In this document: positions 1 to 64,000 of the stretch, one piece after another
How the letters are laid out: the number at the start of each line of letters is the position of its first letter
How positions within the stretch are numbered: the stretch's first letter is position 1
Origin: Lentzea tibetensis
Lineage (GTDB): Bacteria; Actinomycetota; Actinomycetes; Mycobacteriales; Pseudonocardiaceae
Assembly: GCF_007845675.1 (NCBI RefSeq)
Contig: NZ_VOBR01000033.1
Coordinates: forward strand, 38,452-102,451
Direction of reading: 5' to 3'
DNA: 64,000 nt
The notes under the pieces: model-generated
Database searches by the model: none
Seen by the model: only the letters and a program-made list of their open reading frames with translations
What the model was told of the DNA's origin: nothing
Program-made: the position numbers and the translations under genes

Positions 1-155
1 TCCAGGAGCACTCGATGGTGCTCGTGCGCGGCGGTCGTGTGAAGGACCTGCCGGGTGTTCGCTACAAGATCATCCGCGGCTCTCTCGACACCCAGGGCGT
101 CAAGAACCGCAAGCAGGCTCGCAGCCGCTACGGCGCGAAGAAGGAGAAGAGCTGA
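1..155 (+). CDS. rpsL: Ribosomal protein S12, C-terminal part (5' end outside window)
   Basis: Small-subunit decoding-centre protein. Only the last 50 residues are present, read from base 3 to a TGA at 153-155. They include the conserved stretch [13 protein letters not shown], whose lysine is the wild-type residue at the classic streptomycin-resistance position (K88). The basic tail [11 protein letters not shown] is typical of actinobacterial S12. The stop overlaps the rpsG start as TGATG, so the two genes are translationally coupled in the str operon rpsL-rpsG-fusA-tuf. Confidence 0.97.
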
Positions 156-625
156 TGCCCCGCAAGGGACCGGCCCCGAAGCGGCCGCTTATCTCCGACC
201 CGGTCTACAGCTCGCCGCTCGTGACCCAGCTCATCAACAAGGTGCTGGTCGACGGTAAGCGCTCCGTGGCGGAGAAGATCGTTTACGAAGCCCTCGAGGG
301 TGCTCGCGAGAAGACCGGCACCGACCCGGTCGTCACGCTGAAGCGCGCGCTGGACAACGTGAAGCCGTCGCTCGAGGTCAAGAGCCGCCGCGTCGGTGGT
401 GCGACCTACCAGGTGCCGATCGAGGTGAAGCCCGGCCGTGCCACCACGCTGGCGCTGCGCTGGCTGATCACCTTCTCCCGGCAGCGCCGTGAGAAGACCA
501 TGGTCGAGCGTCTGATGAACGAGCTGCTCGACGCGAGCAACGGCCTCGGCGCGAGCGTCAAGCGTCGCGAGGACACGCACAAGATGGCCGAGTCGAACAA
601 GGCCTTCGCCCACTACCGCTGGTGA
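155..625 (+). CDS. rpsG: Ribosomal protein S7
   Basis: Primary binder that nucleates the head of the 30S subunit. It has 156 residues, the usual bacterial length, beginning [10 protein letters not shown] and ending NKAFAHYRW, which is the typical S7 C terminus. The ATG overlaps the rpsL stop codon. It is followed by a small hairpin and then fusA. Confidence 0.99.
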
Positions 626-631
626 TCTGAC

Positions 632-655
632 GCCCGGCCTGGACACAGGCCGGGC
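632..655 (+). terminator. Hairpin between rpsG and fusA
   Basis: Nine-base perfect arms GCCCGGCCT and AGGCCGGGC flank a 6-base loop. No T-run follows. It is probably an attenuator or processing site inside the str operon, not a full terminator. Confidence 0.5.
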
Positions 656-709
656 TCTCCCAGCCCTAGTGAGCCAGCCACCAGCTAGCTCAAGACAGGG
701 GAAAGACCC

Positions 710-2812
<2,103 letters not shown>

Positions 2813-2954
2813 CCCCACACCGGAGCACCGCAGTTCCACCGCGGGCTCTCCGGGGGTTCTCCCTGGGGTCCGCACTTTCCGACCCTGACGTGTAGTCCGG
2901 CGGGTGACCACTCGCCCGCCGGACCAGCAAAAAGAAGTCCAGGAGGACAATCCA

Positions 2955-4148
<1,194 letters not shown>

Positions 4149-4511
4149 TCTAGCTCTAACTTTTCCACCCCGATTTGGAGCGCCACACACGCGTGTGGCA
4201 TCCTTAACGGGTTGCTCGACGGGGCGGCCGATTCAGTACCACCGATTCGGCCGCCCCGCTACGAGCGGTCCGCGCCCTGTTAGTGAACGTCCCGTTTGCG
4301 GGCGGGCATCAGGGTGCAAGGGCAATTAGAACGGCCCATCCCACCGGGGAAACCTTGAGTGGGACCGGTATGTGCATCGGGCGCGACACGCCCGACCGCG
4401 TGGACCGGGCACCGTGACACTTAAACAGGGGCGGAGCGCGCCAGAGACCGGCAGGTCTCATCCAGGCACCGCACCGCAGCGGTACGAGAAGCAGAGGAAC
4501 GGCAAGCCACT
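4149..4511 (+). other. Intergenic region between tuf and rpsJ (str / S10 boundary)
   Basis: A 363-base non-coding stretch. It contains a short dyad GCCACAC...GTGTGGC at 4182-4199, the tuf terminator hairpin at 4220-4258, and about 250 bases leading to rpsJ that must hold the S10 operon promoter and leader. No sigma-70-type -35/-10 pair stands out, and no riboswitch or small gene was recognised. Confidence 0.7.
4220..4258 (+). terminator. Probable terminator of the str operon
   Basis: Perfect 12-base arms CGGGGCGGCCGA (4220-4231) and TCGGCCGCCCCG (4247-4258) with a 15-base loop, 71 bases after the tuf stop. There is no U-tract, as is usual for GC-rich actinobacterial terminators. Confidence 0.7.
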
Positions 4512-4817
4512 ATGGCGGGACAAAAGATCCGCATCCGGCTCAAGGCCTACGACCACGAGGCGATCGACGCGTCCGCGCGCAAGATCGTTGAGACCGTGAC
4601 GCGCACCGGCGCTCGGGTTGTCGGGCCTGTGCCGCTGCCCACCGAGAAAAACGTGTACTGCGTCATCCGCTCGCCGCACAAGTACAAGGACTCGCGCGAG
4701 CACTTCGAGATGCGTACGCACAAGCGGCTGATCGACATCCTCGACCCGACGCCGAAGACGGTTGACGCGCTCATGCGCATCGACCTGCCGGCCAGCGTCG
4801 ACGTCAACATCCAGTAA
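4512..4817 (+). CDS. rpsJ: Ribosomal protein S10
   Basis: 30S head protein (NusE in antitermination). At 101 residues it begins [19 protein letters not shown] and ends [11 protein letters not shown], both canonical. It is the first gene of the S10 operon, starting at ATG after a long leader, with rplC 28 bases downstream. Confidence 0.99.
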
Positions 4818-4845
4818 GCGTTGGGCGCGGAGAGTAACGAGACCT

Positions 4846-5496
4846 ATGTCTGACAGGCAGATCAAGGGCATCCTGGGCACCAAGCTCGGCATGACTCAGG
4901 TCTTCGACGAGAACAACCGGATCGTTCCGGTCACCGTCGTGAGGGCTGAGCCGAACGTCGTCACCCAGGTTCGCACCACCGAGAAGGACGGCTACGCGGC
5001 CGTGCAGCTGGCGTACGGCGCCATTGACCCTCGTAAGGTCAACAAGCCCGTCGCCGGTCACTTCACCAAGGCAGGCGTCACGCCTCGCCGTCACCTGGTG
5101 GAGCTGCGCACGCTGAACGCGAGCGAGTACACGGTCGGCCAGGAGATCACCGCTGAGGTGTTCGAGGCCGGCGCTGTTGTCGACATCACCGGCACCAGCA
5201 AGGGCAAGGGCACCGCGGGCGTCATGAAGCGCCACGGCTTCCACGGTCTCGGCGCGAGCCACGGCACCCAGCGCAAGCACCGCTCGCCGGGTTCCATCGG
5301 CGGCTGCGCCACGCCGGGCCGGGTCTTCAAGGGCCTGCGCATGGCGGGCCGCATGGGCCACGTGCGTGTCACGACCCAGAACCTGAAGGTGCACAAGATC
5401 GACGCCGAGGCCGGCCTGCTGCTCATCAAGGGCGCTGTTCCCGGTCCCAAGGGCGGTCTGGTGTTCGTCAAGACTGCTGCGAAGGGCGGTGCCTGA
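4846..5496 (+). CDS. rplC: Ribosomal protein L3
   Basis: Early 50S assembly protein near the peptidyl-transferase centre. The ATG at 4846 gives [20 protein letters not shown], 216 residues. The open frame extends upstream, but that part overlaps rpsJ and is not conserved. The [19 protein letters not shown] loop that carries the methylated Gln in other bacteria is intact. Its TGA overlaps the rplD ATG. Confidence 0.99.
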
Positions 5497-6182
5497 TGTC
5501 GACTGTTGAGATCCGCACCCCGAACGGTGGCACCGACGGCAGCGTCGAGCTGCCCGCCTCCGTCTTCGACGCGCAGGCGAACGTCGCGCTGCTGCACCAG
5601 GTCGTCGTGGCCCAGCTGGCCGCGGCTCGCCAGGGCACGCACTCGACCAAGACCCGCGGCGAGGTGTCCGGCGGTGGCAAGAAGCCGTACCGCCAGAAGG
5701 GCACCGGCCGCGCCCGTCAGGGCTCGACCCGTGCGCCGCAGTTCGCCGGTGGTGGCGTCGTCCACGGCCCTCAGCCGCGTGACTACAGCCAGCGGACGCC
5801 CAAGAAGATGAAGGCCGCCGCCCTGCGCGGTGCCCTCTCCGACCGGGCGCGCGCCAACCAGGTGCACGTCGTGTCCGGCCTGGTGGACGGGGACACCCCG
5901 TCGACCAAGACCGCGCGCAAGGTGCTCGAGTCGGTCACCCAGGCTCGTCGCGTTCTCGTGGTGCTCAACCGCACCGACGAGGTCGCGTGGGTCAGCGTGC
6001 GGAACCTTCCGCACGTGCACGTGATCGCCCCCGACCAGCTCAACACCTACGACGTGCTGGTCAACGACGACGTGGTGTTCACCAAGGACTCGCTCGACGT
6101 GTTCCTCGCGAGCAAGGCGCAGAACGGCGCCGGCTCCGCTGAGGCCACGGCGACCGCGGTGGACGAGGAGGCTGCGAAGTGA
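5496..6182 (+). CDS. rplD: Ribosomal protein L4
   Basis: 50S assembly protein lining the exit tunnel; in some bacteria it also autoregulates the S10 operon. It has 228 residues, with the basic tunnel loop [18 protein letters not shown] around residue 65. The last residues form a short Ala/Glu-rich actinobacterial extension. The start overlaps the rplC stop, and the stop overlaps the rplW GTG. Confidence 0.99.
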
Positions 6183-6478
6183 TCCCCGACCACAGGGACA
6201 TCCTGCTCGCGCCGGTGATCTCCGAGAAGTCCTACGGGCTGCTCGAGGAGAACAAGTACACCTTCATGGTGTCGCCGAGCGCGAACAAGACCCAGATCAA
6301 GATCGCTGTCGAGAAGGTCTTCGGCGTCAAGGTCGTCAGCGTGAACACCCTCAACCGCCAGGGGAAGCGCAAGCGGACCAAGAGCGGTTTCGGCAAGCGC
6401 AAGGACACGAAGCGCGCGATCGTCACGCTGTCTGCGGACAGCAAGTCGATCGAGATCTTCGGCGGCCCGGCCGCCTGA
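6179..6478 (+). CDS. rplW: Ribosomal protein L23
   Basis: Exit-tunnel rim protein that docks trigger factor and SRP. It has 99 residues, beginning [20 protein letters not shown]; the conserved [19 protein letters not shown] loop is present. The GTG overlaps the rplD TGA (GTGA), indicating coupling. Confidence 0.99.
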
Positions 6479-6500
6479 TGACGACGAGGACTGCGTAGAG

Positions 6501-7334
6501 ATGGGCATTCGCAAGTACAAGCCGACGACTCCCGGTCGTCGCGGTGCGAGCGTCTCCGACTTCGCCGAGATCACTCGGTCGACGCCGGAGAAGTCGCTGA
6601 TCGTCCCGCTGCACGGCCGTGGTGGCCGCAACGCGTCGGGCAAGATCACCACGCGGCACAAGGGTGGCGGTCACAAGCGGGCTTACCGCTTGATCGACTT
6701 CCGTCGCAACGACAAGGACGGCGTGCCGGCCAAGGTCGCTCACATCGAGTACGACCCCAACCGGACCGCGCGCATCGCGCTGCTGCACTACGCGGACGGC
6801 GAGAAGCGCTACATCGTCGCACCGGAGAAGCTCCGTCAGGGTGACACGGTTGAGAACGGCCCCAAGGCCGACATCAAGCCGGGTAACAACCTGCCGCTGC
6901 GCAACATCCCGGTCGGCACCGTGATCCACGCGATCGAGCTCCGCCCCGGCGGCGGCGCGAAGATCGCCCGTTCTGCCGGTGCGAGCGTGCAGCTCGTCGC
7001 CAAGGACGGCCCGTACGCCCAGCTGCGGATGCCCTCGGGCGAGATCCGCAACGTGGACGTGCGCTGCCGCGCCACGGTCGGCGAGGTCGGCAACGCCGAG
7101 CACCAGAACATCAACTGGGGCAAGGCGGGCCGCATGCGGTGGAAGGGCAAGAAGCCCACCGTCCGCGGTGTCGCCATGAACCCCGTCGACCACCCGCATG
7201 GTGGTGGTGAGGGCAAGACCTCCGGTGGTCGCCACCCGGTCAACCCGGCTGGTAAGCCCGAGGGTCGTACCCGCCGCCGCAAGCCAAGCGACAAGCTCAT
7301 CGTCCGGCGTCGTCGCACCGGTAAGAAGCGCTGA
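6501..7334 (+). CDS. rplB: Ribosomal protein L2
   Basis: Core 50S protein needed for subunit joining and peptidyl transfer. It has 277 residues, the standard length. The conserved segment [19 protein letters not shown] lies near residue 223, including the histidine associated with the active-centre region. The C terminus is basic and typical. Confidence 0.99.
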
Positions 7335-7352
7335 GCAGGGAGGGAGTGAAGG

Positions 7353-7634
7353 ATGCCTCGCAGCCTTAAAAAGGGCCCCTTCGTGGACGACCACCTGCTC
7401 AAGAAGGTGGACGTTCTCAACGAGTCGGGCAAGAAGACGGTCATCAAGACGTGGTCCCGCCGGTCCACGATCATCCCGGACATGCTGGGTCACACCATCG
7501 CGGTGCACGACGGCCGCAAGCACGTCCCGGTGTTCGTGACCGAAGCGATGGTCGGGCACAAGTTGGGCGAATTCGCCCCGACCCGGACCTTCAAGGGCCA
7601 CATCAAGGACGACCGGAAGTCTCGCCGCCGCTAA
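7353..7634 (+). CDS. rpsS: Ribosomal protein S19
   Basis: 30S head protein contacting the A-site tRNA. It has 93 residues beginning [19 protein letters not shown] and containing [17 protein letters not shown], both diagnostic. An AGGGAGG ribosome binding site precedes the ATG, 18 bases after rplB. Confidence 0.99.
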
Positions 7635-7668
7635 GGCGCCGAACTAGGAAGAGCAAGGGGAAGCAGCG

Positions 7669-8067
7669 ATGAACGCCCGTAACGAAGCTGAGGCGCAGGA
7701 GTTTCCGCGCGCCGTGGCTCGGGCTCGCTACGTCCGCGACACGCCCATGAAGGTGCGCCGCGTCGTCGAGCTCATCAGGGGACGTAACGCCCGCGAGGCC
7801 CTGGCCGTGCTCCAGTTCGCGCCGCAGGCAGCAAGTGAGCCGGTCGCGAAGGTGCTCGCCAGCGCCATGGCCAACGCCGAGAACAACCTGTCCCTGGACC
7901 CCGAGACCCTCTGGGTCGCGGTGGCCTACGTGGACGAGGGTCCGACCCTCAAGCGTTTCCGCCCGCGTGCCCAGGGCCGCGCGTACCGGATCCGCAAGCG
8001 GACGAGCCACATCACCATTGAGGTGGAGTCTCGTCCGAAGAAGACCAGCGCGAAGGGAACCCGGTAG
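7669..8067 (+). CDS. rplV: Ribosomal protein L22
   Basis: 50S protein forming part of the exit tunnel; its beta hairpin is a macrolide-resistance hot spot. The 132 residues include [20 protein letters not shown] and the hairpin [20 protein letters not shown] without unusual insertions. The TAG stop overlaps the rpsC GTG. Confidence 0.98.
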
Positions 8068-8891
8068 TGGGCCAGAAGATCAACCCGCACGGCTTCCGGC
8101 TGGGGATCACCACCGACTGGAAGTCCCGCTGGTACGCCGACAAGCAGTACGCCGAGTACGTGGCTGAGGATGTCAAGATCCGCAAGCTGCTCGGCAAGGG
8201 CATGGAGCGTGCCGGCATTTCCAAGGTGGAGATCGAGCGGACCCGTGACCGGGTGCGCGTCGACATCCACACCGCCCGGCCGGGCATCGTCATCGGCCGT
8301 CGCGGTGCCGAGGCGGACCGCATCCGCGGTGAGCTGGAGAAGCTCACCAAGAAGCAGGTCCAGCTGAACATCCTCGAGGTCAAGAACTCCGAGGCGGACG
8401 CGCAGCTCGTCGCGCAGGGCGTTGCCGAGCAGCTGTCCAACCGCGTTGCCTTCCGCCGCGCGATGCGCAAGGCCATTCAGTCGGCCATGCGTTCGCCGCA
8501 GGTGAAGGGCATCCGCGTGCAGTGCGGTGGCCGCCTCGGCGGTGCCGAGATGTCCCGCTCGGAGCACTACCGCGACGGCCGCGTGCCGCTGCACACGCTG
8601 CGTGCGGACATCGACTACGGCTTCTTCGAGGCCCGCACGACGTTCGGCCGTATCGGCGTCAAGGTGTGGATCTACAAGGGCGACGTGGTCGGCGGCATCT
8701 CCGCCAAGCGTGAGCGCGACGCCGCCCCGGCGGCCGAGCGTGCACCGCGGCGCGACCGTGGCGAGCGTCCGAACCGGGCCCGTCGTTCTGGTGCCAGCGG
8801 CACCACCGCGACGAGCACCGAGGCCGGCCGTGCCGCCGCTGACGCACAGGTCAGCGAGGCCCCGGCTGCTGCAGAGAAGACGGAGAGCTGA
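8067..8891 (+). CDS. rpsC: Ribosomal protein S3
   Basis: mRNA-entry-channel protein with KH domain. It begins [20 protein letters not shown] from a GTG overlapping rplV. The [16 protein letters not shown] loop and the C-terminal domain are complete. The 274-residue length reflects an extra Arg/Ala-rich C-terminal tail of about 60 residues, seen in other actinobacterial S3 proteins. Confidence 0.99.
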
Positions 8892-8894
8892 GTC

Positions 8895-9314
8895 ATGCTC
8901 ATCCCGCGCAGGGTCAAGCACCGCAAGCAGCACCACCCGAAGCGTTCGGGTGCTGCCAAGGGCGGCACGAGGGTTACGTTCGGCGAGTTCGGCATCCAGG
9001 CACTGGAGCCGGCCTACGTGACCAACAGGCAGATCGAGTCCGCTCGTATCGCCATCACTCGCCACATCCGCCGTGGCGGCAAGGTCTGGATCAACATCTT
9101 CCCGGACCGTCCGCTCACGAAGAAGCCCGCCGAGACCCGCATGGGTTCCGGTAAGGGTTCGCCGGAGTGGTGGGTGGCCAACGTCAAGCCGGGTCGCGTC
9201 ATGTTCGAGATGACGTTCCCCAACGAGCAGGTCGCTCGCGAGGCGCTCCGCCGCGCGATCCACAAGCTCCCGATGAAGTGCCGCATCGTTACGCGTGAGG
9301 GTGGTGAGTTCTGA
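8895..9314 (+). CDS. rplP: Ribosomal protein L16
   Basis: 50S protein that helps position A-site tRNA. Its 139 residues start [20 protein letters not shown]. The conserved basic stretch around [20 protein letters not shown] is intact. The stop overlaps the rpmC ATG (TGATG). Confidence 0.99.
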
Positions 9315-9556
9315 TGGCAGCGGGTACCACCGCTTCCGAGCTGCGTGAGCTCACCGAGGAAGAGCTCGTGCTGCGCTTGAAGGAGTCGAAGGAAGAGCTC
9401 TTCAACCTTCGTTTCCAGATGGCCACCGGGCAGCTCGACAACAACCGGCGGCTGCGCACGGTCCGGCATGACATCGCCCGGATCTACACCGTGATGCGGG
9501 AGCGGGAGCTCGGGCTCTCCGTTTCGCCGGAATCCACTGGTGAGGGTGCGGCATGA
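9314..9556 (+). CDS. rpmC: Ribosomal protein L29
   Basis: Small two-helix protein at the tunnel exit. It has 80 residues with the diagnostic [20 protein letters not shown] and [15 protein letters not shown] segments. It overlaps rplP upstream and rpsQ downstream (ATGA at 9553). Confidence 0.98.
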
Positions 9557-9834
9557 CCGAAAGCAACGAAGTTCAGACCGAGAAGCGCAACGACCGCAAG
9601 GTCCGTGAGGGCCTCGTCGTGTCCGACAAGATGGACAAGACGATCGTGGTCGCGCTCGAGGACCGCAAGAAGCACCCGCGTTACTCCAAGGTCATGCGCT
9701 CCACCACCAAGGTGAAGGTGCACGACGAGGAGAACTCCGCTGGTGTCGGCGACCGCGTTCTGCTGATGGAGACCCGACCGCTGTCGGCGACCAAGCGCTG
9801 GCGGCTCGTCGAGATCCTCGAGAAGGCCAAGTAG
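9553..9834 (+). CDS. rpsQ: Ribosomal protein S17
   Basis: Early 16S rRNA-binding protein. It has 93 residues with [20 protein letters not shown], the S17 signature, after a short polar N-terminal extension. Its start overlaps the rpmC stop. It closes the S10 cluster; rplN follows after 71 bases. Confidence 0.98.
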
Positions 9835-9905
9835 TCCCAGTCTTTTCAAGACCGAGCCCGTCAGGTCGGCAATCTGGCGGGCCAGGAATGGTCAGGAGCA
9901 AGTAA

Positions 9906-10274
9906 GTGATTCAGCAGGAGTCGCGGCTTCGCGTCGCCGACAACACCGGTGCGAAGGAAATCCTTTGCATCCGTGTTCTCGGTGGCTCGGGCCGCCGCTA
10001 TGCCGGGATCGGCGACATCATCGTCGCCACCGTCAAGGACGCGATCCCCGGCGCAGGCGTGAAGAAGGGCGACGTCGTCAAGGCGGTCATCGTCCGCACG
10101 GTGAAGGAGCGCCGTCGTCCCGACGGTTCCTACATCCGTTTCGACGAGAACGCTGCGGTGCTCATCAAGCCCGACAACGAGCCGCGCGGAACGCGCATCT
10201 TCGGCCCGGTCGGTCGCGAGCTTCGCGACAAGAAGTTCATGAAGATCATCTCGCTCGCACCGGAGGTGCTCTGA
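9906..10274 (+). CDS. rplN: Ribosomal protein L14
   Basis: 50S interface protein. It has 122 residues beginning [20 protein letters not shown] from GTG, the universal L14 N terminus. It is the first gene of the spc cluster. The 71-base gap after rpsQ shows no strong hairpin, so read-through from S10 is likely. Confidence 0.99.
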
Positions 10275-10276
10275 CC

Positions 10277-10591
10277 ATGAAGGTGAAGAAGGGCGACACG
10301 GTCGTCGTCATCGCCGGCAAGGACAAGGGCGCCAAGGGCAAGGTCATCATGGCCTACCCCGACACCAACAAGGTGCTGGTCGAGGGCGTCAACCGGATCA
10401 AGAAGCACACCCGGATCACGCAGACCCAGCGTGGCGCGCAGTCCGGTGGCATCGTGACCCAGGAAGCGCCCATCCACGTCTCCAACGTGATGGTGGTCGA
10501 CTCGGACGGCAAGCCGTCGCGTGTTGGTTACCGGAGCAACGACGAGGGCAAGCGGGTCCGCATTTCCCGTCGTAACGGGAAGGACATCTGA
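10277..10591 (+). CDS. rplX: Ribosomal protein L24
   Basis: Assembly initiator of the 50S subunit. The ATG at 10277 gives [20 protein letters not shown], 104 residues, with a KOW motif at the N terminus. A longer upstream frame exists but overlaps rplN and is not conserved. It starts 2 bases after rplN. Confidence 0.99.
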
Positions 10592-10593
10592 TC

Positions 10594-11157
10594 ATGACCA
10601 CTTCTGAGAAGATCATCCCGCGGCTGAAGACCCGCTACCGCGCCGAGATCACCGGCCAGTTGAACGAGCAGTTCAACTACGCCAACGTGATGCAGATCCC
10701 CGGCGTGGTGAAGGTCGTCGTCAACATGGGTGTCGGCGACGCCGCCCGTGACGGCAAGCTGATCGAGGGCGCCGTCAAGGACCTCTCGATCATCACCGGT
10801 CAGCGTCCCGAGGTCCGCAAGGCCCGCAAGTCCATCGCTCAGTTCAAGCTGCGTGAGGGCATGCCGATCGGTGCGCGCGTCACGCTGCGCGGCGACCGCA
10901 TGTGGGAGTTCCTCGACCGTCTGCTGACGATCGCGTTGCCCCGTATCCGCGACTTCCGCGGCCTGTCGGGCAAGCAGTTCGACGGCAACGGCAACTACAC
11001 GTTCGGTCTGAACGAGCAGTCGATGTTCCACGAGATCGACCCGGACGCGATTGACCGTCCCCGCGGCATGGACATCACCGTCGTCACCACCGCCACGAAC
11101 GACGAGGAGGGCCGGGCGCTGCTGAAGCTCCTGGGCTTCCCGTTCAAGGAGAACTGA
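10594..11157 (+). CDS. rplE: Ribosomal protein L5
   Basis: 5S rRNA-binding protein of the central protuberance. It has 187 residues. The [18 protein letters not shown] segment and the C-terminal [11 protein letters not shown] are typical. It starts 2 bases after the rplX stop. Confidence 0.99.
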
Positions 11158-11161
11158 GTCG

Positions 11162-11347
11162 ATGGCCAAGAAGGCGTTGATCAACAAGGCCGCGAAGAAG
11201 CCGAAGTTCAAGGTTCGCGGTTACACCCGGTGCCAGCGCTGCGGGCGTCCGCACTCGGTGTTCCGCAAGTTCGGCCTCTGCCGGATCTGCCTCCGGGAGA
11301 TGGCTCACCGCGGTGAGCTCCCCGGTGTCAGCAAGTCCAGCTGGTAG
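11162..11347 (+). CDS. rpsN: Ribosomal protein S14, zinc-binding (type Z)
   Basis: 30S head protein. The 61-residue form has [20 protein letters not shown], that is two CxxC pairs forming a zinc ribbon, and so is the housekeeping zinc-containing paralogue (RpsN1/RpsZ). Actinobacteria often carry a second zinc-free copy controlled by Zur; none is seen in this window. Confidence 0.99.
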
Positions 11348-11447
11348 TTCCAGTTTCCAAGAGTGAACAGCTTCGCTGTAGGCCACCCCACGACCGATTC
11401 GGACCCTGGGACACGGAACCGCAGCGAGAAAGGTTGACCAGGTCACC

Positions 11448-11846
11448 ATGACGATGACCGACCCGATCGCAGACATGTTGACGCGTCTGCGGAACGCGAA
11501 CTCGGCATACCACGACAAGGTCGTGATGCCGCACTCCAAGTTGAAGGCGAACATCGCCGAGATCCTCAAGCGCGAGGGCTACATCAGCTCCTACCGCGAC
11601 GAGCAGGGCGATGTGGCCAAGAACCTGGTGATCGAGCTGAAGTTCGGCCCGAACCGGGAGCGCAGCATTGCAGGCCTGCGCCGGGTGTCCAAGCCCGGCC
11701 TGCGCGTGTACGCGAAGTCCACGAACCTGCCGCGAGTTCTCGGTGGGCTGGGCGTCGCGATCATTTCGACCTCTGGTGGTCTCATGACCGACCGCCAGGC
11801 CAACAAGTCAGGCGTGGGCGGAGAAGTCCTCGCCTACGTCTGGTGA
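11448..11846 (+). CDS. rpsH: Ribosomal protein S8
   Basis: 16S-binding protein; in E. coli its mRNA target makes it the spc operon autoregulator. It has 132 residues beginning [20 protein letters not shown] and ending GGEVLAYVW. The 100-base gap after rpsN has no clear promoter or hairpin. Confidence 0.99.
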
Positions 11847-11862
11847 GGAAGGGGGACTAGGC

Positions 11863-12402
11863 ATGTCGCGCATCGGAAAGATGGCGATCGTCGTCCCCTC
11901 AGGGGTCGACGTGAACATCGCAGGCCAGGACATCAGCATCAAGGGCCCGAAGGGCACCCTGAGCCTGGTCGTCGCTGAGCCGATCTTCGTCGAGAAGGCG
12001 GAAGACGGGACCCTCGAGGTCAAGCGTCCGAACGACGAGCGTCGCAGTCGCGCGCTCCACGGCCTGTCGCGCACCCTGGTGCACAACATGGTCGTCGGCG
12101 TGACCCAGGGTTACGAGAAGAAGTTGGAAATCCACGGCGTTGGTTACCGCGTCGCGCTCAAGGGCAACTCCCTCGAGTTCGCGCTCGGTTTCAGCCACCC
12201 GGTGAAGGTCGACGCCCCTGAGGGCATCACCTTCGCAGTGGAGACCCCGACCCGCTTCTCCGTCGCCGGCATCGACAAGCAGCTGGTCGGTGAGGTCGCC
12301 GCCAACATCCGCAAGCTGCGGAAGCCCGACCCCTACAAGGGCAAGGGTGTGCGGTACTCGGGCGAGAAGATCCGCCGCAAGGTCGGAAAGACGGGTAAGT
12401 GA
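11863..12402 (+). CDS. rplF: Ribosomal protein L6
   Basis: 50S protein at the GTPase-associated region. It has 179 residues beginning [19 protein letters not shown]. The signature [19 protein letters not shown] near the C terminus is intact. rplR follows after 1 base. Confidence 0.99.
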
Positions 12403-12403
12403 C

Positions 12404-12802
12404 ATGAGCGAGACTGCAACCAAGCGCAAGCCTGTGGGCAAGGACATCTCGACCACTCGCCGTGTCGCCAAGGCCCGTCGCCACTTCCGCCTTCGCAAGA
12501 AGGTCAACGGGACCGCCGAGCGTCCGCGCATGGTCGTGCACCGTTCGTCGAAGCACATCACCGTGCAGATCATCGACGACCTGAAGGGGCACACCCTGGC
12601 GGCTGCTTCCTCCATGGAGGCGGACGTCCGCGCGCTGGACGGCGACAAGAAGGCCCGCGCGACCAAGGTCGGTCAGCTGGCCGCGGCCCGCGCCAAGGAC
12701 GCCGGTGTCTCGGCGGTCGTCTTCGACCGCGGTGGCAACGCGTACCACGGCCGGATCGCCGCTCTGGCGGACGCTGCTCGCGAGGCGGGGCTGGAGTTCT
12801 GA
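12404..12802 (+). CDS. rplR: Ribosomal protein L18
   Basis: 5S rRNA-binding protein. ATG 12404 gives [20 protein letters not shown], 132 residues, and a typical end [10 protein letters not shown]. The core motif [20 protein letters not shown] is present. Confidence 0.99.
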
Positions 12803-12836
12803 CAATGCACATCACTGGAATTGAGAGGGACGCCTG

Positions 12837-13445
12837 ATGCCAGGACGCACGCGTCGCGAAGGCGGCGGGGGCGAGCGCGGAGAGCGCCGCGACCGTCGCG
12901 ATGGCGGCCGCGGCGGCGCGGCCCAGGAGAAGACCCCCCACCTCGAGCGCGTGGTTGCGATCAACCGCGTGTCCAAGGTGGTCAAGGGTGGTCGTCGCTT
13001 CAGCTTCACGGCCCTCGTGGTCGTTGGTGACGGTGACGGCATGGTGGGCGTCGGCTACGGCAAGGCCAAGGAAGTTCCCGCGGCCATCGCCAAGGGTGTC
13101 GAGGAGGCGAAGAAGAACTTCTTCCGCGTTCCTCGCATCGGCGGCACCATCCCGCACCCCATCCAGGGTGAGAAGGCAGCCGGTGTGGTGCTGCTCCGTC
13201 CGGCCTCGGCCGGTACGGGTGTCATCGCCGGTGGCGCTGTCCGCGCCGTGCTGGAGTGCGCCGGCGTTCACGACGTTCTCTCGAAGTCGCTGGGTAGCGA
13301 CAACGCGATCAACATCGTGCACGCCACCGTTGCGGCCCTGAAGGGTCTGCAGCGTCCCGAGGAGGTCGCGGCCCGCCGTGGCCTGCCCCTCGAGGACGTC
13401 GCACCCGCCGGCATGATCCGCGCTCGCGCGGGCCAGGGGGCGTGA
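12837..13445 (+). CDS. rpsE: Ribosomal protein S5
   Basis: Decoding-fidelity protein at the mRNA entry site. Its 202 residues carry an Arg/Gly-rich N-terminal extension of about 38 residues, as in other actinobacteria, and the canonical core [20 protein letters not shown] and GIGK-like [14 protein letters not shown]. rpmD follows after 1 base. Confidence 0.99.
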
Positions 13446-13446
13446 C

Positions 13447-13632
13447 ATGGCACAGCTCAAGATCACTCAGGTGAAGAGCGGCATCGGTACGAAGCGCAAC
13501 CACCGCGAGTCGCTGCGGACCCTCGGGCTCCGCAAGATCCGCCAGTCGGTTGTGCGTGATGACTCTCCCCAGGTGCTCGGTCTGATTCACACCGTGCGTC
13601 ACCTGGTCGAGGTCGAGGAGGTCAAGTCGTGA
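13447..13632 (+). CDS. rpmD: Ribosomal protein L30
   Basis: Small 50S protein of 61 residues with [20 protein letters not shown] and [14 protein letters not shown], both diagnostic. Its stop overlaps the rplO GTG (GTGA at 13629). Confidence 0.98.
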
Positions 13633-14072
13633 CCATCAAGATCCACGACCTGCGTCCCGCCCCCGGAGCCAAGACCGCCAAGACCCGCGTTGGTCGTGGT
13701 GAAGGCTCCAAGGGCAAGACGGCTGGCCGCGGTACGAAGGGCACGGGCGCTCGCAAGAACGTCTCGCCGCGCTTCGAGGGTGGCCAGATGCCGCTGCACA
13801 TGCGGCTCCCGAAGCTCAAGGGCTTCAAGAACCCGTTCCGCACCGAGTACCAGGTCGTCAACGTCGGCGACATCGCGGCCACCTTCCCCGAGGGTGGTTC
13901 GGTCGACATCGCGGCCCTGGTGCTGGCCGGTCTCGTCCGCAAGGGCGAGCCCGTCAAGGTTCTCGGAGACGGTGACATCGCCGGCGTGAAGCTGGACGTC
14001 GTCGCCAACAAGTTCTCCGGCTCCGCCGTGGAGAAGATCGCCGGCGCCGGTGGCACCACCACCGTGCTCTGA
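13629..14072 (+). CDS. rplO: Ribosomal protein L15
   Basis: Late-assembly 50S protein. It has 147 residues beginning [20 protein letters not shown] from GTG, with the [21 protein letters not shown] basic loop. In most bacteria secY follows directly; here a terminator and a 1.46 kb non-coding gap separate them. Confidence 0.99.
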
Positions 14073-14086
14073 TCTTTTCGTCTGAG

Positions 14087-14119
14087 AAGGGCCCTGGAGC
14101 TTTGCGCTCCAGGGCCCTT
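14087..14119 (+). terminator. Strong terminator after rplO
   Basis: Perfect 14-base arms AAGGGCCCTGGAGC (14087-14100) and GCTCCAGGGCCCTT (14106-14119) with loop TTTGC, followed by CTGCTTG. It sits 14 bases after the rplO stop and ends the spc transcript before the repeat-rich gap. Confidence 0.88.
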
Positions 14120-14156
14120 CTGCTTGTGCTGGGCCGTTTTGTGGGCTTTTGGTGGT

Positions 14157-14289
14157 GGGGTGGGGAGGTCCTCGCTGATCACCAGAGGTCGCCATAGTTC
14201 TGAGTCCCCGTCAAGGCGGAAAAGCTGCCTTGACGGGGACTCAGAACTATGGCCAGGCTGCGCCTGATCAGCGAGGACCTCCCCACCCC
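14157..14289. repeat. 133-bp nested palindrome
   Basis: Two perfect inverted repeats are nested. The outer arms are 25 bases (14157-14181 and 14265-14289) and the inner arms 27 bases (14191-14217 and 14227-14253), around a 9-base apical loop GGAAAAGCT. Unpaired 9- and 11-base segments separate inner from outer stems. It encodes no protein and sits just downstream of the rplO terminator. It resembles a miniature inverted-repeat or REP-type element; no transposase is nearby. Confidence 0.85.
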
Positions 14290-14400
14290 CTGCCCTTCGG
14301 ATGCTTGGGATCATTTGGCTGCCGGTTTGTGCTCGGGGGCCGCGCCCGGTTGGCGGTGCGTGGGTTGGGAGTGCGGCGGGCGCTCTTTTCTTTTGGTATC

Positions 14401-14470
14401 TGCCGGTTTTCGCTGTGCTCGCTTGGTTCGCGCCGGTTTGGCTGGTGCTCGCTTGGTTCGTGCCGGTTGG
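14401..14470. repeat. Tandem 30-bp repeat
   Basis: Degenerate units with the cores TGCCGGTTTT (14401), CGCCGGTTTG (14431) and TGCCGGTTGG (14461). Between them GCTCGCTTGGTTCG recurs at 14417 and 14447. The period is exactly 30 bases with no spacers. Confidence 0.75.
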
Positions 14471-14648
14471 GGTGTGGCCCGCCCTCGCTTCTGCCGGTTG
14501 GGAGGTGGGTCCCCTGGCGCGCTGGCTTCGCTTCGCTCGCGGGAGCCACGTTGTGCCGCAGGAGTTGCCCACTGGCGCACCCCAGTGCCGTGCTCGGCCA
14601 CGCGAGCATCGCTTCGCTGCCTGAAGTAGTGGGTTGGTGCGGTTCAGG

Positions 14649-14720
14649 GGCGGGGAGTGTCGGTGCTGGCTGAGAGCATCGACTCGGGGGGTTCTCTTGT
14701 GCGGGGACGCCTGCGTGAGC
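14649..14720 (+). repeat. Dispersed promoter-like element, copy 1
   Basis: GTGTCGGTG (14657-14665), 8 bases, then GAGCAT (14674-14679). This follows the architecture TTGTCRGTG-N8-TANNNT of RecA-independent (PafBC) DNA-damage promoters, with two mismatches (G for T at the first base of each box). It is highly similar to copy 2 about 324 bases downstream, including the following GGGGGGTTCTC. Confidence 0.6.
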
Positions 14721-14950
14721 ATTCCGCTTCCACACCGAGTCCCATGCTGCGCCGCACCAACTGCACGTGCCCCGTGCCCGTGGCTCGCGTTCTGCCATGC
14801 GAGCATCCGCTTCCGCAGGTTTCCCCCTACCGAGCCGCGCGAGCTGCACGCTCCCGCACCCTGAGGCTCGCGTTCCGCCGCGCCGGGCATTCCGCTTCCA
14901 CGCCTTCCCCCCTGCTGCGCCGCAGGAGATGCAGGCTCCCGCACCCGAGT
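14700..14950. repeat. Degenerate tandem repeat, about 84-bp period
   Basis: Three units marked by GCATTCCGCTTCC or GCATCCGCTTCC, with their GCAT at 14719, 14803 and 14887, exactly 84 bases apart. Units 2 and 3 both open with GCTCGCGTT and close near CTCCCGCACCC. Confidence 0.75.
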
Positions 14951-14970
14951 TGGGGTTGGTGCGGCTGTGA

Positions 14971-15046
14971 GGGCCGGGGATTGTCGGTGCCGCCTGGCAG
15001 CATCGAGTCGGGGGGTTCTCAGACACAGGGGACGCCTGCGCGAGCA
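14971..15046 (+). repeat. Dispersed promoter-like element, copy 2
   Basis: TTGTCGGTG (14981-14989), N8, CAGCAT (14998-15003): a perfect first box and a one-mismatch -10 relative to the RecA-NDp/PafBC consensus. It is followed by GTCGGGGGGTTCTC as in copy 1. No gene starts downstream before the secY leader. Confidence 0.65.
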
Positions 15047-15413
15047 CACCCAGCCCCCGAGTCCGGAGCGCTGCGCCAGCTCCCCAAGCGAGGTCTCGGC
15101 GAGTCGTCAGTGCGGGCTCGGCGAGTCGTCGGGTCGGTGGCCGTGTGTCGGCTGTCTCAGTGCCCGCGTGGTGCGCGCTCAGCGCGAAGTGGGTGGCCGT
15201 TCGGGGCTGTCGAGTTGGTCATTCGACGGTCGTCGGTGGGCGGTCTGGCAGCGGGTTGCCAAGCGTTTGGCCGAAACGTTCGCGGATAGCGAAACGGCTG
15301 CGTAGTGTGGCTGTGCAAGACGGTTTCTAGCCCGTTCGGCCTAGCTGGTGGGTCAGAGATCAACGGTCTACAACCTGTGATTGACGACTGGGTGCGAACA
15401 GGTGCCCGTGGAC

Positions 15414-15422
15414 TGTTAAAGT
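15414..15422 (+). promoter_or_regulatory. Candidate secY promoter, extended -10
   Basis: TGTTAAAGT fits an extended -10 (TGN-TANNNT). It would give a leader of about 105 bases with a small hairpin (ACCCGGA...TCCGGGT, 15433-15451) before secY. No good -35 lies 17-18 bases upstream. Confidence 0.4.
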
Positions 15423-15535
15423 CGCGGGCTGAACCCGGATGTCCTCCGGGTCGCTCGGTCGTGGCTACCTACCTCGATCGCCATCTACCGCATGATGTCG
15501 GCTCCCAGCGGGCCGGCAACGTTCAGGAGGTTCGC

Positions 15536-16842
<1,307 letters not shown>

Positions 16843-16843
<1 letters not shown>

Positions 16844-17400
16844 TGCGACTCGTTCTCGTTGGCCCGCCAGGCGCGGGCAAGGGCACCCAGGCCGAAGTGC
16901 TGAGCAGCAAGCTCGGCGTGCCGCACATCTCGACGGGCGACCTCTTCCGGTCCCACATCAGCCAGCAGACCGAGCTCGGCCGAGAGGTGCAGGACATCCT
17001 CGACGCCGGTGCGCTCGTGCCGGACGCGATCACCAACGAGATGGTGCGCGAGCGGCTCGCCGAGGCGGACACCGACAACGGCTTCCTGCTCGACGGGTTC
17101 CCGCGCAACGTCGCACAGGCGAACGTGCTCGGCGAGATCCTGGCCGCACAGGACCACGCGCTGGACGCGGTGATCGAGTTCCGCGTCGACGAGGACGTCG
17201 TCGTCGAGCGGTTGCTCGCACGTGGGCGGACGGATGACAAGGAAGAGGTCATCCGGCACCGCCAGCAGGTCTACCGCAACGAGACGGCGCCGCTGCTCGA
17301 CTACTACGCGGACAAGGTGCTCACCATCGACGCCGTCGGTGAGATCGACGAGATCAGCGAGCGCGCGCTCAAGGCGCTGCGCGAGCTGGGCGAGAAGTGA
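16843..17400 (+). CDS. adk: Adenylate kinase, short-lid form
   Basis: Interconverts AMP + ATP and 2 ADP. It has 185 residues with P-loop GPPGAGKGT at residues 7-15 and the [13 protein letters not shown] motif near residue 80. At this length it lacks the extended LID domain of the 214-residue E. coli enzyme, as in mycobacterial Adk. It is coupled to secY by TAGTG overlap. Confidence 0.98.
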
Positions 17401-17456
17401 GCAGTGGTGGACTTCTCGACCGACTCCGCGCGGTTGTCCCAGGCGGCCGTGAACGC

Positions 17457-18230
17457 ATGATCGAGATCAAGACCCGCGCCCAGCTCGAGGCGATGCGCGC
17501 CGCAGGGCTGGTCGTGGCGCGCACGCTCGCCGCGGTCGTCGACCACGTCAAGGTCGGCGTCACCACGGCGGAGCTGGACGAGCTCGCCGAGCAGACGATC
17601 CGCGACGCCGGGGCCATCCCGTCGTTCAAGGGCTACAACGGCTTCCCGGCGAGCATCTGCGCGTCCGTCAACGAGCAGATCGTCCACGGCATCCCCAGCT
17701 CCAAGCAGGTGCTCGCCGAGGGCGACCTGATCTCGATCGACTGCGGCGCCATCCTCGACGGCTGGCACGGCGACTCCGCCGTCAGCGTCGGCGTCGGCAC
17801 GCTGTCGCCCGCGGACCAGAAGCTCTCCGACGCGACCCGCGAGTCGATGCTCGCCGGCATCAAGGCCGCACTGGCCGGCGGCAGGCTGACCGACATCTCG
17901 TTCGCCATCGAGACCGCGGCCGTCGAGGCGTCCGAGCGCGACGGCGTCGAGTACGGCATCGTCGCGGACTACGGCGGCCACGGCATCGGCACCAAGATGC
18001 ACATGGACCCGTTCCTGCCGAACTACGGCAAGCCCGGCAAGGGGCCGCGCCTCAAGCCCGGCATGGCGATCGCCATCGAGCCGATGCTGTCACTCGGCAC
18101 CGACGACTCCGTGGAGCTCGAGGACGGCTGGACGGTCGTCACGGCCGACGGAACCCGTGCCGCCCACTGGGAGCACAGCGTCGCCATCACCGAAGAGGGT
18201 CCCTGGGTGTTGACCGCCCCCGAGGAGTAA
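17457..18230 (+). CDS. map: Methionine aminopeptidase, type I
   Basis: Removes the initiator methionine from nascent proteins; two-metal enzyme. The preferred ATG 17457 gives [20 protein letters not shown], 257 residues, matching Streptomyces starts. An alternative GTG at 17397 overlaps the adk stop as GTGA and would add 20 residues. Metal ligands sit in [17 protein letters not shown], in [13 protein letters not shown], in IAIEPML and at the C-terminal glutamate of HSVAITEEG. The secY-adk-map order is classic. Confidence 0.96.
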
Positions 18231-18243
18231 CCCACGTCACTCA

Positions 18244-18282
18244 CAAGGAGGGGAGTTCGCCGCGTGCGAGCTCCCCTCCTTG
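18244..18282 (+). terminator. Terminator after map
   Basis: Arms CAAGGAGGGGAG (18244-18255) and CTCCCCTCCTTG (18271-18282) are perfect over 12 bases. The stem extends inward by five more pairs (one G-U) to a CGCGT loop. It lies 14 bases after the map stop. Confidence 0.8.
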
Positions 18283-18298
18283 ACATTGGGCCCCCGAT

Positions 18299-18327
18299 TT
18301 GGGTTGCGGAGCCCGACTGCGTACACT
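18299..18327 (+). promoter_or_regulatory. Candidate promoter for infA-alpha operon
   Basis: -10-like TACACT at 18322-18327 with TTGGGT 17 bases upstream at 18299-18304, immediately after the map terminator and about 95 bases before infA. The -35 match is weak. Confidence 0.45.
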
Positions 18328-18426
18328 GGTCGGGTGGCGCACCTGTCGCGCCGGTTCCGTCATGTCTTCGGAGTCGGGGTCACACGCGCGCCCACGTTGA
18401 TATCACCGTCACGAAACGCGGAGGAC

Positions 18427-18648
18427 ATGGGCAAGAAGGACGGGGCCATTGAGGTCGAGGGCCGCGTAGTCGAGCCGCTCCCCAACGCGATGTTCCGAGT
18501 CGAGTTGGAGAACGGTCACAAGGTGCTCGCGCACATCAGCGGCAAGATGCGACAGCACTACATCCGCATCCTCCCTGAGGACCGGGTTGTCGTGGAGCTC
18601 TCGCCCTACGACCTGTCCCGCGGGCGCATCGTCTACCGCTACAAGTGA
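18427..18648 (+). CDS. infA: Translation initiation factor IF-1
   Basis: S1-like OB-fold protein that blocks the A site during initiation. It has 73 residues, [20 protein letters not shown] to the canonical [16 protein letters not shown] 18427 is the conserved start; upstream in-frame codons run into the promoter region. It opens the infA-rpmJ-rpsM-rpsK-rpsD-rpoA-rplQ cluster. Confidence 0.99.
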
Positions 18649-18673
18649 CCTCCACCAGCAGGAGATCTCAGGC

Positions 18674-18787
18674 GTGAAGGTTCAGCCGAGCGTCAAGAAG
18701 ATCTGCGACAAGTGCAAGGTGATCCGCCGTCACGGTCGGGTCATGGTGATCTGCGAGAACCTGCGTCACAAGCAGCGTCAGGGCTGA
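18674..18787 (+). CDS. rpmJ: Ribosomal protein L36
   Basis: The smallest 50S protein, 37 residues from [23 protein letters not shown] shows the CxxC zinc ligands, continuing to a further Cys in MVICEN and a His in LRHKQRQG. It is therefore the zinc-containing form. Confidence 0.97.
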
Positions 18788-18852
18788 TCATCCCCCTTCT
18801 GCACTCGTCGACAGGTCTCTGCCGACGCAGAACAGATACCTCCTCGCACCTA

Positions 18853-18877
18853 CCCGGCGTGCTCTGAGCACGCCGGG
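18853..18877 (+). terminator. Hairpin in the rpmJ-rpsM leader
   Basis: Ten-base perfect arms CCCGGCGTGC and GCACGCCGGG with loop TCTGA, in a 217-base non-coding gap upstream of rpsM. It may be an attenuator or an S4/S13-type autoregulatory leader; no U-tract follows. Confidence 0.5.
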
Positions 18878-19004
18878 GACACCCCCGGATTCCAGGCCGG
18901 GGCCGGGACACCGGTTGTGAAAGCAGCCGGAACGACACAGCGAGTCAGTCCCGGAAGTGGGCGAGGAGCAGACCTGGAAGAACATCGACAGGAGCTATTG
19001 CCGT

Positions 19005-19385
19005 ATGGCACGACTCGCTGGCGTCGATCTTCCCCGCGAAAAGCGGATGGAGATCGCGCTCACCTACATCTTCGGTATCGGTCGCACGCGCTCCAAGGAG
19101 CTGCTCACCGCCACCCAGATCTCCCCTGACCTGCGCGTCAAGGACCTGAGTGACGACGACCTCGCCAAGCTGCGGGACTACATCGAGAACAACTTCAAGG
19201 TCGAGGGTGACCTCCGTCGTGAGGTTCAGGCCGACATCCGTCGCAAGATGGAGATCGGCTGCTACGAGGGTCTTCGCCACCGTCGCAACCTGCCCGTCCG
19301 CGGTCAGCGCACCAAGACCAATGCGCGTACCCGCAAGGGTCCGAAGAAGACCGTGGCCGGCAAGAAGAAGGCCGGCAAGAAGTAA
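19005..19385 (+). CDS. rpsM: Ribosomal protein S13
   Basis: 30S head protein contacting the P-site tRNA and bridging subunits. ATG 19005, preceded by AGGAG, gives [20 protein letters not shown], 126 residues. The conserved C-terminal [18 protein letters not shown] is present. A 16-residue upstream in-frame extension is not conserved. Confidence 0.98.
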
Positions 19386-19424
19386 GACCTCGTCGCACCC
19401 ATCGACTTAGGAGTTCATCAAGCA

Positions 19425-19832
19425 ATGCCACCCAAGTCCCGCACGGGCGCCGGGGTCAAGAAGGTCCGGCGCAAGGAAAAGAAGAACATCTCGCACGGCC
19501 AGGCGCACATCAAGAGCACGTTCAACAACACCATCGTGTCGATCACCGACCCGATGGGCAACGTGATCAGCTGGGCGTCCGCAGGCCACGTGGGCTTCAA
19601 GGGCTCGCGCAAGTCCACGCCGTTCGCGGCGCAGATGGCTGCCGAGAACGCCGCCCGCAAGGCCGCCGAGCACGGCGTGCGCAAGGTGGACGTGTTCGTC
19701 AAGGGTCCCGGCTCCGGCCGTGAGACCGCGATCCGTTCGCTGCAGGCCGCCGGTCTCGAGGTCGGCACCATCCAGGACGTGACCCCGCAGCCCCACAACG
19801 GCTGCCGCCCGCCCAAGCGGCGCCGGGTCTGA
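19425..19832 (+). CDS. rpsK: Ribosomal protein S11
   Basis: 30S platform protein. It has 135 residues with [19 protein letters not shown] and the C-terminal [18 protein letters not shown], both signatures. Confidence 0.99.
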
Positions 19833-19855
19833 GGCACGGGGAGGAGTAAGCACAC

Positions 19856-20461
19856 ATGGCTCGTTACACGGGACCTGCGACGCGCATCTCGCGTCGCCTC
19901 AAGGTTGACCTCGTCGGTGGGGACCAGGCGTTCGAGCGCCGCCCCTACCCGCCCGGCCAGCACGGCCGCGGCCGGGTCAAGGAGTCCGAGTACCTGCTGC
20001 AGCTCCAGGAGAAGCAGAAGGCTCGCTACACCTACGGCGTCCTTGAGAAGCAGTTCGTCCGCTACTACAAGGAAGCGGTTCGCCGTCCGGGCAAGACCGG
20101 CGAGAACCTGCTCCAGATCCTCGAGGCTCGCCTCGACAACGTGGTGTACCGCGCGGGCCTCGCCCGCACGCGTCGCCAGGCTCGTCAGCTGGTCGCTCAC
20201 GGTCACTTCCTGGTCAACGGCCACAAGGTGAACATCCCGAGCTACCAGGTGTCGAAGTTCGACATCATCGACGTCAAGCCGAAGTCCATGCCGACGCTGC
20301 CCTTCGAGGCTGCTCGCGCGTCCTTCGGTGACCGTCCGATTCCGGCTTGGCTGCAGGTCGTTCCCTCGAACCTGCGCATCCTCGTGCACCAGCTGCCCGA
20401 GCGCGCGCAGATCGACACGCCTGTCACCGAGCAGCTCATCGTCGAGCTCTACTCGAAGTGA
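19856..20461 (+). CDS. rpsD: Ribosomal protein S4
   Basis: 16S rRNA assembly initiator. It has 201 residues with an S4 RNA-binding domain around residue 90 (LDNVVYRAGLARTRRQARQL). The N terminus lacks the CxxC zinc cluster found in some bacteria, as in mycobacteria. Confidence 0.99.
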   Translation: MARYTGPATRISRRLKVDLVGGDQAFERRPYPPGQHGRGRVKESEYLLQLQEKQKARYTYGVLEKQFVRYYKEAVRRPGKTGENLLQILEARLDNVVYRAGLARTRRQARQLVAHGHFLVNGHKVNIPSYQVSKFDIIDVKPKSMPTLPFEAARASFGDRPIPAWLQVVPSNLRILVHQLPERAQIDTPVTEQLIVELYSK

Positions 20462-20466
20462 TCCTC

Positions 20467-20501
20467 TCGGAGGGGCGGTCCCTTGTGGACTGCCCCTCCG
20501 A
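20467..20501 (+). terminator. Hairpin between rpsD and rpoA
   Basis: Arms TCGGAGGGGC and GCCCCTCCGA, extended inward by four more pairs (one G-U) to a loop CCTTGTG. It lies 6 bases after the rpsD stop and is likely a partial terminator that sets the ratio of rpoA to ribosomal protein mRNA. Confidence 0.6.
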
Positions 20502-20609
20502 TCGGGTCCCGCGTCGGCACTCAGGATGTGCCGAACGCGTTTGCCGGTCTCCGCGCCGGCGTCTTGACGGCGTCAAATAGTGGGCGTCGTTTAGGAGAGG
20601 AAGAACCCA

Positions 20610-21665
20610 GTGCTGATTTCCCAGCGCCCCTCGCTCGGCGAGGAAGCGGTCTCCGACACCCGTTCCCGGTTCGTCATCGAACCGCTGGAGCCGGGTTTCG
20701 GTTACACCCTCGGCAACTCGATCCGCCGCACGCTGCTGTCGTCCATCCCCGGTGCTGCTGTCACGAGCATCCGGATCGACGGCGTGCTGCACGAGTTCAC
20801 CACGGTTCCGGGTGTGAAGGAGGACGTCACCGACGTCATCCTGAACCTCAAGGAGCTCGTCGTCTCGTCCGAAGAGGACGAGCCGGTGACCATGTACCTG
20901 CGCAAGCAGGGCCCCGGCGTGGTGACCGCGGGCGACATCGTGCCTCCGGCCGGTGTCACCGTGCACAACCCGGACCTGCACATCGCCACCCTGAACGGGA
21001 AGGGCAAGCTGGAGATCGAGCTCGTCGTCGAGCGCGGTCGCGGCTACGTCCCCGCCGTCCAGAACAAGCAGGCCGGTGCCGAGATCGGCCGCATCCCCGT
21101 TGACTCGATCTACTCGCCCGTCATGAAGGTGACGTACAAGGTCGAGGCGACTCGTGTCGAGCAGCGGACCGACTTCGACAAGCTGATCCTCGACGTGGAG
21201 ACGAAGCCGTCCATCACGCCGAGGGACGCTGTTGCCTCCGCGGGCAAGACCCTGGTTGAGCTGTTCGGCCTCGCTCGCGAGCTGAACATCGACGCCGAGG
21301 GCATCGAGATCGGCCCGTCGCCTGCCGAAGCCGACACCATCGCCGCGTTCGCGATGCCTATTGAGGATCTGGACCTCACGGTCCGTTCCTACAACTGCCT
21401 CAAGCGGGAAGGCATCCACACCGTCGGCGAGCTGGTTTCGCGCAGCGAGGCGGACCTGCTGGACATCCGCAACTTCGGTGCGAAGTCGATCGACGAGGTC
21501 AAGATGAAGCTCGTCGGCCTCGGCTTGGCGCTCAAGGACAGCCCTCCTGGGTTCGACCCCTCCGCCGCCGCTTCGGACTACCACCCGTCCGAGGCGTGGG
21601 GTGCAGACAGCGGTCTGGACCACCACGACGACGGTCAGGACTACGCGGAGACCGAGCAGCTCTGA
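20610..21665 (+). CDS. rpoA: RNA polymerase alpha subunit
   Basis: Dimerises to nucleate RNA polymerase assembly. The N-terminal domain begins [20 protein letters not shown], with [20 protein letters not shown] near residue 25. The C-terminal domain ([20 protein letters not shown], near residue 250) contacts UP elements and activators. It has 351 residues from a GTG start preceded by AGGAGAGG. An acidic tail of about 30 residues closes it. Confidence 0.99.
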
Positions 21666-21713
21666 GGCTCTAGCCAGAGCAGAGGATCTCTTTCAGTTAT
21701 CTAGGAGCACGCG

Positions 21714-22265
21714 ATGCCCACCCCTACCAAGGGTCCCCGCCTCGGCGGGTCGCCGGCTCACGAGCGGCTGCTGCTGGCCAACCTGGCCACTGCGCTGTTC
21801 GAGCACGGCAAGATCAAGACGACTGAGGCCAAGGCCAAGCGGCTGCGGCCCTACGCCGAGAAGCTGATCAGCAAGGCGAAGGTCGGTGACCTGCACAACC
21901 GTCGCGAGATCATGAAGGTGATCCGCGACAAGGACGTCGTGCACAAGCTGATCGCCGAGATCGGTCCCTTCTTCAGCGACCGCAGCGGCGGCTACACCCG
22001 CATCACGAAGACGCTGGCGCGCAAGGGCGACAACGCCCCCATGGCCATCATCGAGCTGGTGTCGCAGAAGCTGGTCTCCACCGAGGCCGAGGCCGCGAAG
22101 AAGACCAAGTTCGCCAAGGACGAGACCAAGGCCGCTCCGGCTGCCGAGGTCGTCGAGGACAAGGTCGAGGACGCCGTCGAGGTTGACGGCGAGCCGACCG
22201 CCGAGGCCGTCGAGGCCGAGGAGAAGTCCGACGAGGCCGCCGAGGCCAAGAAGGACGAGTCCTGA
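21714..22265 (+). CDS. rplQ: Ribosomal protein L17 with acidic C-terminal extension
   Basis: 50S protein near the tunnel exit. The core occupies residues 1-120, beginning [20 protein letters not shown]. It is followed by about 60 residues almost entirely Glu, Ala, Val and Lys. The bacterial core alone is about 120 residues; such tails occur in actinobacterial L17, but this one is long. Confidence 0.98.
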
Positions 22266-22277
22266 CTCGTACTGCTG

Positions 22278-22314
22278 ACGAGCCCGTCGTTCCCCCTGGG
22301 GACGGCGGGCTCGT
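22278..22314 (+). terminator. Hairpin between rplQ and truA
   Basis: A stem of about 16 pairs, ACGAGCCCG(T)CG... with ...CG(G)CGGGCTCGT, with one G-U and one bulged T. It ends 4 bases before the truA GTG. It could terminate the alpha operon or mask the truA start region. Confidence 0.55.
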
Positions 22315-22318
22315 TCGT

Positions 22319-23101
22319 GTGCGCTTCGACCTGGCCTACGACGGCACGGACTTCTCCGGCTGGGCCAGGCAGCCCGAACGCCGCACGGTCTGCGGTGTCC
22401 TCGAGGACACGCTGTCGATGGTGCTGCGCGAGGACGTGCAGCTGACCGTCGCCGGCCGCACCGACGCCGGAGTGCACGCCTCCGGCCAGGTCGCGCACGC
22501 CGACCTGCCGTCCACCGTGGACTTCGAGAAGTTCCCGCACCGGCTGGCCCGCGCGCTGCCCGCCGACGTCCGGGTGTTCTCCGCGCGCGTCGTGCCGCCC
22601 GAGTTCGACGCCCGCTTCTCCGCTCTGCGCAGGCACTACGAGTACCGGGTGACCGACGCCGTCCACGGCGCGCACCCGCTGCGCCGCCTGGACACCCTCT
22701 CCTGGCCCCGGAAGCTGTCGCTGGACGCGATCAACGAGGCTTCCGCGCTGCTGCTGGGGGAACACGACTTCTGCGCGTTCTGCAAACGCCGCGAGGGCGC
22801 CACGACGATCCGCGAGCTGCAGCGCCTGGAGTGGCGGCGGGACGGCGACGTGCTGACCGCGCACGTCTCCGCGGACGCGTTCTGCCACTCGATGGTGCGC
22901 TCGCTCGTCGGCGCGCTCCTGGCGGTCGGTGAGGGCCGCAAGCCGGCCTCCTGGCCCGCCACGCTGCTGTCGCTGCACGAGCGGTCCAGCCAGGTGACCG
23001 TCGCCCCGCCGCACGGCCTGTGCCTCGTCCGGGTCGACTACCCGGCCGACGCGGACCTCGCCGCCCGCTCCGAGCTGACCCGCCGGGTGCGCACGCTCTG
23101 A
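22319..23101 (+). CDS. truA: tRNA pseudouridine(38-40) synthase
   Basis: Makes pseudouridine in the anticodon stem-loop of tRNA. It has 260 residues. The catalytic aspartate is D49 in [27 protein letters not shown] and [19 protein letters not shown] are typical. GTG 22319 ([20 protein letters not shown]) is used; a GTG 2 bases earlier is out of frame. Its place after rplQ matches mycobacteria. Confidence 0.97.
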
Positions 23102-23108
23102 CCGGGGC

Positions 23109-23136
23109 TTGAGTCTCCCGCAGGGGGAGGGTTGAG
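23109..23136 (+). promoter_or_regulatory. MerR-type operator/promoter of the adjacent regulator
   Basis: TTGAGT (-35-like) at 23109-23114 is followed by the dyad CTCCC-N5-GGGAG (23115-23129), then GTTGAG. The dyad lies in a long -35/-10 spacer, as at MerR-controlled promoters. The gene's ATG is only about 10 bases further on, so the transcript may be leaderless and autoregulated. Confidence 0.5.
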
Positions 23137-23145
23137 GGTGGGTGC

Positions 23146-24051
23146 ATGCACGGCGACGCGCTCCACTCGATCGGTGACCTGGCCCGGCTGACCGGACTGC
23201 CGGTCAAGACCGTCCGGTTGTACTCGGATCGCGGGATCGTGCCGCCCGCCGACCGCAGCCCCGCCGGCTACCGCCGCTACACCGCTGACGCCGTCGCCCG
23301 CCTCGAGCTCGCCCGGACGTTGCGCGAGCTGGGACTGGACCTCGCCACGATCAGGAAGGTCGTGGACAGGGAGATCTCGGTACCCGACGTCGCCGCGGCC
23401 CACGCCGAAGCGTTGGACGTGCAGATCCGCGTGCTGCTGCTGCGGCGCGCGGTGTTGCTGGCGACGGTCAAGCGCGGGGCCTCGACACCCGAGGAGATGG
23501 CATTCGTGCACAGGCTGGCCAGGCTTTCCGCGGACGAACGCACGCGGCTCGTCGACGAGTTCCTCGGAGTCGCGTTCGGCGGGAGGGAAGCGTTTGCGGG
23601 AATCGCCCGCACGATGACACCGGAACTGCCGGATGAACCGAGCGCTGAGCAGGTCGAGGCGTGGGTCGAGTTGGCCGAGCTCGCGCAGGACCCAGGTTTC
23701 CAGGCCCTCATGAGGCGACTGGCGGACCAGCACGACGGATCTGCGCTACGCCGCGATCTGGGCGGTGAGATCCGGGAGAGGGTCGCTCAGGCCGTGGCCG
23801 CCGGCATCGCGCCTGCCGCACCCGAGGCCGACCCGGTCGTCGCGGCCGTCAGGGCCCGGTGCCCGCACGGGCTGCTGGAGTGGCTGGAGGATGCGAACGA
23901 CCCGCGCCGGGAGCGCTACCTGCGGCTGCTGGCCGTGATCAACGGTTGGCCGGAGCCGGAGAGCGCGGCACCGGCGTTCGACTGGCTGATCCATGCGATC
24001 GCAGAAAGGCGGGAGCCCCCGTCTGGGGGAACGGGGGCTCCTCGAGGGTGA
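23146..24051 (+). CDS. MerR-family transcriptional regulator
   Basis: DNA-binding regulator of 301 residues. Residues 8-75 form a MerR winged helix (SIGDLARLTGLPVKTVRLYS, then GYRRYTADAVARLELARTLR), followed by the usual dimerisation helix. The C-terminal 200 residues are helical and Glu/Arg/Ala-rich, without a metal-binding cysteine set or a recognised ligand domain, so the inducer is unknown. No partner gene follows in the same direction; it is convergent with a secreted protease. A CTCCC/GGGAG dyad in its promoter suggests autoregulation. Confidence 0.9.
   Translation: MHGDALHSIGDLARLTGLPVKTVRLYSDRGIVPPADRSPAGYRRYTADAVARLELARTLRELGLDLATIRKVVDREISVPDVAAAHAEALDVQIRVLLLRRAVLLATVKRGASTPEEMAFVHRLARLSADERTRLVDEFLGVAFGGREAFAGIARTMTPELPDEPSAEQVEAWVELAELAQDPGFQALMRRLADQHDGSALRRDLGGEIRERVAQAVAAGIAPAAPEADPVVAAVRARCPHGLLEWLEDANDPRRERYLRLLAVINGWPEPESAAPAFDWLIHAIAERREPPSGGTGAPRG
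24013..24040. terminator. Bidirectional terminator overlapping the merR 3' end
   Basis: Arms GAGCCCCCGT (24013-24022) and ACGGGGGCTC (24031-24040) around an 8-base loop, inside the last codons of the MerR gene and just downstream of the convergent protease gene. Confidence 0.65.
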
Positions 24052-24066
24052 GACTGATCTGGAGAT

Positions 24067-25623
24067 CTAGAGGTCGAGCGTCCAGGAGTCGATGAAGCCG
24101 GTGTCCTGGGCGTAGGCGTCACGGACGCGCAACTGCCAGTTGCCGTTGGCGTTCTCGGTCGAGACGTTGACGGTCCAGGTCTGGTTGACGTCGTCCGCGC
24201 TGTCGCCGCCGTTCGCGACCTTCAGCTGCTTCACCGCGCCGGACGGGGCGATCAGGTCGATCACCAGGTCACCGCGGTAGGTGTGCTTGATCGCGACGGT
24301 CACCTTCGCGGCCGCACCGGCCTTGCCGGCGCAGGTGGTCACCGCGATGGTGCTGGACACGGTGCCCGAGTCCGGGATGTTCACGTTGTTGTCGTTCGTG
24401 GCCGCCGGGCAGTCACCGGGCGGGTTGCCGCCGCCGGTGCCGGTGATGTGCAGCAGCTTGTTCGGCGAGCCCGCACCGGGGTTGGTGACGACGTCGCTGG
24501 TGGCGTTCTCGACCAGCGCGTCGCGGACCTGCTGCGGCGTGGCGGTCGGGTTCGACGACAGGTAGACGGCCGACGCGCCCACGACGTGCGGCGTGGCCAT
24601 CGAGGTGCCGCTGATCGTGTTGGTGGCGTTGTCGTCGGTCAGCCAGGACGACGTGATGTCGCGGCCGGGCGCGAAGATGTCGACGCAGGTGCCGATGTTC
24701 GAGAACGACGAACGGCCGTCCGTGCGGTCCGTGGAGCCGACGGTGATGCCCTCCGGCGTGCGCGCGGGCGAGGTGTTGCAGGCGTTGCCGCCGTTGTCGT
24801 TGCCCGCGGCGAGGCCGTAGACGACACCGGAGGCGATGGAGCGCTGCACGGCCTGGTCGACGGTGGCGTTGGCGCCACCACCCAGCGACATGTTCGCGAC
24901 GGCCGGCTTCACGGCGTTCGCGGTCACCCAGTCGATGCCCGCGATGACACCCGCGAACGAGCCCGAGCCCGAGCAGTTCAGCACGCGCACGCCGACGAGC
25001 TTGACCTCCTTGGCGACGCCGTACTTGGTGCCACCGACGGTGCCCGAGACGTGGGTGCCGTGGCCCTGGCAGTCGGTCGAGTCGTCGTCGTTGTCGACGG
25101 TGTCACGACCACTGGTGGCCCGGCCGCCGAACTCGCTGTGCGAGAACCGGATACCGGTGTCGATGATGTACGCGGTGACGCCCGCACCCTTGTTCGGGTA
25201 GGTGTAGGAGTTGTCGAGCGGCAGCGCGCGCTGGTCGATGCGGTCGAGGCCCCACGACGGCGTCGGCGTCTGCGTGTCGGAGATCTTCACCTCGCCGTCC
25301 TGCTCGACGTACGCGACGCCGGGCTCGGCGGCCATCTGCTTGGCCTGCTTCTCGGACATCGTCGCGGAGAACCCGCGCAGAGCGGCGGTGTAGCGGTGCT
25401 TGACCTTCGCGCCGTGCTTCGTGCTGAGGCTGTCGACACTCGCGGTGCTGACGTCCTTCATCACGACGATGTAGTTGTCCTTGATCGCATTTGACGCCCC
25501 GAGGCCGCGAATCTCCCCCTCGGGGGCAGCGGTGGCGGAGACGGTGGAGACCGCGAGCGCAACGCCCGCCGCCACACCGATTCCAGCCACTCTCCTAGCC
25601 CATGATGCGCGAACTTCCCTCAT
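24067..25623 (-). CDS. Secreted subtilisin-like serine protease (S8) with P-domain
   Basis: Extracellular endopeptidase of 518 residues. A signal peptide (about 1-33) contains the hydrophobic stretch AGIGVAAGVALAVSTVSATA. An I9-type propeptide occupies about 45-115 (NYIVVMKDV). The S8 catalytic domain follows with Asp155 (IIDTG), His188 (GHGTHVSG) and Ser341 (GTSMATP). Residues from about 400 onward resemble a proprotein-convertase P-domain, after a GGGNPPGD linker. The start at 25623 has a GAGGGAG ribosome binding site; upstream in-frame codons give no signal sequence. It probably degrades extracellular protein. It is not mycosin: it lacks a C-terminal membrane anchor. Confidence 0.93.
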   Translation of the reverse strand: MREVRASWARRVAGIGVAAGVALAVSTVSATAAPEGEIRGLGASNAIKDNYIVVMKDVSTASVDSLSTKHGAKVKHRYTAALRGFSATMSEKQAKQMAAEPGVAYVEQDGEVKISDTQTPTPSWGLDRIDQRALPLDNSYTYPNKGAGVTAYIIDTGIRFSHSEFGGRATSGRDTVDNDDDSTDCQGHGTHVSGTVGGTKYGVAKEVKLVGVRVLNCSGSGSFAGVIAGIDWVTANAVKPAVANMSLGGGANATVDQAVQRSIASGVVYGLAAGNDNGGNACNTSPARTPEGITVGSTDRTDGRSSFSNIGTCVDIFAPGRDITSSWLTDDNATNTISGTSMATPHVVGASAVYLSSNPTATPQQVRDALVENATSDVVTNPGAGSPNKLLHITGTGGGNPPGDCPAATNDNNVNIPDSGTVSSTIAVTTCAGKAGAAAKVTVAIKHTYRGDLVIDLIAPSGAVKQLKVANGGDSADDVNQTWTVNVSTENANGNWQLRVRDAYAQDTGFIDSWTLDL

Positions 25624-25785
25624 AACAGGGTGCTCCCTCGTCGCAGGGTGATGCAGGTGAGGTTTTGATAGTTCGCTGAAGGGGTACGGCGCAAGAAGGT
25701 CCACGAAATAACCGACGAACGTTGGCTCAACAGTTTTTGGTCGCCCTGTGAATGGGTTACTTCGCTGGGCCCCTGGACGCGCATA

Positions 25786-25821
25786 TAAAAATGTGCCCCC
25801 AGACGGATGTCCGGGGGCACA
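25786..25821 (-). terminator. Intrinsic terminator of the eccE operon
   Basis: Read on the minus strand, the arms TGTGCCCCC and GGGGGCACA, with internal complementarity GTC/GAC, are followed directly by TTTTTA. This is the most canonical rho-independent terminator in the window, 17 bases past the stop of the 241-aa gene. Confidence 0.9.
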
Positions 25822-25838
25822 AGGTGCATTTAGGAGGT

Positions 25839-26564
25839 TCAGTCGCCTCTGCGCACCGCTCCGAGGATCTGCTGCTCACCCGGAGTCGTGACGAGCCTCA
25901 GCGGCCGCCACAGGTCCTGCCCGAGTGCGATCACCTGGTCGTCCTTCAACGTGGTCAGCTGCTGCGCCATCGGCGGCGGCAGCCGCCAGATCTGCGACGC
26001 GAGCTGCGCCTGACCGTGCGGAAGGCGTTGCAGCAGAACGAGATCCGCGTTGTTCGACGTGCTCGACGCCTGCGGGTGCAGGTAGGGCAGCACGTACATC
26101 GTGGTCTGCCACGGCGACCGCGGCGGGAACAGCTCCTGCGGCACGTGCCCGCCGTCGTGCACGACGAGCAGCGGCATGTCCTCGGTCGGCCTCGGCAGGT
26201 CGGCCGGGGTGAGCCTGCGCAGCTGCACCAGCGGCGACGGACGGCCGTCCGGGCCCTGGCCCGCCGCCCGCACGACCGGCTGCCACGCCTGCGGACGCCC
26301 GGTCGCGATGATGATCCACGCGCCGGTGGCCATGGCGCGCAACGCGATCTGCCGCGCCAGGTACAGGCCGCCGACGACGACCATCCTGGTCGGCTGCGGG
26401 CGCAACACCGAGATCGTCAGCGGCTCGCCCTGCATGCCCGCGCCGAGCATCATGCCGCCGCGGTCACCGCTGGGGCTCACCACGTCCAAAAGCGACGGTG
26501 AGACCAGGAACTCCGGGGCGACGTTGTTCCGTCCCTGGTTGTCCATCAGCCGGGCCGAGCTCAT
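25839..26564 (-). CDS. Unrecognised protein coupled to EccE in the type VII locus
   Basis: A 241-residue soluble-looking protein. The start at 26564 gives MSSARLMDNQGRNNVAPEFL. Its ATG overlaps the eccE stop as ATGA, so the two are translated together, and the pair share a terminator. No signal peptide or membrane helix is seen. Two hydrophobic strands stand out, TRMVVVGGLYLARQIALRAM (near residue 60) and DMPLLVVHDGG (near residue 131), in the order of Walker A and B strands in EccC/FtsK-type folds but without a GxxxxGK[ST] motif. A degenerate ATPase-like or EccE-partner fold is possible, but this is inference. Function unknown. Confidence 0.8.
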   Translation of the reverse strand: MSSARLMDNQGRNNVAPEFLVSPSLLDVVSPSGDRGGMMLGAGMQGEPLTISVLRPQPTRMVVVGGLYLARQIALRAMATGAWIIIATGRPQAWQPVVRAAGQGPDGRPSPLVQLRRLTPADLPRPTEDMPLLVVHDGGHVPQELFPPRSPWQTTMYVLPYLHPQASSTSNNADLVLLQRLPHGQAQLASQIWRLPPPMAQQLTTLKDDQVIALGQDLWRPLRLVTTPGEQQILGAVRRGD

Positions 26565-27904
26565 GCCATACCTCCGAGCGGCAGGGTCGCGGCGAGCCCT
26601 GCGAGCTGCTGGCCCCGCAACGGGGTCAGCGTGATGTCCAGCTTGTCGCCCAGCTTCTCCAGCTGGTCGTCCGCGCGCTCCAGCTCGCTCGGCGTGCGGG
26701 CGCTGACCCGCACGAGGCCGCGCAGCGAGACCTGGCCGTCCTCGCGCGACGGCGAGATCGACATCGCGAGCGTCGACGACAGCGCGCGCACGCCGGTGAG
26801 CGCGTTCAGGTTGCTGCGCAAGCCCTTCGACGGCCAGCCGGTGATCGCGTAGCTCGCGTGACCGACGCCACCCGCGGTGACGCCCGACCACTTCTCCCGC
26901 AGCGAGACGGGGTTCGTGGAGCCGGCGACCGCGGTGAGCTCGGACGCGGAGATCGCGGCGCGCAGCAGTTCGTCCGAGTCGAGCGGGCGGATCGTGACGC
27001 CCGCGGACTCCAACGCGTTGCGGACGCGGGAAAGCGCGCCGATGAGCGCGCGGTGCGCGCCGACCACGCCGCCGCCGCGCTCCCTGATCGCGGTGGCGCA
27101 GCGCTTCGGGTCGAGGCGGACTGTGATCCACGTGGTGCGGCGCGCCGCGGCGGGCAGCGGGCCGAGCACCTCGAGGTACGAGTTCAACGCGGGCGAGGTC
27201 GGCGGGAGCGCCGCGCTGCCGGGGTAGCAGTGCCAGATCACCGAGATCGCGTCCAGCACGACACCGCGGTCCTCCAGGCACGGCGCGAGCGCACCGAGCG
27301 GGAGCGACGGCGCGGCACCGACCGGGCTGATCAGCGGCGGCGTCGGGTCGACCAGCAGCACGGCGGTCCACACGCCGTCGTGCCAGGCGAGGCCGAGCGG
27401 GCGGCGTTCGTGGTCCTGGCCCTTCGCGATCACCAGGTCCGGGATCGCGAGGCGCAGCAGCGCCACGCGCGGGTCGTCGGGGCCGATGACCGACGTCTCG
27501 TCGTCACCGGGCGCCGAATCCGGCGGTGCGGCGCGCTTGGCCGTCCTGCCGTGGCTGCGGAAGTTGTAGCGAGCCGTCAGGCCGATCCACTGGGTCAGCC
27601 AACGACCACGCGATCGGGTGAACGCGAGGATCAGTGCGATCAACAACACAGCGCCCGCGATCGACAGCATCACGACGTTCTTCACGCCGCCGATCGTGAG
27701 GAGGATGAGACCGATGGCGACGCCGACCTCGATCACGACGAGGTTCGAGACCGGCAACGCGCCCAGGCTGGCACCAACGGCTCTGCGGCGGACACGCCCG
27801 ACCGGCCGCGGCGGAGGCGTCGGACCCGGTGGGGGACCACCGGGACCAGGGGGCCGTTGCATTCCTGGGTTCGGCCGGGGCGGATGTGGAGTGGTCACGG
27901 ACAT
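26561..27904 (-). CDS. eccE: Type VII secretion membrane protein EccE
   Basis: Peripheral component of the ESX membrane complex. The start at 27904 gives MSVTTPHPPRPNPGMQRPPG, 447 residues. A Pro-rich cytosolic N terminus of about 40 residues precedes two membrane helices at about 53-73 and 75-96, then a periplasmic-side domain of 350 residues, the EccE layout. It is divergent from eccB and overlaps a 241-aa gene by 4 bases. Mycobacterial tuberculosis-type ESX-4 loci lack eccE, whereas ESX-4-type loci of M. abscessus and other actinobacteria carry it, as here. Confidence 0.9.
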   Translation of the reverse strand: MSVTTPHPPRPNPGMQRPPGPGGPPPGPTPPPRPVGRVRRRAVGASLGALPVSNLVVIEVGVAIGLILLTIGGVKNVVMLSIAGAVLLIALILAFTRSRGRWLTQWIGLTARYNFRSHGRTAKRAAPPDSAPGDDETSVIGPDDPRVALLRLAIPDLVIAKGQDHERRPLGLAWHDGVWTAVLLVDPTPPLISPVGAAPSLPLGALAPCLEDRGVVLDAISVIWHCYPGSAALPPTSPALNSYLEVLGPLPAAARRTTWITVRLDPKRCATAIRERGGGVVGAHRALIGALSRVRNALESAGVTIRPLDSDELLRAAISASELTAVAGSTNPVSLREKWSGVTAGGVGHASYAITGWPSKGLRSNLNALTGVRALSSTLAMSISPSREDGQVSLRGLVRVSARTPSELERADDQLEKLGDKLDITLTPLRGQQLAGLAATLPLGGMA

Positions 27905-28021
27905 CCGTTGTGGTCTCTTTCCCCTCGACGGTCGGTGGGCTTGGCGAACCGGCCCACGGAGCAACCTGCGTCCGGCTATCCTGCCGAACCGTACCGCGAC
28001 TGGGAGAGCAGCGAGCCGAGA

Positions 28022-29653
28022 ATGGCATCAACACCCACCACCAAGTCACAGGTCCAGGCCTACCGATTCGTCCTGCGGCGGATGCAGTCCGCGCTCGTCC
28101 GCAGAGACGCGGTCATGCTGCACGACCCGATGCGCAACCACTCGCGCGCGACAGCGGTCGGTGTGCTGCTGGGCATCATCGGCCTGCTCGGGTTCCTCGT
28201 CTTCGGCTTCTTCAAGCCGCAGCCCGCGCTGGACAAGGACACGCAGATCGCCATCAGCAAGGAGACCGGCCAGGTCTACGTGGTGAACTCGTCCCCGAAC
28301 CAGCTCGTCCCGATGACGAACCTCGCGTCGGCACGCCTGCTCTGGTACTCGCGCACCAACCCCGACCAGGGCGGCGCCGCGGGTACGACGGACGGCGGTG
28401 CGGCGCCCGGTGGGTCGACCGACGGTCAGGTCGCCGTCGCGGGCGGAACACCGAAGGTCGTGAGCGAGCAGGCGCTGTCGAAGCTGCCCAAGGGCAGGCT
28501 CACCGGCATCCCCGACGCGCCCGACGTGCTGCCCGGTCCGAGCAACCGGATCGGCGCCGACTGGTCGGTGTGCGACGAGCTCGACCTGGACGAGGCCCGC
28601 AAGGACCAGTCCATCAAGAACGAGATCAAGACCACGGTGATCGCCGGCGTCAACGGCGGCGACCAGCTGCTGGACGGCGACAACGCGCTGCTGGTCGAGT
28701 CGGACAAGAAGGCGTACCTGGTCTACAAGACGCCCGCGAACCTGAAGTCGATCTCGTCGAGCACGGTGCGCGCGCAGGTGGACCTGAACAAGGACGCGGT
28801 CAAGGCGGCGCTGCGGCTGAGCGGCAAGCGTCCGCGCGCGATCAGCAACGGCCTGCTCAACGCGATCCCCGAGGTCGCGCCGCTGAAGGCGCCGACGATC
28901 CCCAAGCAGGGGTCGGACGCGAGCTACCTCGAGGGCGTCAAGGCCAAGGTCGGCGAGGTCGTCCAGGTCAACCGCACCGGTGCCGTCGAGTTCATGGTGG
29001 TGCTGGAGGACGGTCTGCAGACCGTGACGCCCGCCGTCGGTGACCTCATCCAGTTCACCAACGTGGGCACGAACACCAAGCCGCAGACGCTGACCGCGAA
29101 CGCGGTGGCCAACCACTCCGAGCCGAAGAAGCCGCTCAAGCTCGACGAGTACCCGGCCCAGGTCCCGACCGTGCTGGAAGCGAACGCCAACAACAAGGTC
29201 GTCTGCCTCGGCTGGCACGCGGACAACGTCAAGGAAGCCAACCGGTCCGAGCACACCAAGGTGACGATCGGTGCCGCGCTGCCGGGTCCCAAGGACTCGG
29301 TTCCCGTTGAGCTGAACCAGGTCGGTTCGACCGGCGAGGTCGTGGACCGGTTCATCATGCCCGCGGGCAAGGCGGCGCTCGTGCGCGGCAGCCAGTCCAC
29401 GAGCGACTTCGGCAAGGGCCCGATCCACATCGTCACCGGTCGCGGCGTGAAGTACGGCGTGCCGGACAAGGGCACAGCTGGTGCACTGGGACTCGGCGAC
29501 GTCGCCGAGATCGTTCCCGCACCGGAGTCGATCCTGCGGCTGCTGCCGAACGGCCCGCAGCTCAACCGCAACGACGCGAGCCGCAGCTACGACTGGATCC
29601 CGACACCGTCCGACGCGGCGGTGCCGCCGAAGAACCAGCAAGCGGGCGGGTGA
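28022..29653 (+). CDS. eccB: Type VII secretion core membrane protein EccB
   Basis: Core subunit of the ESX membrane complex. ATG 28022 gives MASTPTTKSQVQAYRFVLRR, 543 residues. It has a short cytosolic N terminus, one membrane helix at about 41-63 (AVGVLLGIIGLLGFLVFGFF) and a large extracytoplasmic repeat domain with two conserved cysteines (VCDEL near residue 184, VVCLGWH near residue 397). A very long upstream frame is only antisense to eccE/241-aa. It is divergent from eccE over 117 bases, where promoters for both must lie. Confidence 0.95.
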   Translation: MASTPTTKSQVQAYRFVLRRMQSALVRRDAVMLHDPMRNHSRATAVGVLLGIIGLLGFLVFGFFKPQPALDKDTQIAISKETGQVYVVNSSPNQLVPMTNLASARLLWYSRTNPDQGGAAGTTDGGAAPGGSTDGQVAVAGGTPKVVSEQALSKLPKGRLTGIPDAPDVLPGPSNRIGADWSVCDELDLDEARKDQSIKNEIKTTVIAGVNGGDQLLDGDNALLVESDKKAYLVYKTPANLKSISSSTVRAQVDLNKDAVKAALRLSGKRPRAISNGLLNAIPEVAPLKAPTIPKQGSDASYLEGVKAKVGEVVQVNRTGAVEFMVVLEDGLQTVTPAVGDLIQFTNVGTNTKPQTLTANAVANHSEPKKPLKLDEYPAQVPTVLEANANNKVVCLGWHADNVKEANRSEHTKVTIGAALPGPKDSVPVELNQVGSTGEVVDRFIMPAGKAALVRGSQSTSDFGKGPIHIVTGRGVKYGVPDKGTAGALGLGDVAEIVPAPESILRLLPNGPQLNRNDASRSYDWIPTPSDAAVPPKNQQAGG

Positions 29654-29659
29654 GTGGAA

Positions 29660-29688
29660 CCCCTGTGCGCTCGGCACCGTCACAGGGG
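29660..29688 (+). terminator. Weak hairpin after eccB
   Basis: Arms CCCCTGTG and CACAGGGG with a 13-base loop in the 54-base gap before the next gene. It may give partial termination between eccB and the substrate genes. Confidence 0.45.
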
Positions 29689-29707
29689 CTGAACGGCGAA
29701 GGGGGAT

Positions 29708-30037
29708 GTGACCGTGGTGGGTACCGGGCGGATCGAGGTCGACCCGAGGTGGCTCGAGTCCTATGCGGACAGAGTCGACCACGCGGCGGAGGACCTGCGC
29801 CGGGTGCGTGACGCCATGAAGGTCTCGCCCCTGCGGCCGGAGTCGTTCGGCGAGGTCGGCCGGACGCTCGGCAGCGCACGTGGCTACGCCCGTGCGGCCG
29901 AACTGCTCAACGGGCAGCTCGGCCGCGCGTGCGAGGTGCTCGAGTCGGCGGCGAAGGGCCTGCACGCCGTGGCGGAGCACTACGGCCACCACGACGACGA
30001 GACGCTGCACGTGATCAAGAAGGCCGATCACCGGTGA
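29708..30037 (+). CDS. EspC-like type VII secretion substrate
   Basis: A 109-residue two-helix protein from GTG (MTVVGTGRIEVDPRWLESYA). The opening helix DPRWLESYADRVDHAAEDLR and the lack of a WXG turn fit the EspC/DUF2580 'type VII secretion target' family. The C terminus contains YGHHD, which fits the YxxxD/E export signal. Its stop overlaps the next GTG as GTGA, implying co-expression as a substrate pair. Confidence 0.8.
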   Translation: MTVVGTGRIEVDPRWLESYADRVDHAAEDLRRVRDAMKVSPLRPESFGEVGRTLGSARGYARAAELLNGQLGRACEVLESAAKGLHAVAEHYGHHDDETLHVIKKADHR

Positions 30038-31083
30038 GCGGCAGGCAGATCGCGGCCGAGCACGGTGCGCAGCTCGACTTCCTCTCCCGGCTGAGCCGCA
30101 GGGTCGGCGTCGCCGATCTGGTCGAGGAGTACTTCGACCCGGCCGTCGGCGACTGGAACGACCTGCACGAGGAAGCCGAGCGCTGGCGCAAGGCCGCCCG
30201 CGTCACGGAGACCGTCACCAAGCACGTGTCCGGGCCGCTCGGCTCCGTCGACGCCGCGTGGCAAGGCCGGGACGCGGACTCCTTCGTCGAGCACATGCGC
30301 TCCGTCGGGCTCGCCGGTGGTGACATGTCCGACGCGATGAACGCCATGGCCGACGCGTTGGAGGAGACGGCGGACACCGTGCGCGACATCGTGCGCGACA
30401 TGGCCGGTGTGCTGTCCGACGCGGCCGACTCCGTGTCCGGTGCCGCCGCTTTGCCGTTGGACGGCGACCAGGCCGTCGTGCGGCACCTGGAAGAGCTGCG
30501 GCCGCCGGTGCGCGAGCTGTTCGAGTCCGTGCGCGATGTGCTCGAGGCGTTCCTGAAGCTGTGCGACGGGCTGTCCGGAGAGGACGGCGGCTTCGGTGCC
30601 GTGTCCATGAAGCACCGGTATCCCGAGCAGAACTGGTCGTACACGGCGCCTGCTGCTTCGAAGGTGGCCGAGAAGGGGCCTGAGAAGCCCGCTGAAGCTC
30701 CCAAGACCGTCGCGGCTGGTGCAGGCGGGGGTGGCGGTGTGTCCGGCGGTGGAGGCTCGATCAGCAGCGCGCTCGGCGGTGGCGGGTCTTCGGCCCCCGA
30801 GCCGCCCATGCAGCCCGGCGGGTCCACCGCGGTGCAGGAACCGGCTCCTGCCGAGCCCGCTGCCCGGCCTGCCGCCGCGGCCGCCGGAGCTCCCGCCGGT
30901 GGCAGCGGGGCTGGTGCGGGCGGCGGGATGATGGGCGGGATGGCGCCCATGATGGGTGGCGGCATGGGGCAGCAGCAGGGCGGCGACAAGGAGCACAAGC
31001 GCAAGCAGCAGCTCACCGGCTCCGTGGACGACCTGCTCGGCAAGCCCAAGAAGGCCAGCCCCAAGGTCATCGGCGAGGACTAG
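30034..31083 (+). CDS. Large WXG100-type protein with Gly/Pro-rich tail
   Basis: A 349-residue probable type VII substrate. The GTG start (MSGRQIAAEHGAQLDFLSRL) overlaps the EspC-like gene. Residues about 1-190 are helical with a WQG turn (VDAAWQGRDADSFVEHM), the WXG100 hallmark. A low-complexity Gly/Pro/Ala segment follows from about 225. The C terminus contains MMGGMAPMMGGGMG, then QGGDKEHKRKQQLTGSVDDL and ends VIGED. A closely similar tail ends the 910-aa protein near 50.6 kb, pointing to a shared C-terminal signal. Function after export is unknown. Confidence 0.75.
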   Translation: MSGRQIAAEHGAQLDFLSRLSRRVGVADLVEEYFDPAVGDWNDLHEEAERWRKAARVTETVTKHVSGPLGSVDAAWQGRDADSFVEHMRSVGLAGGDMSDAMNAMADALEETADTVRDIVRDMAGVLSDAADSVSGAAALPLDGDQAVVRHLEELRPPVRELFESVRDVLEAFLKLCDGLSGEDGGFGAVSMKHRYPEQNWSYTAPAASKVAEKGPEKPAEAPKTVAAGAGGGGGVSGGGGSISSALGGGGSSAPEPPMQPGGSTAVQEPAPAEPAARPAAAAAGAPAGGSGAGAGGGMMGGMAPMMGGGMGQQQGGDKEHKRKQQLTGSVDDLLGKPKKASPKVIGED

Positions 31084-31105
31084 CCGCTCGCCGCGTGCGG
31101 TTCTG

Positions 31106-31203
31106 ACCTGCGAATTGTGGACAACTCGCGGCGGCCGACCAGAATTGTCGGTCCCTTCTGGCAGAGTGAAAAACAGGGGTCCCCTGCGCGGGGGACCCCT
31201 GTT
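31106..31203 (+). repeat. Dispersed promoter-like element, copy 3, with hairpin
   Basis: TTGTCGGTC (31145-31153), N8, CAGAGT (31162-31167), then an immediate 13-bp hairpin. It is preceded by TGTGGACAA (31116-31124), the complement of a TTGTCCACA DnaA box. The whole block, from GACCTGCGAATTGTGGAC onward, is closely similar to copy 4 at 55.3 kb. It lies in the 160-base gap between convergent genes, so any transcript would be very short. Confidence 0.65.
31172..31203. terminator. Bidirectional terminator between convergent genes
   Basis: Perfect 13-base arms AACAGGGGTCCCC and GGGGACCCCTGTT around TGCGCG. It separates the WXG100 gene from minus-strand mycP. Confidence 0.8.
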
Positions 31204-31243
31204 CTGGCTTGCGAGATGTGCTGGCCTTGTGAGGCCGGTCGGG

Positions 31244-32728
31244 CTACCCGGTGCGGGCCACGCCCGGCCGGCGACCCCGGTTGCGGTTCACGGTGTGCAT
31301 CACGAACAACGTGAGCAGCAGCATGGAAACCCCGATCCCGGTACCGGCCAGCGCCACCACCATGGGCTTCCAGTTCTTCTGCACCGGCGGGTTGACCTGG
31401 GTGGTCAGCGGCGTGATCTTCGGCGGCGTCGCGCCCGCCTTCTCGGACGGGATCACGGCGGTGAGCGCCGAGACCGGGTTGACCATCCCGTGCCCGACCT
31501 TGTTGTCGCGCCCCGTGGCGTTGCCGGGGTGCTGCGCGGTCGCCTTCAACCGGTACATGACCTGACGCGCGTTGAGGTCCGGGAACCGCTCCCGCACGAG
31601 AGCCGCGACGCCTGCCACGTAAGGGGAAGCGAAGCTCGTGCCGCGGATCGGGGCCAGTGCGCCGTTCTCCGGGTTGAGGTTCGCGTTGGTGAGCCCGGTG
31701 CCGCGCGGGTCGAGCGTGACGATGCCCTCGCCAGGACCGGCGATGCTGACCCACGGGCCCCACACGCTGAAGTCCGAGACGCCACCGCTCTCGTTGATGG
31801 ACGCGACGGACAGCACGTCGTCCGCGAACCACGGCGGGGACGCGACGACCTTGACGTTGTTCGGGTCCGGGTTGTCGTTCTGCGCGCTGCAGCCCTGGCC
31901 CTCGCTGAGGTTGCCTGCCGCGGTGACGATCACCACGTTCTTGACGTCGACCGCGTACTTGATGGCCGCCTGGAGCGTCAGGTCGTCCGCGGAGAACGCC
32001 TTGGGCGTACCGCAGTTCGTCAGCGAGATGTTGATGACGCGGGCGTCCGCGTTCGCCGCGGTGACGATCGCCTGCGCCAGCGTCTTGATCTTGCCGGCGG
32101 TCTGCCGAGCCTCCTGGGTCGCGTTGCCCTTGAACTCGAAGCGGTCGCTGGTCTGCCGGATCGCGAGGATGTTCGACTCCGGTGCGGCGCCGACGAAGTC
32201 GGTCTCGCTGTCCTCGGCCGCGGCGATGACGCCCGCGACCTCGGTGCCGTGGCCGTCGCAGTCGTTCGTGCCGTTGCCGTCGTTCTTGCCGACGTAGTCA
32301 CCGCCGGCGGTGACGCGGTCCGCGAGCCGCGGGTGCTTGTTCACGCCGGTGTCGATCACGGCGACCTTGATGCCCTTGCCGGTCGCGAACCGGTGCGCCT
32401 GCTCGAGGTTCAGCCGCAGCTGCCCGTACGGGCGGGTGTTGACCGTCGTGCCCTGCTTGTTCGGCTCGATGCAGCCCTTGTTGTTGCGGACGTAGTCCAC
32501 GTCCGGCGCCGGAGTGCCGACCGTGCCCGCCGGGGGCAGCGTCGTGCCCGCGGGCAACGGCGGCGGCTGCGAGTCCGGGCGCGCGGACTTGGCAGGCGGC
32601 GACGACGGCGGTGCCGACGACGGTGGTGCCGACGACGGCTGCGCCGAGACGGGGCCCGCGGACAGCGGGCCCGTCAGCAACATCAGTGCGGCAGCGGAAC
32701 CAGCCGCGACGCGCTTGAAGGTGCTCAT
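31244..32728 (-). CDS. mycP: Mycosin, type VII secretion-associated serine protease
   Basis: Membrane-anchored subtilisin-like protease that stabilises the ESX complex and processes substrates. It has 494 residues: signal peptide 1-29, a Pro/Ser-rich stretch, and a catalytic domain with Asp126 (AVIDTG), His160 (CDGHGTEVAG) and Ser365 (GTSFASPY). A C-terminal membrane helix at about 456-480 is followed by a short Arg-rich cytosolic tail. All catalytic residues are intact. Its ATG overlaps the eccD stop as ATGA, so both are one operon reading leftward. Confidence 0.96.
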   Translation of the reverse strand: MSTFKRVAAGSAAALMLLTGPLSAGPVSAQPSSAPPSSAPPSSPPAKSARPDSQPPPLPAGTTLPPAGTVGTPAPDVDYVRNNKGCIEPNKQGTTVNTRPYGQLRLNLEQAHRFATGKGIKVAVIDTGVNKHPRLADRVTAGGDYVGKNDGNGTNDCDGHGTEVAGVIAAAEDSETDFVGAAPESNILAIRQTSDRFEFKGNATQEARQTAGKIKTLAQAIVTAANADARVINISLTNCGTPKAFSADDLTLQAAIKYAVDVKNVVIVTAAGNLSEGQGCSAQNDNPDPNNVKVVASPPWFADDVLSVASINESGGVSDFSVWGPWVSIAGPGEGIVTLDPRGTGLTNANLNPENGALAPIRGTSFASPYVAGVAALVRERFPDLNARQVMYRLKATAQHPGNATGRDNKVGHGMVNPVSALTAVIPSEKAGATPPKITPLTTQVNPPVQKNWKPMVVALAGTGIGVSMLLLTLFVMHTVNRNRGRRPGVARTG

Positions 32729-34125
32729 GCCGCGATGAGTCCTCGGAAGACGAGGTAGAGGTCCATGACCGCGAGCGCCAGCGGCAGCACCGCGGCGATG
32801 AGGATGGCCTCGAGGATGTCGACCGTGCGGCGCAGCGGCGGCGAGAACTTCTGGTTGGGGAAGATCACACCGAGCACCAGCGCACCCGCGCCGAGCACCA
32901 GCAGCGCGCCGAACACGAACAGCACGCGGTTCAGCTCGGACGCCTCGGCCAGCCAGCCGATCAGGATGCCCGCCGCGGCGAGCATTCCGCTCGCCAGCAG
33001 CGCGACGGCCTGTGCGCCGTTCGCGTACGCACGACCGCGCAGCATCAGCACGAGCGCGACGACGACGCCGTAGATCGGGCCCCAGACCGTGCCGTCACCG
33101 GCGGCGATGATCGCGCAGATCGCGGCGGTCACGCCGGTACCGATGATCATGCCGGTCATGTACTCGTGCGCGATCGCGGTGCGCTTCTCGATGACCGCGT
33201 ACTCCGGGAAGCCGGTGTCCTCCTTGAGGTCCTCGGCACTACCGGGCACGGTCGGCATCGGCAGCTTCGCCAGCTGGAGCGTCAACCGCGGCAGCGCGGA
33301 CATCGCGGCGAGCGCGACGGCACCGGTCGCGGCGGCGATGCCGACGACCGGGTGCGCGATCAGCGTCGCGAAGAGGAACGCGATGGCGGCGATGGTCGCG
33401 CCGGTCGCGGCGGCCACGAACACCGTGACACCGTGGCCGATCAGCAGGATCCCGGCCCACGCGAAGATCATCATCAGCACGAAGCCGAGCAGCAGGTTCG
33501 GGCGGCCCCACTCGTCCGGGACGATGTAGAAGCCCGCGACGAACGACATCGGCAGCGCACCGGCGGCGGCGATCAGCACGCCCGTGTCCGCTGCGGCGTA
33601 AGCACGTGCCACGGTCGCACCGGCCGCGAGAGCCGCGACCGCGGTGAGACCGGCGGTGATCGCGGCCGCGAGCGCGCTGCCCTGACCGTTGAACACCGGG
33701 CCGGACAGGAAGACCGCGACGGCGGAAGCGATCAGCGCCAGCGCGCCCGCGATGTGACCGAAGCGACGCGCGGTCTCCTTCGTCCACGGCCGGAAGCTGT
33801 CCGGGTTGGACTCGGCGATCGCGTCGACCACGTCGTCGTACAGCGGAGGCGGCGGGTTCTCGTTGCGGCGCCGCAACTGCAGCAGCTCGCCGTCGACGAC
33901 GCCGAGCGACGCGAGCGTGCGCGCCGGGTCGAGCGGGCTGTCGCCCAGCTTGGCCAGGCACCACCCGCCGTGCCGGACGCCGCCGTCCGGCGTCGCCTCG
34001 CGCGCCATGTCCAGCAGCATCGGCAGGAGATCGGCCACCGCCACGTCGGCAGGCAGCGCGACGTCGATACGCGTTCGTGGTGCTACCACCGTCACCCGGC
34101 TGAACACCGTCGTACCGGTCGCCAC
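32725..34125 (-). CDS. eccD: Type VII secretion channel-like protein EccD
   Basis: Polytopic core subunit of the ESX complex. It has 466 residues: a ubiquitin-like (YukD) domain at about 8-90 (SRVTVVAPRTRIDVALPADV), a linker, then eleven predicted membrane helices from about residue 125 to the end. It is the first gene of the minus-strand eccD-mycP operon, divergent from eccC across a 233-base gap that must hold promoters for both. Confidence 0.95.
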   Translation of the reverse strand: MATGTTVFSRVTVVAPRTRIDVALPADVAVADLLPMLLDMAREATPDGGVRHGGWCLAKLGDSPLDPARTLASLGVVDGELLQLRRRNENPPPPLYDDVVDAIAESNPDSFRPWTKETARRFGHIAGALALIASAVAVFLSGPVFNGQGSALAAAITAGLTAVAALAAGATVARAYAAADTGVLIAAAGALPMSFVAGFYIVPDEWGRPNLLLGFVLMMIFAWAGILLIGHGVTVFVAAATGATIAAIAFLFATLIAHPVVGIAAATGAVALAAMSALPRLTLQLAKLPMPTVPGSAEDLKEDTGFPEYAVIEKRTAIAHEYMTGMIIGTGVTAAICAIIAAGDGTVWGPIYGVVVALVLMLRGRAYANGAQAVALLASGMLAAAGILIGWLAEASELNRVLFVFGALLVLGAGALVLGVIFPNQKFSPPLRRTVDILEAILIAAVLPLALAVMDLYLVFRGLIAA

Positions 34126-34358
34126 CAGCGGCCCCCTAAGTCAGATCAGCGTCAATACGTGTTTCCCCGACCCTATTGGTCCACTCGGACGCTAGCCAGG
34201 CGGGCCTAGTATGGCCGCACCGACGGCTTCCGCACGGGCTGTTCGCGGAACACGTTCGACTGGGTTTTTTCCCGACCCACCTTCGCGCCGTGAGCGGATG
34301 CGCCATAGTGTCGGTTGCTACTGGTGGCGTAACGAAGAGTCGAAGAGGTGCCTGTCAG

Positions 34359-37300
34359 TTGAGCACGCTGCAGTTCAAGCGAACGGCACGCCTTGCTGCT
34401 CCCCGGCCCCCTGGTGGTGAGGTACACCTCGAACCGCCACCCGAGGTGCCCAGGGTCATTCCCGGCAACGTGATGATGAAGGCGATGCCCGTCGTCATGA
34501 TCGTGGCGTCCGTCGGCATGATGGCCATGATGTTCACCACGAGTGGGCGCAACCCGGCCGCGATGATCATGCCGGGCATGATGCTCATCTCGACCGTCGG
34601 CATGATGGCCGGTGGCATGGGCTCGGGCAAGGGCCAGAAGAAAGCCGAGATGAACGAGGACCGCAAGGACTACCTGCGGTACCTCGGCCAGATGCGCGAC
34701 CGCGCCCGCGAAGCCGCGGACGAGCAGCGCGCCGAGCGCGAGTGGGTCCACCCGGACCCGCAGATGCTCTGGTCGCTCGCCACGACGCGGCGCATGTGGG
34801 AACGACGTCAGAACGACCCGGACTTCTGCCACCTGCGCGCCGGTCGCGGCTCGCAGCGGCTCGCCACCAGACTCGTGCCGCCGCAGACCGGCCCGGTCGA
34901 GGAGCTGGAGCCCATCGCGACGCTGGCGCTGCGCCGTTTCGTGCGCGCCCACTCGCTGGTGCCCGAGCTCCCCATCTCCATCGCGCTGCGCGGTTTCGCC
35001 GCCGTCGGCCTGATCGGTGAGATCGAGGACCGCCGCAACCTGGCTCGCGCGCTGCTCGCCCAGCTCGCCACGTTCCACTCGCCGGACGACCTGCTGATCG
35101 CGGTCGTCTCCGCGGGCCGGACGAAGCAGCTGTGGGAGTGGGCGAAGTGGCTGCCGCACGTGCAGCACCCGTCGGACGTCGACGGCATCGGCCAGCGCCG
35201 CATGATGGCGAACTCGCTCGCCGAGATCGAGGCCATGCTCGACGAGTACCTGCGCGACCGGCAGCGGTTCACCCGCAACGCGCCGCCGCCCGCGGACCAG
35301 CCGCACATCGTGATCGTCATCGACGACGGCGACATCTCCAGGGAAGAGCAGATCATCCTGGAGGAGGGCCTGGTCGGCGTCACGCTGCTCGACCTGTCCG
35401 AGTGCCTCGGCAACCTGACCGCCCGGCGCGGCCTGCGCCTGGTGATCGAGGACGGCAAGCTCGGTGCCCGCTCCGCGAGCGGTGTCGAGTGGTTCGGCGG
35501 CCCGGACGCGCTGAGCATCGTCGAGATGGAGGCGCTCGCCAGGCGGATCTCCCCGTACCGGATGGGCGCCGCCGGCGAGGCGGGCGGTCTGGACGAGGAC
35601 CCGCTCGCGATGAGCAACAACCCGCCGCTGCTCGAGTTCATGGGCATCCAGGGCGACCCGCTGTCGTTCGACGTCCAGCAGGCGTGGCGGCCGAGGCCGA
35701 AGCGCGACCGCTACCGCATCCCGTTCGGCATCGGCGAGCACGGCCAGCAGGTCGAGCTGGACATCAAGGAAGCCGCCGAGGAGGGCATGGGCCCGCACGG
35801 CCTGTGCATCGGTGCGACCGGTTCCGGTAAGTCCGAGTTCCTCCGCACGCTCGTGCTGGGCCTGCTCGCGTCGCACTCGTCGACCGCGCTCAACATGATC
35901 CTCGTCGACTTCAAGGGTGGTGCGACGTTCCTCGGTCTGGACAAGGCACCGCACGTCGCCGCGACGATCACCAACCTCGCAGGCGACCTGACGCTCGTCG
36001 ACCGCATGAAGGACGCCATCGCGGGTGAGGTGAACCGACGCCAGGAAGTGCTGGCGAAGGGCAACTACAAGAACGTGTGGGACTACGAGAAGGCCCGTGA
36101 GAACGGCGCCCCGCTCGACCCGCTGCCCGCGCTCTTCATCTGCATCGACGAGTTCTCCGAGATGCTGACGGCGAAGCCGGACTTCATCGACATCTTCCTC
36201 CAGATCGGTCGTGTCGGCCGGTCGCTGCAGATGCACATGCTCCTCGCGTCGCAGCGGCTCGAGGAAGGCAAGCTGCGCGGTCTGGACACGTTCCTCTCGT
36301 ACCGGATCGGTCTGAAGACGTTCAACGCGGCGGAGTCCCGTGCGGCGATCGGCGTGCCCGACGCGTACGAGCTGCCGCCGATCCCCGGCTCGGGTTACCT
36401 GAGCGTGCAGGGCATGCCGCTGACCAGGTTCAAGGCGCTCTACGTCTCGGGTGCCTACCGGCCGTCCGGCATGCAGTCCGCCGGTGAGTCCGTCGCGGTC
36501 CGCAGCGACAAGCGGCCCCGCTTCTTCGTTCCCGACTACATCGAGATCCCGAAGGAGCCGGAGCGGCCGATCGAGCCGGTCGTCAAGGAGGAGAAGAAGG
36601 AGGAGGGCAACGAGCCGACCCAGCTCGACCTGATCGTCGACAGGCTCGTCGGCCAGGGCCCTCCCGCGCACGAGGTGTGGCTGCCGCCGCTCAACGAGCC
36701 TCCGACGATGGACACGATCCTGGTGCCGCTGGACGTCACCGAGGACCGCGGCCTGACCGTCCCGGGCAACCCGTACAACGGCAAGCTGGTCATCCCGGTC
36801 GGCATCGTCGACAAGCCGTTCGAGCAGAAGCGCGACCTGCTGGTCGCGGACTTCGCCGGTGCGTCCGGTCACGGCGCGGTCGTGGGTGGTCCGCAGTCCG
36901 GCAAGTCGACGATGCTGCGGTCGATCATCGCCTCGATGTCGCTCACGCACACGCCGCAGGAGGCGCAGTTCTACTGCATCGACCTCGGCGGTGGCACGCT
37001 CGCCGCGATGGAAGCGCTGCCGCACGTCGGTGGCTTCGCCGGACGTCTCGACGTCGACAAGGTCCGCCGCATGGTGGCCGAGCTCCAGGGCCTCATCACC
37101 GAGCGCGAGCTCCGCTGGCGCGAGCAGGGCATCGACTCGATGGTCGAGTTCCGCAACCGCAAGCGCGCGGGCAAGATCACCGACGACGACTTCGGCGACG
37201 CGTTCCTGATCGTCGACGGCTGGATGAACTTCCGCCAGGAGTTCGAGGCCGTCGAGCCGCAGGTGCAGGCGCTGGCCGCACAGGGCCTGTCGTACGGCGT

Positions 37301-38366
37301 CCACGTGATCGTGGCCGCCAACCGGTGGGCCGAGATCCGTCCCGCGATGAAGGACCTCCTGGGGACGCGCTTCGAGCTGCGCCTCGGTGACCCGAGCGAG
37401 TCGGAGATCGACCGCAAGGTCGCCGTCAACGTGCCCGCCGGCCGTCCCGGCCGCGGCCTCACGGCGGACCGGCTGCACTTCCTCGCCGGCCTGCCCCGCA
37501 TCGACACGATCCAGGACCCGCAGACGATCTCGGCCGGTGTGCAGGACCTGGCCGCCAAGCTCAACGCGGCGTGGCGCGGCAAGCACGCGCCCGCGGTGCG
37601 GATGCTGCCGGACCTCATGCCGTACGACCAGTTCATGCAGCAGGTCCAGGCCCAGCGGCCGAACCGCGGCCACCTGGTCCCGGTCGGCGTCAACGAGGAC
37701 GAGCTGGCCCCGGTCTACCTGGACTTCGATGCAGACCCGCACTTCTACACGCTGGCCGACGGCGAGTCCGGCAAGACGAACATCCTGCGCACGATCGTGC
37801 GCGGCATCATGACCAGCTACACCTCGCAGGAGGCGTTGATCCTGCTGGTCGACTACCGCCGCACGATGCTCGGTTTCATCGACACCGACCACCTGCTGGC
37901 CTACGCGGTGTCGTCCGCGCAGCTCGGCGACATGGTCAAGGACGTCCGCAGCTCCCTGAACGGCCGGCTGCCCGGCCCGAACGTCACGCAGGAAGAGCTC
38001 AGGAACAGGTCGTGGTGGAAGGGCCCTGAGGTCTTCGTCGTCGTCGACGACTACGACCTCGTGGCCCCGCAGGGTGCGCCGAACCCGCTGCAGCCGCTGT
38101 CCGAGTTCATCCCGCAGGCGAAGGACGTCGGTCTGCACATCGTCGTGACCCGCCGCATGGGTGGCGCGTCGCGCGCGATGTTCGACCCGGTCCTCGGCAA
38201 GCTGAAGGAGATCTCGGCACCGATCTTCGTCGGTTCCGGTTCCAAGGAGGAAGGCAACATCGTCGGCAACCTCAAGGCGTCGCCGCAGCCTCCTGGCCGG
38301 GGCACGCTGGTGACCCGCAAGCACGGGCAGCAGCGCATCCAGTACGCCTGGATCCAGCCCGACTAG
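34359..38366 (+). CDS. eccC: Type VII secretion motor ATPase EccC, three ATPase domains
   Basis: FtsK/SpoIIIE-type motor that recognises WXG100 substrates and drives export. A TTG start at 34359, with GAGGTG upstream, gives MSTLQFKRTARLAAPRPPGG, 1335 residues. Upstream codons to 34176 are open but unlike EccC. Two N-terminal membrane helices lie at about 45-90. Three P-loops are intact: GATGSGKSE near 485, GGPQSGKST at 843-851 and GESGKT at 1135-1140. Walker B strands are FICIDE, FLIVDG and FVVVDD. It is a single fused EccCa-EccCb, as in ESX-4-type systems. Confidence 0.96.
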   Translation: MSTLQFKRTARLAAPRPPGGEVHLEPPPEVPRVIPGNVMMKAMPVVMIVASVGMMAMMFTTSGRNPAAMIMPGMMLISTVGMMAGGMGSGKGQKKAEMNEDRKDYLRYLGQMRDRAREAADEQRAEREWVHPDPQMLWSLATTRRMWERRQNDPDFCHLRAGRGSQRLATRLVPPQTGPVEELEPIATLALRRFVRAHSLVPELPISIALRGFAAVGLIGEIEDRRNLARALLAQLATFHSPDDLLIAVVSAGRTKQLWEWAKWLPHVQHPSDVDGIGQRRMMANSLAEIEAMLDEYLRDRQRFTRNAPPPADQPHIVIVIDDGDISREEQIILEEGLVGVTLLDLSECLGNLTARRGLRLVIEDGKLGARSASGVEWFGGPDALSIVEMEALARRISPYRMGAAGEAGGLDEDPLAMSNNPPLLEFMGIQGDPLSFDVQQAWRPRPKRDRYRIPFGIGEHGQQVELDIKEAAEEGMGPHGLCIGATGSGKSEFLRTLVLGLLASHSSTALNMILVDFKGGATFLGLDKAPHVAATITNLAGDLTLVDRMKDAIAGEVNRRQEVLAKGNYKNVWDYEKARENGAPLDPLPALFICIDEFSEMLTAKPDFIDIFLQIGRVGRSLQMHMLLASQRLEEGKLRGLDTFLSYRIGLKTFNAAESRAAIGVPDAYELPPIPGSGYLSVQGMPLTRFKALYVSGAYRPSGMQSAGESVAVRSDKRPRFFVPDYIEIPKEPERPIEPVVKEEKKEEGNEPTQLDLIVDRLVGQGPPAHEVWLPPLNEPPTMDTILVPLDVTEDRGLTVPGNPYNGKLVIPVGIVDKPFEQKRDLLVADFAGASGHGAVVGGPQSGKSTMLRSIIASMSLTHTPQEAQFYCIDLGGGTLAAMEALPHVGGFAGRLDVDKVRRMVAELQGLITERELRWREQGIDSMVEFRNRKRAGKITDDDFGDAFLIVDGWMNFRQEFEAVEPQVQALAAQGLSYGVHVIVAANRWAEIRPAMKDLLGTRFELRLGDPSESEIDRKVAVNVPAGRPGRGLTADRLHFLAGLPRIDTIQDPQTISAGVQDLAAKLNAAWRGKHAPAVRMLPDLMPYDQFMQQVQAQRPNRGHLVPVGVNEDELAPVYLDFDADPHFYTLADGESGKTNILRTIVRGIMTSYTSQEALILLVDYRRTMLGFIDTDHLLAYAVSSAQLGDMVKDVRSSLNGRLPGPNVTQEELRNRSWWKGPEVFVVVDDYDLVAPQGAPNPLQPLSEFIPQAKDVGLHIVVTRRMGGASRAMFDPVLGKLKEISAPIFVGSGSKEEGNIVGNLKASPQPPGRGTLVTRKHGQQRIQYAWIQPD

Positions 38367-38377
38367 CCCGGAAATCG

Positions 38378-38413
38378 AACGGGGCCCGCAGCCGGAAGGC
38401 TGCGGGCCCCGTT
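38378..38413 (+). terminator. Terminator after eccC
   Basis: Sixteen-base perfect arms AACGGGGCCCGCAGCC and GGCTGCGGGCCCCGTT around GGAA, followed by CTTTTGG, 11 bases after the eccC stop. Confidence 0.92.
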
Positions 38414-38440
38414 CTTTTGGTGGTAGCAGGGGTGTTGCTA

Positions 38441-38597
38441 CCAGCCCCCCAGTACCGGTTCACCGGCCGCGATCAAGAGGGAGAGGTCGCGGACGGTGTG
38501 ACGGCGGTGGCATCCCCCAGTTTCAATGTCACCGTCGTCCCGGTGATTGACACTCTGCCGCAGCCCGCTCACTTGCCGCTCACACATCGATGACGCG
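38441..38597 (+). promoter_or_regulatory. SARP upstream region with 11-bp GCTCAC repeats, copy A
   Basis: A block beginning AGCCCCCCAG-TACCGGTT and containing the 26-base dyad CCGCGA...TCGCGG (38468-38493) around ATCAAGAGGGAG, then GCATCCCCCAG. It is followed by GCTCAC at 38567 and 38578 and a degenerate GATGAC at 38589, 11 bases apart. TACACT at 38616 could be a -10. The same order and spacing recur before the Hsp70-like gene. Direct repeats with an 11-base period are typical of SARP binding sites. Confidence 0.6.
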
Positions 38598-38650
38598 GCT
38601 ACGTCGCCACCCGCCTACACTCGCGGCGCTGCGACCGTTTGGGGGGATCA

Positions 38651-41491
38651 GTGCGAGTCGAGTACCGCGTCCTAGGACCGTTGGAGGTCCTCGTGGACGG
38701 CCGTCCGGTGATCGTCCCTGCTGGACGCGGGCGCACACTGCTCGCCACGTTGTTGTTGCGCGCCAACCGTTTCGTGTCCGTCGACGAGCTGATCGACCGC
38801 CTGTGGGACGGTGAGCCGCCGAGCCCGGACCGGGCGAAGACGACGCTGCAGATGGTGGTGACGCGGCTGCGTCAGGCGCTCGGTGACGCGAACTGCGTGC
38901 GCACCGCGACCGGCGGCTACGTCGTCGAGGTCACGCCTGACCAACTCGATCTGACGCGGTTCCGGTCACTGGCCGCGCGGCACCGGTACGCGGACGCACT
39001 CGCGCTGTGGACCGGCCCCGCGCTGGGGAACGTGGCGTCCGACGCGCTGCACCGCGACGACGTCGCACCGCTGCTCGAAGAACGACTGGTCGTCGTCGAG
39101 CAGGGGATGGAGGCCGACCTCGCCGCCGGTCTCGCGGGTGAGCTGGTGCCGGAGCTGCGCGGCCTGACCCAGGAGCACCCGTTCCGCGAGAGGTTCTGGG
39201 TTCAGCTGATGCTGGCGCTGCACCGGTCCGGCCAGCAGGCCGAGGCTCTCGCCGCGTACCGCGAGGTCAGCGGGCTGCTGGCCGAGGACCTCGGCATCGA
39301 CCCGTCACCCGCGTTGCGCGAACTGCACCAGCAGCTGCTGAGCGGTGACGTGCCCGTGCCGTCCGGGTGGAAGGTGCTGTGCCAGCTGCCGCCGGACACC
39401 GGTGACTTCGTCGGCAGGGACAAGCTGTTCGACCAGGTCCGCGACCTGCTGACAGCGGGGCAGGCGGTGCCGATCGTGGTCGTCAGCGGCGCGCCGGGTG
39501 CGGGCAAGAGCGCGTTCACCGTTCGCACCGCACACCGCCTGCGCGACGCTTTCCCCGACGGCCAGCTCTTCGTGCGCCTGGACGGCGCGGGCCGGGCTCC
39601 GCGTGATCCGGCCGAAGTGCTGGGTGACCTGCTGACGGCACTGGGCGAGAGCGTGTCGGCTCTGCCGGACGGTCTAGCGGCCCGCGCCGCGGCGTTCCGG
39701 ACCCGAGTCGCGGATCGGGCGGTGCTGATCGTGCTCGACGACGCTGCTTCGGCGGAGCAGGTGGAACCGTTGTTGCCCGGTACCGCGCGCAGTGCCGTGC
39801 TGGTCAGCAGCAGGCGCCAGCTCGGCGGTCTGAGCGGGGTGCGGGGACTGCGCCTGCCGCCGTTCGACACCGGCGAGGCGTTGTCCCTGTTGACCAGGAT
39901 GGTCGGCGCGGACCGGATCGCGCGGGAACACGAGGCCGCGACCGTGCTCGCCGAGCTGTGCGGTGGCCTGCCACTGGCGTTGCGCGTGGTCGGTGCCCGG
40001 CTGACCGCCAGGTCGTCGCTGCCGCTGTCCGCGCTGGCCACCAGGCTCGCCGACGAACGCCGCAGGCTGGACGAGCTGGCGACCCGCGACATGGAGGTCA
40101 GGGCGACCTTCGGACCGAGCTACGAGGCACTGCCGCCGGACGCGGCGAGTGCGTTCCGCAGGCTCGGCGTGCTCGGCGCGGCGGACGTCGCGAGCTGGGT
40201 GGTCACCGCGCTGACCGGCCAGCGGGACGGTGATCGCCTGGTGGAGCAGCTGGTCGAGGCGAACCTGCTGGACGAGGTGGGCGTCGATGCCACCGGTGAG
40301 CCCCGCTACCGGCTGCACGACCTGCTGGCCGTCTACGCGAGCGAGTTGGCGGAGGCGGAGGACCCGGCCGAGCAGACCGCGGCGAAGCGCCGGTACGTGG
40401 AGGCGTTGTGCGCGCTGACCCACCGGGCGTGGGAACAGCTGGAAGTCATCATCGACGAGGTCGAGCCCCCGCCGTTCGAGCTGCAGGAGGTGCTGCCCGC
40501 GGACGAGGTGGCCCGCCTGACGGCCAACGGCCCTGCCTGGCTGCTGGCCGAACAGCTGCTGCTGGACCGAGGTGCGCGCCTGTGCCTGCGGGAGGGCTGG
40601 GTCGACCTCGCGGCAGGCTTGGTGGAACGCGCGATGCGGCACCTCGACGTCTTCTACCCGCTGGACCACGTGATCGCCACGCTGGGCGAGCTCAGCGTCG
40701 CGGCCAGGGCCGTCGGTGACCTCCGCGGCTCGTGGGTCTTCGCCAACAGCAGGCTGCTCCAGATGGCCAGACTCGGCGTGGACGACGCACTGCTGGCGTC
40801 GATCGGCGAGTGCGCGGACGCGTTCGCGGAGCTGGGCCATCACGCCGAGCTCGCCTCCGTGCTCGCCGCCCAGGCCCACTTCACCCGCGTCCACACCGGC
40901 AAACCGGCCCTGTCCCTCGCGGAACGAGCCGTCGACGCCGCACGCGTCAGCGGCAACGAGCAGATCTACCTGTCCGCACTGCGCGAGCTGGCGTCGATGC
41001 TGGCCGACAGCGATCGCTACGCCGAGGCGGTGCCGATCTTCGACGAGTCGCTTGAGCTGGCGTCCCGCTTGGGGGCTGGCCCCGAATCCCAGGTGCAGTA
41101 CCGAATAGCCCTCTACGCCATGGCGAACGGGGATCCCGAACGGGCCCGCGTGGCGTCGGACAGAGCAGTGGAACTGGTGGACGGCATGGATGATCTGCGA
41201 GCCATCGCCTACGTCACCACGATGGCCGGTCGCGTGGCCGCCGCGTGCGGCGACGGCACGACAGCTCTCGTGCACGCCGAACGCGCCGCGCAGATCTTCG
41301 ACCAGGTCAACGAGGGCATCGGCGCACTCGGCGCGCTCGCCACCAAGGCCGAGGCGTTCCTGTTGCTCGACAGGCGTGACGAGGTCGTCCGCCTGGTCGA
41401 CGAGACGCTCGTCAAGTACGGGGGCGTCGGCGCCGTCGAACACGAGGAGCGCCTCCGTATCGTGCGTGCCAAGGCTTTGTCGTCCGTCTGA
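38651..41491 (+). CDS. SARP/AfsR-type transcriptional regulator with NB-ARC and TPR domains
   Basis: A 946-residue regulator. GTG 38651, after GGGGGG, gives MRVEYRVLGPLEVLVDGRPV. Domains: OmpR-type winged helix about 1-90, bacterial transcriptional activation domain about 95-245, NB-ARC ATPase from about 255 with P-loop GAPGAGKSA near 280 and Walker B VLIVLDD near 360, then helical TPR-like repeats from about 600. This is the AfsR layout, an ATP-dependent activator sensing a partner through the C-terminal half. It stands alone between eccC and the Hsp70-like gene, flanked by terminators. Its upstream 11-bp repeats suggest autoregulation and control of the following operon. Confidence 0.93.
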   Translation: MRVEYRVLGPLEVLVDGRPVIVPAGRGRTLLATLLLRANRFVSVDELIDRLWDGEPPSPDRAKTTLQMVVTRLRQALGDANCVRTATGGYVVEVTPDQLDLTRFRSLAARHRYADALALWTGPALGNVASDALHRDDVAPLLEERLVVVEQGMEADLAAGLAGELVPELRGLTQEHPFRERFWVQLMLALHRSGQQAEALAAYREVSGLLAEDLGIDPSPALRELHQQLLSGDVPVPSGWKVLCQLPPDTGDFVGRDKLFDQVRDLLTAGQAVPIVVVSGAPGAGKSAFTVRTAHRLRDAFPDGQLFVRLDGAGRAPRDPAEVLGDLLTALGESVSALPDGLAARAAAFRTRVADRAVLIVLDDAASAEQVEPLLPGTARSAVLVSSRRQLGGLSGVRGLRLPPFDTGEALSLLTRMVGADRIAREHEAATVLAELCGGLPLALRVVGARLTARSSLPLSALATRLADERRRLDELATRDMEVRATFGPSYEALPPDAASAFRRLGVLGAADVASWVVTALTGQRDGDRLVEQLVEANLLDEVGVDATGEPRYRLHDLLAVYASELAEAEDPAEQTAAKRRYVEALCALTHRAWEQLEVIIDEVEPPPFELQEVLPADEVARLTANGPAWLLAEQLLLDRGARLCLREGWVDLAAGLVERAMRHLDVFYPLDHVIATLGELSVAARAVGDLRGSWVFANSRLLQMARLGVDDALLASIGECADAFAELGHHAELASVLAAQAHFTRVHTGKPALSLAERAVDAARVSGNEQIYLSALRELASMLADSDRYAEAVPIFDESLELASRLGAGPESQVQYRIALYAMANGDPERARVASDRAVELVDGMDDLRAIAYVTTMAGRVAAACGDGTTALVHAERAAQIFDQVNEGIGALGALATKAEAFLLLDRRDEVVRLVDETLVKYGGVGAVEHEERLRIVRAKALSSV

Positions 41492-41500
41492 CACGCGTCA

Positions 41501-41525
41501 GGCCCGCAGTGTCCAGCTGCGGGCC
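41501..41525 (+). terminator. Terminator after the SARP gene
   Basis: Nine-base perfect arms GGCCCGCAG and CTGCGGGCC with a 7-base loop, 10 bases after the stop. Confidence 0.75.
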
Positions 41526-41535
41526 CGACAGCGTG

Positions 41536-41692
41536 CCTTGCCCCCCAGGCAACCGGTTCCGCCGCGATCAAGAGGGAGAAGTCGCGGTGGCCGAGTCGGT
41601 GTCGGCTTCCCCCAGAGGCCTCCGCCGTCTCACCGGCGAGGACTACTTTGTCAGGCGTCGCTCACAGACCGCTCACACCTGGTTCACACGGT
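41536..41692 (+). promoter_or_regulatory. Hsp70-like gene upstream region with 11-bp GCTCAC repeats, copy B
   Basis: Homologous to copy A: CCCCCCAG, ACCGGTTC, the dyad CCGCGA...TCGCGG around TCAAGAGGGAGAAG (41561-41586), CTTCCCCCAG, then GCTCAC at 41660 and 41671 and GTTCAC at 41682, each 11 bases apart. GATCAAGAGGG to first repeat is 94 bases here and 96 in copy A. It lies about 85-215 bases upstream of the Hsp70-like start codon. Confidence 0.6.
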
Positions 41693-41775
41693 CCGGCGGT
41701 GTGGACGGTGCTGAAGCGGGCGCGCGCTCGGGTCTGATCAGGTATGCATGTGCTGCCTGAACGAGGGGAAGGTGC

Positions 41776-43482
41776 ATGAGCCTGCACGTCGCGGTCGACT
41801 TCGGCACGTCCAGCACATGTGTCGCGATCTCGGTGCACGGCCGGGAGCCGCAGGTGGTCGTGTTCGACGGCCAGCCGCTGGTGCCGTCCGCCGTCTTCGC
41901 CGCCGCCGACGGGACGCTCTTCGTCGGGCAGGAAGCCGAGCGCCAGGCCGCGGTCGACCCGGCCCGCTACGAGCCGCACCCCAAGCGCCGCATCGACGAG
42001 GGTGAGCTGCTGCTCGGCAGCAGCGTCCTCGCGGTCGTGGACGTCGTGCGCGCGGTGCTCACCCGTGCGGTCGACGAGGCACGCCGGGTCGCCGGCGGGA
42101 TGCCGGTCGACCTGCTCGTGCTGACCCACCCCGCGGACTGGGGCACGGTGCGTTCGCGCGTTCTCATGCAGTCCGCGCGCGGACTCGGGCGCGAAGTCGT
42201 GCTCGTTCCGGAACCCGTCGCGGCGGCGGTGTTCCACTCGGCCAGCCACGCGCTGCCGGACGGCGCCACGCTCGCGGTGCTCGACCTCGGCGGTGGCACG
42301 GTCGATGCGAGCGTCGTGGCGCGCAGTGGCAGACGCTTCCGCGTGCTCGCGGCGAAGGGCGACCCGAGCTTCGGCGGTGCGGACGTCGACCAGGCGTTGC
42401 TTGAGCACGTGGGCGCGATGGTGTCCCCGCACGACGGGGAGGCGTGGCGGCAGCTCGTCGAGGGCCGGGAGATGGCCGACCGCCGCAAGCGCCGGGTGCT
42501 GCGCCAGGACGTGCGCGGCGCGAAGGAGACGCTCTCCCGGCACGCTTACACCGATGTGCCGATGCCGCCGCCGTTCCCCGACGCGCACGTGACGCGGACC
42601 GATCTCGAGAGGATGATCACGGCTCCGCTCAGCCGAGCCGTGGCGCTCGTCACCACGTCCGTCCGCGATGCGGGCCTCGATCCCCGGCAACTGGCCGGGG
42701 TGTTCCTGGTCGGCGGATCGAGCCGGATTCCGCTCGTCGCGCGGCTCGTGCACGAGCACACCGGTGTTCTGCCGACGAGCATCGACCAGCCGGAGACGGT
42801 CGTCGCGCGCGGCGCTCTGCGCGCGGTGAGCCTCGATCCCGTGCGAACCGGGGCCTTGCCGCCGCAGCCGCCGCCGAGCACCGACACGACGCGGAAGATC
42901 ACCCGCCGGATCACGCCGCCCGCGCAGTTTCCGCAGGTACCGCACCAGCCGATCCGCAAGAAGAGCCGCAAGCCGCTGTACGTCACGCTGGCCGTCGTGC
43001 TCGCGCTCGTGGCCGGGGGAACCACCGCTTATTTCCTCCTGCGTGACCGGGGCAAGCCGATTTCGCAGTACGACTACAGCTTCACCATGCCTGCCGATTG
43101 GGAGCAGACCGGGGGCGATGTGCAAAAGCGACGGGTGCTTTTGCAACCGATGCAGCGTGATTCCGGACTCGATCGCATTGCTGTGCAGGAGCAAAAGCTC
43201 ACCTACGACAGTTCGGCCGATCGCTCGCGCGCGATTGAGGAACTGCGCAAGGGCTTCAAGGAGAGCGGCGAGTCCGTATCGGATTTCGACGAGAACGCCG
43301 CATTCGTCGGTAAGGACGTCGTGCGCTTTCGCGAGCAGGTCCCGTCGGCGACGGTCGACTGGTATGTGTTGCTCAAGGGAACCGCGCAGGTCAGTGTTGG
43401 CTGTCAGGCGTCCGAGTCGGGCCGGGAGCGAGTGCGTTCCGCCTGTGAGCAAATCGTCCGCACGATGACCGTGACGGGCTGA
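41776..43482 (+). CDS. Hsp70-like type VII secretion-associated membrane protein (Rv3446c family)
   Basis: A 568-residue fusion. Residues 1-360 are an Hsp70/actin-type ATPase: AVDFGTSST at the phosphate-1 site, AVLDLGGGTVDAS near 168 and FLVGGSSRIPLV near 315. The Hsp70 substrate-binding domain is missing. A Pro-rich linker, a basic patch RKKSRKP and one membrane helix (about 400-424) lead to an extracytoplasmic domain with two cysteines near the end. This is the arrangement of Rv3446c, which sits at the same place in the M. tuberculosis ESX-4 locus. It is probably an accessory or regulatory ATPase of the secretion system; mechanism unknown. Confidence 0.88.
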   Translation: MSLHVAVDFGTSSTCVAISVHGREPQVVVFDGQPLVPSAVFAAADGTLFVGQEAERQAAVDPARYEPHPKRRIDEGELLLGSSVLAVVDVVRAVLTRAVDEARRVAGGMPVDLLVLTHPADWGTVRSRVLMQSARGLGREVVLVPEPVAAAVFHSASHALPDGATLAVLDLGGGTVDASVVARSGRRFRVLAAKGDPSFGGADVDQALLEHVGAMVSPHDGEAWRQLVEGREMADRRKRRVLRQDVRGAKETLSRHAYTDVPMPPPFPDAHVTRTDLERMITAPLSRAVALVTTSVRDAGLDPRQLAGVFLVGGSSRIPLVARLVHEHTGVLPTSIDQPETVVARGALRAVSLDPVRTGALPPQPPPSTDTTRKITRRITPPAQFPQVPHQPIRKKSRKPLYVTLAVVLALVAGGTTAYFLLRDRGKPISQYDYSFTMPADWEQTGGDVQKRRVLLQPMQRDSGLDRIAVQEQKLTYDSSADRSRAIEELRKGFKESGESVSDFDENAAFVGKDVVRFREQVPSATVDWYVLLKGTAQVSVGCQASESGRERVRSACEQIVRTMTVTG

Positions 43483-43499
43483 AACGGCTGGAGGGAACC

Positions 43500-43901
43500 A
43501 TGTCCGCCGCTGAATCGATCGCCCAGTTCCGTTCCGAGGTCGGCGCGGCCGTCACGCGTGCGAGTCGTGCCGCCGCCGAGGCCGGAGCCGCGAACGGTGC
43601 GCTTCGCAAACGCACGAAAGACCTGGCTGATCGGGCCAAGAGCAGGCAGCTCTCGGTGGACGCGCACGCGGCCACGTCGCCGGACCTGCGTGGTTCCGCC
43701 ACCGGGTTCCGCGCCGATCGTGGTTTGCCGGTCGAACACCTTCCGGAGGCCGCGGATTTGCTTAAGCCACCACCCGTGGTTCCTGAACCGCTTCCGAAGC
43801 CGACCACTCTCGGTTCCGCCGCAGTCGCTGGTCCGAGTGGTCAGCTTCCCCATGTGAGTGACGATGACGAGGACTTTTCGCAGTCGCGAATCCTCTACTG
43901 A
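43500..43901 (+). CDS. Small protein with acidic C-terminal DDDEDFSQS motif
   Basis: Unrecognised 133-residue protein. ATG 43500 follows GGAGGG and lies 17 bases after the Hsp70-like gene. An Ala/Arg-rich helical N-terminal half (about 1-55) suits a coiled coil; the middle is Pro-rich (LLKPPPVVPEPLPKP). It ends SDDDEDFSQSRILY. No signal peptide, no membrane helix. A second protein of similar plan ends DDDDDDLSGQTWLS at 51.0 kb, next to another type VII substrate gene. Possibly a chaperone or adaptor for substrates. Confidence 0.7.
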   Translation: MSAAESIAQFRSEVGAAVTRASRAAAEAGAANGALRKRTKDLADRAKSRQLSVDAHAATSPDLRGSATGFRADRGLPVEHLPEAADLLKPPPVVPEPLPKPTTLGSAAVAGPSGQLPHVSDDDEDFSQSRILY

Positions 43902-44049
43902 GGGTTCTCGTCACCCGGCACCGTTCACTAGAGCAACTACTTGGGAAGAAGTCGCGACAGGGCGGAACCGACGTGGCAGGGTCCTCGTCGTAAGAGGCGT
44001 ACGAACCAAGCAGTGCGACCTGATGTACCGATGAAGGGGGATTCTCCCA

Positions 44050-44361
44050 ATGGCTAGTGGTTTCGCGGCGACGCCGGAAGAGCTCGACCAGCTCGTCACC
44101 GACATTCGCAACGTCAACGACAACGTGCAGGGCACCCTGAACTCGGTTCGCGGCACCGTCGACACGGTCAGCGGCAGCTGGAAGGGCCAGGCGCAGCAGG
44201 CGTTCTCCACGCTCATGGAGCGGTACAACACCGACGCGCAGAAGCTGCAGGAAGCGCTTCTCACGATCGCCGACGGCATCTCCGGCACCTCGACGACGAT
44301 GAAGCAGACGGAAGAGGAGCAGGGCGGCTCCATGAACTCCATCATGAACCGTCTCGGCTGA
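44050..44361 (+). CDS. WXG100 protein, EsxT/EsxU-position substrate 1
   Basis: Small secreted helical-hairpin protein of 103 residues. Helix 1 is ATPEELDQLVTDIRNVNDNV, the turn SGSWKGQAQQAF carries a canonical WXG, and helix 2 follows. ATG 44050 has AAGGGGGA upstream. It pairs with the next gene, probably as a heterodimer exported by the EccB-C-D-E machine. In M. tuberculosis the ESX-4 pair esxT/esxU occupies this position before rplM. Which partner corresponds to which cannot be told from sequence alone. Confidence 0.92.
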   Translation: MASGFAATPEELDQLVTDIRNVNDNVQGTLNSVRGTVDTVSGSWKGQAQQAFSTLMERYNTDAQKLQEALLTIADGISGTSTTMKQTEEEQGGSMNSIMNRLG

Positions 44362-44423
44362 TTCTCGCTTTCGTTCGCATCTCACTTCACATCTGACTTT
44401 CGCAAAGCTAGGGGAGAAATACC

Positions 44424-44714
44424 ATGAGTGGGGAAATCACTGTCACCTTCGGTGAGCTCGCCGCCGCGTCCGGCGAGATCACGGGCTCGGCTGGCAAGAT
44501 CGAGAGCGAGCTCAGCGACCTGAAGGGTCGCGTCGACAAGGTGCTCGCGGGCTACACCGGCGAGAGCGCCGAGATGTACCAGGAGGCTCAGAACAAGTGG
44601 GCCCAGGCCGCCGGCGACCTCCAGCAGGTGCTGAACTCCATCGGTGTCGCCGTGCAGCAGGCCGCTGACGCCTACCAGGGTGCAGAGCAGCAGAACGCCC
44701 GCCGCTGGGGCTGA
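44424..44714 (+). CDS. WXG100 protein, partner substrate 2 with YTG turn
   Basis: A 96-residue helical hairpin protein, MSGEITVTFGELAAASGEIT. The turn is AGYTGESAEMY, so Tyr replaces the Trp of WXG. The C terminus has YQGAE, a YxxxE export signal absent from the first partner, fitting the rule that one member of a WXG100 pair carries the signal. It starts 62 bases after the first partner, and a terminator follows 27 bases after its stop. Confidence 0.92.
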   Translation: MSGEITVTFGELAAASGEITGSAGKIESELSDLKGRVDKVLAGYTGESAEMYQEAQNKWAQAAGDLQQVLNSIGVAVQQAADAYQGAEQQNARRWG

Positions 44715-44741
44715 TCCCCCCGCGCGGTAGCTCGACCCTTC

Positions 44742-44774
44742 GCGAGCCCCGGAACCACGTGGTCCGGGGCTCGC
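44742..44774 (+). terminator. Terminator after the WXG100 pair
   Basis: Twelve-base perfect arms GCGAGCCCCGGA and TCCGGGGCTCGC around a 9-base loop. It separates the secretion locus from rplM-rpsI. Confidence 0.8.
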
Positions 44775-44809
44775 GTACGTTCCCAGTACCGGTGTCCGAG
44801 GGGGCCGTT

Positions 44810-44839
44810 TTGACCCGCGGATGACCCAACCGGTATCTT
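44810..44839 (+). promoter_or_regulatory. Promoter of rplM-rpsI
   Basis: TTGACC (44810-44815), 18-base spacer, TATCTT (44834-44839): the best sigma-70-type match in the window. Transcription would start near 44846, giving a leader of about 125 bases. Confidence 0.75.
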
Positions 44840-44969
44840 CTTACGTTGTTGTGCGGTAGCTGGCGCCCATGTGCCGCGAGTGTTCCGGTCCCATCACTTG
44901 GTCCGTCCAAGGTTTGGCTCGGTGCAACCGCCGAGATGACCCCAACGCAAGTGACGACGAGGTAGACCC

Positions 44970-45413
44970 GTGCGCACGTACAGCCCGAAGCCCGGTGAGG
45001 TGACCCGCACCTGGCACGTGATCGACGCCCAGGACGTGGTGCTCGGCCGGCTCGCCACCCAGGCCGCGACGCTGCTGCGCGGCAAGCACAAGCCGACCTA
45101 CGCCCCCCACGTTGACACCGGTGACTTCGTCATCATCGTCAACGCGGACAAGGTGGCGTTGACCGGCGGCAAGCGCGACCAGGAGTTCGTGTACCGCCAC
45201 AGCGGCCACCCCGGTGGCCTGCGCAAGCAGTCCTTCGGCGAGGTCCTGGACACGCGTCCGGACCGCCTGGTCGAGAAGGCGGTCAAGGGCATGCTCCCGA
45301 AGAACCGTCTCGGCCGCGTCATCGGCTCCAAGCTGAAGGTCTACAGCGGACCGAACCACCCGCACGCGGCCCAGCAGCCGCAGGCTTTCGAGATCAAGAA
45401 GATCGCCCAGTGA
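44970..45413 (+). CDS. rplM: Ribosomal protein L13
   Basis: Early 50S assembly protein. It has 147 residues from [23 protein letters not shown], with [17 protein letters not shown] and [13 protein letters not shown] as signatures. The stop overlaps the rpsI GTG. Confidence 0.99.
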
Positions 45414-45985
45414 GCGACGAGAACACCGAGGAAGTTGCTGTGACCACCCCTGAGAACGAGACCCCTGAGGTCACGGCCGAGGTCGTCGAGGCTCCCGCGG
45501 TCGAGACCGAGACCGAGGCTCCCGCGGCCGACGTCGAGGTCGAGGCCGAGGTTGAGGTCGAGGCTCCCGCCGTGGTCCGTCCTTCCCTGAACGGTGCCGC
45601 TCACCTGGCGCAGACCGTCGGCCGTCGCAAGGAGGCCGTCGTTCGCGTCCGCCTCGTGCCCGGCACCGGCAAGTTCACGCTGAACGGCAAGGCGCTCGAG
45701 GAGTACTTCCCGAACAAGGTGCACCAGCAGCTCATCAAGGAGCCGCTCGTCACCACGGAGAAGCCCGAGACCTTCGACGTCATCGCGAACCTGCGTGGCG
45801 GCGGCATCACCGGCCAGGCCGGTGCGCTGCGTCTCGCCATCGCGCGTGCGCTGATCGCCGTCGACTCCGAGGACCGCCCGGCGCTCAAGAAGGCCGGCTT
45901 CCTCACCCGTGACCCGCGGGTCAAGGAGCGCAAGAAGTACGGTCTGAAGAAGGCCCGCAAGGCGCCTCAGTACTCCAAGCGCTGA
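45410..45985 (+). CDS. rpsI: Ribosomal protein S9 with acidic N-terminal extension
   Basis: 30S head protein whose C-terminal RKAPQYSKR tail reaches the P-site tRNA. The core starts near residue 68 ([20 protein letters not shown]). It is preceded by about 60 residues rich in Glu, Val, Pro and Ala. M. tuberculosis S9 also has an N-terminal extension, but shorter and not acidic. GTG 45410 overlaps the rplM TGA; an internal GTG at 45440 could shorten it by 10 residues. Confidence 0.97.
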
Positions 45986-46007
45986 CCCTCGGTCAGTTCA
46001 GTCATAC

Positions 46008-46055
46008 CTGCGGGAGCAGCCAGTTCAACTCGAACTGCTGCTCCCGCAGTGTTTT
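46008..46055 (+). terminator. Terminator after rpsI
   Basis: An 18-pair stem: CTGCGGGAGCAGC (46008-46020) with GCTGCTCCCGCAG (46037-46049) plus AGTTC/GAACT inside, one bulged C, loop AACTC, followed by TGTTTT. It lies 22 bases after the rpsI stop. Confidence 0.9.
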
Positions 46056-46087
46056 CCAGCCCACCGGCTGTCCATTTCGGAGGATTC

Positions 46088-47422
46088 ATGGCTCGCCTGT
46101 TCGGCACCGACGGGGTGCGTGGTCTCGCGAACGGAGACCTCACCCCGGAACTCGCACTGTCCGTCGCCGCCGCAGCGGCAAGGGTGCTCGCGGAGCACGA
46201 CAGCACGCACCGCCCGGTCGCGGTCGTCGGTCGCGACCCGCGGGCGAGTGGCGAGATGCTGGACGCGGCCGTGACAGCGGGCTTGACCTCGGCCGGAGCG
46301 GACGTGCTGCGCGTCGGCGCGCTGCCGACCCCGGCCGTCGCGTACCTGGTGGCCGCGCTGAACGCGGACGTCGGCGTGATGATCTCCGCGTCGCACAACC
46401 CCATGCCGGACAACGGCGTGAAGCTCTTCGCCGCGGGCGGGCACAAGCTGCCCGACGAGGTCGAGGACGAGATCGAGCAGAAGATGGGCTCCGGTTTCGT
46501 GCGCCCCACCGGCTCCGGCATCGGCCGCGTGCGCGACATCACGGACGCCGAGAGCCAGTACGTCGAGCACCTGATCAAGGTCACGCCGCACAGCCTCGAC
46601 GGGATCAAGGTCGTCGTCGACTGCGCGAACGGTGCCGCCTCCGTCGCCGCGCCGGACGCCTACCGCCGCGCGGGCGCCGAGGTCATCGCGATCAACGCGA
46701 ACCCGGACGGCCTGAACATCAACGACGCGTGCGGTTCCACGCACCTCGACGTGATCGCCGCCGCGGTCCGCGAGCACGGCGCTGACCTGGGCATCGCGCA
46801 CGACGGCGACGCGGACCGCTGCCTCGCGGTCGACGCGGACGGCGCCGAGATCGACGGCGACCAGATCATGGCGATCCTCGCGGTCGCGATGCGCGACTCC
46901 GGTGAGCTGTACGAGGACACCCTCGTCGCCACCGTCATGAGCAACCTCGGCCTGCACATCGCCATGCGCGAGGCCGGGATCACGCTGCGGACCACCGCGG
47001 TCGGCGACCGGTACGTGCTCCAGGACCTCAAGGCGGGTGGCTTCTCGCTCGGCGGCGAGCAGTCCGGCCACGTCGTGCTGCCCGCCCACGCCACCACCGG
47101 CGACGGCCTGCTCACCGCGCTGCGCCTGATGGCGCGCATGGCGGAGACCGGCAAGTCGCTGGCCGAGCTGGCAGGCGTCATGCGCAGGCTGCCGCAGGTC
47201 CTGATCAACGTGAAGGTCTCGGACAAGGCCGCCGTGGCGAAAGCCACCTCGGTGAGCGAGGCCGTCGCGTCCGTCGAGGCCGAGCTGGGCGACACCGGTC
47301 GCGTGCTGCTCCGCCCGTCCGGCACCGAGCAGCTCGTGCGGGTGATGGTCGAGGCGACGAGCCACGAGCAGGCCGAGTCCGCCGCGCAGCGCCTCGCAGG
47401 CGTGGTCTCCTCGGTTCACTGA
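46088..47422 (+). CDS. glmM: Phosphoglucosamine mutase
   Basis: Converts glucosamine-6-phosphate to glucosamine-1-phosphate for UDP-GlcNAc and peptidoglycan synthesis. It has 444 residues. The phosphorylated catalytic serine is S102 in [11 protein letters not shown]. The metal loop DGDADRC lies near 241, and the phosphate-binding [11 protein letters not shown] is C-terminal. ATG 46088 follows CGGAGGA. Conserved linkage rplM-rpsI-glmM. glmS, the preceding step in the pathway, lies 4.6 kb downstream. Confidence 0.98.
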
Positions 47423-47427
47423 CCAAG

Positions 47428-47482
47428 TAGTAAACAGCCCGGTGGTGATCTTCAGCGCTGATCACCACCGGGCTGTTTACTA
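47428..47482. terminator. Terminator after glmM
   Basis: Twenty-three-base perfect arms (47428-47450 and 47460-47482), with TAGTAAACAGCCCGG at the outer end, around loop TTCAGCGCT. It starts 5 bases after the glmM stop. There is no U-tract, but this is one of the longest perfect hairpins in the window. Confidence 0.85.
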
Positions 47483-47592
47483 AGGCAACCGACCTGCCGG
47501 AGCTCCGGTCACCGGATGGGCGGAACTGGCACTCTTTGGCGGAACCCGATACGGCCGTATTGCGTCACATCGGGGACTAGGGGAGGCGAGGA

Positions 47593-47886
47593 ATGGCTGG
47601 TTTCGGCGTATCGCCCGGTGAGCTGACGAAGGTCGCCGGACAGTACGAGGACCATGGTGGGGACATCACCGCGTTGAAGAGCTCTCTGACACCGGGCGTG
47701 GGAGCCGGGCAGGTCGGGCGCAAGTTCCGCGGCACCGAGGCCAAGTACAAGAGCTACTTCGACCGGCTCCAGGCCAGCGTAGAGACGTACGGCAAAGAGG
47801 CGACCAACATCGCGCTGCGTCTGAAGGACGTCGCGAAGTCGTACGAGCAGAACGAGGCCGACACCTCGCAGCAGTTCAAGGGATAG
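47593..47886 (+). CDS. EspC-like type VII secretion substrate
   Basis: A 97-residue helical protein beginning MAGFGVSPGELTKVAGQYED, with no WXG turn and a C-terminal YEQNE matching the YxxxE export signal. This fits the EspC/DUF2580 group. ATG 47593 follows AGGGGAGGCGAGG. The next gene begins 4 bases after its stop, so the two are an operon and probably co-exported. The MAGFGV opening recurs in the truncated gene at 63.8 kb. Confidence 0.8.
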   Translation: MAGFGVSPGELTKVAGQYEDHGGDITALKSSLTPGVGAGQVGRKFRGTEAKYKSYFDRLQASVETYGKEATNIALRLKDVAKSYEQNEADTSQQFKG

Positions 47887-47890
47887 CGCC

Positions 47891-50623
47891 GTGGCCGACC
47901 AGAACGAGATCAAGAAGCTCCTCGACGACCCCAACGTCACGGGTGACACCAAGAAGCAGCTCGTTCGCGCGCTCGCCGGTGCGGGCGGCAGCGAGGACGA
48001 GGTCAAGCGCTACGCCCAGGCCAACGGCGTCGAAGTGCCGGACGACCCCGGCTTCTGGAGCCACGCGGGCGGCATCCTGCTCGCGCCGGTGACCGGTGGC
48101 GCCAGCGAGGCGTACGTCATCGGCAAGGAGATGCAGCACGGCAAGTGGACGGTGGAGGGCGGCGACGCCGACAAGCTCGTCAAGAAGGCGGGCGAGGAGC
48201 GCGAGCTCGGCAGCACCCAGAAGGTGCTCAACGAGACCGGTGACTTCAAGACGTCCGACGAGCTGCTCGACGCGGGTGCGCCCGGACTGCGCTTCTTCGA
48301 GAAGTTCATCCCCATCTACCAGAAGGCCGCGCCGCTCTGCGGGCACAACGGCCAGGCGCCGGACCTCAAGGGCTACATCTACAAGAACTACGACGAGGTC
48401 CGCGAGATCGACTTCGGCAAGTTCCGCGAGGACGCCGAGAAGATCAACAAGGCGGGCGCGGAGCTCGACAACCACCAGAACGGGATGACCCGCGCGTGGG
48501 GCGGGCTCGGGTCGTGGTCGGGCGACGCCGCCAACGCGGGCCGCGCCTACAACGACAAGTTCAACGGTGCCGCGACCGGCTTCATCGACGACTCGCAGAA
48601 GGCGCCCGGCACGATCACCGGCGCTGCCTCGGCGATGCAGAAGAAGGTCAAGGAGTTCGCGCAGCACGTCCACGACCAGTACAACGAGAAGTGCGGCGGC
48701 ATGACTGTCGAAGAGGCCGAGACGGCCATTCGACAGGCGGGCGGCGACGTCTTCGAGAACGACGCGGGCATCCTCGACTGGCTGTACGGCGCCATGGACG
48801 GCCCCGGCTGGGTCAAGGGCATCGTCGTCGGCGCGTTCTTCGGCGGCCCGCTCGGCGTGCTCGCCGGACTCGGCTGGGACAGCTGGATCTGGAACGCGCG
48901 GCAGAAGGTCATCGACGAGGCCAAGCAGAAGCTGAAGGGCCTGTGCGGGGAGTTCGACTCCAAGAAGCAGGCCTTCGACGGCTACTGCAAGGCCGTGCAG
49001 GACGGCGTCAAGGCCGACTACGACACGATGTTCGGCGCGCTCGACGGGCAGATCAAGGACAAGCCCTTCGGCCAGGTCGGCGACCCGCCCTCGTTCACCG
49101 AGCAGCCCGGTGGCAAGGAGAAGCCCAAGCAGCCGGGCGGTGGCCCCGGTGGTGGCCCCGGCGGTGGGCCTGGTGGTGGCCCCGGCGGTGGGCCTGGTGG
49201 TGGGCCTGGTGGTGGCCCGGAGATGCCGAAGCCGCCGGAGAACCCGCTCGACAAGGACGGCGACGGCAAGCCGGACGTCCCCGGTGACACCGATGGCGAC
49301 GGCAAGCCCGACGACCTCGACGGCGACGGCAAGCCCGACGTGCCGAAGCCGGAGAAGGAGCTCGAGACCGTCACGGTCAAGAGCGGCGACAACACGATCA
49401 AGATCACGGAGCCCGACTCGAACGGGCACGTGAAGATGACCATCGACACGCCCAAGGGCGACCCGAAGACCTACGACCTCGACTTCAGCAAGAACCCCGA
49501 GGCCGCCAAGGCGCTGATGGGTCAGAACGGCGCGGCTGCGATCGGCAACCTGGCGAGCAGCGTGCAGGGCTCCCAGGCGGGCGGTCCGGCGGCGAACTCG
49601 CCCACCACGGCCGGTTCCCAGGCACCCGGCGGCACCCCCGGCAACACGCCCGGTGGCGCCGGTGGTGCGGGCGCGGCGATCCCGGTCGAGGTCGGTGCGG
49701 ACGGCAAGATCCACATCGAGCAGGACGGGATCAACTTCACCGCCGAGGTGAACCCGGACAGCGGTGAGATCAACCTCACGATCGACGACGGCGACGGCTC
49801 GCCGGACCAGATCGGCGTGGAGTTCGGCGAGGACGAGAACCCCGACGCGGGAACTGACGGCGAGTCCGCCGGTGGCCGTCCCGGCACGGACGACCTGCCG
49901 CCGCTGGAGGCGGACACCGGCCTGCCGGACGACGCGTTCCCGGCACCGATGCCCGCGCCGGACGAGATCACCACGCTGCCCGCCGAGGGCGACAACCCGT
50001 GGAACCCGCCTGGTGAGGGCGGCCGCGACTACATCGAGGACAACGGCATCATGCCGAACGTCGGCGATGAGCCGCGTGCGTTCCCCGGCGAGGGTGGCCG
50101 CGGCTACATCGAGGACAACGGGATCATGCCGAACGTCGGCGACGGTTCTTCGCGCGCCGATGGCCCGGTGTACGCGGCGTCCTCCGACTCGACGGCCACG
50201 TCGGGCGTCTCGATGGCCGGCTCGTCGCCCAGCGGTGAGTCGGTGCTCGGCGGTTCCGTCGGCGGCTCGTCCAGCGCGGTCGGCGGCGACAGCGCGTGGC
50301 ACAGCGAGCAGGCCAACGCGGCCGACAGCGGCAGCCAGTTCGGCACCAGCACGTCCGAGGCCGGTCAGGCGGGCCAGGCGACGCTGCCGTCCATGCAGGA
50401 CGGTCACGGCCAGCAGTCCGGTCCCGGTGGCTCTCCCGGCGGCATGATGGGCGGCGGGATGATGGGCGGTGCCCCGCCTGCCGGCGGCGGTGCCCAGGGC
50501 GGTCAGGGCGGCGACACCGAGCGCGGCCCGAGCCAGTGGCGCACCACCGGGTCGCTGTTCGACGACGACAGCGCGCTGAGCCGCGTGCAGGGCGTGCTGG
50601 GCGATGACCGGGGAGGCCACTGA
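47891..50623 (+). CDS. 910-aa modular WXG-type protein with Ca-type acidic repeats
   Basis: A large putative type VII effector from GTG 47891 (MADQNEIKKLLDDPNVTGDT). In order: a helical region with a WSG turn near residue 207 (GLGSWSGDAANAGRAYNDKF); a Gly-rich hydrophobic segment at about 306-333 (GIVVGAFFGGPLGVLAGLGW); a PGGG repeat near 417-445; three DxDGDGKPD-type repeats from about 454, resembling calcium-binding type 3 repeats; beta-rich domains; and two copies of PGEGG-RD/GYIEDNGIMPNVGD near 700-740. A Met/Gly tail then ends TTGSLFDDD...VLGDDRGGH. No catalytic domain was recognised, and no signal peptide. It lies between an EspC-like gene and an acidic-tailed gene. Confidence 0.75.
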   Translation: MADQNEIKKLLDDPNVTGDTKKQLVRALAGAGGSEDEVKRYAQANGVEVPDDPGFWSHAGGILLAPVTGGASEAYVIGKEMQHGKWTVEGGDADKLVKKAGEERELGSTQKVLNETGDFKTSDELLDAGAPGLRFFEKFIPIYQKAAPLCGHNGQAPDLKGYIYKNYDEVREIDFGKFREDAEKINKAGAELDNHQNGMTRAWGGLGSWSGDAANAGRAYNDKFNGAATGFIDDSQKAPGTITGAASAMQKKVKEFAQHVHDQYNEKCGGMTVEEAETAIRQAGGDVFENDAGILDWLYGAMDGPGWVKGIVVGAFFGGPLGVLAGLGWDSWIWNARQKVIDEAKQKLKGLCGEFDSKKQAFDGYCKAVQDGVKADYDTMFGALDGQIKDKPFGQVGDPPSFTEQPGGKEKPKQPGGGPGGGPGGGPGGGPGGGPGGGPGGGPEMPKPPENPLDKDGDGKPDVPGDTDGDGKPDDLDGDGKPDVPKPEKELETVTVKSGDNTIKITEPDSNGHVKMTIDTPKGDPKTYDLDFSKNPEAAKALMGQNGAAAIGNLASSVQGSQAGGPAANSPTTAGSQAPGGTPGNTPGGAGGAGAAIPVEVGADGKIHIEQDGINFTAEVNPDSGEINLTIDDGDGSPDQIGVEFGEDENPDAGTDGESAGGRPGTDDLPPLEADTGLPDDAFPAPMPAPDEITTLPAEGDNPWNPPGEGGRDYIEDNGIMPNVGDEPRAFPGEGGRGYIEDNGIMPNVGDGSSRADGPVYAASSDSTATSGVSMAGSSPSGESVLGGSVGGSSSAVGGDSAWHSEQANAADSGSQFGTSTSEAGQAGQATLPSMQDGHGQQSGPGGSPGGMMGGGMMGGAPPAGGGAQGGQGGDTERGPSQWRTTGSLFDDDSALSRVQGVLGDDRGGH

Positions 50624-50625
50624 TC

Positions 50626-51057
50626 ATGGCGATCATCGAGACCGATCCTCGGGTGCAGGCCCTGTTCGACGAGAACACGGCCGCCACCCGGCGGGCGAAC
50701 GTCGAGACGTCCGCGGCGCTCAAGGCCGACCAGGACCGGCTGGCCGCGGAGGCGCGCGCCCGCGAGGAGAAGTTCGCGGCCGCGCAGGCCGAGCTGAAGA
50801 AGCAGTCCGAGGAAGTCGCCAAGCCGGGTGAGAAGCCGAAGAAGCCCCAGTGGGAGCAGAAGGACCGCTCCGTCGGCGAGATGGCGTTCGGGCCGGAGGA
50901 CGAGGACGAGCAGGCCCCGCTGCGGGCTGCCGCGTCTCCACCTCCGCCGCCGGTCGCTCCTCCGCCGCCTCCGCCCGCTCGACCGGCGGCTCATCGCCGA
51001 CCCGCCCCGCGGGACGACGATGACGACGACCTGAGCGGCCAGACCTGGCTGTCTTGA
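50626..51057 (+). CDS. Small coiled-coil protein with acidic C-terminal tail
   Basis: Unrecognised 143-residue protein from ATG 50626, 2 bases after the 910-aa gene. Residues 1-65 are a charged Ala/Glu/Lys helix suited to a coiled coil; the middle is PPPPP-rich; the end is DDDDDDLSGQTWLS. In layout it matches the 133-residue protein at 43.5 kb (helix, Pro-rich linker, Asp run, [FL]S near the end). Both follow a type VII secretion gene, suggesting a shared adaptor-like role, which is inference. Confidence 0.7.
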   Translation: MAIIETDPRVQALFDENTAATRRANVETSAALKADQDRLAAEARAREEKFAAAQAELKKQSEEVAKPGEKPKKPQWEQKDRSVGEMAFGPEDEDEQAPLRAAASPPPPPVAPPPPPPARPAAHRRPAPRDDDDDDLSGQTWLS

Positions 51058-51063
51058 CCCGGC

Positions 51064-51903
51064 TCAGCCTCGGCTGGGCCGGACCTTGAGCGGGCCGCGC
51101 TGGTACGCCAGCGCGGCGTGCTTGACGTCGTTGTCCAGCAACGCGTCGTAGCTGCGGTCACCGGCGAGGTGACGCAGCAGGAACGCCGTCGTGAAGGCCT
51201 TGGCGTGCGTCTGCGCGGCGCGCTCGGCGCGGCCGTCCAGCAGCAGCTCGCTCCAGTGCCTGCCCTCGGCGAACCCGAGGTGCGACGCCTTGTCCAGCAT
51301 CCGCAGCTGCACCGGGCCCGCCCACGCGGACGCGATGGCCTCGGCGTGCGCGACCGGCGGTGCGATGCGGTCCTCGGCCGCCGCGAGGTGCAGACCGGGT
51401 GCCGTCACCGTGCGCGCGACGTCCACAGCGGACGGGTGCGTCTCCGTTGCGGCCAAAGTCACAACGGCGCGCACGCGGTCCGAACCGGCCGCGGTGTGCA
51501 CGGCCGCGCCGCCGCCCATGCCGTGCCCGGCGACCGCGAGGCGGTCCGGGTCGACGCTGATCTCACCGTCACCGAGCCGCACACCAGCGCAGACGTCCAG
51601 CGTCGTGGCCAGGTTCGACGACAGCAGGCGGGCCGAGAGCAGTGGTCCGCGCTCGGTCGCGGGCGCCGCGGCGACGATGCCCCAGGACGCCAGGTGACGC
51701 AGCAGGCCCCGGTAGCGGTGCACCGGCTGGAGCCAGCCGTGTCCGAACGCGACGGCGGGCAGCCCGAGCCCCTCGCGCGGCGTGAACACCACGCCGGGCA
51801 GGCCGACCAGCGCCAGGTCTCCGCGCAGCACCTCGTGGGTTCCGGGCCTGCTGAGCTGGAGGAAAGCCTCACGAGCGGTCAGTTCGATCACGCGGCGAGC
51901 CAT
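51064..51903 (-). CDS. Alpha/beta-hydrolase homologue lacking the nucleophile serine
   Basis: A 279-residue protein of the dienelactone hydrolase/PET-hydrolase-like alpha/beta fold: oxyanion-side AFGHGWLQP near 53, the nucleophile elbow at 126-130, and a late acidic/histidine region (EDRIAPP near 177, SHLGFAEG near 206). The elbow reads GHGMG, with Gly128 where the GxSxG serine should be, so classical hydrolysis is unlikely. It is convergent with the 50.6 kb gene (6-base gap) and divergent from glmS. Confidence 0.85.
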   Translation of the reverse strand: MARRVIELTAREAFLQLSRPGTHEVLRGDLALVGLPGVVFTPREGLGLPAVAFGHGWLQPVHRYRGLLRHLASWGIVAAAPATERGPLLSARLLSSNLATTLDVCAGVRLGDGEISVDPDRLAVAGHGMGGGAAVHTAAGSDRVRAVVTLAATETHPSAVDVARTVTAPGLHLAAAEDRIAPPVAHAEAIASAWAGPVQLRMLDKASHLGFAEGRHWSELLLDGRAERAAQTHAKAFTTAFLLRHLAGDRSYDALLDNDVKHAALAYQRGPLKVRPSRG

Positions 51904-51945
51904 GGCTGAACGGTAGTCGATGCTGCGAGCCTCGACACACTCGCG

Positions 51946-51961
51946 ATTGGTCTACACCAAA
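51946..51961. promoter_or_regulatory. DasR-like (dre) operator upstream of glmS
   Basis: ATTGGTCTACACCAAA matches the Streptomyces DasR site ACTGGTCTAGACCACT at 12 of 16 positions. TTGGTCT/ACACCAA is a dyad with one mismatched pair. It lies 76 bases upstream of the glmS start in the gap shared with the hydrolase. DasR senses glucosamine-6-phosphate, the glmS product, which fits. Confidence 0.55.
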
Positions 51962-52036
51962 ACCGGGCCTGACCTGCACGGATTCGATCAAGCGGCGCTT
52001 TCGGTTTCGCGCTGTGGTCTAGCTACCCTGTCACCC

Positions 52037-53896
52037 GTGTGCGGAATCGTGGGATACGTGGGACACCGGTCGGCGCTCGACGTCGTACTCGACGGGTTGA
52101 GGCGTCTCGAGTACCGGGGGTACGACTCGGCGGGCGTCGCGGTGGTCGCCGACGGCGGCCTCGCAGTCGAACGCAAGGCCGGGCGCCTGGCCAACCTCGA
52201 GGCCAGGCTGGACGAGGTCGGCCGCGAGTCCTTCGCGGGCACCGTCGGCATGGGCCACACCCGGTGGGCGACGCACGGCGCGCCGATCGACCGCAACTCG
52301 CACCCGCACCGCGACGCGACCGGACGGGTCGCCGTGGTGCACAACGGCATCATCGAGAACTTCGTCGCCCTGCGTGCCGAGCTCGAGGCGGCCGGCGTCG
52401 AGATGGCGTCGGACACGGACTCCGAGACGGTCGCGCACCTCGTGGCCTTCGCGTACGGCGACGGTGAGACGAAGGGCGACCTGCCCGCCAGCGTGCGCCT
52501 CGTCGCCCGGCGGCTGGAGGGCGCGTTCACGCTCGTCGTGACGCACGCCGACGAGCCGGACCAGGTCGTCGCCGCACGCCGTTCCTCCCCGCTCGTCGTG
52601 GGCGTCGGCGAGGGCGAGCACTTCGTCGCGAGCGACGTGTCCGCGTTCATCGAGCACACCCGCGAGGCCGTCGAGCTCGGCCAGGACCAGATGGTCGTGA
52701 TCACCCGCGACGGCTACGACGTCACGGACTTCGTCGGCGAGGCAGCGCAGGCCAAGCCGTTCACGGTGAACTGGGACCTCAGCGCCGCCGAGAAGGGCGG
52801 CCACGAGTACTTCATGCTCAAGGAGATCGAGGAGCAGCCGGAGGCGCTGGCGAACACGCTGCGCGGCCACTTCAACAACGGCCGCATCGTCCTCGACGAG
52901 CAGCGTCTCTCCGACCAGGACCTGCGCGACGTCGACAAGGTCTTCGTCGTCGCCTGTGGTTCCGCCTACCACTCCGGTCTCGTCGCGAAGTACGCGATCG
53001 AGCACTGGACGCGCCTCCCCGTCGAGGTCGAGCTCGCGTCCGAGTTCCGCTACCGCGACCCGGTGCTCGACCGCGACACGCTCGTCGTCGCCGTGTCGCA
53101 GTCCGGTGAGACCGCGGACACGCTGGAGGCCGTGCGGCACGCCCGTTCGCAGAAGGCCCGCGTGCTGGCGGTGTGCAACACCAACGGCGCGCAGATCCCG
53201 CGCGAGTCGGACGCGGTGCTCTACACGCACGCCGGCCCGGAGATCGGTGTCGCGTCGACCAAGGCGTTCCTCGCGCAGATCGCCGCGAACTACCTCGTCG
53301 GCCTGGCGCTGGCGCAGGCCCGCGGCACCAAGTACCCGGACGAGGTCGCCCGCGAGTTCCACGAGCTCGAGGCCATGCCCGAGGCCGTGCAGCGCGTGCT
53401 CGGCACCGTCGAGCAGGTCCGCGCGCTCGGCCGTGAGCTGGCCGACTCGAAGGCCGTGCTGTTCCTCGGCCGCCACGTGGGTTACCCGGTGGCGCTGGAG
53501 GGTGCGCTGAAGCTCAAGGAGCTCGCGTACATGCACGCCGAGGGCTTCGCCGCCGGCGAGCTCAAGCACGGTCCGATCGCGCTGATCGAGGAGGGCCTCC
53601 CGGTCGTCGTCGTGATGCCGTCGCCGAAGGGCCGCGCGGTGCTGCACTCGAAGCTGGTGTCGAACATCAGCGAGATCCAGGCCCGCGGCGCGCGCACGAT
53701 CGTGATCGCCGAGGAGGGCGACGAGACGGTCCGCCCGTTCGCCGACCACCTGATCGAGATCCCGGCCGTCCCGACCCTGCTGCAGCCGCTCATCTCGACG
53801 GTGCCGCTGCAGGTGCTGGCCGCCGAGATCGCCCGCAGCCGCGGCTACGACGTCGACAAGCCCCGCAACCTGGCGAAGTCCGTTACGGTCGAGTAG
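52037..53896 (+). CDS. glmS: Glutamine:fructose-6-phosphate aminotransferase (isomerising)
   Basis: Makes glucosamine-6-phosphate, the first step to UDP-GlcNAc. GTG 52037 gives MCGIVGYVGHRSALDVVLDG, 619 residues, placing the N-terminal nucleophile cysteine at position 2; longer in-frame starts would bury it. The glutaminase domain is 1-240. Two SIS isomerase domains follow (CGSAYHSG near 308, SQSGETADT near 355, EGALKLKELAYMHAEGF near 487). It ends NLAKSVTVE. nnrD begins at the next base. No glmS ribozyme is evident upstream. Confidence 0.99.
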   Translation: MCGIVGYVGHRSALDVVLDGLRRLEYRGYDSAGVAVVADGGLAVERKAGRLANLEARLDEVGRESFAGTVGMGHTRWATHGAPIDRNSHPHRDATGRVAVVHNGIIENFVALRAELEAAGVEMASDTDSETVAHLVAFAYGDGETKGDLPASVRLVARRLEGAFTLVVTHADEPDQVVAARRSSPLVVGVGEGEHFVASDVSAFIEHTREAVELGQDQMVVITRDGYDVTDFVGEAAQAKPFTVNWDLSAAEKGGHEYFMLKEIEEQPEALANTLRGHFNNGRIVLDEQRLSDQDLRDVDKVFVVACGSAYHSGLVAKYAIEHWTRLPVEVELASEFRYRDPVLDRDTLVVAVSQSGETADTLEAVRHARSQKARVLAVCNTNGAQIPRESDAVLYTHAGPEIGVASTKAFLAQIAANYLVGLALAQARGTKYPDEVAREFHELEAMPEAVQRVLGTVEQVRALGRELADSKAVLFLGRHVGYPVALEGALKLKELAYMHAEGFAAGELKHGPIALIEEGLPVVVVMPSPKGRAVLHSKLVSNISEIQARGARTIVIAEEGDETVRPFADHLIEIPAVPTLLQPLISTVPLQVLAAEIARSRGYDVDKPRNLAKSVTVE

Positions 53897-55279
53897 GTGC
53901 GCGGGGTCTGGAGCACCGAACGGGTCAAAGCCGCTGAAGAAGAGCTCATGGCGGTCGTTCCGCCGGGCTCCTTGATGCGGCGGGCCGCGTTCGGTGTCGC
54001 GACGACCGCTTTGGCTCTGCTGCGCGGCAAGCGCCGCGTCACTTTGCTCGTCGGCGCGGGCAACAACGGTGGCGACGCCCTGTGGGCCGGGTACTTCCTG
54101 CGCAGGCGGGGCGTTGCCGTCAACGCGGTTCTGCTGAATCCGGCCAAGGCGCATCCCGAGGGCCTCGCGGCATTTCGCCGCGCCGGTGGTCGGGTGACGT
54201 TGGACGTCGGCGCGCCGGACCTCGTCATCGACGGCATCGTCGGTTTGTCGGCACGCGGTCCGCTGCGTCCCGACGCCGCCGCTCTCGTGGGTTCCGTGCG
54301 GGCTCCGATCCTGGCCGTCGACCTGCCGAGCGGCGTCGACCCGGACACCGGCGAGATCACCGGGCCCGCGGTGCGGGCGCACACGACCGTCACGTTCGGC
54401 TGCCTCAAGCCGGTGCACGCGCTGGCGGAGTGCGGTGACGTCCGGCTCGTCGACATCGGACTGCGACCGGTCGACCCGGACTTCGTGCTGCTGGACAGTT
54501 CCGACATCTCGTGGCCGGTGCCGGGGCCCGGTGACGACAAGTACACGCAGGGCGTCACCGGTGTGGCCGCCGGCAGCGCCACCTATCCGGGTGCCGCTGT
54601 GCTGTCGACCGGTGCGGCGGTGCTGTCGACGTCGGGCATGGTCCGGTACGCGGGGCACGCGGCCGACGCGATCCGCGCGCGGTGGCCGGAGACCGTGTGC
54701 ACCGGGTCGATCGGCGACGCGGGACGCGTTCAGTCCTGGGTGGTCGGTCCCGGTCTGGGGACCACGCACGCTTCGGCTGACGTGGTGCGGCACGTGCTCG
54801 ACGCGGGCGTGCCGGTGATCGCCGACGCGGACGCGATCACGTTGCTGGCGCAGGACTCCTCGCTGTGGGACGCCCGTGATCCGGACACGCCTCTGGTGCT
54901 CACGCCGCACGACCGCGAGTTCGAACGGCTCGCCGGGCCCGTTGGGGCTGATCGTGTTGCCGCCGCCGCGAAGGCCGCCGAGCAGTTCAACGCCGTCGTG
55001 CTGCTGAAGGGCAATCGGACCGTCGTCGCGGCGCCGGACGGGCGGGTACTGGTGAACTCCGCCACGTCCAGCTGGCCCGCCACCGCCGGGTCGGGGGACG
55101 TGCTGTCCGGGATCATCGGCGCGCTGCTCGCGGCCGGAGTGGATCCGTGGCTGGCCGCCGGTTGGGCGGCCTACGCGCACGTGCTGGCCGCGGAGCTGGC
55201 GGCTCGTGGGGCTCCCGCGCCCGCCTCGGCTCTGATGTCCGCGATCCCGGACGCGATCCGCCAGGTGCGCGGCAGCTGA
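53897..55279 (+). CDS. nnrD: Bifunctional NAD(P)HX epimerase/dehydratase
   Basis: Repairs hydrated NADH/NADPH. It has 460 residues. The N-terminal epimerase (YjeF_N, about 1-200) has VGAGNNGGDALWAGYF near residue 53 and DLPSGVDPDTG near 148. The C-terminal ADP-dependent dehydratase has VVGPGLG near 281 and the nucleotide-binding TAGSGDVLSGIIGALLAAGV near 396. GTG 53897 directly follows the glmS TAG with no spacing. Confidence 0.96.
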   Translation: MRGVWSTERVKAAEEELMAVVPPGSLMRRAAFGVATTALALLRGKRRVTLLVGAGNNGGDALWAGYFLRRRGVAVNAVLLNPAKAHPEGLAAFRRAGGRVTLDVGAPDLVIDGIVGLSARGPLRPDAAALVGSVRAPILAVDLPSGVDPDTGEITGPAVRAHTTVTFGCLKPVHALAECGDVRLVDIGLRPVDPDFVLLDSSDISWPVPGPGDDKYTQGVTGVAAGSATYPGAAVLSTGAAVLSTSGMVRYAGHAADAIRARWPETVCTGSIGDAGRVQSWVVGPGLGTTHASADVVRHVLDAGVPVIADADAITLLAQDSSLWDARDPDTPLVLTPHDREFERLAGPVGADRVAAAAKAAEQFNAVVLLKGNRTVVAAPDGRVLVNSATSSWPATAGSGDVLSGIIGALLAAGVDPWLAAGWAAYAHVLAAELAARGAPAPASALMSAIPDAIRQVRGS

Positions 55280-55375
55280 CCTGCGGATTGTGGACAGAGC
55301 TCTGGAATTGTCGGTGCCGGCTGGCAGAATTGAATCCAGGGTTCCCCTGGGCGGCGACCTCTGCGTGAGCACGGC
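55279..55375 (+). repeat. Dispersed promoter-like element, copy 4, upstream of alr
   Basis: TTGTCGGTG (55308-55316), N8 CCGGCTGG, CAGAAT (55325-55330): RecA-NDp/PafBC architecture with one -10 mismatch. It is followed by a small hairpin CCAGGG-TTC-CCCTGG and preceded by TGTGGACAG. It is closely similar to copy 3 from GACCTGCG onward. It lies about 140 bases upstream of the alr start and could drive alr. Confidence 0.65.
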
Positions 55376-55471
55376 CCGGCGCAGACGGGTGTGATGGGCG
55401 CGGCCTCCGGCATGACGTGCACCTCAGAGGCACGCAGGAGTGTCGGACCCCTGTGACACCATGAGCGGGTT

Positions 55472-56557
55472 ATGTCCCGTGCAGAAGCTGTCATCGACCT
55501 AGGAGCGCTGCGGCACAACGTCGCCCTGCTGGCGGCCGAGGCCCCGCGCGCCGCGACCATGGCCGTGGTCAAGGCGGACGGCTACGGGCACGGCGCGCTC
55601 GAGGTGGCCAAGGCCGCGCTGGAGGCCGGGGCGACCTGGCTGGGCGCCTGCTCCACCGCCGAGGCGCTGAACCTGCGCGTGGCCGGCATCCGGGCCCCCA
55701 TGCTGGCCTGGCTGGACGCTCCGGAGGAGGACCTGGCCGCAGGCATCGCCGCGGACGTCGACATGTCCGTCGCCTCGCTCAGCGACCTGCGCCGGGTGGA
55801 AGAGGCGGCGGCGCTGAGCGGCAGCCGCCCCAGGATCCACCTGAAGGTCGACACCGGACTGTCCCGCAACGGCTGCCAGCCCAAGGAGTGGCCCGAGCTC
55901 GTCCAGGCGGCCAAGAAGCACGAGGTCGTCGCGGTCTGGTCGCATCTCGCGTGCGCGGACGACATCGGCCACCCGTCGATCGACCTGCAGGCCAAGCGCT
56001 TCGACGACGCCTACGACGTGGCGCGTGAGGCGGGCCTGCACCCCATGCGGCACATCGCGAACTCGGCGGCGCTGCTGACGCGCCCCGATCTGCACCACGA
56101 CCTCGTGCGGCCGGGCATCGCGATCTACGGGCTGAACCCGGTGCCGACGGACCACGACCTGCGCCCCGTCATGACCTTCAAGGCGTGCGTGGCGCTCACG
56201 AAACGTATCCCCGCGGGCGAATCCGTCTCCTACGGAATGACATGGACGGCCCAGCAGGACACGACGCTCGCGCTTGTACCCGCGGGCTACGCGGACGGTG
56301 TGCCGCGAGCGCTCTCCGGACGGATGGAGGTGCTGCTCGGCGGCGAGCGGCGCCCGGTGGTGGGGCGTGTCTGCATGGACCAGATCGTCGTGAACTGCGG
56401 GGACGACGAGATCCAGGAGGGGGCGGAGGTGATCCTCTTCGGACCTGGGACGAAGGGGGAGCCGACCGCGAGGGAATGGGCGGAGCTGACGGGGACGATC
56501 GACTACGAGATCGTCACCGGGATGTACCGGCCGAGGGTCCGGAGGGTCTTCACGTGA
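55472..56557 (+). CDS. alr: Alanine racemase
   Basis: PLP enzyme that makes D-alanine for peptidoglycan. It has 361 residues. The PLP lysine is K34 in AVVKADGYGHG, the catalytic tyrosine Y254 in SVSYGMTW, and VGRVCMDQ is C-terminal. The start at ATG 55472 gives MSRAEAVIDLGALRHNVALL; an ATG a few bases upstream is out of frame. It overlaps the next gene as GTGA. Confidence 0.98.
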   Translation: MSRAEAVIDLGALRHNVALLAAEAPRAATMAVVKADGYGHGALEVAKAALEAGATWLGACSTAEALNLRVAGIRAPMLAWLDAPEEDLAAGIAADVDMSVASLSDLRRVEEAAALSGSRPRIHLKVDTGLSRNGCQPKEWPELVQAAKKHEVVAVWSHLACADDIGHPSIDLQAKRFDDAYDVAREAGLHPMRHIANSAALLTRPDLHHDLVRPGIAIYGLNPVPTDHDLRPVMTFKACVALTKRIPAGESVSYGMTWTAQQDTTLALVPAGYADGVPRALSGRMEVLLGGERRPVVGRVCMDQIVVNCGDDEIQEGAEVILFGPGTKGEPTAREWAELTGTIDYEIVTGMYRPRVRRVFT

Positions 56558-57651
56558 AGCCGGTGTGGAAGGTCGTCGGGTGGGCGGGCGGCGTGCTCGG
56601 TGCCGCCGTCGCGGGTGCTGCTGTCGCGCAGACGGCGAAGGTGCAGCACCAGCGCCGGACGGTGGCGGACGGCCTCGCCTCCGAACCGCTGGGGCAGCTG
56701 CGGCCGGACCGCGAGTCCACGGTCGCCGCGGACGACGGCGTGCCGATCTCCGTCGAGGAGATCGACCCGGTCGACGGTGGCGAACCGGACCTGACGGTCG
56801 TGCTGGTGCACGGCTTCGCGCTCGACCGCCGCTGCTGGCACTTCCAGCGCCGCGACCTCGCGGAACTGGACGACCCGCGCGTCCACCAGGTCCTCTACGA
56901 CCAGCGCAGCCACGGCCGCTCGGGCCGCGCGACGCCTGAGTCGAGCACCATCGAGCAGCTCGCGCACGACCTGGACGCGGTGATCCGCGCGGTCGTGCCG
57001 GAGGGGCCGCTCGTGCTCGTCGGGCACTCCATGGGCGGCATGACGATCATGGCGCTCGCCGAGTTACGTCCTGAGCTGTTCGAGCAGCGGGTGCGCGGCG
57101 TCGCACTCGTCAGCACGGCGGCGGGTGCGGTCGGCGGCGCGGGACTCCCGAAGTCCGTGCTGTCGCGGTACAACCCCGTGACGCTGGGCGTCGGACGGCT
57201 CGCCGGCATCCAGCCCGGCCTCGTCGAATGGGTGCGCGGCAAGGCGAAAACCCTGACCTGGAGCGGGATCAGGGCGCTCGCGTTCGGCGACAAGAGCGTC
57301 GCTCCGTCCCTCGTGGACCTGATGGAGCAGATGATCAACAAGACCTCGGTGAAGGTGCTCACCGAGTTCCTGGAGACACTGGGCACGCACAACCGCTACA
57401 AGGCGCTCGCCGGCCTCCGGCATTGCGAGGTGCTGGTGATCAGCGGCGACGCGGACAAGCTGACGCCGTTCTCGCACGCCGAGCGCATGGCGGAGGAGAT
57501 GCCGCACGGCGAGCTCGTGCGGGTGCCCGGTGCCGGGCACATGGCGATGATGGAACAGGCGGACCTCGTGACCGACCACCTGGTCGGGCTGATCGAGCGG
57601 TGCGCCCGCGATCGTGGAGAGAGCCGGAAGAAGTGGTGGCGACGAGCGTGA
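56554..57651 (+). CDS. Membrane-anchored alpha/beta-fold hydrolase
   Basis: A 365-residue hydrolase from GTG 56554, overlapping the alr stop; the frame continues upstream only as a shadow of alr. An N-terminal hydrophobic helix (about 3-28, VVGWAGGVLGAAVAGAAVAQ) should anchor it in the membrane. The hydrolase domain has VHGFALDRRCW near 88, nucleophile serine in VGHSMGGMT near 153, Asp in SGDADKLTP near 297 and His in GAGHMAMM near 326. Substrate unknown. An alpha/beta hydrolase between alr and tsaE is common in actinobacteria. Confidence 0.9.
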   Translation: MKPVWKVVGWAGGVLGAAVAGAAVAQTAKVQHQRRTVADGLASEPLGQLRPDRESTVAADDGVPISVEEIDPVDGGEPDLTVVLVHGFALDRRCWHFQRRDLAELDDPRVHQVLYDQRSHGRSGRATPESSTIEQLAHDLDAVIRAVVPEGPLVLVGHSMGGMTIMALAELRPELFEQRVRGVALVSTAAGAVGGAGLPKSVLSRYNPVTLGVGRLAGIQPGLVEWVRGKAKTLTWSGIRALAFGDKSVAPSLVDLMEQMINKTSVKVLTEFLETLGTHNRYKALAGLRHCEVLVISGDADKLTPFSHAERMAEEMPHGELVRVPGAGHMAMMEQADLVTDHLVGLIERCARDRGESRKKWWRRA

Positions 57652-58109
57652 AGACCGTGGAGCTCCCCCTCGTGGAGGACACGGAGGAGTTCGGGCGGAA
57701 GCTGGGTGGCGTCGTGCGCGCGGGAGATCTCGTGCTGCTCGCCGGACCGCTCGGCGCGGGCAAGACGGCACTGGTGCGCGGCCTCGCCGCGGGCCTCGGC
57801 GTCGAGGGCAGGGTCAGCTCGCCGACGTTCGTGATCGCCCGCGTGCACGGGCCCGCGGCCGAGGGCAGGGGCATCTCGCTGGTGCACGTCGACGCGTACC
57901 GGCTCGGGGGTCACCTGGACGAGTTGGACGACCTGGATCTGGACACGGATCTGGTGGACGCCGTCGTCGCCGTCGAGTGGGGCGAGGGCGTGGCGGAGCG
58001 CCTGTCGGAAGATCATTTGCTGATCCGCCTCGAGCGCCAAGCCGACGACGTTCGCACAGCTCAGCTGATCCCGCACGGCGAGTGGCGCCTGCGTGACCTA
58101 CCTGTGTGA
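57636..58109 (+). CDS. tsaE: tRNA threonylcarbamoyladenosine biosynthesis ATPase TsaE
   Basis: ATPase that, with TsaB and TsaD, makes t6A37 in ANN-decoding tRNAs. It has 157 residues with P-loop LLAGPLGAGKTALVRG near 39-48, SSPTFVI and HVDAYRL further on, and VEWGEG near the end. Start uncertain: GTG 57636 with GGAAGAAG upstream (MATSVKTVELPL), or GTG 57648, which overlaps the hydrolase stop as GTGA and removes four residues. The other two partners lie 3 kb downstream. Confidence 0.95.
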   Translation: MATSVKTVELPLVEDTEEFGRKLGGVVRAGDLVLLAGPLGAGKTALVRGLAAGLGVEGRVSSPTFVIARVHGPAAEGRGISLVHVDAYRLGGHLDELDDLDLDTDLVDAVVAVEWGEGVAERLSEDHLLIRLERQADDVRTAQLIPHGEWRLRDLPV

Positions 58110-58172
58110 TCTTCTCTAGCGCATCGAGTGAAGTCCATTAAGGACAGAGCGTGACGGGCCGATGACTCTCGC

Positions 58173-58511
58173 ATGATCAAGAAGACTCTCCTTGCGACCG
58201 CAGTCATCGGTGGCGCCATGCTCGTGGCAGCCGCTCCCGCCTCGGCCGGTGGCCACGGCGGCGGAATCAGCATCGCCGACAACGTGTGCGCGGCACCGTG
58301 GCAGTGGAACGGCCCGTTCTCGCTGCTGCACGAGGGTCACGCGCCCGGCTACGCCGCGTGCAACGACAACTCGACCGGCCACAGCGACGCTGACATCAGC
58401 ATCGCCAACAACGCGTGTCTGCTGCCGTGGCAGTGGAACGGCCCGCTGGAGATCTTCACGGTCGACCACGCGCCGTCCTACGTCGCCTGCAACGGCAACT
58501 CCGCGGGCTGA
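58173..58511 (+). CDS. Small secreted protein with two tandem 38-residue repeats
   Basis: A 112-residue exported protein of unknown function. A signal peptide of about 25 residues (MIKKTLLATAVIGGAMLVAA...ASA) is followed by two repeats, each ISIADNVC/ISIANNAC, then PWQWNGP, then HAPGYAACN/HAPSYVACN. Each repeat has two cysteines, so disulfides are likely. Short and cell-surface-like in size, but it lacks the chaplin consensus. ATG 58173. It is convergent with the carboxyltransferase gene, one base between stops. Confidence 0.75.
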   Translation: MIKKTLLATAVIGGAMLVAAAPASAGGHGGGISIADNVCAAPWQWNGPFSLLHEGHAPGYAACNDNSTGHSDADISIANNACLLPWQWNGPLEIFTVDHAPSYVACNGNSAG

Positions 58512-58512
58512 T

Positions 58513-59736
58513 TCACCCCGCGATTCCACGGACCACGCCGAGCTCGACGAGGTCCTGAGGACGCAGCTTCAACTGGTCAGCCAGAACGGGTACGTCGTCG
58601 CGCCTGAGGATCGACGCGGCCAGTTCCGGTGCGGTCACGGAGAAGTAGGCGTCCGGAGTGATCCAGGTGCGGTCCGGCGAGGCTAGCGCGAGAGCCCCGC
58701 CGGACCCGCCCTCACCGATCACCAGCGTCGTGATCGGCACCCGTGCTCGTGCGATCGCCGTGAACACCTCCGCGATCGCCGCACCCGCTCCCGCCCGTTC
58801 CGCCGCCGCGTCGTTGGCCGCGCCGGGAGTGTCCACAAAGGTCAGCACCGGCAGTCCGAGCCGGTCAGCCAAGCCGATGATCCGCGCCGCCGTGCGGAAT
58901 CCCGCCGGTGTCGTCGCCGTCCCGGCCTGCGCCACGTAGGCGATGCTCCGGCCGTCGTGCCGGCCGATGCCGCACAACACTCCCGCGTCCCGACCACCCG
59001 CGCGGTCACCGCTCAACGGGAACGTCACGTCGAAGTAGTCGTCCAGGTACGCCTGCGCACGCGGTCGTTCCGGCGCACGGGTCCGCCGCACCGCGGTCCA
59101 GCCGTCCGGTGGCAGGTCCTGCCGCCCGAGCGCCCGCGGCACCGGAGCCGGTTCAGCGCTCGCCGAGGTGAGCAGCCCGAGCAGCACACCCAGTTCTTCC
59201 CGCGTCACCACGGCATCGACGGTCCCGGCCGCGAACTGGCCCTCGGCCGTGTACTCCGGCCCGTCCTCGGGACGCACCCTGCTGCCCGCGAACCCGACCT
59301 GCGCGCCCGGCACCGCCAGCACGACGTCCGCGCTCGCGCCGAGCGACGCCCACAGCCCGCCCGTCGTCGGATCCCGCAGCACGGACACGCGGGCTAGTCC
59401 GGCCGCCGAGTGCTCCGCGCACACCGCGGCGATCCGGTGCAGTTGCTTCAGCGACACCACACCCTCCTGCATGCGGCTGCCGCCGGTCGCGATCAGCGAG
59501 ACGACCGGCAGCCGTCGCGCGCGGGCCTCGTGGAACGCCCGCTCGATCACGTCACCGGCCGCGCTGCCGACGGAGCCGCCGAGGAACCCGAAGTCGAACT
59601 CGATCACCACCGCGTCGACGTCGCCGAACCGGCGCACGTCGAACGCCACGGACTCGGCGTGCCCGGTGCGGTCCCGCGCCCGCTCGAGCTGCTCCCGGTA
59701 GCCGGCCCAGTCGAGCGGGTCAGGTGCCGAGGGCAC
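58513..59736 (-). CDS. Acyl-CoA carboxyltransferase, fused beta-alpha type
   Basis: Biotin-dependent carboxyltransferase of 407 residues. It joins an AccD-like N-terminal crotonase half (GSRMQEGVVSLKQLHRIAAV near 105) to an AccA-like C-terminal half (FVDTPGAANDAAAERAGAGA near 307, GEGGSGGALALA near 343) in one chain. The AccD zinc cluster is absent. A comparable gene lies beside matB in Streptomyces coelicolor. Its start lies 17 bases inside the 3' end of matB, so the two are coupled. It may make or use malonyl-CoA; biotin carrier and carboxylase are not encoded here. Confidence 0.85.
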   Translation of the reverse strand: MPSAPDPLDWAGYREQLERARDRTGHAESVAFDVRRFGDVDAVVIEFDFGFLGGSVGSAAGDVIERAFHEARARRLPVVSLIATGGSRMQEGVVSLKQLHRIAAVCAEHSAAGLARVSVLRDPTTGGLWASLGASADVVLAVPGAQVGFAGSRVRPEDGPEYTAEGQFAAGTVDAVVTREELGVLLGLLTSASAEPAPVPRALGRQDLPPDGWTAVRRTRAPERPRAQAYLDDYFDVTFPLSGDRAGGRDAGVLCGIGRHDGRSIAYVAQAGTATTPAGFRTAARIIGLADRLGLPVLTFVDTPGAANDAAAERAGAGAAIAEVFTAIARARVPITTLVIGEGGSGGALALASPDRTWITPDAYFSVTAPELAASILRRDDVPVLADQLKLRPQDLVELGVVRGIAG

Positions 59737-61075
59737 GCTTGAGCACCTTCCCCATCTCGTTGCGCGGCAACGCTTCCAGGTAGCGCACGACGCGCGGTCG
59801 CTTGTGCGGGGACAGCAGCTTCGCGACGTGGTCGCTCAGCACGGCCGGGTCGGGCGCCTCGCCGGACGGCACCACCCACGCGACGATCCGCTCGCCGAGG
59901 TCGTCGTCGGGCTCACCGGTCACCGCGACCTCGGCGACGTCCGGGTGCTCCAGCAGCGCGTTCTCGATCTCGCCCGCACCGATCTTGTAGCCACCGCTCT
60001 TGATCAGGTCGGTCGCGCGGCGCCCGACGATGCGCAGGTAGCCGTCGTGCTCGCGCACGGCCATGTCGCCGGTGCGGAACCAGCCGTCGCGGAACGCGGC
60101 CTCGGTCGCGTCCGGCCGGTTCAGGTACTCGAGGAACAGGTTCGGCCCGCGCACCTCGATCTCGCCGATGGCGTCGAAACCGACGTCGGTTCCCGCTTCG
60201 TCGACCAGCCGGACCTGCACGCCGTCGAGCGGCAGCCCGACCGTGCCCGGCCTGCGGTCGCCGGACGCGCGCACGCTGATGTTCATCAGCGTCTCGCTCA
60301 TCCCGTACCGCTCGACGACGCGCTGCCCGGTCGCCTTCGCGATGCGCTCGTGGTCCGTCGCCGGCAGCGCGGCCGAGCCGGAGACCAGCAGACGAGCCTT
60401 GCCGAACGCCTCGGCCACCAGTGGGTTCCGCTCGACCTCGTCCGCGATCCGGTGGTACATCGTCGGGACGCCGAACATCATCGTGGCGCCGTTCGCCAGC
60501 TCGTTCGCGGCGGCTTCCACGGAGAACTTGCCCAGGTGGCGCACGGTGTTGCCGCGGCGCAGCGGCCCGATGATCCCGATGCCCAGCCCGTGCACGTGGA
60601 ACAGCGGCAGGCCGTGCACCAGCACGTCGTCCGCGGTCCACTCCCACGCGGCCGCGAGCGCGTCCAGGTTGGACTTGAGGCTGCGGCGGGGGAGGACCAC
60701 GCCCTTGGGCGGCCCTGTGGTGCCGGAGGTGTAGATGACCAGCGCCGGGGCCTCGTCGTCCGGCTCGTCGAAGCTCGCGGGCTCGCCGAGCTCGATCGCC
60801 GGTTCGCGCAGGACCTCGTCGGGCTGGGAGTCGTTGAGGATGTGCTCCAACTCGCGCTCGCCGATCTTGGGGTTGAGCGGCACGACCGGGACGCCCGCCA
60901 TGAGCCCGGCGACCACGGCCACGCAGGTCTCGATGCTGTTCGTGGCCCAGACCGCGACCCGGCGCTTGCCCCTCAGCGTCGCGGCGAGAGTGCCTGCGGC
61001 GCGGTGCAGTTCGGCGTAGGTCAGAGACCTGTCGCCGAAACGAAGTGCTTCCTTCGCGCTCGGTTCAGCCAGCAT
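59720..61075 (-). CDS. matB: Malonyl-CoA synthetase (acyl-CoA ligase)
   Basis: ATP-dependent ligase of 451 residues, activating malonate or methylmalonate to the CoA thioester. The AMP-binding signature YTSGTTGPPKG lies near 165, GMSETLMN near 268, FRTGDMAV near 346 and the catalytic lysine in GKVLKRALGT at the end. The sequence resembles Streptomyces coelicolor MatB throughout, including FGVPTMYHRI and LVSGSAALP. Divergent from tsaB. It forms an operon with the carboxyltransferase, an insertion between tsaE and tsaB. Confidence 0.9.
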   Translation of the reverse strand: MLAEPSAKEALRFGDRSLTYAELHRAAGTLAATLRGKRRVAVWATNSIETCVAVVAGLMAGVPVVPLNPKIGERELEHILNDSQPDEVLREPAIELGEPASFDEPDDEAPALVIYTSGTTGPPKGVVLPRRSLKSNLDALAAAWEWTADDVLVHGLPLFHVHGLGIGIIGPLRRGNTVRHLGKFSVEAAANELANGATMMFGVPTMYHRIADEVERNPLVAEAFGKARLLVSGSAALPATDHERIAKATGQRVVERYGMSETLMNISVRASGDRRPGTVGLPLDGVQVRLVDEAGTDVGFDAIGEIEVRGPNLFLEYLNRPDATEAAFRDGWFRTGDMAVREHDGYLRIVGRRATDLIKSGGYKIGAGEIENALLEHPDVAEVAVTGEPDDDLGERIVAWVVPSGEAPDPAVLSDHVAKLLSPHKRPRVVRYLEALPRNEMGKVLKRALGT

Positions 61076-61159
61076 TCGCCAACTGTGGCTGGCGGGCTTC
61101 GTGGCCGCATCAGGAGTGTGTCGCGACCCACTTCTCCGGGACCCGTACCCTTGACGACC

Positions 61160-61870
61160 GTGCTAGTGCTCGCTGTTGACACCGCCACCCCCGCCGTCAC
61201 CGCCGGTGTGGTCGAACTGCTGCCCGATTCGCTCACGCTGCTCGCCCAGCGCGTGACGGTGAACGCGAAGGCGCACGGCGAGCTGCTCACCCCGCACATC
61301 CAGGCGTGCCTCGCCGAGGCAGGCCGGACGTTCGCCGAGCTCGACGCCATCGTGTGCGGCTCAGGGCCCGGCCCGTTCACCGGCCTGCGCGTCGGTCTCG
61401 CGACCGCCGGCGCGCTCGGGCAGGCGCTGAACCGCCCGGTGTACCCGGTGCCGACGCCCGACGCGCTGGCGCTGGACGCCCTGGCCCTGATGCTCGACCC
61501 CGCAAGCGGATCTTCGGGCGGTCACCCGCTGCTGGTCGCGACGGACGCCCGTCGCCGCGAGGTGTACTGGGCCGCGTACGACGCGCTCGGCCGCCGGGTC
61601 GACGGCCCGCACGTGGAACGTCCTGCCGACCTGGCCGCGAAGCTGCCGTCGCTCGGCGTGCACCAGGCCGTCGGCGAGGGCGCGCAGCTCTACGCCGACG
61701 TGCTCGGCCTGCCCGTGCTGGACGTCAAGCACCCGTCGCCGGTCAGCCTCGTGACGGCCGCGTCCGCCGAGGTGCTCGCCCAGGCGCGGCCCGCCCCGCT
61801 GACGCCCCTCTACCTGCGCCGCCCCGACGCCGTCGAGCCGGTCGGCCGCAAGCGGGTGACCCGCGCGTGA
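61160..61870 (+). CDS. tsaB: tRNA threonylcarbamoyladenosine biosynthesis protein TsaB
   Basis: Non-catalytic ASKHA-fold partner of TsaD. It has 236 residues from GTG 61160: MLVLAVDTATPAVTAGVVEL, with CGSGPGPFTGLRVGLATAGA near 64, the family signature. A long upstream frame is only antisense to matB. The start is tentative (a second GTG lies 6 bases on). The stop overlaps rimI as GTGA. Confidence 0.95.
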   Translation: MLVLAVDTATPAVTAGVVELLPDSLTLLAQRVTVNAKAHGELLTPHIQACLAEAGRTFAELDAIVCGSGPGPFTGLRVGLATAGALGQALNRPVYPVPTPDALALDALALMLDPASGSSGGHPLLVATDARRREVYWAAYDALGRRVDGPHVERPADLAAKLPSLGVHQAVGEGAQLYADVLGLPVLDVKHPSPVSLVTAASAEVLAQARPAPLTPLYLRRPDAVEPVGRKRVTRA

Positions 61871-62325
61871 CGGCCCCGACCGTGACGATCGCGCCGCTGC
61901 GTCATGCCGACGTGGCCCGGTGCGTCGAGATCGAGCACGAGCTGTTCCACGGTGACGACCCGTGGAGCGAGAACGCGTTCCGCAGCGAGCTCGACAACGG
62001 CAACTTCTACGTCGGCGCGTACGTCGACGACGCGCTGATCGGGTACGCCGGGCTCGCCGTGTCCGAGTACGAGGGCAGCATCCACACGATCGCCGTGGTG
62101 TCCGCCTGGCAGGGCCGCGGTGTCGGCCGCACGCTGCTGCGGACGTTGCTGGCCCAGGTCGACGCCGCTGGTGTCCCGGTGTACCTGGAGGTGCGCACGG
62201 ACAACACCCCGGCGATCGCGATGTACCTGGCGCACGGCTTCGAGCAACTCGGCCTGCGCCGCCGCTACTACCAGCCGTCGGGTGCCGACGCGTACACGAT
62301 GGGAAGGCCCGCGAACCGTGACTGA
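61867..62325 (+). CDS. rimI: Ribosomal protein S18 alanine N-acetyltransferase
   Basis: GNAT acetyltransferase acting on N-terminal amines of S18 and other proteins. It has 152 residues with the acetyl-CoA loop [20 protein letters not shown] near 79 and [20 protein letters not shown] near 106. GTG overlaps the tsaB stop, and the end overlaps tsaD by 8 bases; tsaB-rimI-tsaD is the standard order. Confidence 0.96.
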
Positions 62326-63373
62326 CCGGCTCATCCTCGGAATCGAGAGCTCGTGCGACGAGACGGGCGTCGGCATCGTCCGGCTCGGCCCGGACGGCTC
62401 GCTCGAGCTGCTCGCCGACGAGGTCGCCTCCAGCGTCGAGGAGCACGCCCGCTTCGGCGGCGTCGTGCCCGAGGTCGCGTCCCGCGCGCACCTCGAGGCG
62501 ATGGCGCCGACCATGCGACGCGCACTGGACAAGTCGGGCGTCGAACTGTCCGACGTGCACTCCATCGCGGTGACCGCGGGCCCCGGCCTCGCCGGCGCTC
62601 TGCTGGTCGGCGTCTCCGCCGCGAAGGCGTTCGCGGCGGCTCTCGGCAAGCCGTTGTACGGCGTGAACCACCTCGCCGGCCACGTCGCGGCGGACACGCT
62701 GCAGCACGGCCCGTTGCCGTCGCGCTGCCTGGCCCTGCTGGTGTCCGGCGGCCACTCGCAGCTGCTGCTGATCGAGAACGGCCTGGCGTCGTCGATCACC
62801 GAGATCGGCTCCACCGTGGACGACGCGGCGGGCGAGGCCTACGACAAGGTCGCCCGGCTGCTGGACCTGCCGTACCCCGGCGGCCCGCCCATCGACAAGC
62901 TGGCGCGCACCGGCAACGGCTGCGCCATCGCGTTCCCGCGCGGCCTGACCGGTCCTCGCGACTCGAAGTACGACTTCTCGTTCTCCGGCTTGAAGACCTC
63001 GGTCGCGCGCTGGGTCGAGCGCTGCGAGGCGGCGGGCGAGGAGGTGCCGCTGGCCGACGTCGCGGCGTCGTTCCAGGAGGCCGTCGCGGACGTGCTGACG
63101 TCGAAGGCGCTGCGGGCTTGTCGCGATCTGCGCGTCGACACGCTGGTGATCTCCGGTGGTGTCGCGGCGAACTCGCGACTGTCCGGTCTGGCCGCGGAGC
63201 GGTGCGCTTCCGCTGGCGTTGAGCTGCGCGTTCCTTCTCCCAGGTTGTGCACAGACAACGGTGCCATGATTGCCGCGCTGGGCGCTCACCTGGTGGCAGC
63301 GGGTGCGAAGCCGTCGCCGCTGGACCTGTCGACGACGCCCGGTCTGCCGGTGAACGTGGTGCAGATCCTGTAG
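62318..63373 (+). CDS. tsaD: tRNA N6-adenosine threonylcarbamoyltransferase
   Basis: Transfers threonylcarbamoyl to A37 of tRNA; metal-dependent ASKHA enzyme. It has 351 residues: [20 protein letters not shown], metal-binding HLAGH in [12 protein letters not shown] near 114, [10 protein letters not shown] near 140, [11 protein letters not shown] near 278 and [10 protein letters not shown] near 309. GTG 62318 lies inside the rimI end. Confidence 0.98.
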
Positions 63374-63393
63374 CTGCCCGATGGGAGGACTTC

Positions 63394-63771
63394 GTGCGAC
63401 TGGTCAGGTTCGGCCTCGTCGGAGTCCTCAACACGGTTGTGGATTTGAGCCTGTACCTGCTCTTGGTGGGGTTCCTGCCGGTGGTGCTGGCCAACTTCGT
63501 GTCGACGTCGTGCGGCATGGCCACCAGCTTCTGCCTGAACCGCGGCTTCACGTTCCGCTCGTCCGGTTCCGTCGTGCGGCAGCTGCTGCTGTTCGTGCTG
63601 GTCACCGGCGTCGGCCTGTGGGTCGTGCAGCCGTTGGTGATCTCCGCCGTTCCCGGCTTCGGTGTGCTCGGCGCGAAACTCGCAGGCATGTCCGTCGGCC
63701 TGGTGTGGAACTTCGTTCTGTACCACTACGTCGTGTTCCCGCTGCGATCTTCCGCGCAACTTCCGGGTTAG
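63394..63771 (+). CDS. GtrA-like four-helix membrane protein
   Basis: A 125-residue integral membrane protein from GTG 63394 with GGGAGGA upstream: MRLVRFGLVGVLNTVVDLSL, four hydrophobic helices, and SFCLNRGFTFRSSG between helices 2 and 3, the GtrA signature. GtrA proteins assist transfer of lipid-linked sugars in wall or exopolysaccharide synthesis. It lies 20 bases after tsaD. No glycosyltransferase partner is visible. Confidence 0.85.
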   Translation: MRLVRFGLVGVLNTVVDLSLYLLLVGFLPVVLANFVSTSCGMATSFCLNRGFTFRSSGSVVRQLLLFVLVTGVGLWVVQPLVISAVPGFGVLGAKLAGMSVGLVWNFVLYHYVVFPLRSSAQLPG

Positions 63772-63807
63772 GGGAACCGGATCGTTCCCCGCTGCGTCGT
63801 GCAGATC

Positions 63808-64000
63808 ATGGCTGGTTTCGGTGTCACCGCTGATGCACTCGACGCACACGCGTCGTCGCTGGACGGGTTGCACGGTCGTCTGCAGACGGCGGTGGATGCG
63901 GCTCGTTCGGTGTCGATGCCGACGGATGCGTACGGGATCATCTGCCAGCCGTTCCGGATGATGCTGGACCCGGTGGAGCAGTGGGGTCTGGACGCTCTGT
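63808..64000 (+). CDS. EspC-like type VII secretion substrate (3' end outside window)
   Basis: The first 64 codons of a gene starting at ATG 63808: MAGFGVTADALDAHASSLDG, then HGRLQTAVDAARSVSMPTDA and QPFRMMLDPVEQWGL. A predicted helix, no WXG turn, and the MAGFGV opening shared with the 97-residue protein at 47.6 kb support membership of the EspC/DUF2580 group. The frame stays open to the window edge, so another substrate cluster probably continues beyond. Confidence 0.7.
   Translation, partial: MAGFGVTADALDAHASSLDGLHGRLQTAVDAARSVSMPTDAYGIICQPFRMMLDPVEQWGLDAL

Follow-up and report, generated by a model that had tools for sequence, protein, structure and literature searches.

Two predicted structured-RNA genes with SARP-type repeats in an ESX-4-type locus of Lentzea tibetensis

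SARP regulators are known as activators of antibiotic pathways, and AfsS is a small protein. The 6C RNA (RF01066) is a small actinobacterial RNA with C-rich hairpin loops. As for type VII secretion, we take the gene order eccC4–esxU/esxT–rplM–rpsI to be the mark of an ESX-4 locus. The rule for a SARP-controlled promoter, as excerpts of two papers give it, is direct repeats of 11-bp or 22-bp period (PMC10936776, PMC4393881). In the AfsR-afsS pair, according to an excerpt of the first of these, two 11-bp direct repeats overlap the -35 region, the -10 that follows (CACTGT) is a poor one, and the afs box spans -40 to -19 (PMC10936776). A SARP-controlled promoter is further expected to have its 3' repeat 8 bp from the -10. 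The locus presented here quite probably holds two copies of a small structured RNA gene in which SARP-type repeats would drive an RNA in antisense orientation to its neighbours.

The window is a stretch of 64,000 nucleotides of contig NZ_VOBR01000033.1 (positions 38,452 to 102,451). Its plus strand carries an FtsK/SpoIIIE ATPase (34176..38366; Pfam FtsK_SpoIIIE), presumably EccC, followed by a SARP/AfsR-type regulator (38651..41491), an Hsp70-like gene (41776..43482; Pfam), two WXG100 genes (44050..44714; Pfam) and the genes for ribosomal L13 and S9. The ATPase, the WXG100 pair, L13 and S9 stand in the ESX-4-type order; unlike in such a locus, an inserted array of SARP genes and predicted RNA units separates eccC from the Hsp70-like gene (hsp70). 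In other genera, 19 of 27 loci have the end of eccC no more than 500 bp from hsp70. We placed the SARP start at the GTG at 38651, where the list of open reading frames gives the TTG at 38639. Pfam assigns BTAD, Trans_reg_C, NB-ARC and TPR domains to the product, which bears out its preliminary identification as SARP/AfsR-type; with an N-terminal winged helix and BTAD, and with NB-ARC and TPR, it has the make-up of a large SARP.

Repeat comparison within the window pairs 38466-38520 with 41561-41615 (55 nt, 80% identity) and, in the same order, 38566-38598 with 41659-41691 (33 nt, 76% identity). Copy A precedes the SARP gene and copy B the Hsp70-like gene; the two have diverged. This agrees with the preliminary description, which had placed two similar upstream regions at these positions, each with GCTCAC direct repeats at an exact 11-base period. 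On the plus strand the three phased repeats are GCTCAC at 38567, GCTCAC at 38578 and GATGAC at 38589 in A (38567..38594), and GCTCAC at 41660, GCTCAC at 41671 and GTTCAC at 41682 in B (41660..41687). With zero mismatches, the 17-mer CCGCGATCAAGAGGGAG is found at just these two sites of the 9.36-Mb genome. Taken alone, the repeats are no evidence: GCTCAC-N5-GCTCAC has 3 sites in the genome, compared with 4 for the reversed control. They are distinctive only because their spacing to a CANAGT box is fixed. A recent duplication of A into B was considered and rejected, as A is 88.9% identical to the first unit of G193, the closest relative by SARP and Hsp70 identity, but 61% identical to B. Plasmid records held no near copy of region A.

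The dyad around TCAAGAGGGAG noticed at the outset is present, but it forms just one of the hairpins in a more extensive conserved structure, RNA-like on the minus strand, which a covariance model describes as a three-way junction. Model R1 was trained on five units from other species, with the window outside the training set; it matches unit A at 44.7 bits (E 2.8e-8) and unit B at 26.0 bits (E 9.5e-4, as L145:16762-16875). At E up to 1, R1 has 56 matches over 25 loci, A and B among them, and the four on the opposite strand all have E above 0.2. Model R2, which includes A and B among its sequences, scores 79.5 bits for A on the minus strand vs 17.1 for the overlapping plus-strand match, and 48.0 vs 15.9 bits for B; its 65 matches with E no higher than 0.1 all lie on the minus strand, in antisense orientation. 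Predicted unit A (38418..38557, minus strand) comprises a -10-like box and helices P1-P4. The dyad (CCGCGA...TCGCGG) is its P3 hairpin (38467..38492, minus strand), whose minus-strand loop holds CTCCCTCTTG. In predicted unit B (41519..41650, minus strand) P1-P3 can be recognized and P4 cannot. A and B appear to be copies of one hitherto undescribed gene for a small structured RNA, on the strand opposite to their neighbours.

Compensatory base changes exceed the controls, as expected of a structured noncoding RNA, in alignments fitted to the structure (A3-A5); a check on unfitted alignments is weaker. In the 65 units of alignment A5, standard pairs fill 87.7% of the pair cells, vs 67.8% in shuffled and 27-46% in slid controls, and 35 of 37 pairs show two-sided changes. 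Seventeen type-1 units were collected, 12 of them left out of R1 training and one, G213, dropped from one later set; unfitted MAFFT/RNAalifold on 16 of the 17 recovers the structure in part, with 20 pairs, 6 of which have two-sided changes. Searches of Rfam 15 with the window stretch and nine loci gave zero matches reaching the gathering cut-off; Thr_leader, asX1, ar45, BjrC and other families matched weakly, below their gathering scores, and were set aside.

An inverted repeat folds on either strand, and it is conceivable, though distinctly improbable, that the structure acts as DNA (a cruciform or recombination site driving turnover of the array) or within a plus-strand leader. The tandem array is hypervariable, as that would have it, and A folds slightly better on the plus strand (-118.8 vs -112.5), as do 15 of the 65 units. 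Pointing instead to a minus-strand RNA are the promoter-like boxes, an excess of G-U (100) over A-C (50) in the helices without P1a, and the U-tract bias of hairpin hp1: 29 of 36 hairpins are flanked by AAA at their 5' side, which makes a minus-strand U-tract, and 6 of 36 by TTT at their 3' side; the minus strand carries CTTCGG in 23 of 40 cases. In the window itself neither copy has a good minus-strand U-tract. The terminator-like hp1 that closes unit A on its 3' side (38378..38413) has its clear T-tract on the plus strand, and hp1 of unit B (41501..41525) has a clear U-tract on neither; neither hairpin is assigned a strand. Moreover, the rightward -10-like hexamer, where present, lies downstream of the structure, and its messages would therefore not contain it.

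The case for a minus-strand RNA gains from the boxes upstream of it. Units show a promoter-like layout on the minus strand: two GTGA[G/C] repeats 11 bp apart, the nearer ending 9 nt, not 8, before CANAGT in 57 of 65 units. GTGA[G/C] occurs at -15 in 57 and at -26 in 59 of the 65, positions that lie outside the covariance model. The putative -10 elements are CAGAGT in A (38552..38557) and CAAAGT in B (41645..41650), both on the minus strand. With up to 2 mismatches, the pattern of repeats plus CANAGT has 67 matches in the 25 genomes of the genus and none for the reversed control, which finds one match in 391 genomes. The 11-bp period of SARP-controlled promoters is found in A, B and the genus units, whose binding by a SARP is putative.

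Facing the other way, 14 of the 26 units next to a SARP gene have a plus-strand -10-like hexamer at 43-46 nt from the unit end, vs 6 of the 39 other units; in 7 of the 26 it stands exactly 8 nt past the third repeat (offset 46). The AfsR-afsS promoter, as far as the excerpt describes it, likewise has 11-bp repeats before its -10, here at 9 nt on the minus strand and at 8 nt in those seven units on the plus strand. It differs in that the motif here points in opposite directions for the two putative promoters, and in that the likely product would be a structured RNA rather than the AfsS protein. Self-activation of the SARP, proposed in the preliminary description, is plausible from these plus-strand hexamers. 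The window fits less well: TACACT (38616..38621, plus strand), a possible -10 of the SARP gene, lies 21 nt past the third repeat of A, at least 13 nt further than in the 43-46 nt cases.

The second half of that proposal, activation of hsp70 from copy B, is not supported. A SARP that activates itself and, from B, a rightward hsp70/WXG100 transcription unit has little chance of being the explanation, even though repeats of SARP period precede both genes and the regulator has SARP domains. A plus-strand -10-like hexamer was sought after the repeats of unit B and none was found; the hsp70-proximal TATGCATG box, which with the ribosome-binding site forms a leader part common to relatives (41743..41775, plus strand), starts 55 bp past the third repeat; and a unit directly precedes hsp70 in just 3 of 25 genomes (G000, G202 and G209). 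The layout is not kept in G193: there the last unit is followed by a second SARP gene, and hsp70 starts 49 bp past the stop of that gene. GNTCAC-N5-GNTCAC was absent within 700 bp upstream of hsp70 in all 27 loci from other genera. Repeats at a promoter-competent distance are thus not kept before hsp70, and the conservation on which this half of the proposal was staked is largely missing.

The full RNA was found by model search in 25 of 25 genomes of the genus, with all 55 matches on contigs carrying this secretion-system locus, and in 0 of 189 sampled genomes outside it. Forty-eight named SARP loci of other genera gave one match (E 0.36), 27 hsp70 loci of other genera a best E of 0.28, and G022, searched with filters off, nothing above chance level (best E 0.16). 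In genera g21 and g22 the promoter motif is again found between eccC and a SARP gene. Most of 8 sequences from g21 have a hairpin with a GGGGGG loop, yet their consensus fold is no better on the minus strand (-13.0) than on the plus strand (-13.6), and R2 found nothing convincing there. The promoter pattern also has matches in G089 and, with neither eccC nor a SARP seen there, in G258 and G005.

In the 25 genus genomes, the number of SARP genes or fragments between eccC and hsp70 ranges from zero to about six; some are inverted, and copies of the unit lie there too. Such turnover would suit a neutral account, in which the units are promoter fossils left over from SARP genes that, together with the regions upstream of them, went through tandem duplication and loss. 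G202, with a unit before hsp70, no SARP gene and SARP C-terminal-like remains recognized by eye, fits it too, as does a tree without support values that groups B with the two G193 units preceding the second SARP; this placement is weak, B being 66, 65 and 64% identical to the three G193 units. We nonetheless hold fossils to be a poor bet. Compensatory changes, loop sequence and phased boxes are kept with or without a SARP behind the unit, and the plus-strand hexamer at 43-46 nt is concentrated in SARP-adjacent units.

We return to the predicted RNA gene. The transcript would be about 150-200 nt long, read leftwards and antisense in orientation to eccC, the SARP gene and hsp70, from a promoter predicted to consist of a CANAGT -10 and 11-bp direct repeats, two or three in number and spaced nearly as in a SARP box. 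In A, one set of repeats would serve both a leftward RNA promoter and a rightward SARP promoter. It lies between the two, so the RNA is most likely turned on by the SARP (or a relative), which would also modulate its own gene. B would be an additional copy, whose present position before hsp70 most likely results from loss of the SARP gene formerly behind it.

As to targets, we can offer guesses. Like the 6C RNA, the predicted RNA has C-rich hairpin loops; it differs in its three-way junction, in combining G-rich with C-rich loops and in having been found at a SARP array only, and 6C is not among the Rfam matches. The C-rich loops might pair with G-rich ribosome-binding sites of neighbouring messages, hsp70 being the best lead, or else kiss with the G-rich loop of the RNA itself. 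Pairing of the type-1 loop with the hsp70 site ranks with the best 6% of background resembling ribosome-binding sites, or better, in 14 of 18 loop-bearing genomes; in the window genome, G193, G202 and G212 it falls within the best 8-15%, which is unspecific, and type-2 loops rank at 7-34%. More speculatively, and with the odds well against it, this may be a new RNA family paired with STAND-type SARPs, the fast-changing array evolving as a set of RNA-protein recognition modules that control secretion; each SARP would switch on a divergent structured RNA of its own, which might in turn read it out or silence it.

The literature matches listed on SARP with type VII secretion, on SARP with small RNA and on structured RNA in the family or genus contain nothing alike. 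If the RNA is made, the apparent shared promoter would be explained as an RNA gene. It would then represent a class of actinobacterial RNA not described before, linked to SARP regulators and an ESX-4-like locus, and RNA control of type VII secretion could be tested in a compact setting.

The gene preceding stretch A encodes an FtsK/SpoIIIE ATPase of the EccC type (Pfam). The gene between A and its look-alike B (38651-41491) was rightly called a SARP regulator in the preliminary description, as the protein has BTAD, Trans_reg_C, NB-ARC and TPR matches in Pfam. Its four best named relatives come from Prauserella, Actinophytocola, Actinosynnema and Haloechinothrix, all of them Pseudonocardiaceae. 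After B follow, in order, the Hsp70-like gene (hsp70), a 133-aa ORF with no match in Pfam, two WXG100 genes, L13 and S9; we take this gene order (eccC ... WXG100 pair, L13, S9) to resemble that of ESX-4 loci. The Hsp70-like gene is present in 25 of 25 genomes of the genus (the window's counted), with 74-85% identity for the other 24. A second Hsp70-like relative, with 51% identity over the N-terminal part, lies elsewhere in the genome of the window (L136, L146; G000:C57).

Comparison of the sequence preceding hsp70 across the 25 genus genomes (eccC is on the same contig in 22, and on a different one in G170, G200 and G209) reveals a hypervariable regulator array at this secretion locus. Between eccC and hsp70, the SARP content across the 25 species runs from no gene at all (G202) up to about six genes or fragments, some of them in inverted orientation, and decayed SARP copies are also present in the array (window 38651-41491 and the genus loci L141-L166). 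Of 27 loci from other genera, 19 have the end of eccC no more than 500 bp from hsp70, and none has GNTCAC-N5-GNTCAC in the 700 bp upstream of hsp70; these 27 were returned by a search in which 51 other-genus genomes had a match. This suggests that the SARP array was inserted between eccC and hsp70. By eye, a block resembling CGACCTTTGCCATCCGTGTCGTCC, possibly a separate regulatory site, is located some 30-80 bp before hsp70 in most genus genomes (L141-L166) and is absent from the window genome and from G193, the closest relative by SARP and Hsp70.

The upstream regions described as shared are indeed a diverged pair: A and B are 80% identical over 55 nt and 76% identical over 33 nt with their order kept, and the 11-bp phasing of the repeats is present in both. 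Only two exact copies of the central 17-mer exist in the 9.36-Mb genome, those in A and B, and the repeats by themselves are not rare (3 sites vs 4 in the reversed control). The third GTGAGC-N5-GTGAGC site of this genome (L198:3201-3217; G000:C55:72200) is without the CANAGT box, lies outside every open frame of at least 80 aa, and is possibly another SARP target. A single unit recurs through the intergenic stretches of the genus loci, and tandem runs of two or three copies with no intervening SARP are frequent. On the minus strand the unit presents phased GTGAGC repeats, CANAGT, the closing helix P1, the hairpins P2 (loop CUGGGGG), P3 (loop CUCCCUCUUG in type 1, CUCCCCAGUGG-like in type 2) and P4 (loop CCCCUG), and the hairpin hp1 (GGCCCGC...GCGGGCC). 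Of 36 hp1 hairpins, 29 have AAA, a minus-strand U-tract, within 8 nt on the 5' side, and six have TTT within 8 nt on the 3' side.

Covariance models argue for a structured RNA. R1, a hand-written structure on five type-1 units, all from other species, matches A at 44.7 bits (E 2.8e-8) and B at 26.0 bits (E 9.5e-4), both outside its training set; E-values are approximate, as the calibration was short. R2 was made from 36 matches and scores A at 79.5 bits (plus strand 17.1) and B at 48.0 bits (plus strand 15.9), values that are not independent because A and B are among the 36. In A5, an alignment of 65 units fitted to the structure, paired cells amount to 87.7%, vs 67.8% when shuffled and 27-46% when slid; 35 of 37 pairs show two-sided changes, and none of 500 shuffles scores as high as the alignment on any of five measures. 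When 16 type-1 units were aligned with MAFFT without fitting to the structure, the RNAalifold consensus was smaller, with 20 pairs, six of them with two-sided changes. As to strand, R2 at E <=0.1 yields 65 matches, from 23 of 25 stretches, and every one is antisense to eccC and hsp70; at E <=1, R1 places four of 56 matches on the other strand, each with E >0.2. Outside P1a, G-U cells number 100 vs 50 A-C cells, an excess that the fitted alignment favours. The minus strand is the better fold in 50 of 65 units, though not in the window's A.

The boxes before the RNA are regularly placed. GTGA[G/C] occurs at exactly -15 in 57 of 65 units and at -26 in 59, both positions outside the covariance model, vs nine occurrences at all remaining offsets from -50 to -5 together. 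CANRGT is found in 59 of 65 units, a count partly built in since this box sits inside the model; part of the conservation of the boxes is common descent, as the units are related. With up to two mismatches, the promoter pattern gives 67 matches in the 25 genus genomes and none in the reversed control. By contig and coordinates all 67 are at this locus, six of them (G200, G170, G209) on separate contigs bearing eccC. SARP promoters, as treated in two papers, have the 3' repeat 8 bp from the -10 and a period of 11 or 22 bp (PMC10936776, PMC4393881). Of 26 SARP-adjacent units, 14 have a rightward -10-like hexamer at a distance of 43-46 nt, and in seven of these it follows the third repeat by exactly 8 nt; of the 39 other units, six have the hexamer. 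Since this hexamer is patchy and the leftward box is retained in most units of both groups, the more constant part, judged by sequence, is the leftward RNA and not the SARP promoter.

Activation of hsp70 by the SARP from B, as proposed earlier, is left without support: B has no -10-like hexamer on its rightward side, and hsp70 retains its own proximal box. A is the counterpart of the first G193 unit (88.9%), and B shares 66, 65 and 64% identity with the second, third and first; a tree lacking support values places B beside the second and third. A SARP gene separates the last G193 unit from hsp70; its loss after B would account for the place of B before hsp70, or, alternatively, G193 may have gained that gene. 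In G202 a unit stands before hsp70 with SARP-like remains and no SARP gene (by eye).

In whole genomes R2 gave 55 matches at E <=0.1 in 25 of 25 genus genomes, each on a contig that belongs to this locus; as 123 first-look candidates per genome were scored, weak copies at other sites may have escaped. Under stricter filters, 11 genomes in a family sample of 200 had a match, all in the genus, and none of the other 189 did. The promoter pattern occurs in 37 of 391 family genomes (25 in the genus and, in other genera, 8 in g21, 2 in g22, namely G022 and G089, 1 in g15 and 1 in g6), with one match in the reversed control. A SARP fragment accompanies it in 8 of 8 g21 loci (50-65% identity in the best-scoring segment), with eccC as well in six. 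In G022, the g22 genome examined, eccC is followed by one SARP (39%) and then hsp70, and the pattern sits antisense between the first two of these genes. Neither eccC nor a SARP was found near the g15 and g6 matches, and R2 did not detect the full RNA in G022 or the g21 loci. In g21 (L228-L235) the motif lies between eccC and a SARP, twice in some genomes, and most have a hairpin behind it whose loop is GGGGGG, a candidate for a diverged relative of the RNA in the genus.

Most likely, a SARP would bind the repeats and activate the leftward RNA, whose type-1 C-rich loop is able to base-pair with the ribosome-binding site of hsp70, a putative role. That site is AAGAGGG in 22 of 25 leaders, the window genome, G193 and G051 being the exceptions. 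Among RBS-like sites this pairing ranks in the best 6% for 14 of the 18 genomes having the type-1 loop, but no higher than the best 8-15% for the window genome, G193, G202 and G212. A putative alternative is kissing between the RNA's own G-rich and C-rich loops. Rfam has no family at its cut-off in the sequence searched, and no such RNA is among the literature matches listed, whose coverage is without most subscription journals. A small RNA placed divergently beside a regulator is a known kind of arrangement; here the RNA has no known family and comes with a SARP array.
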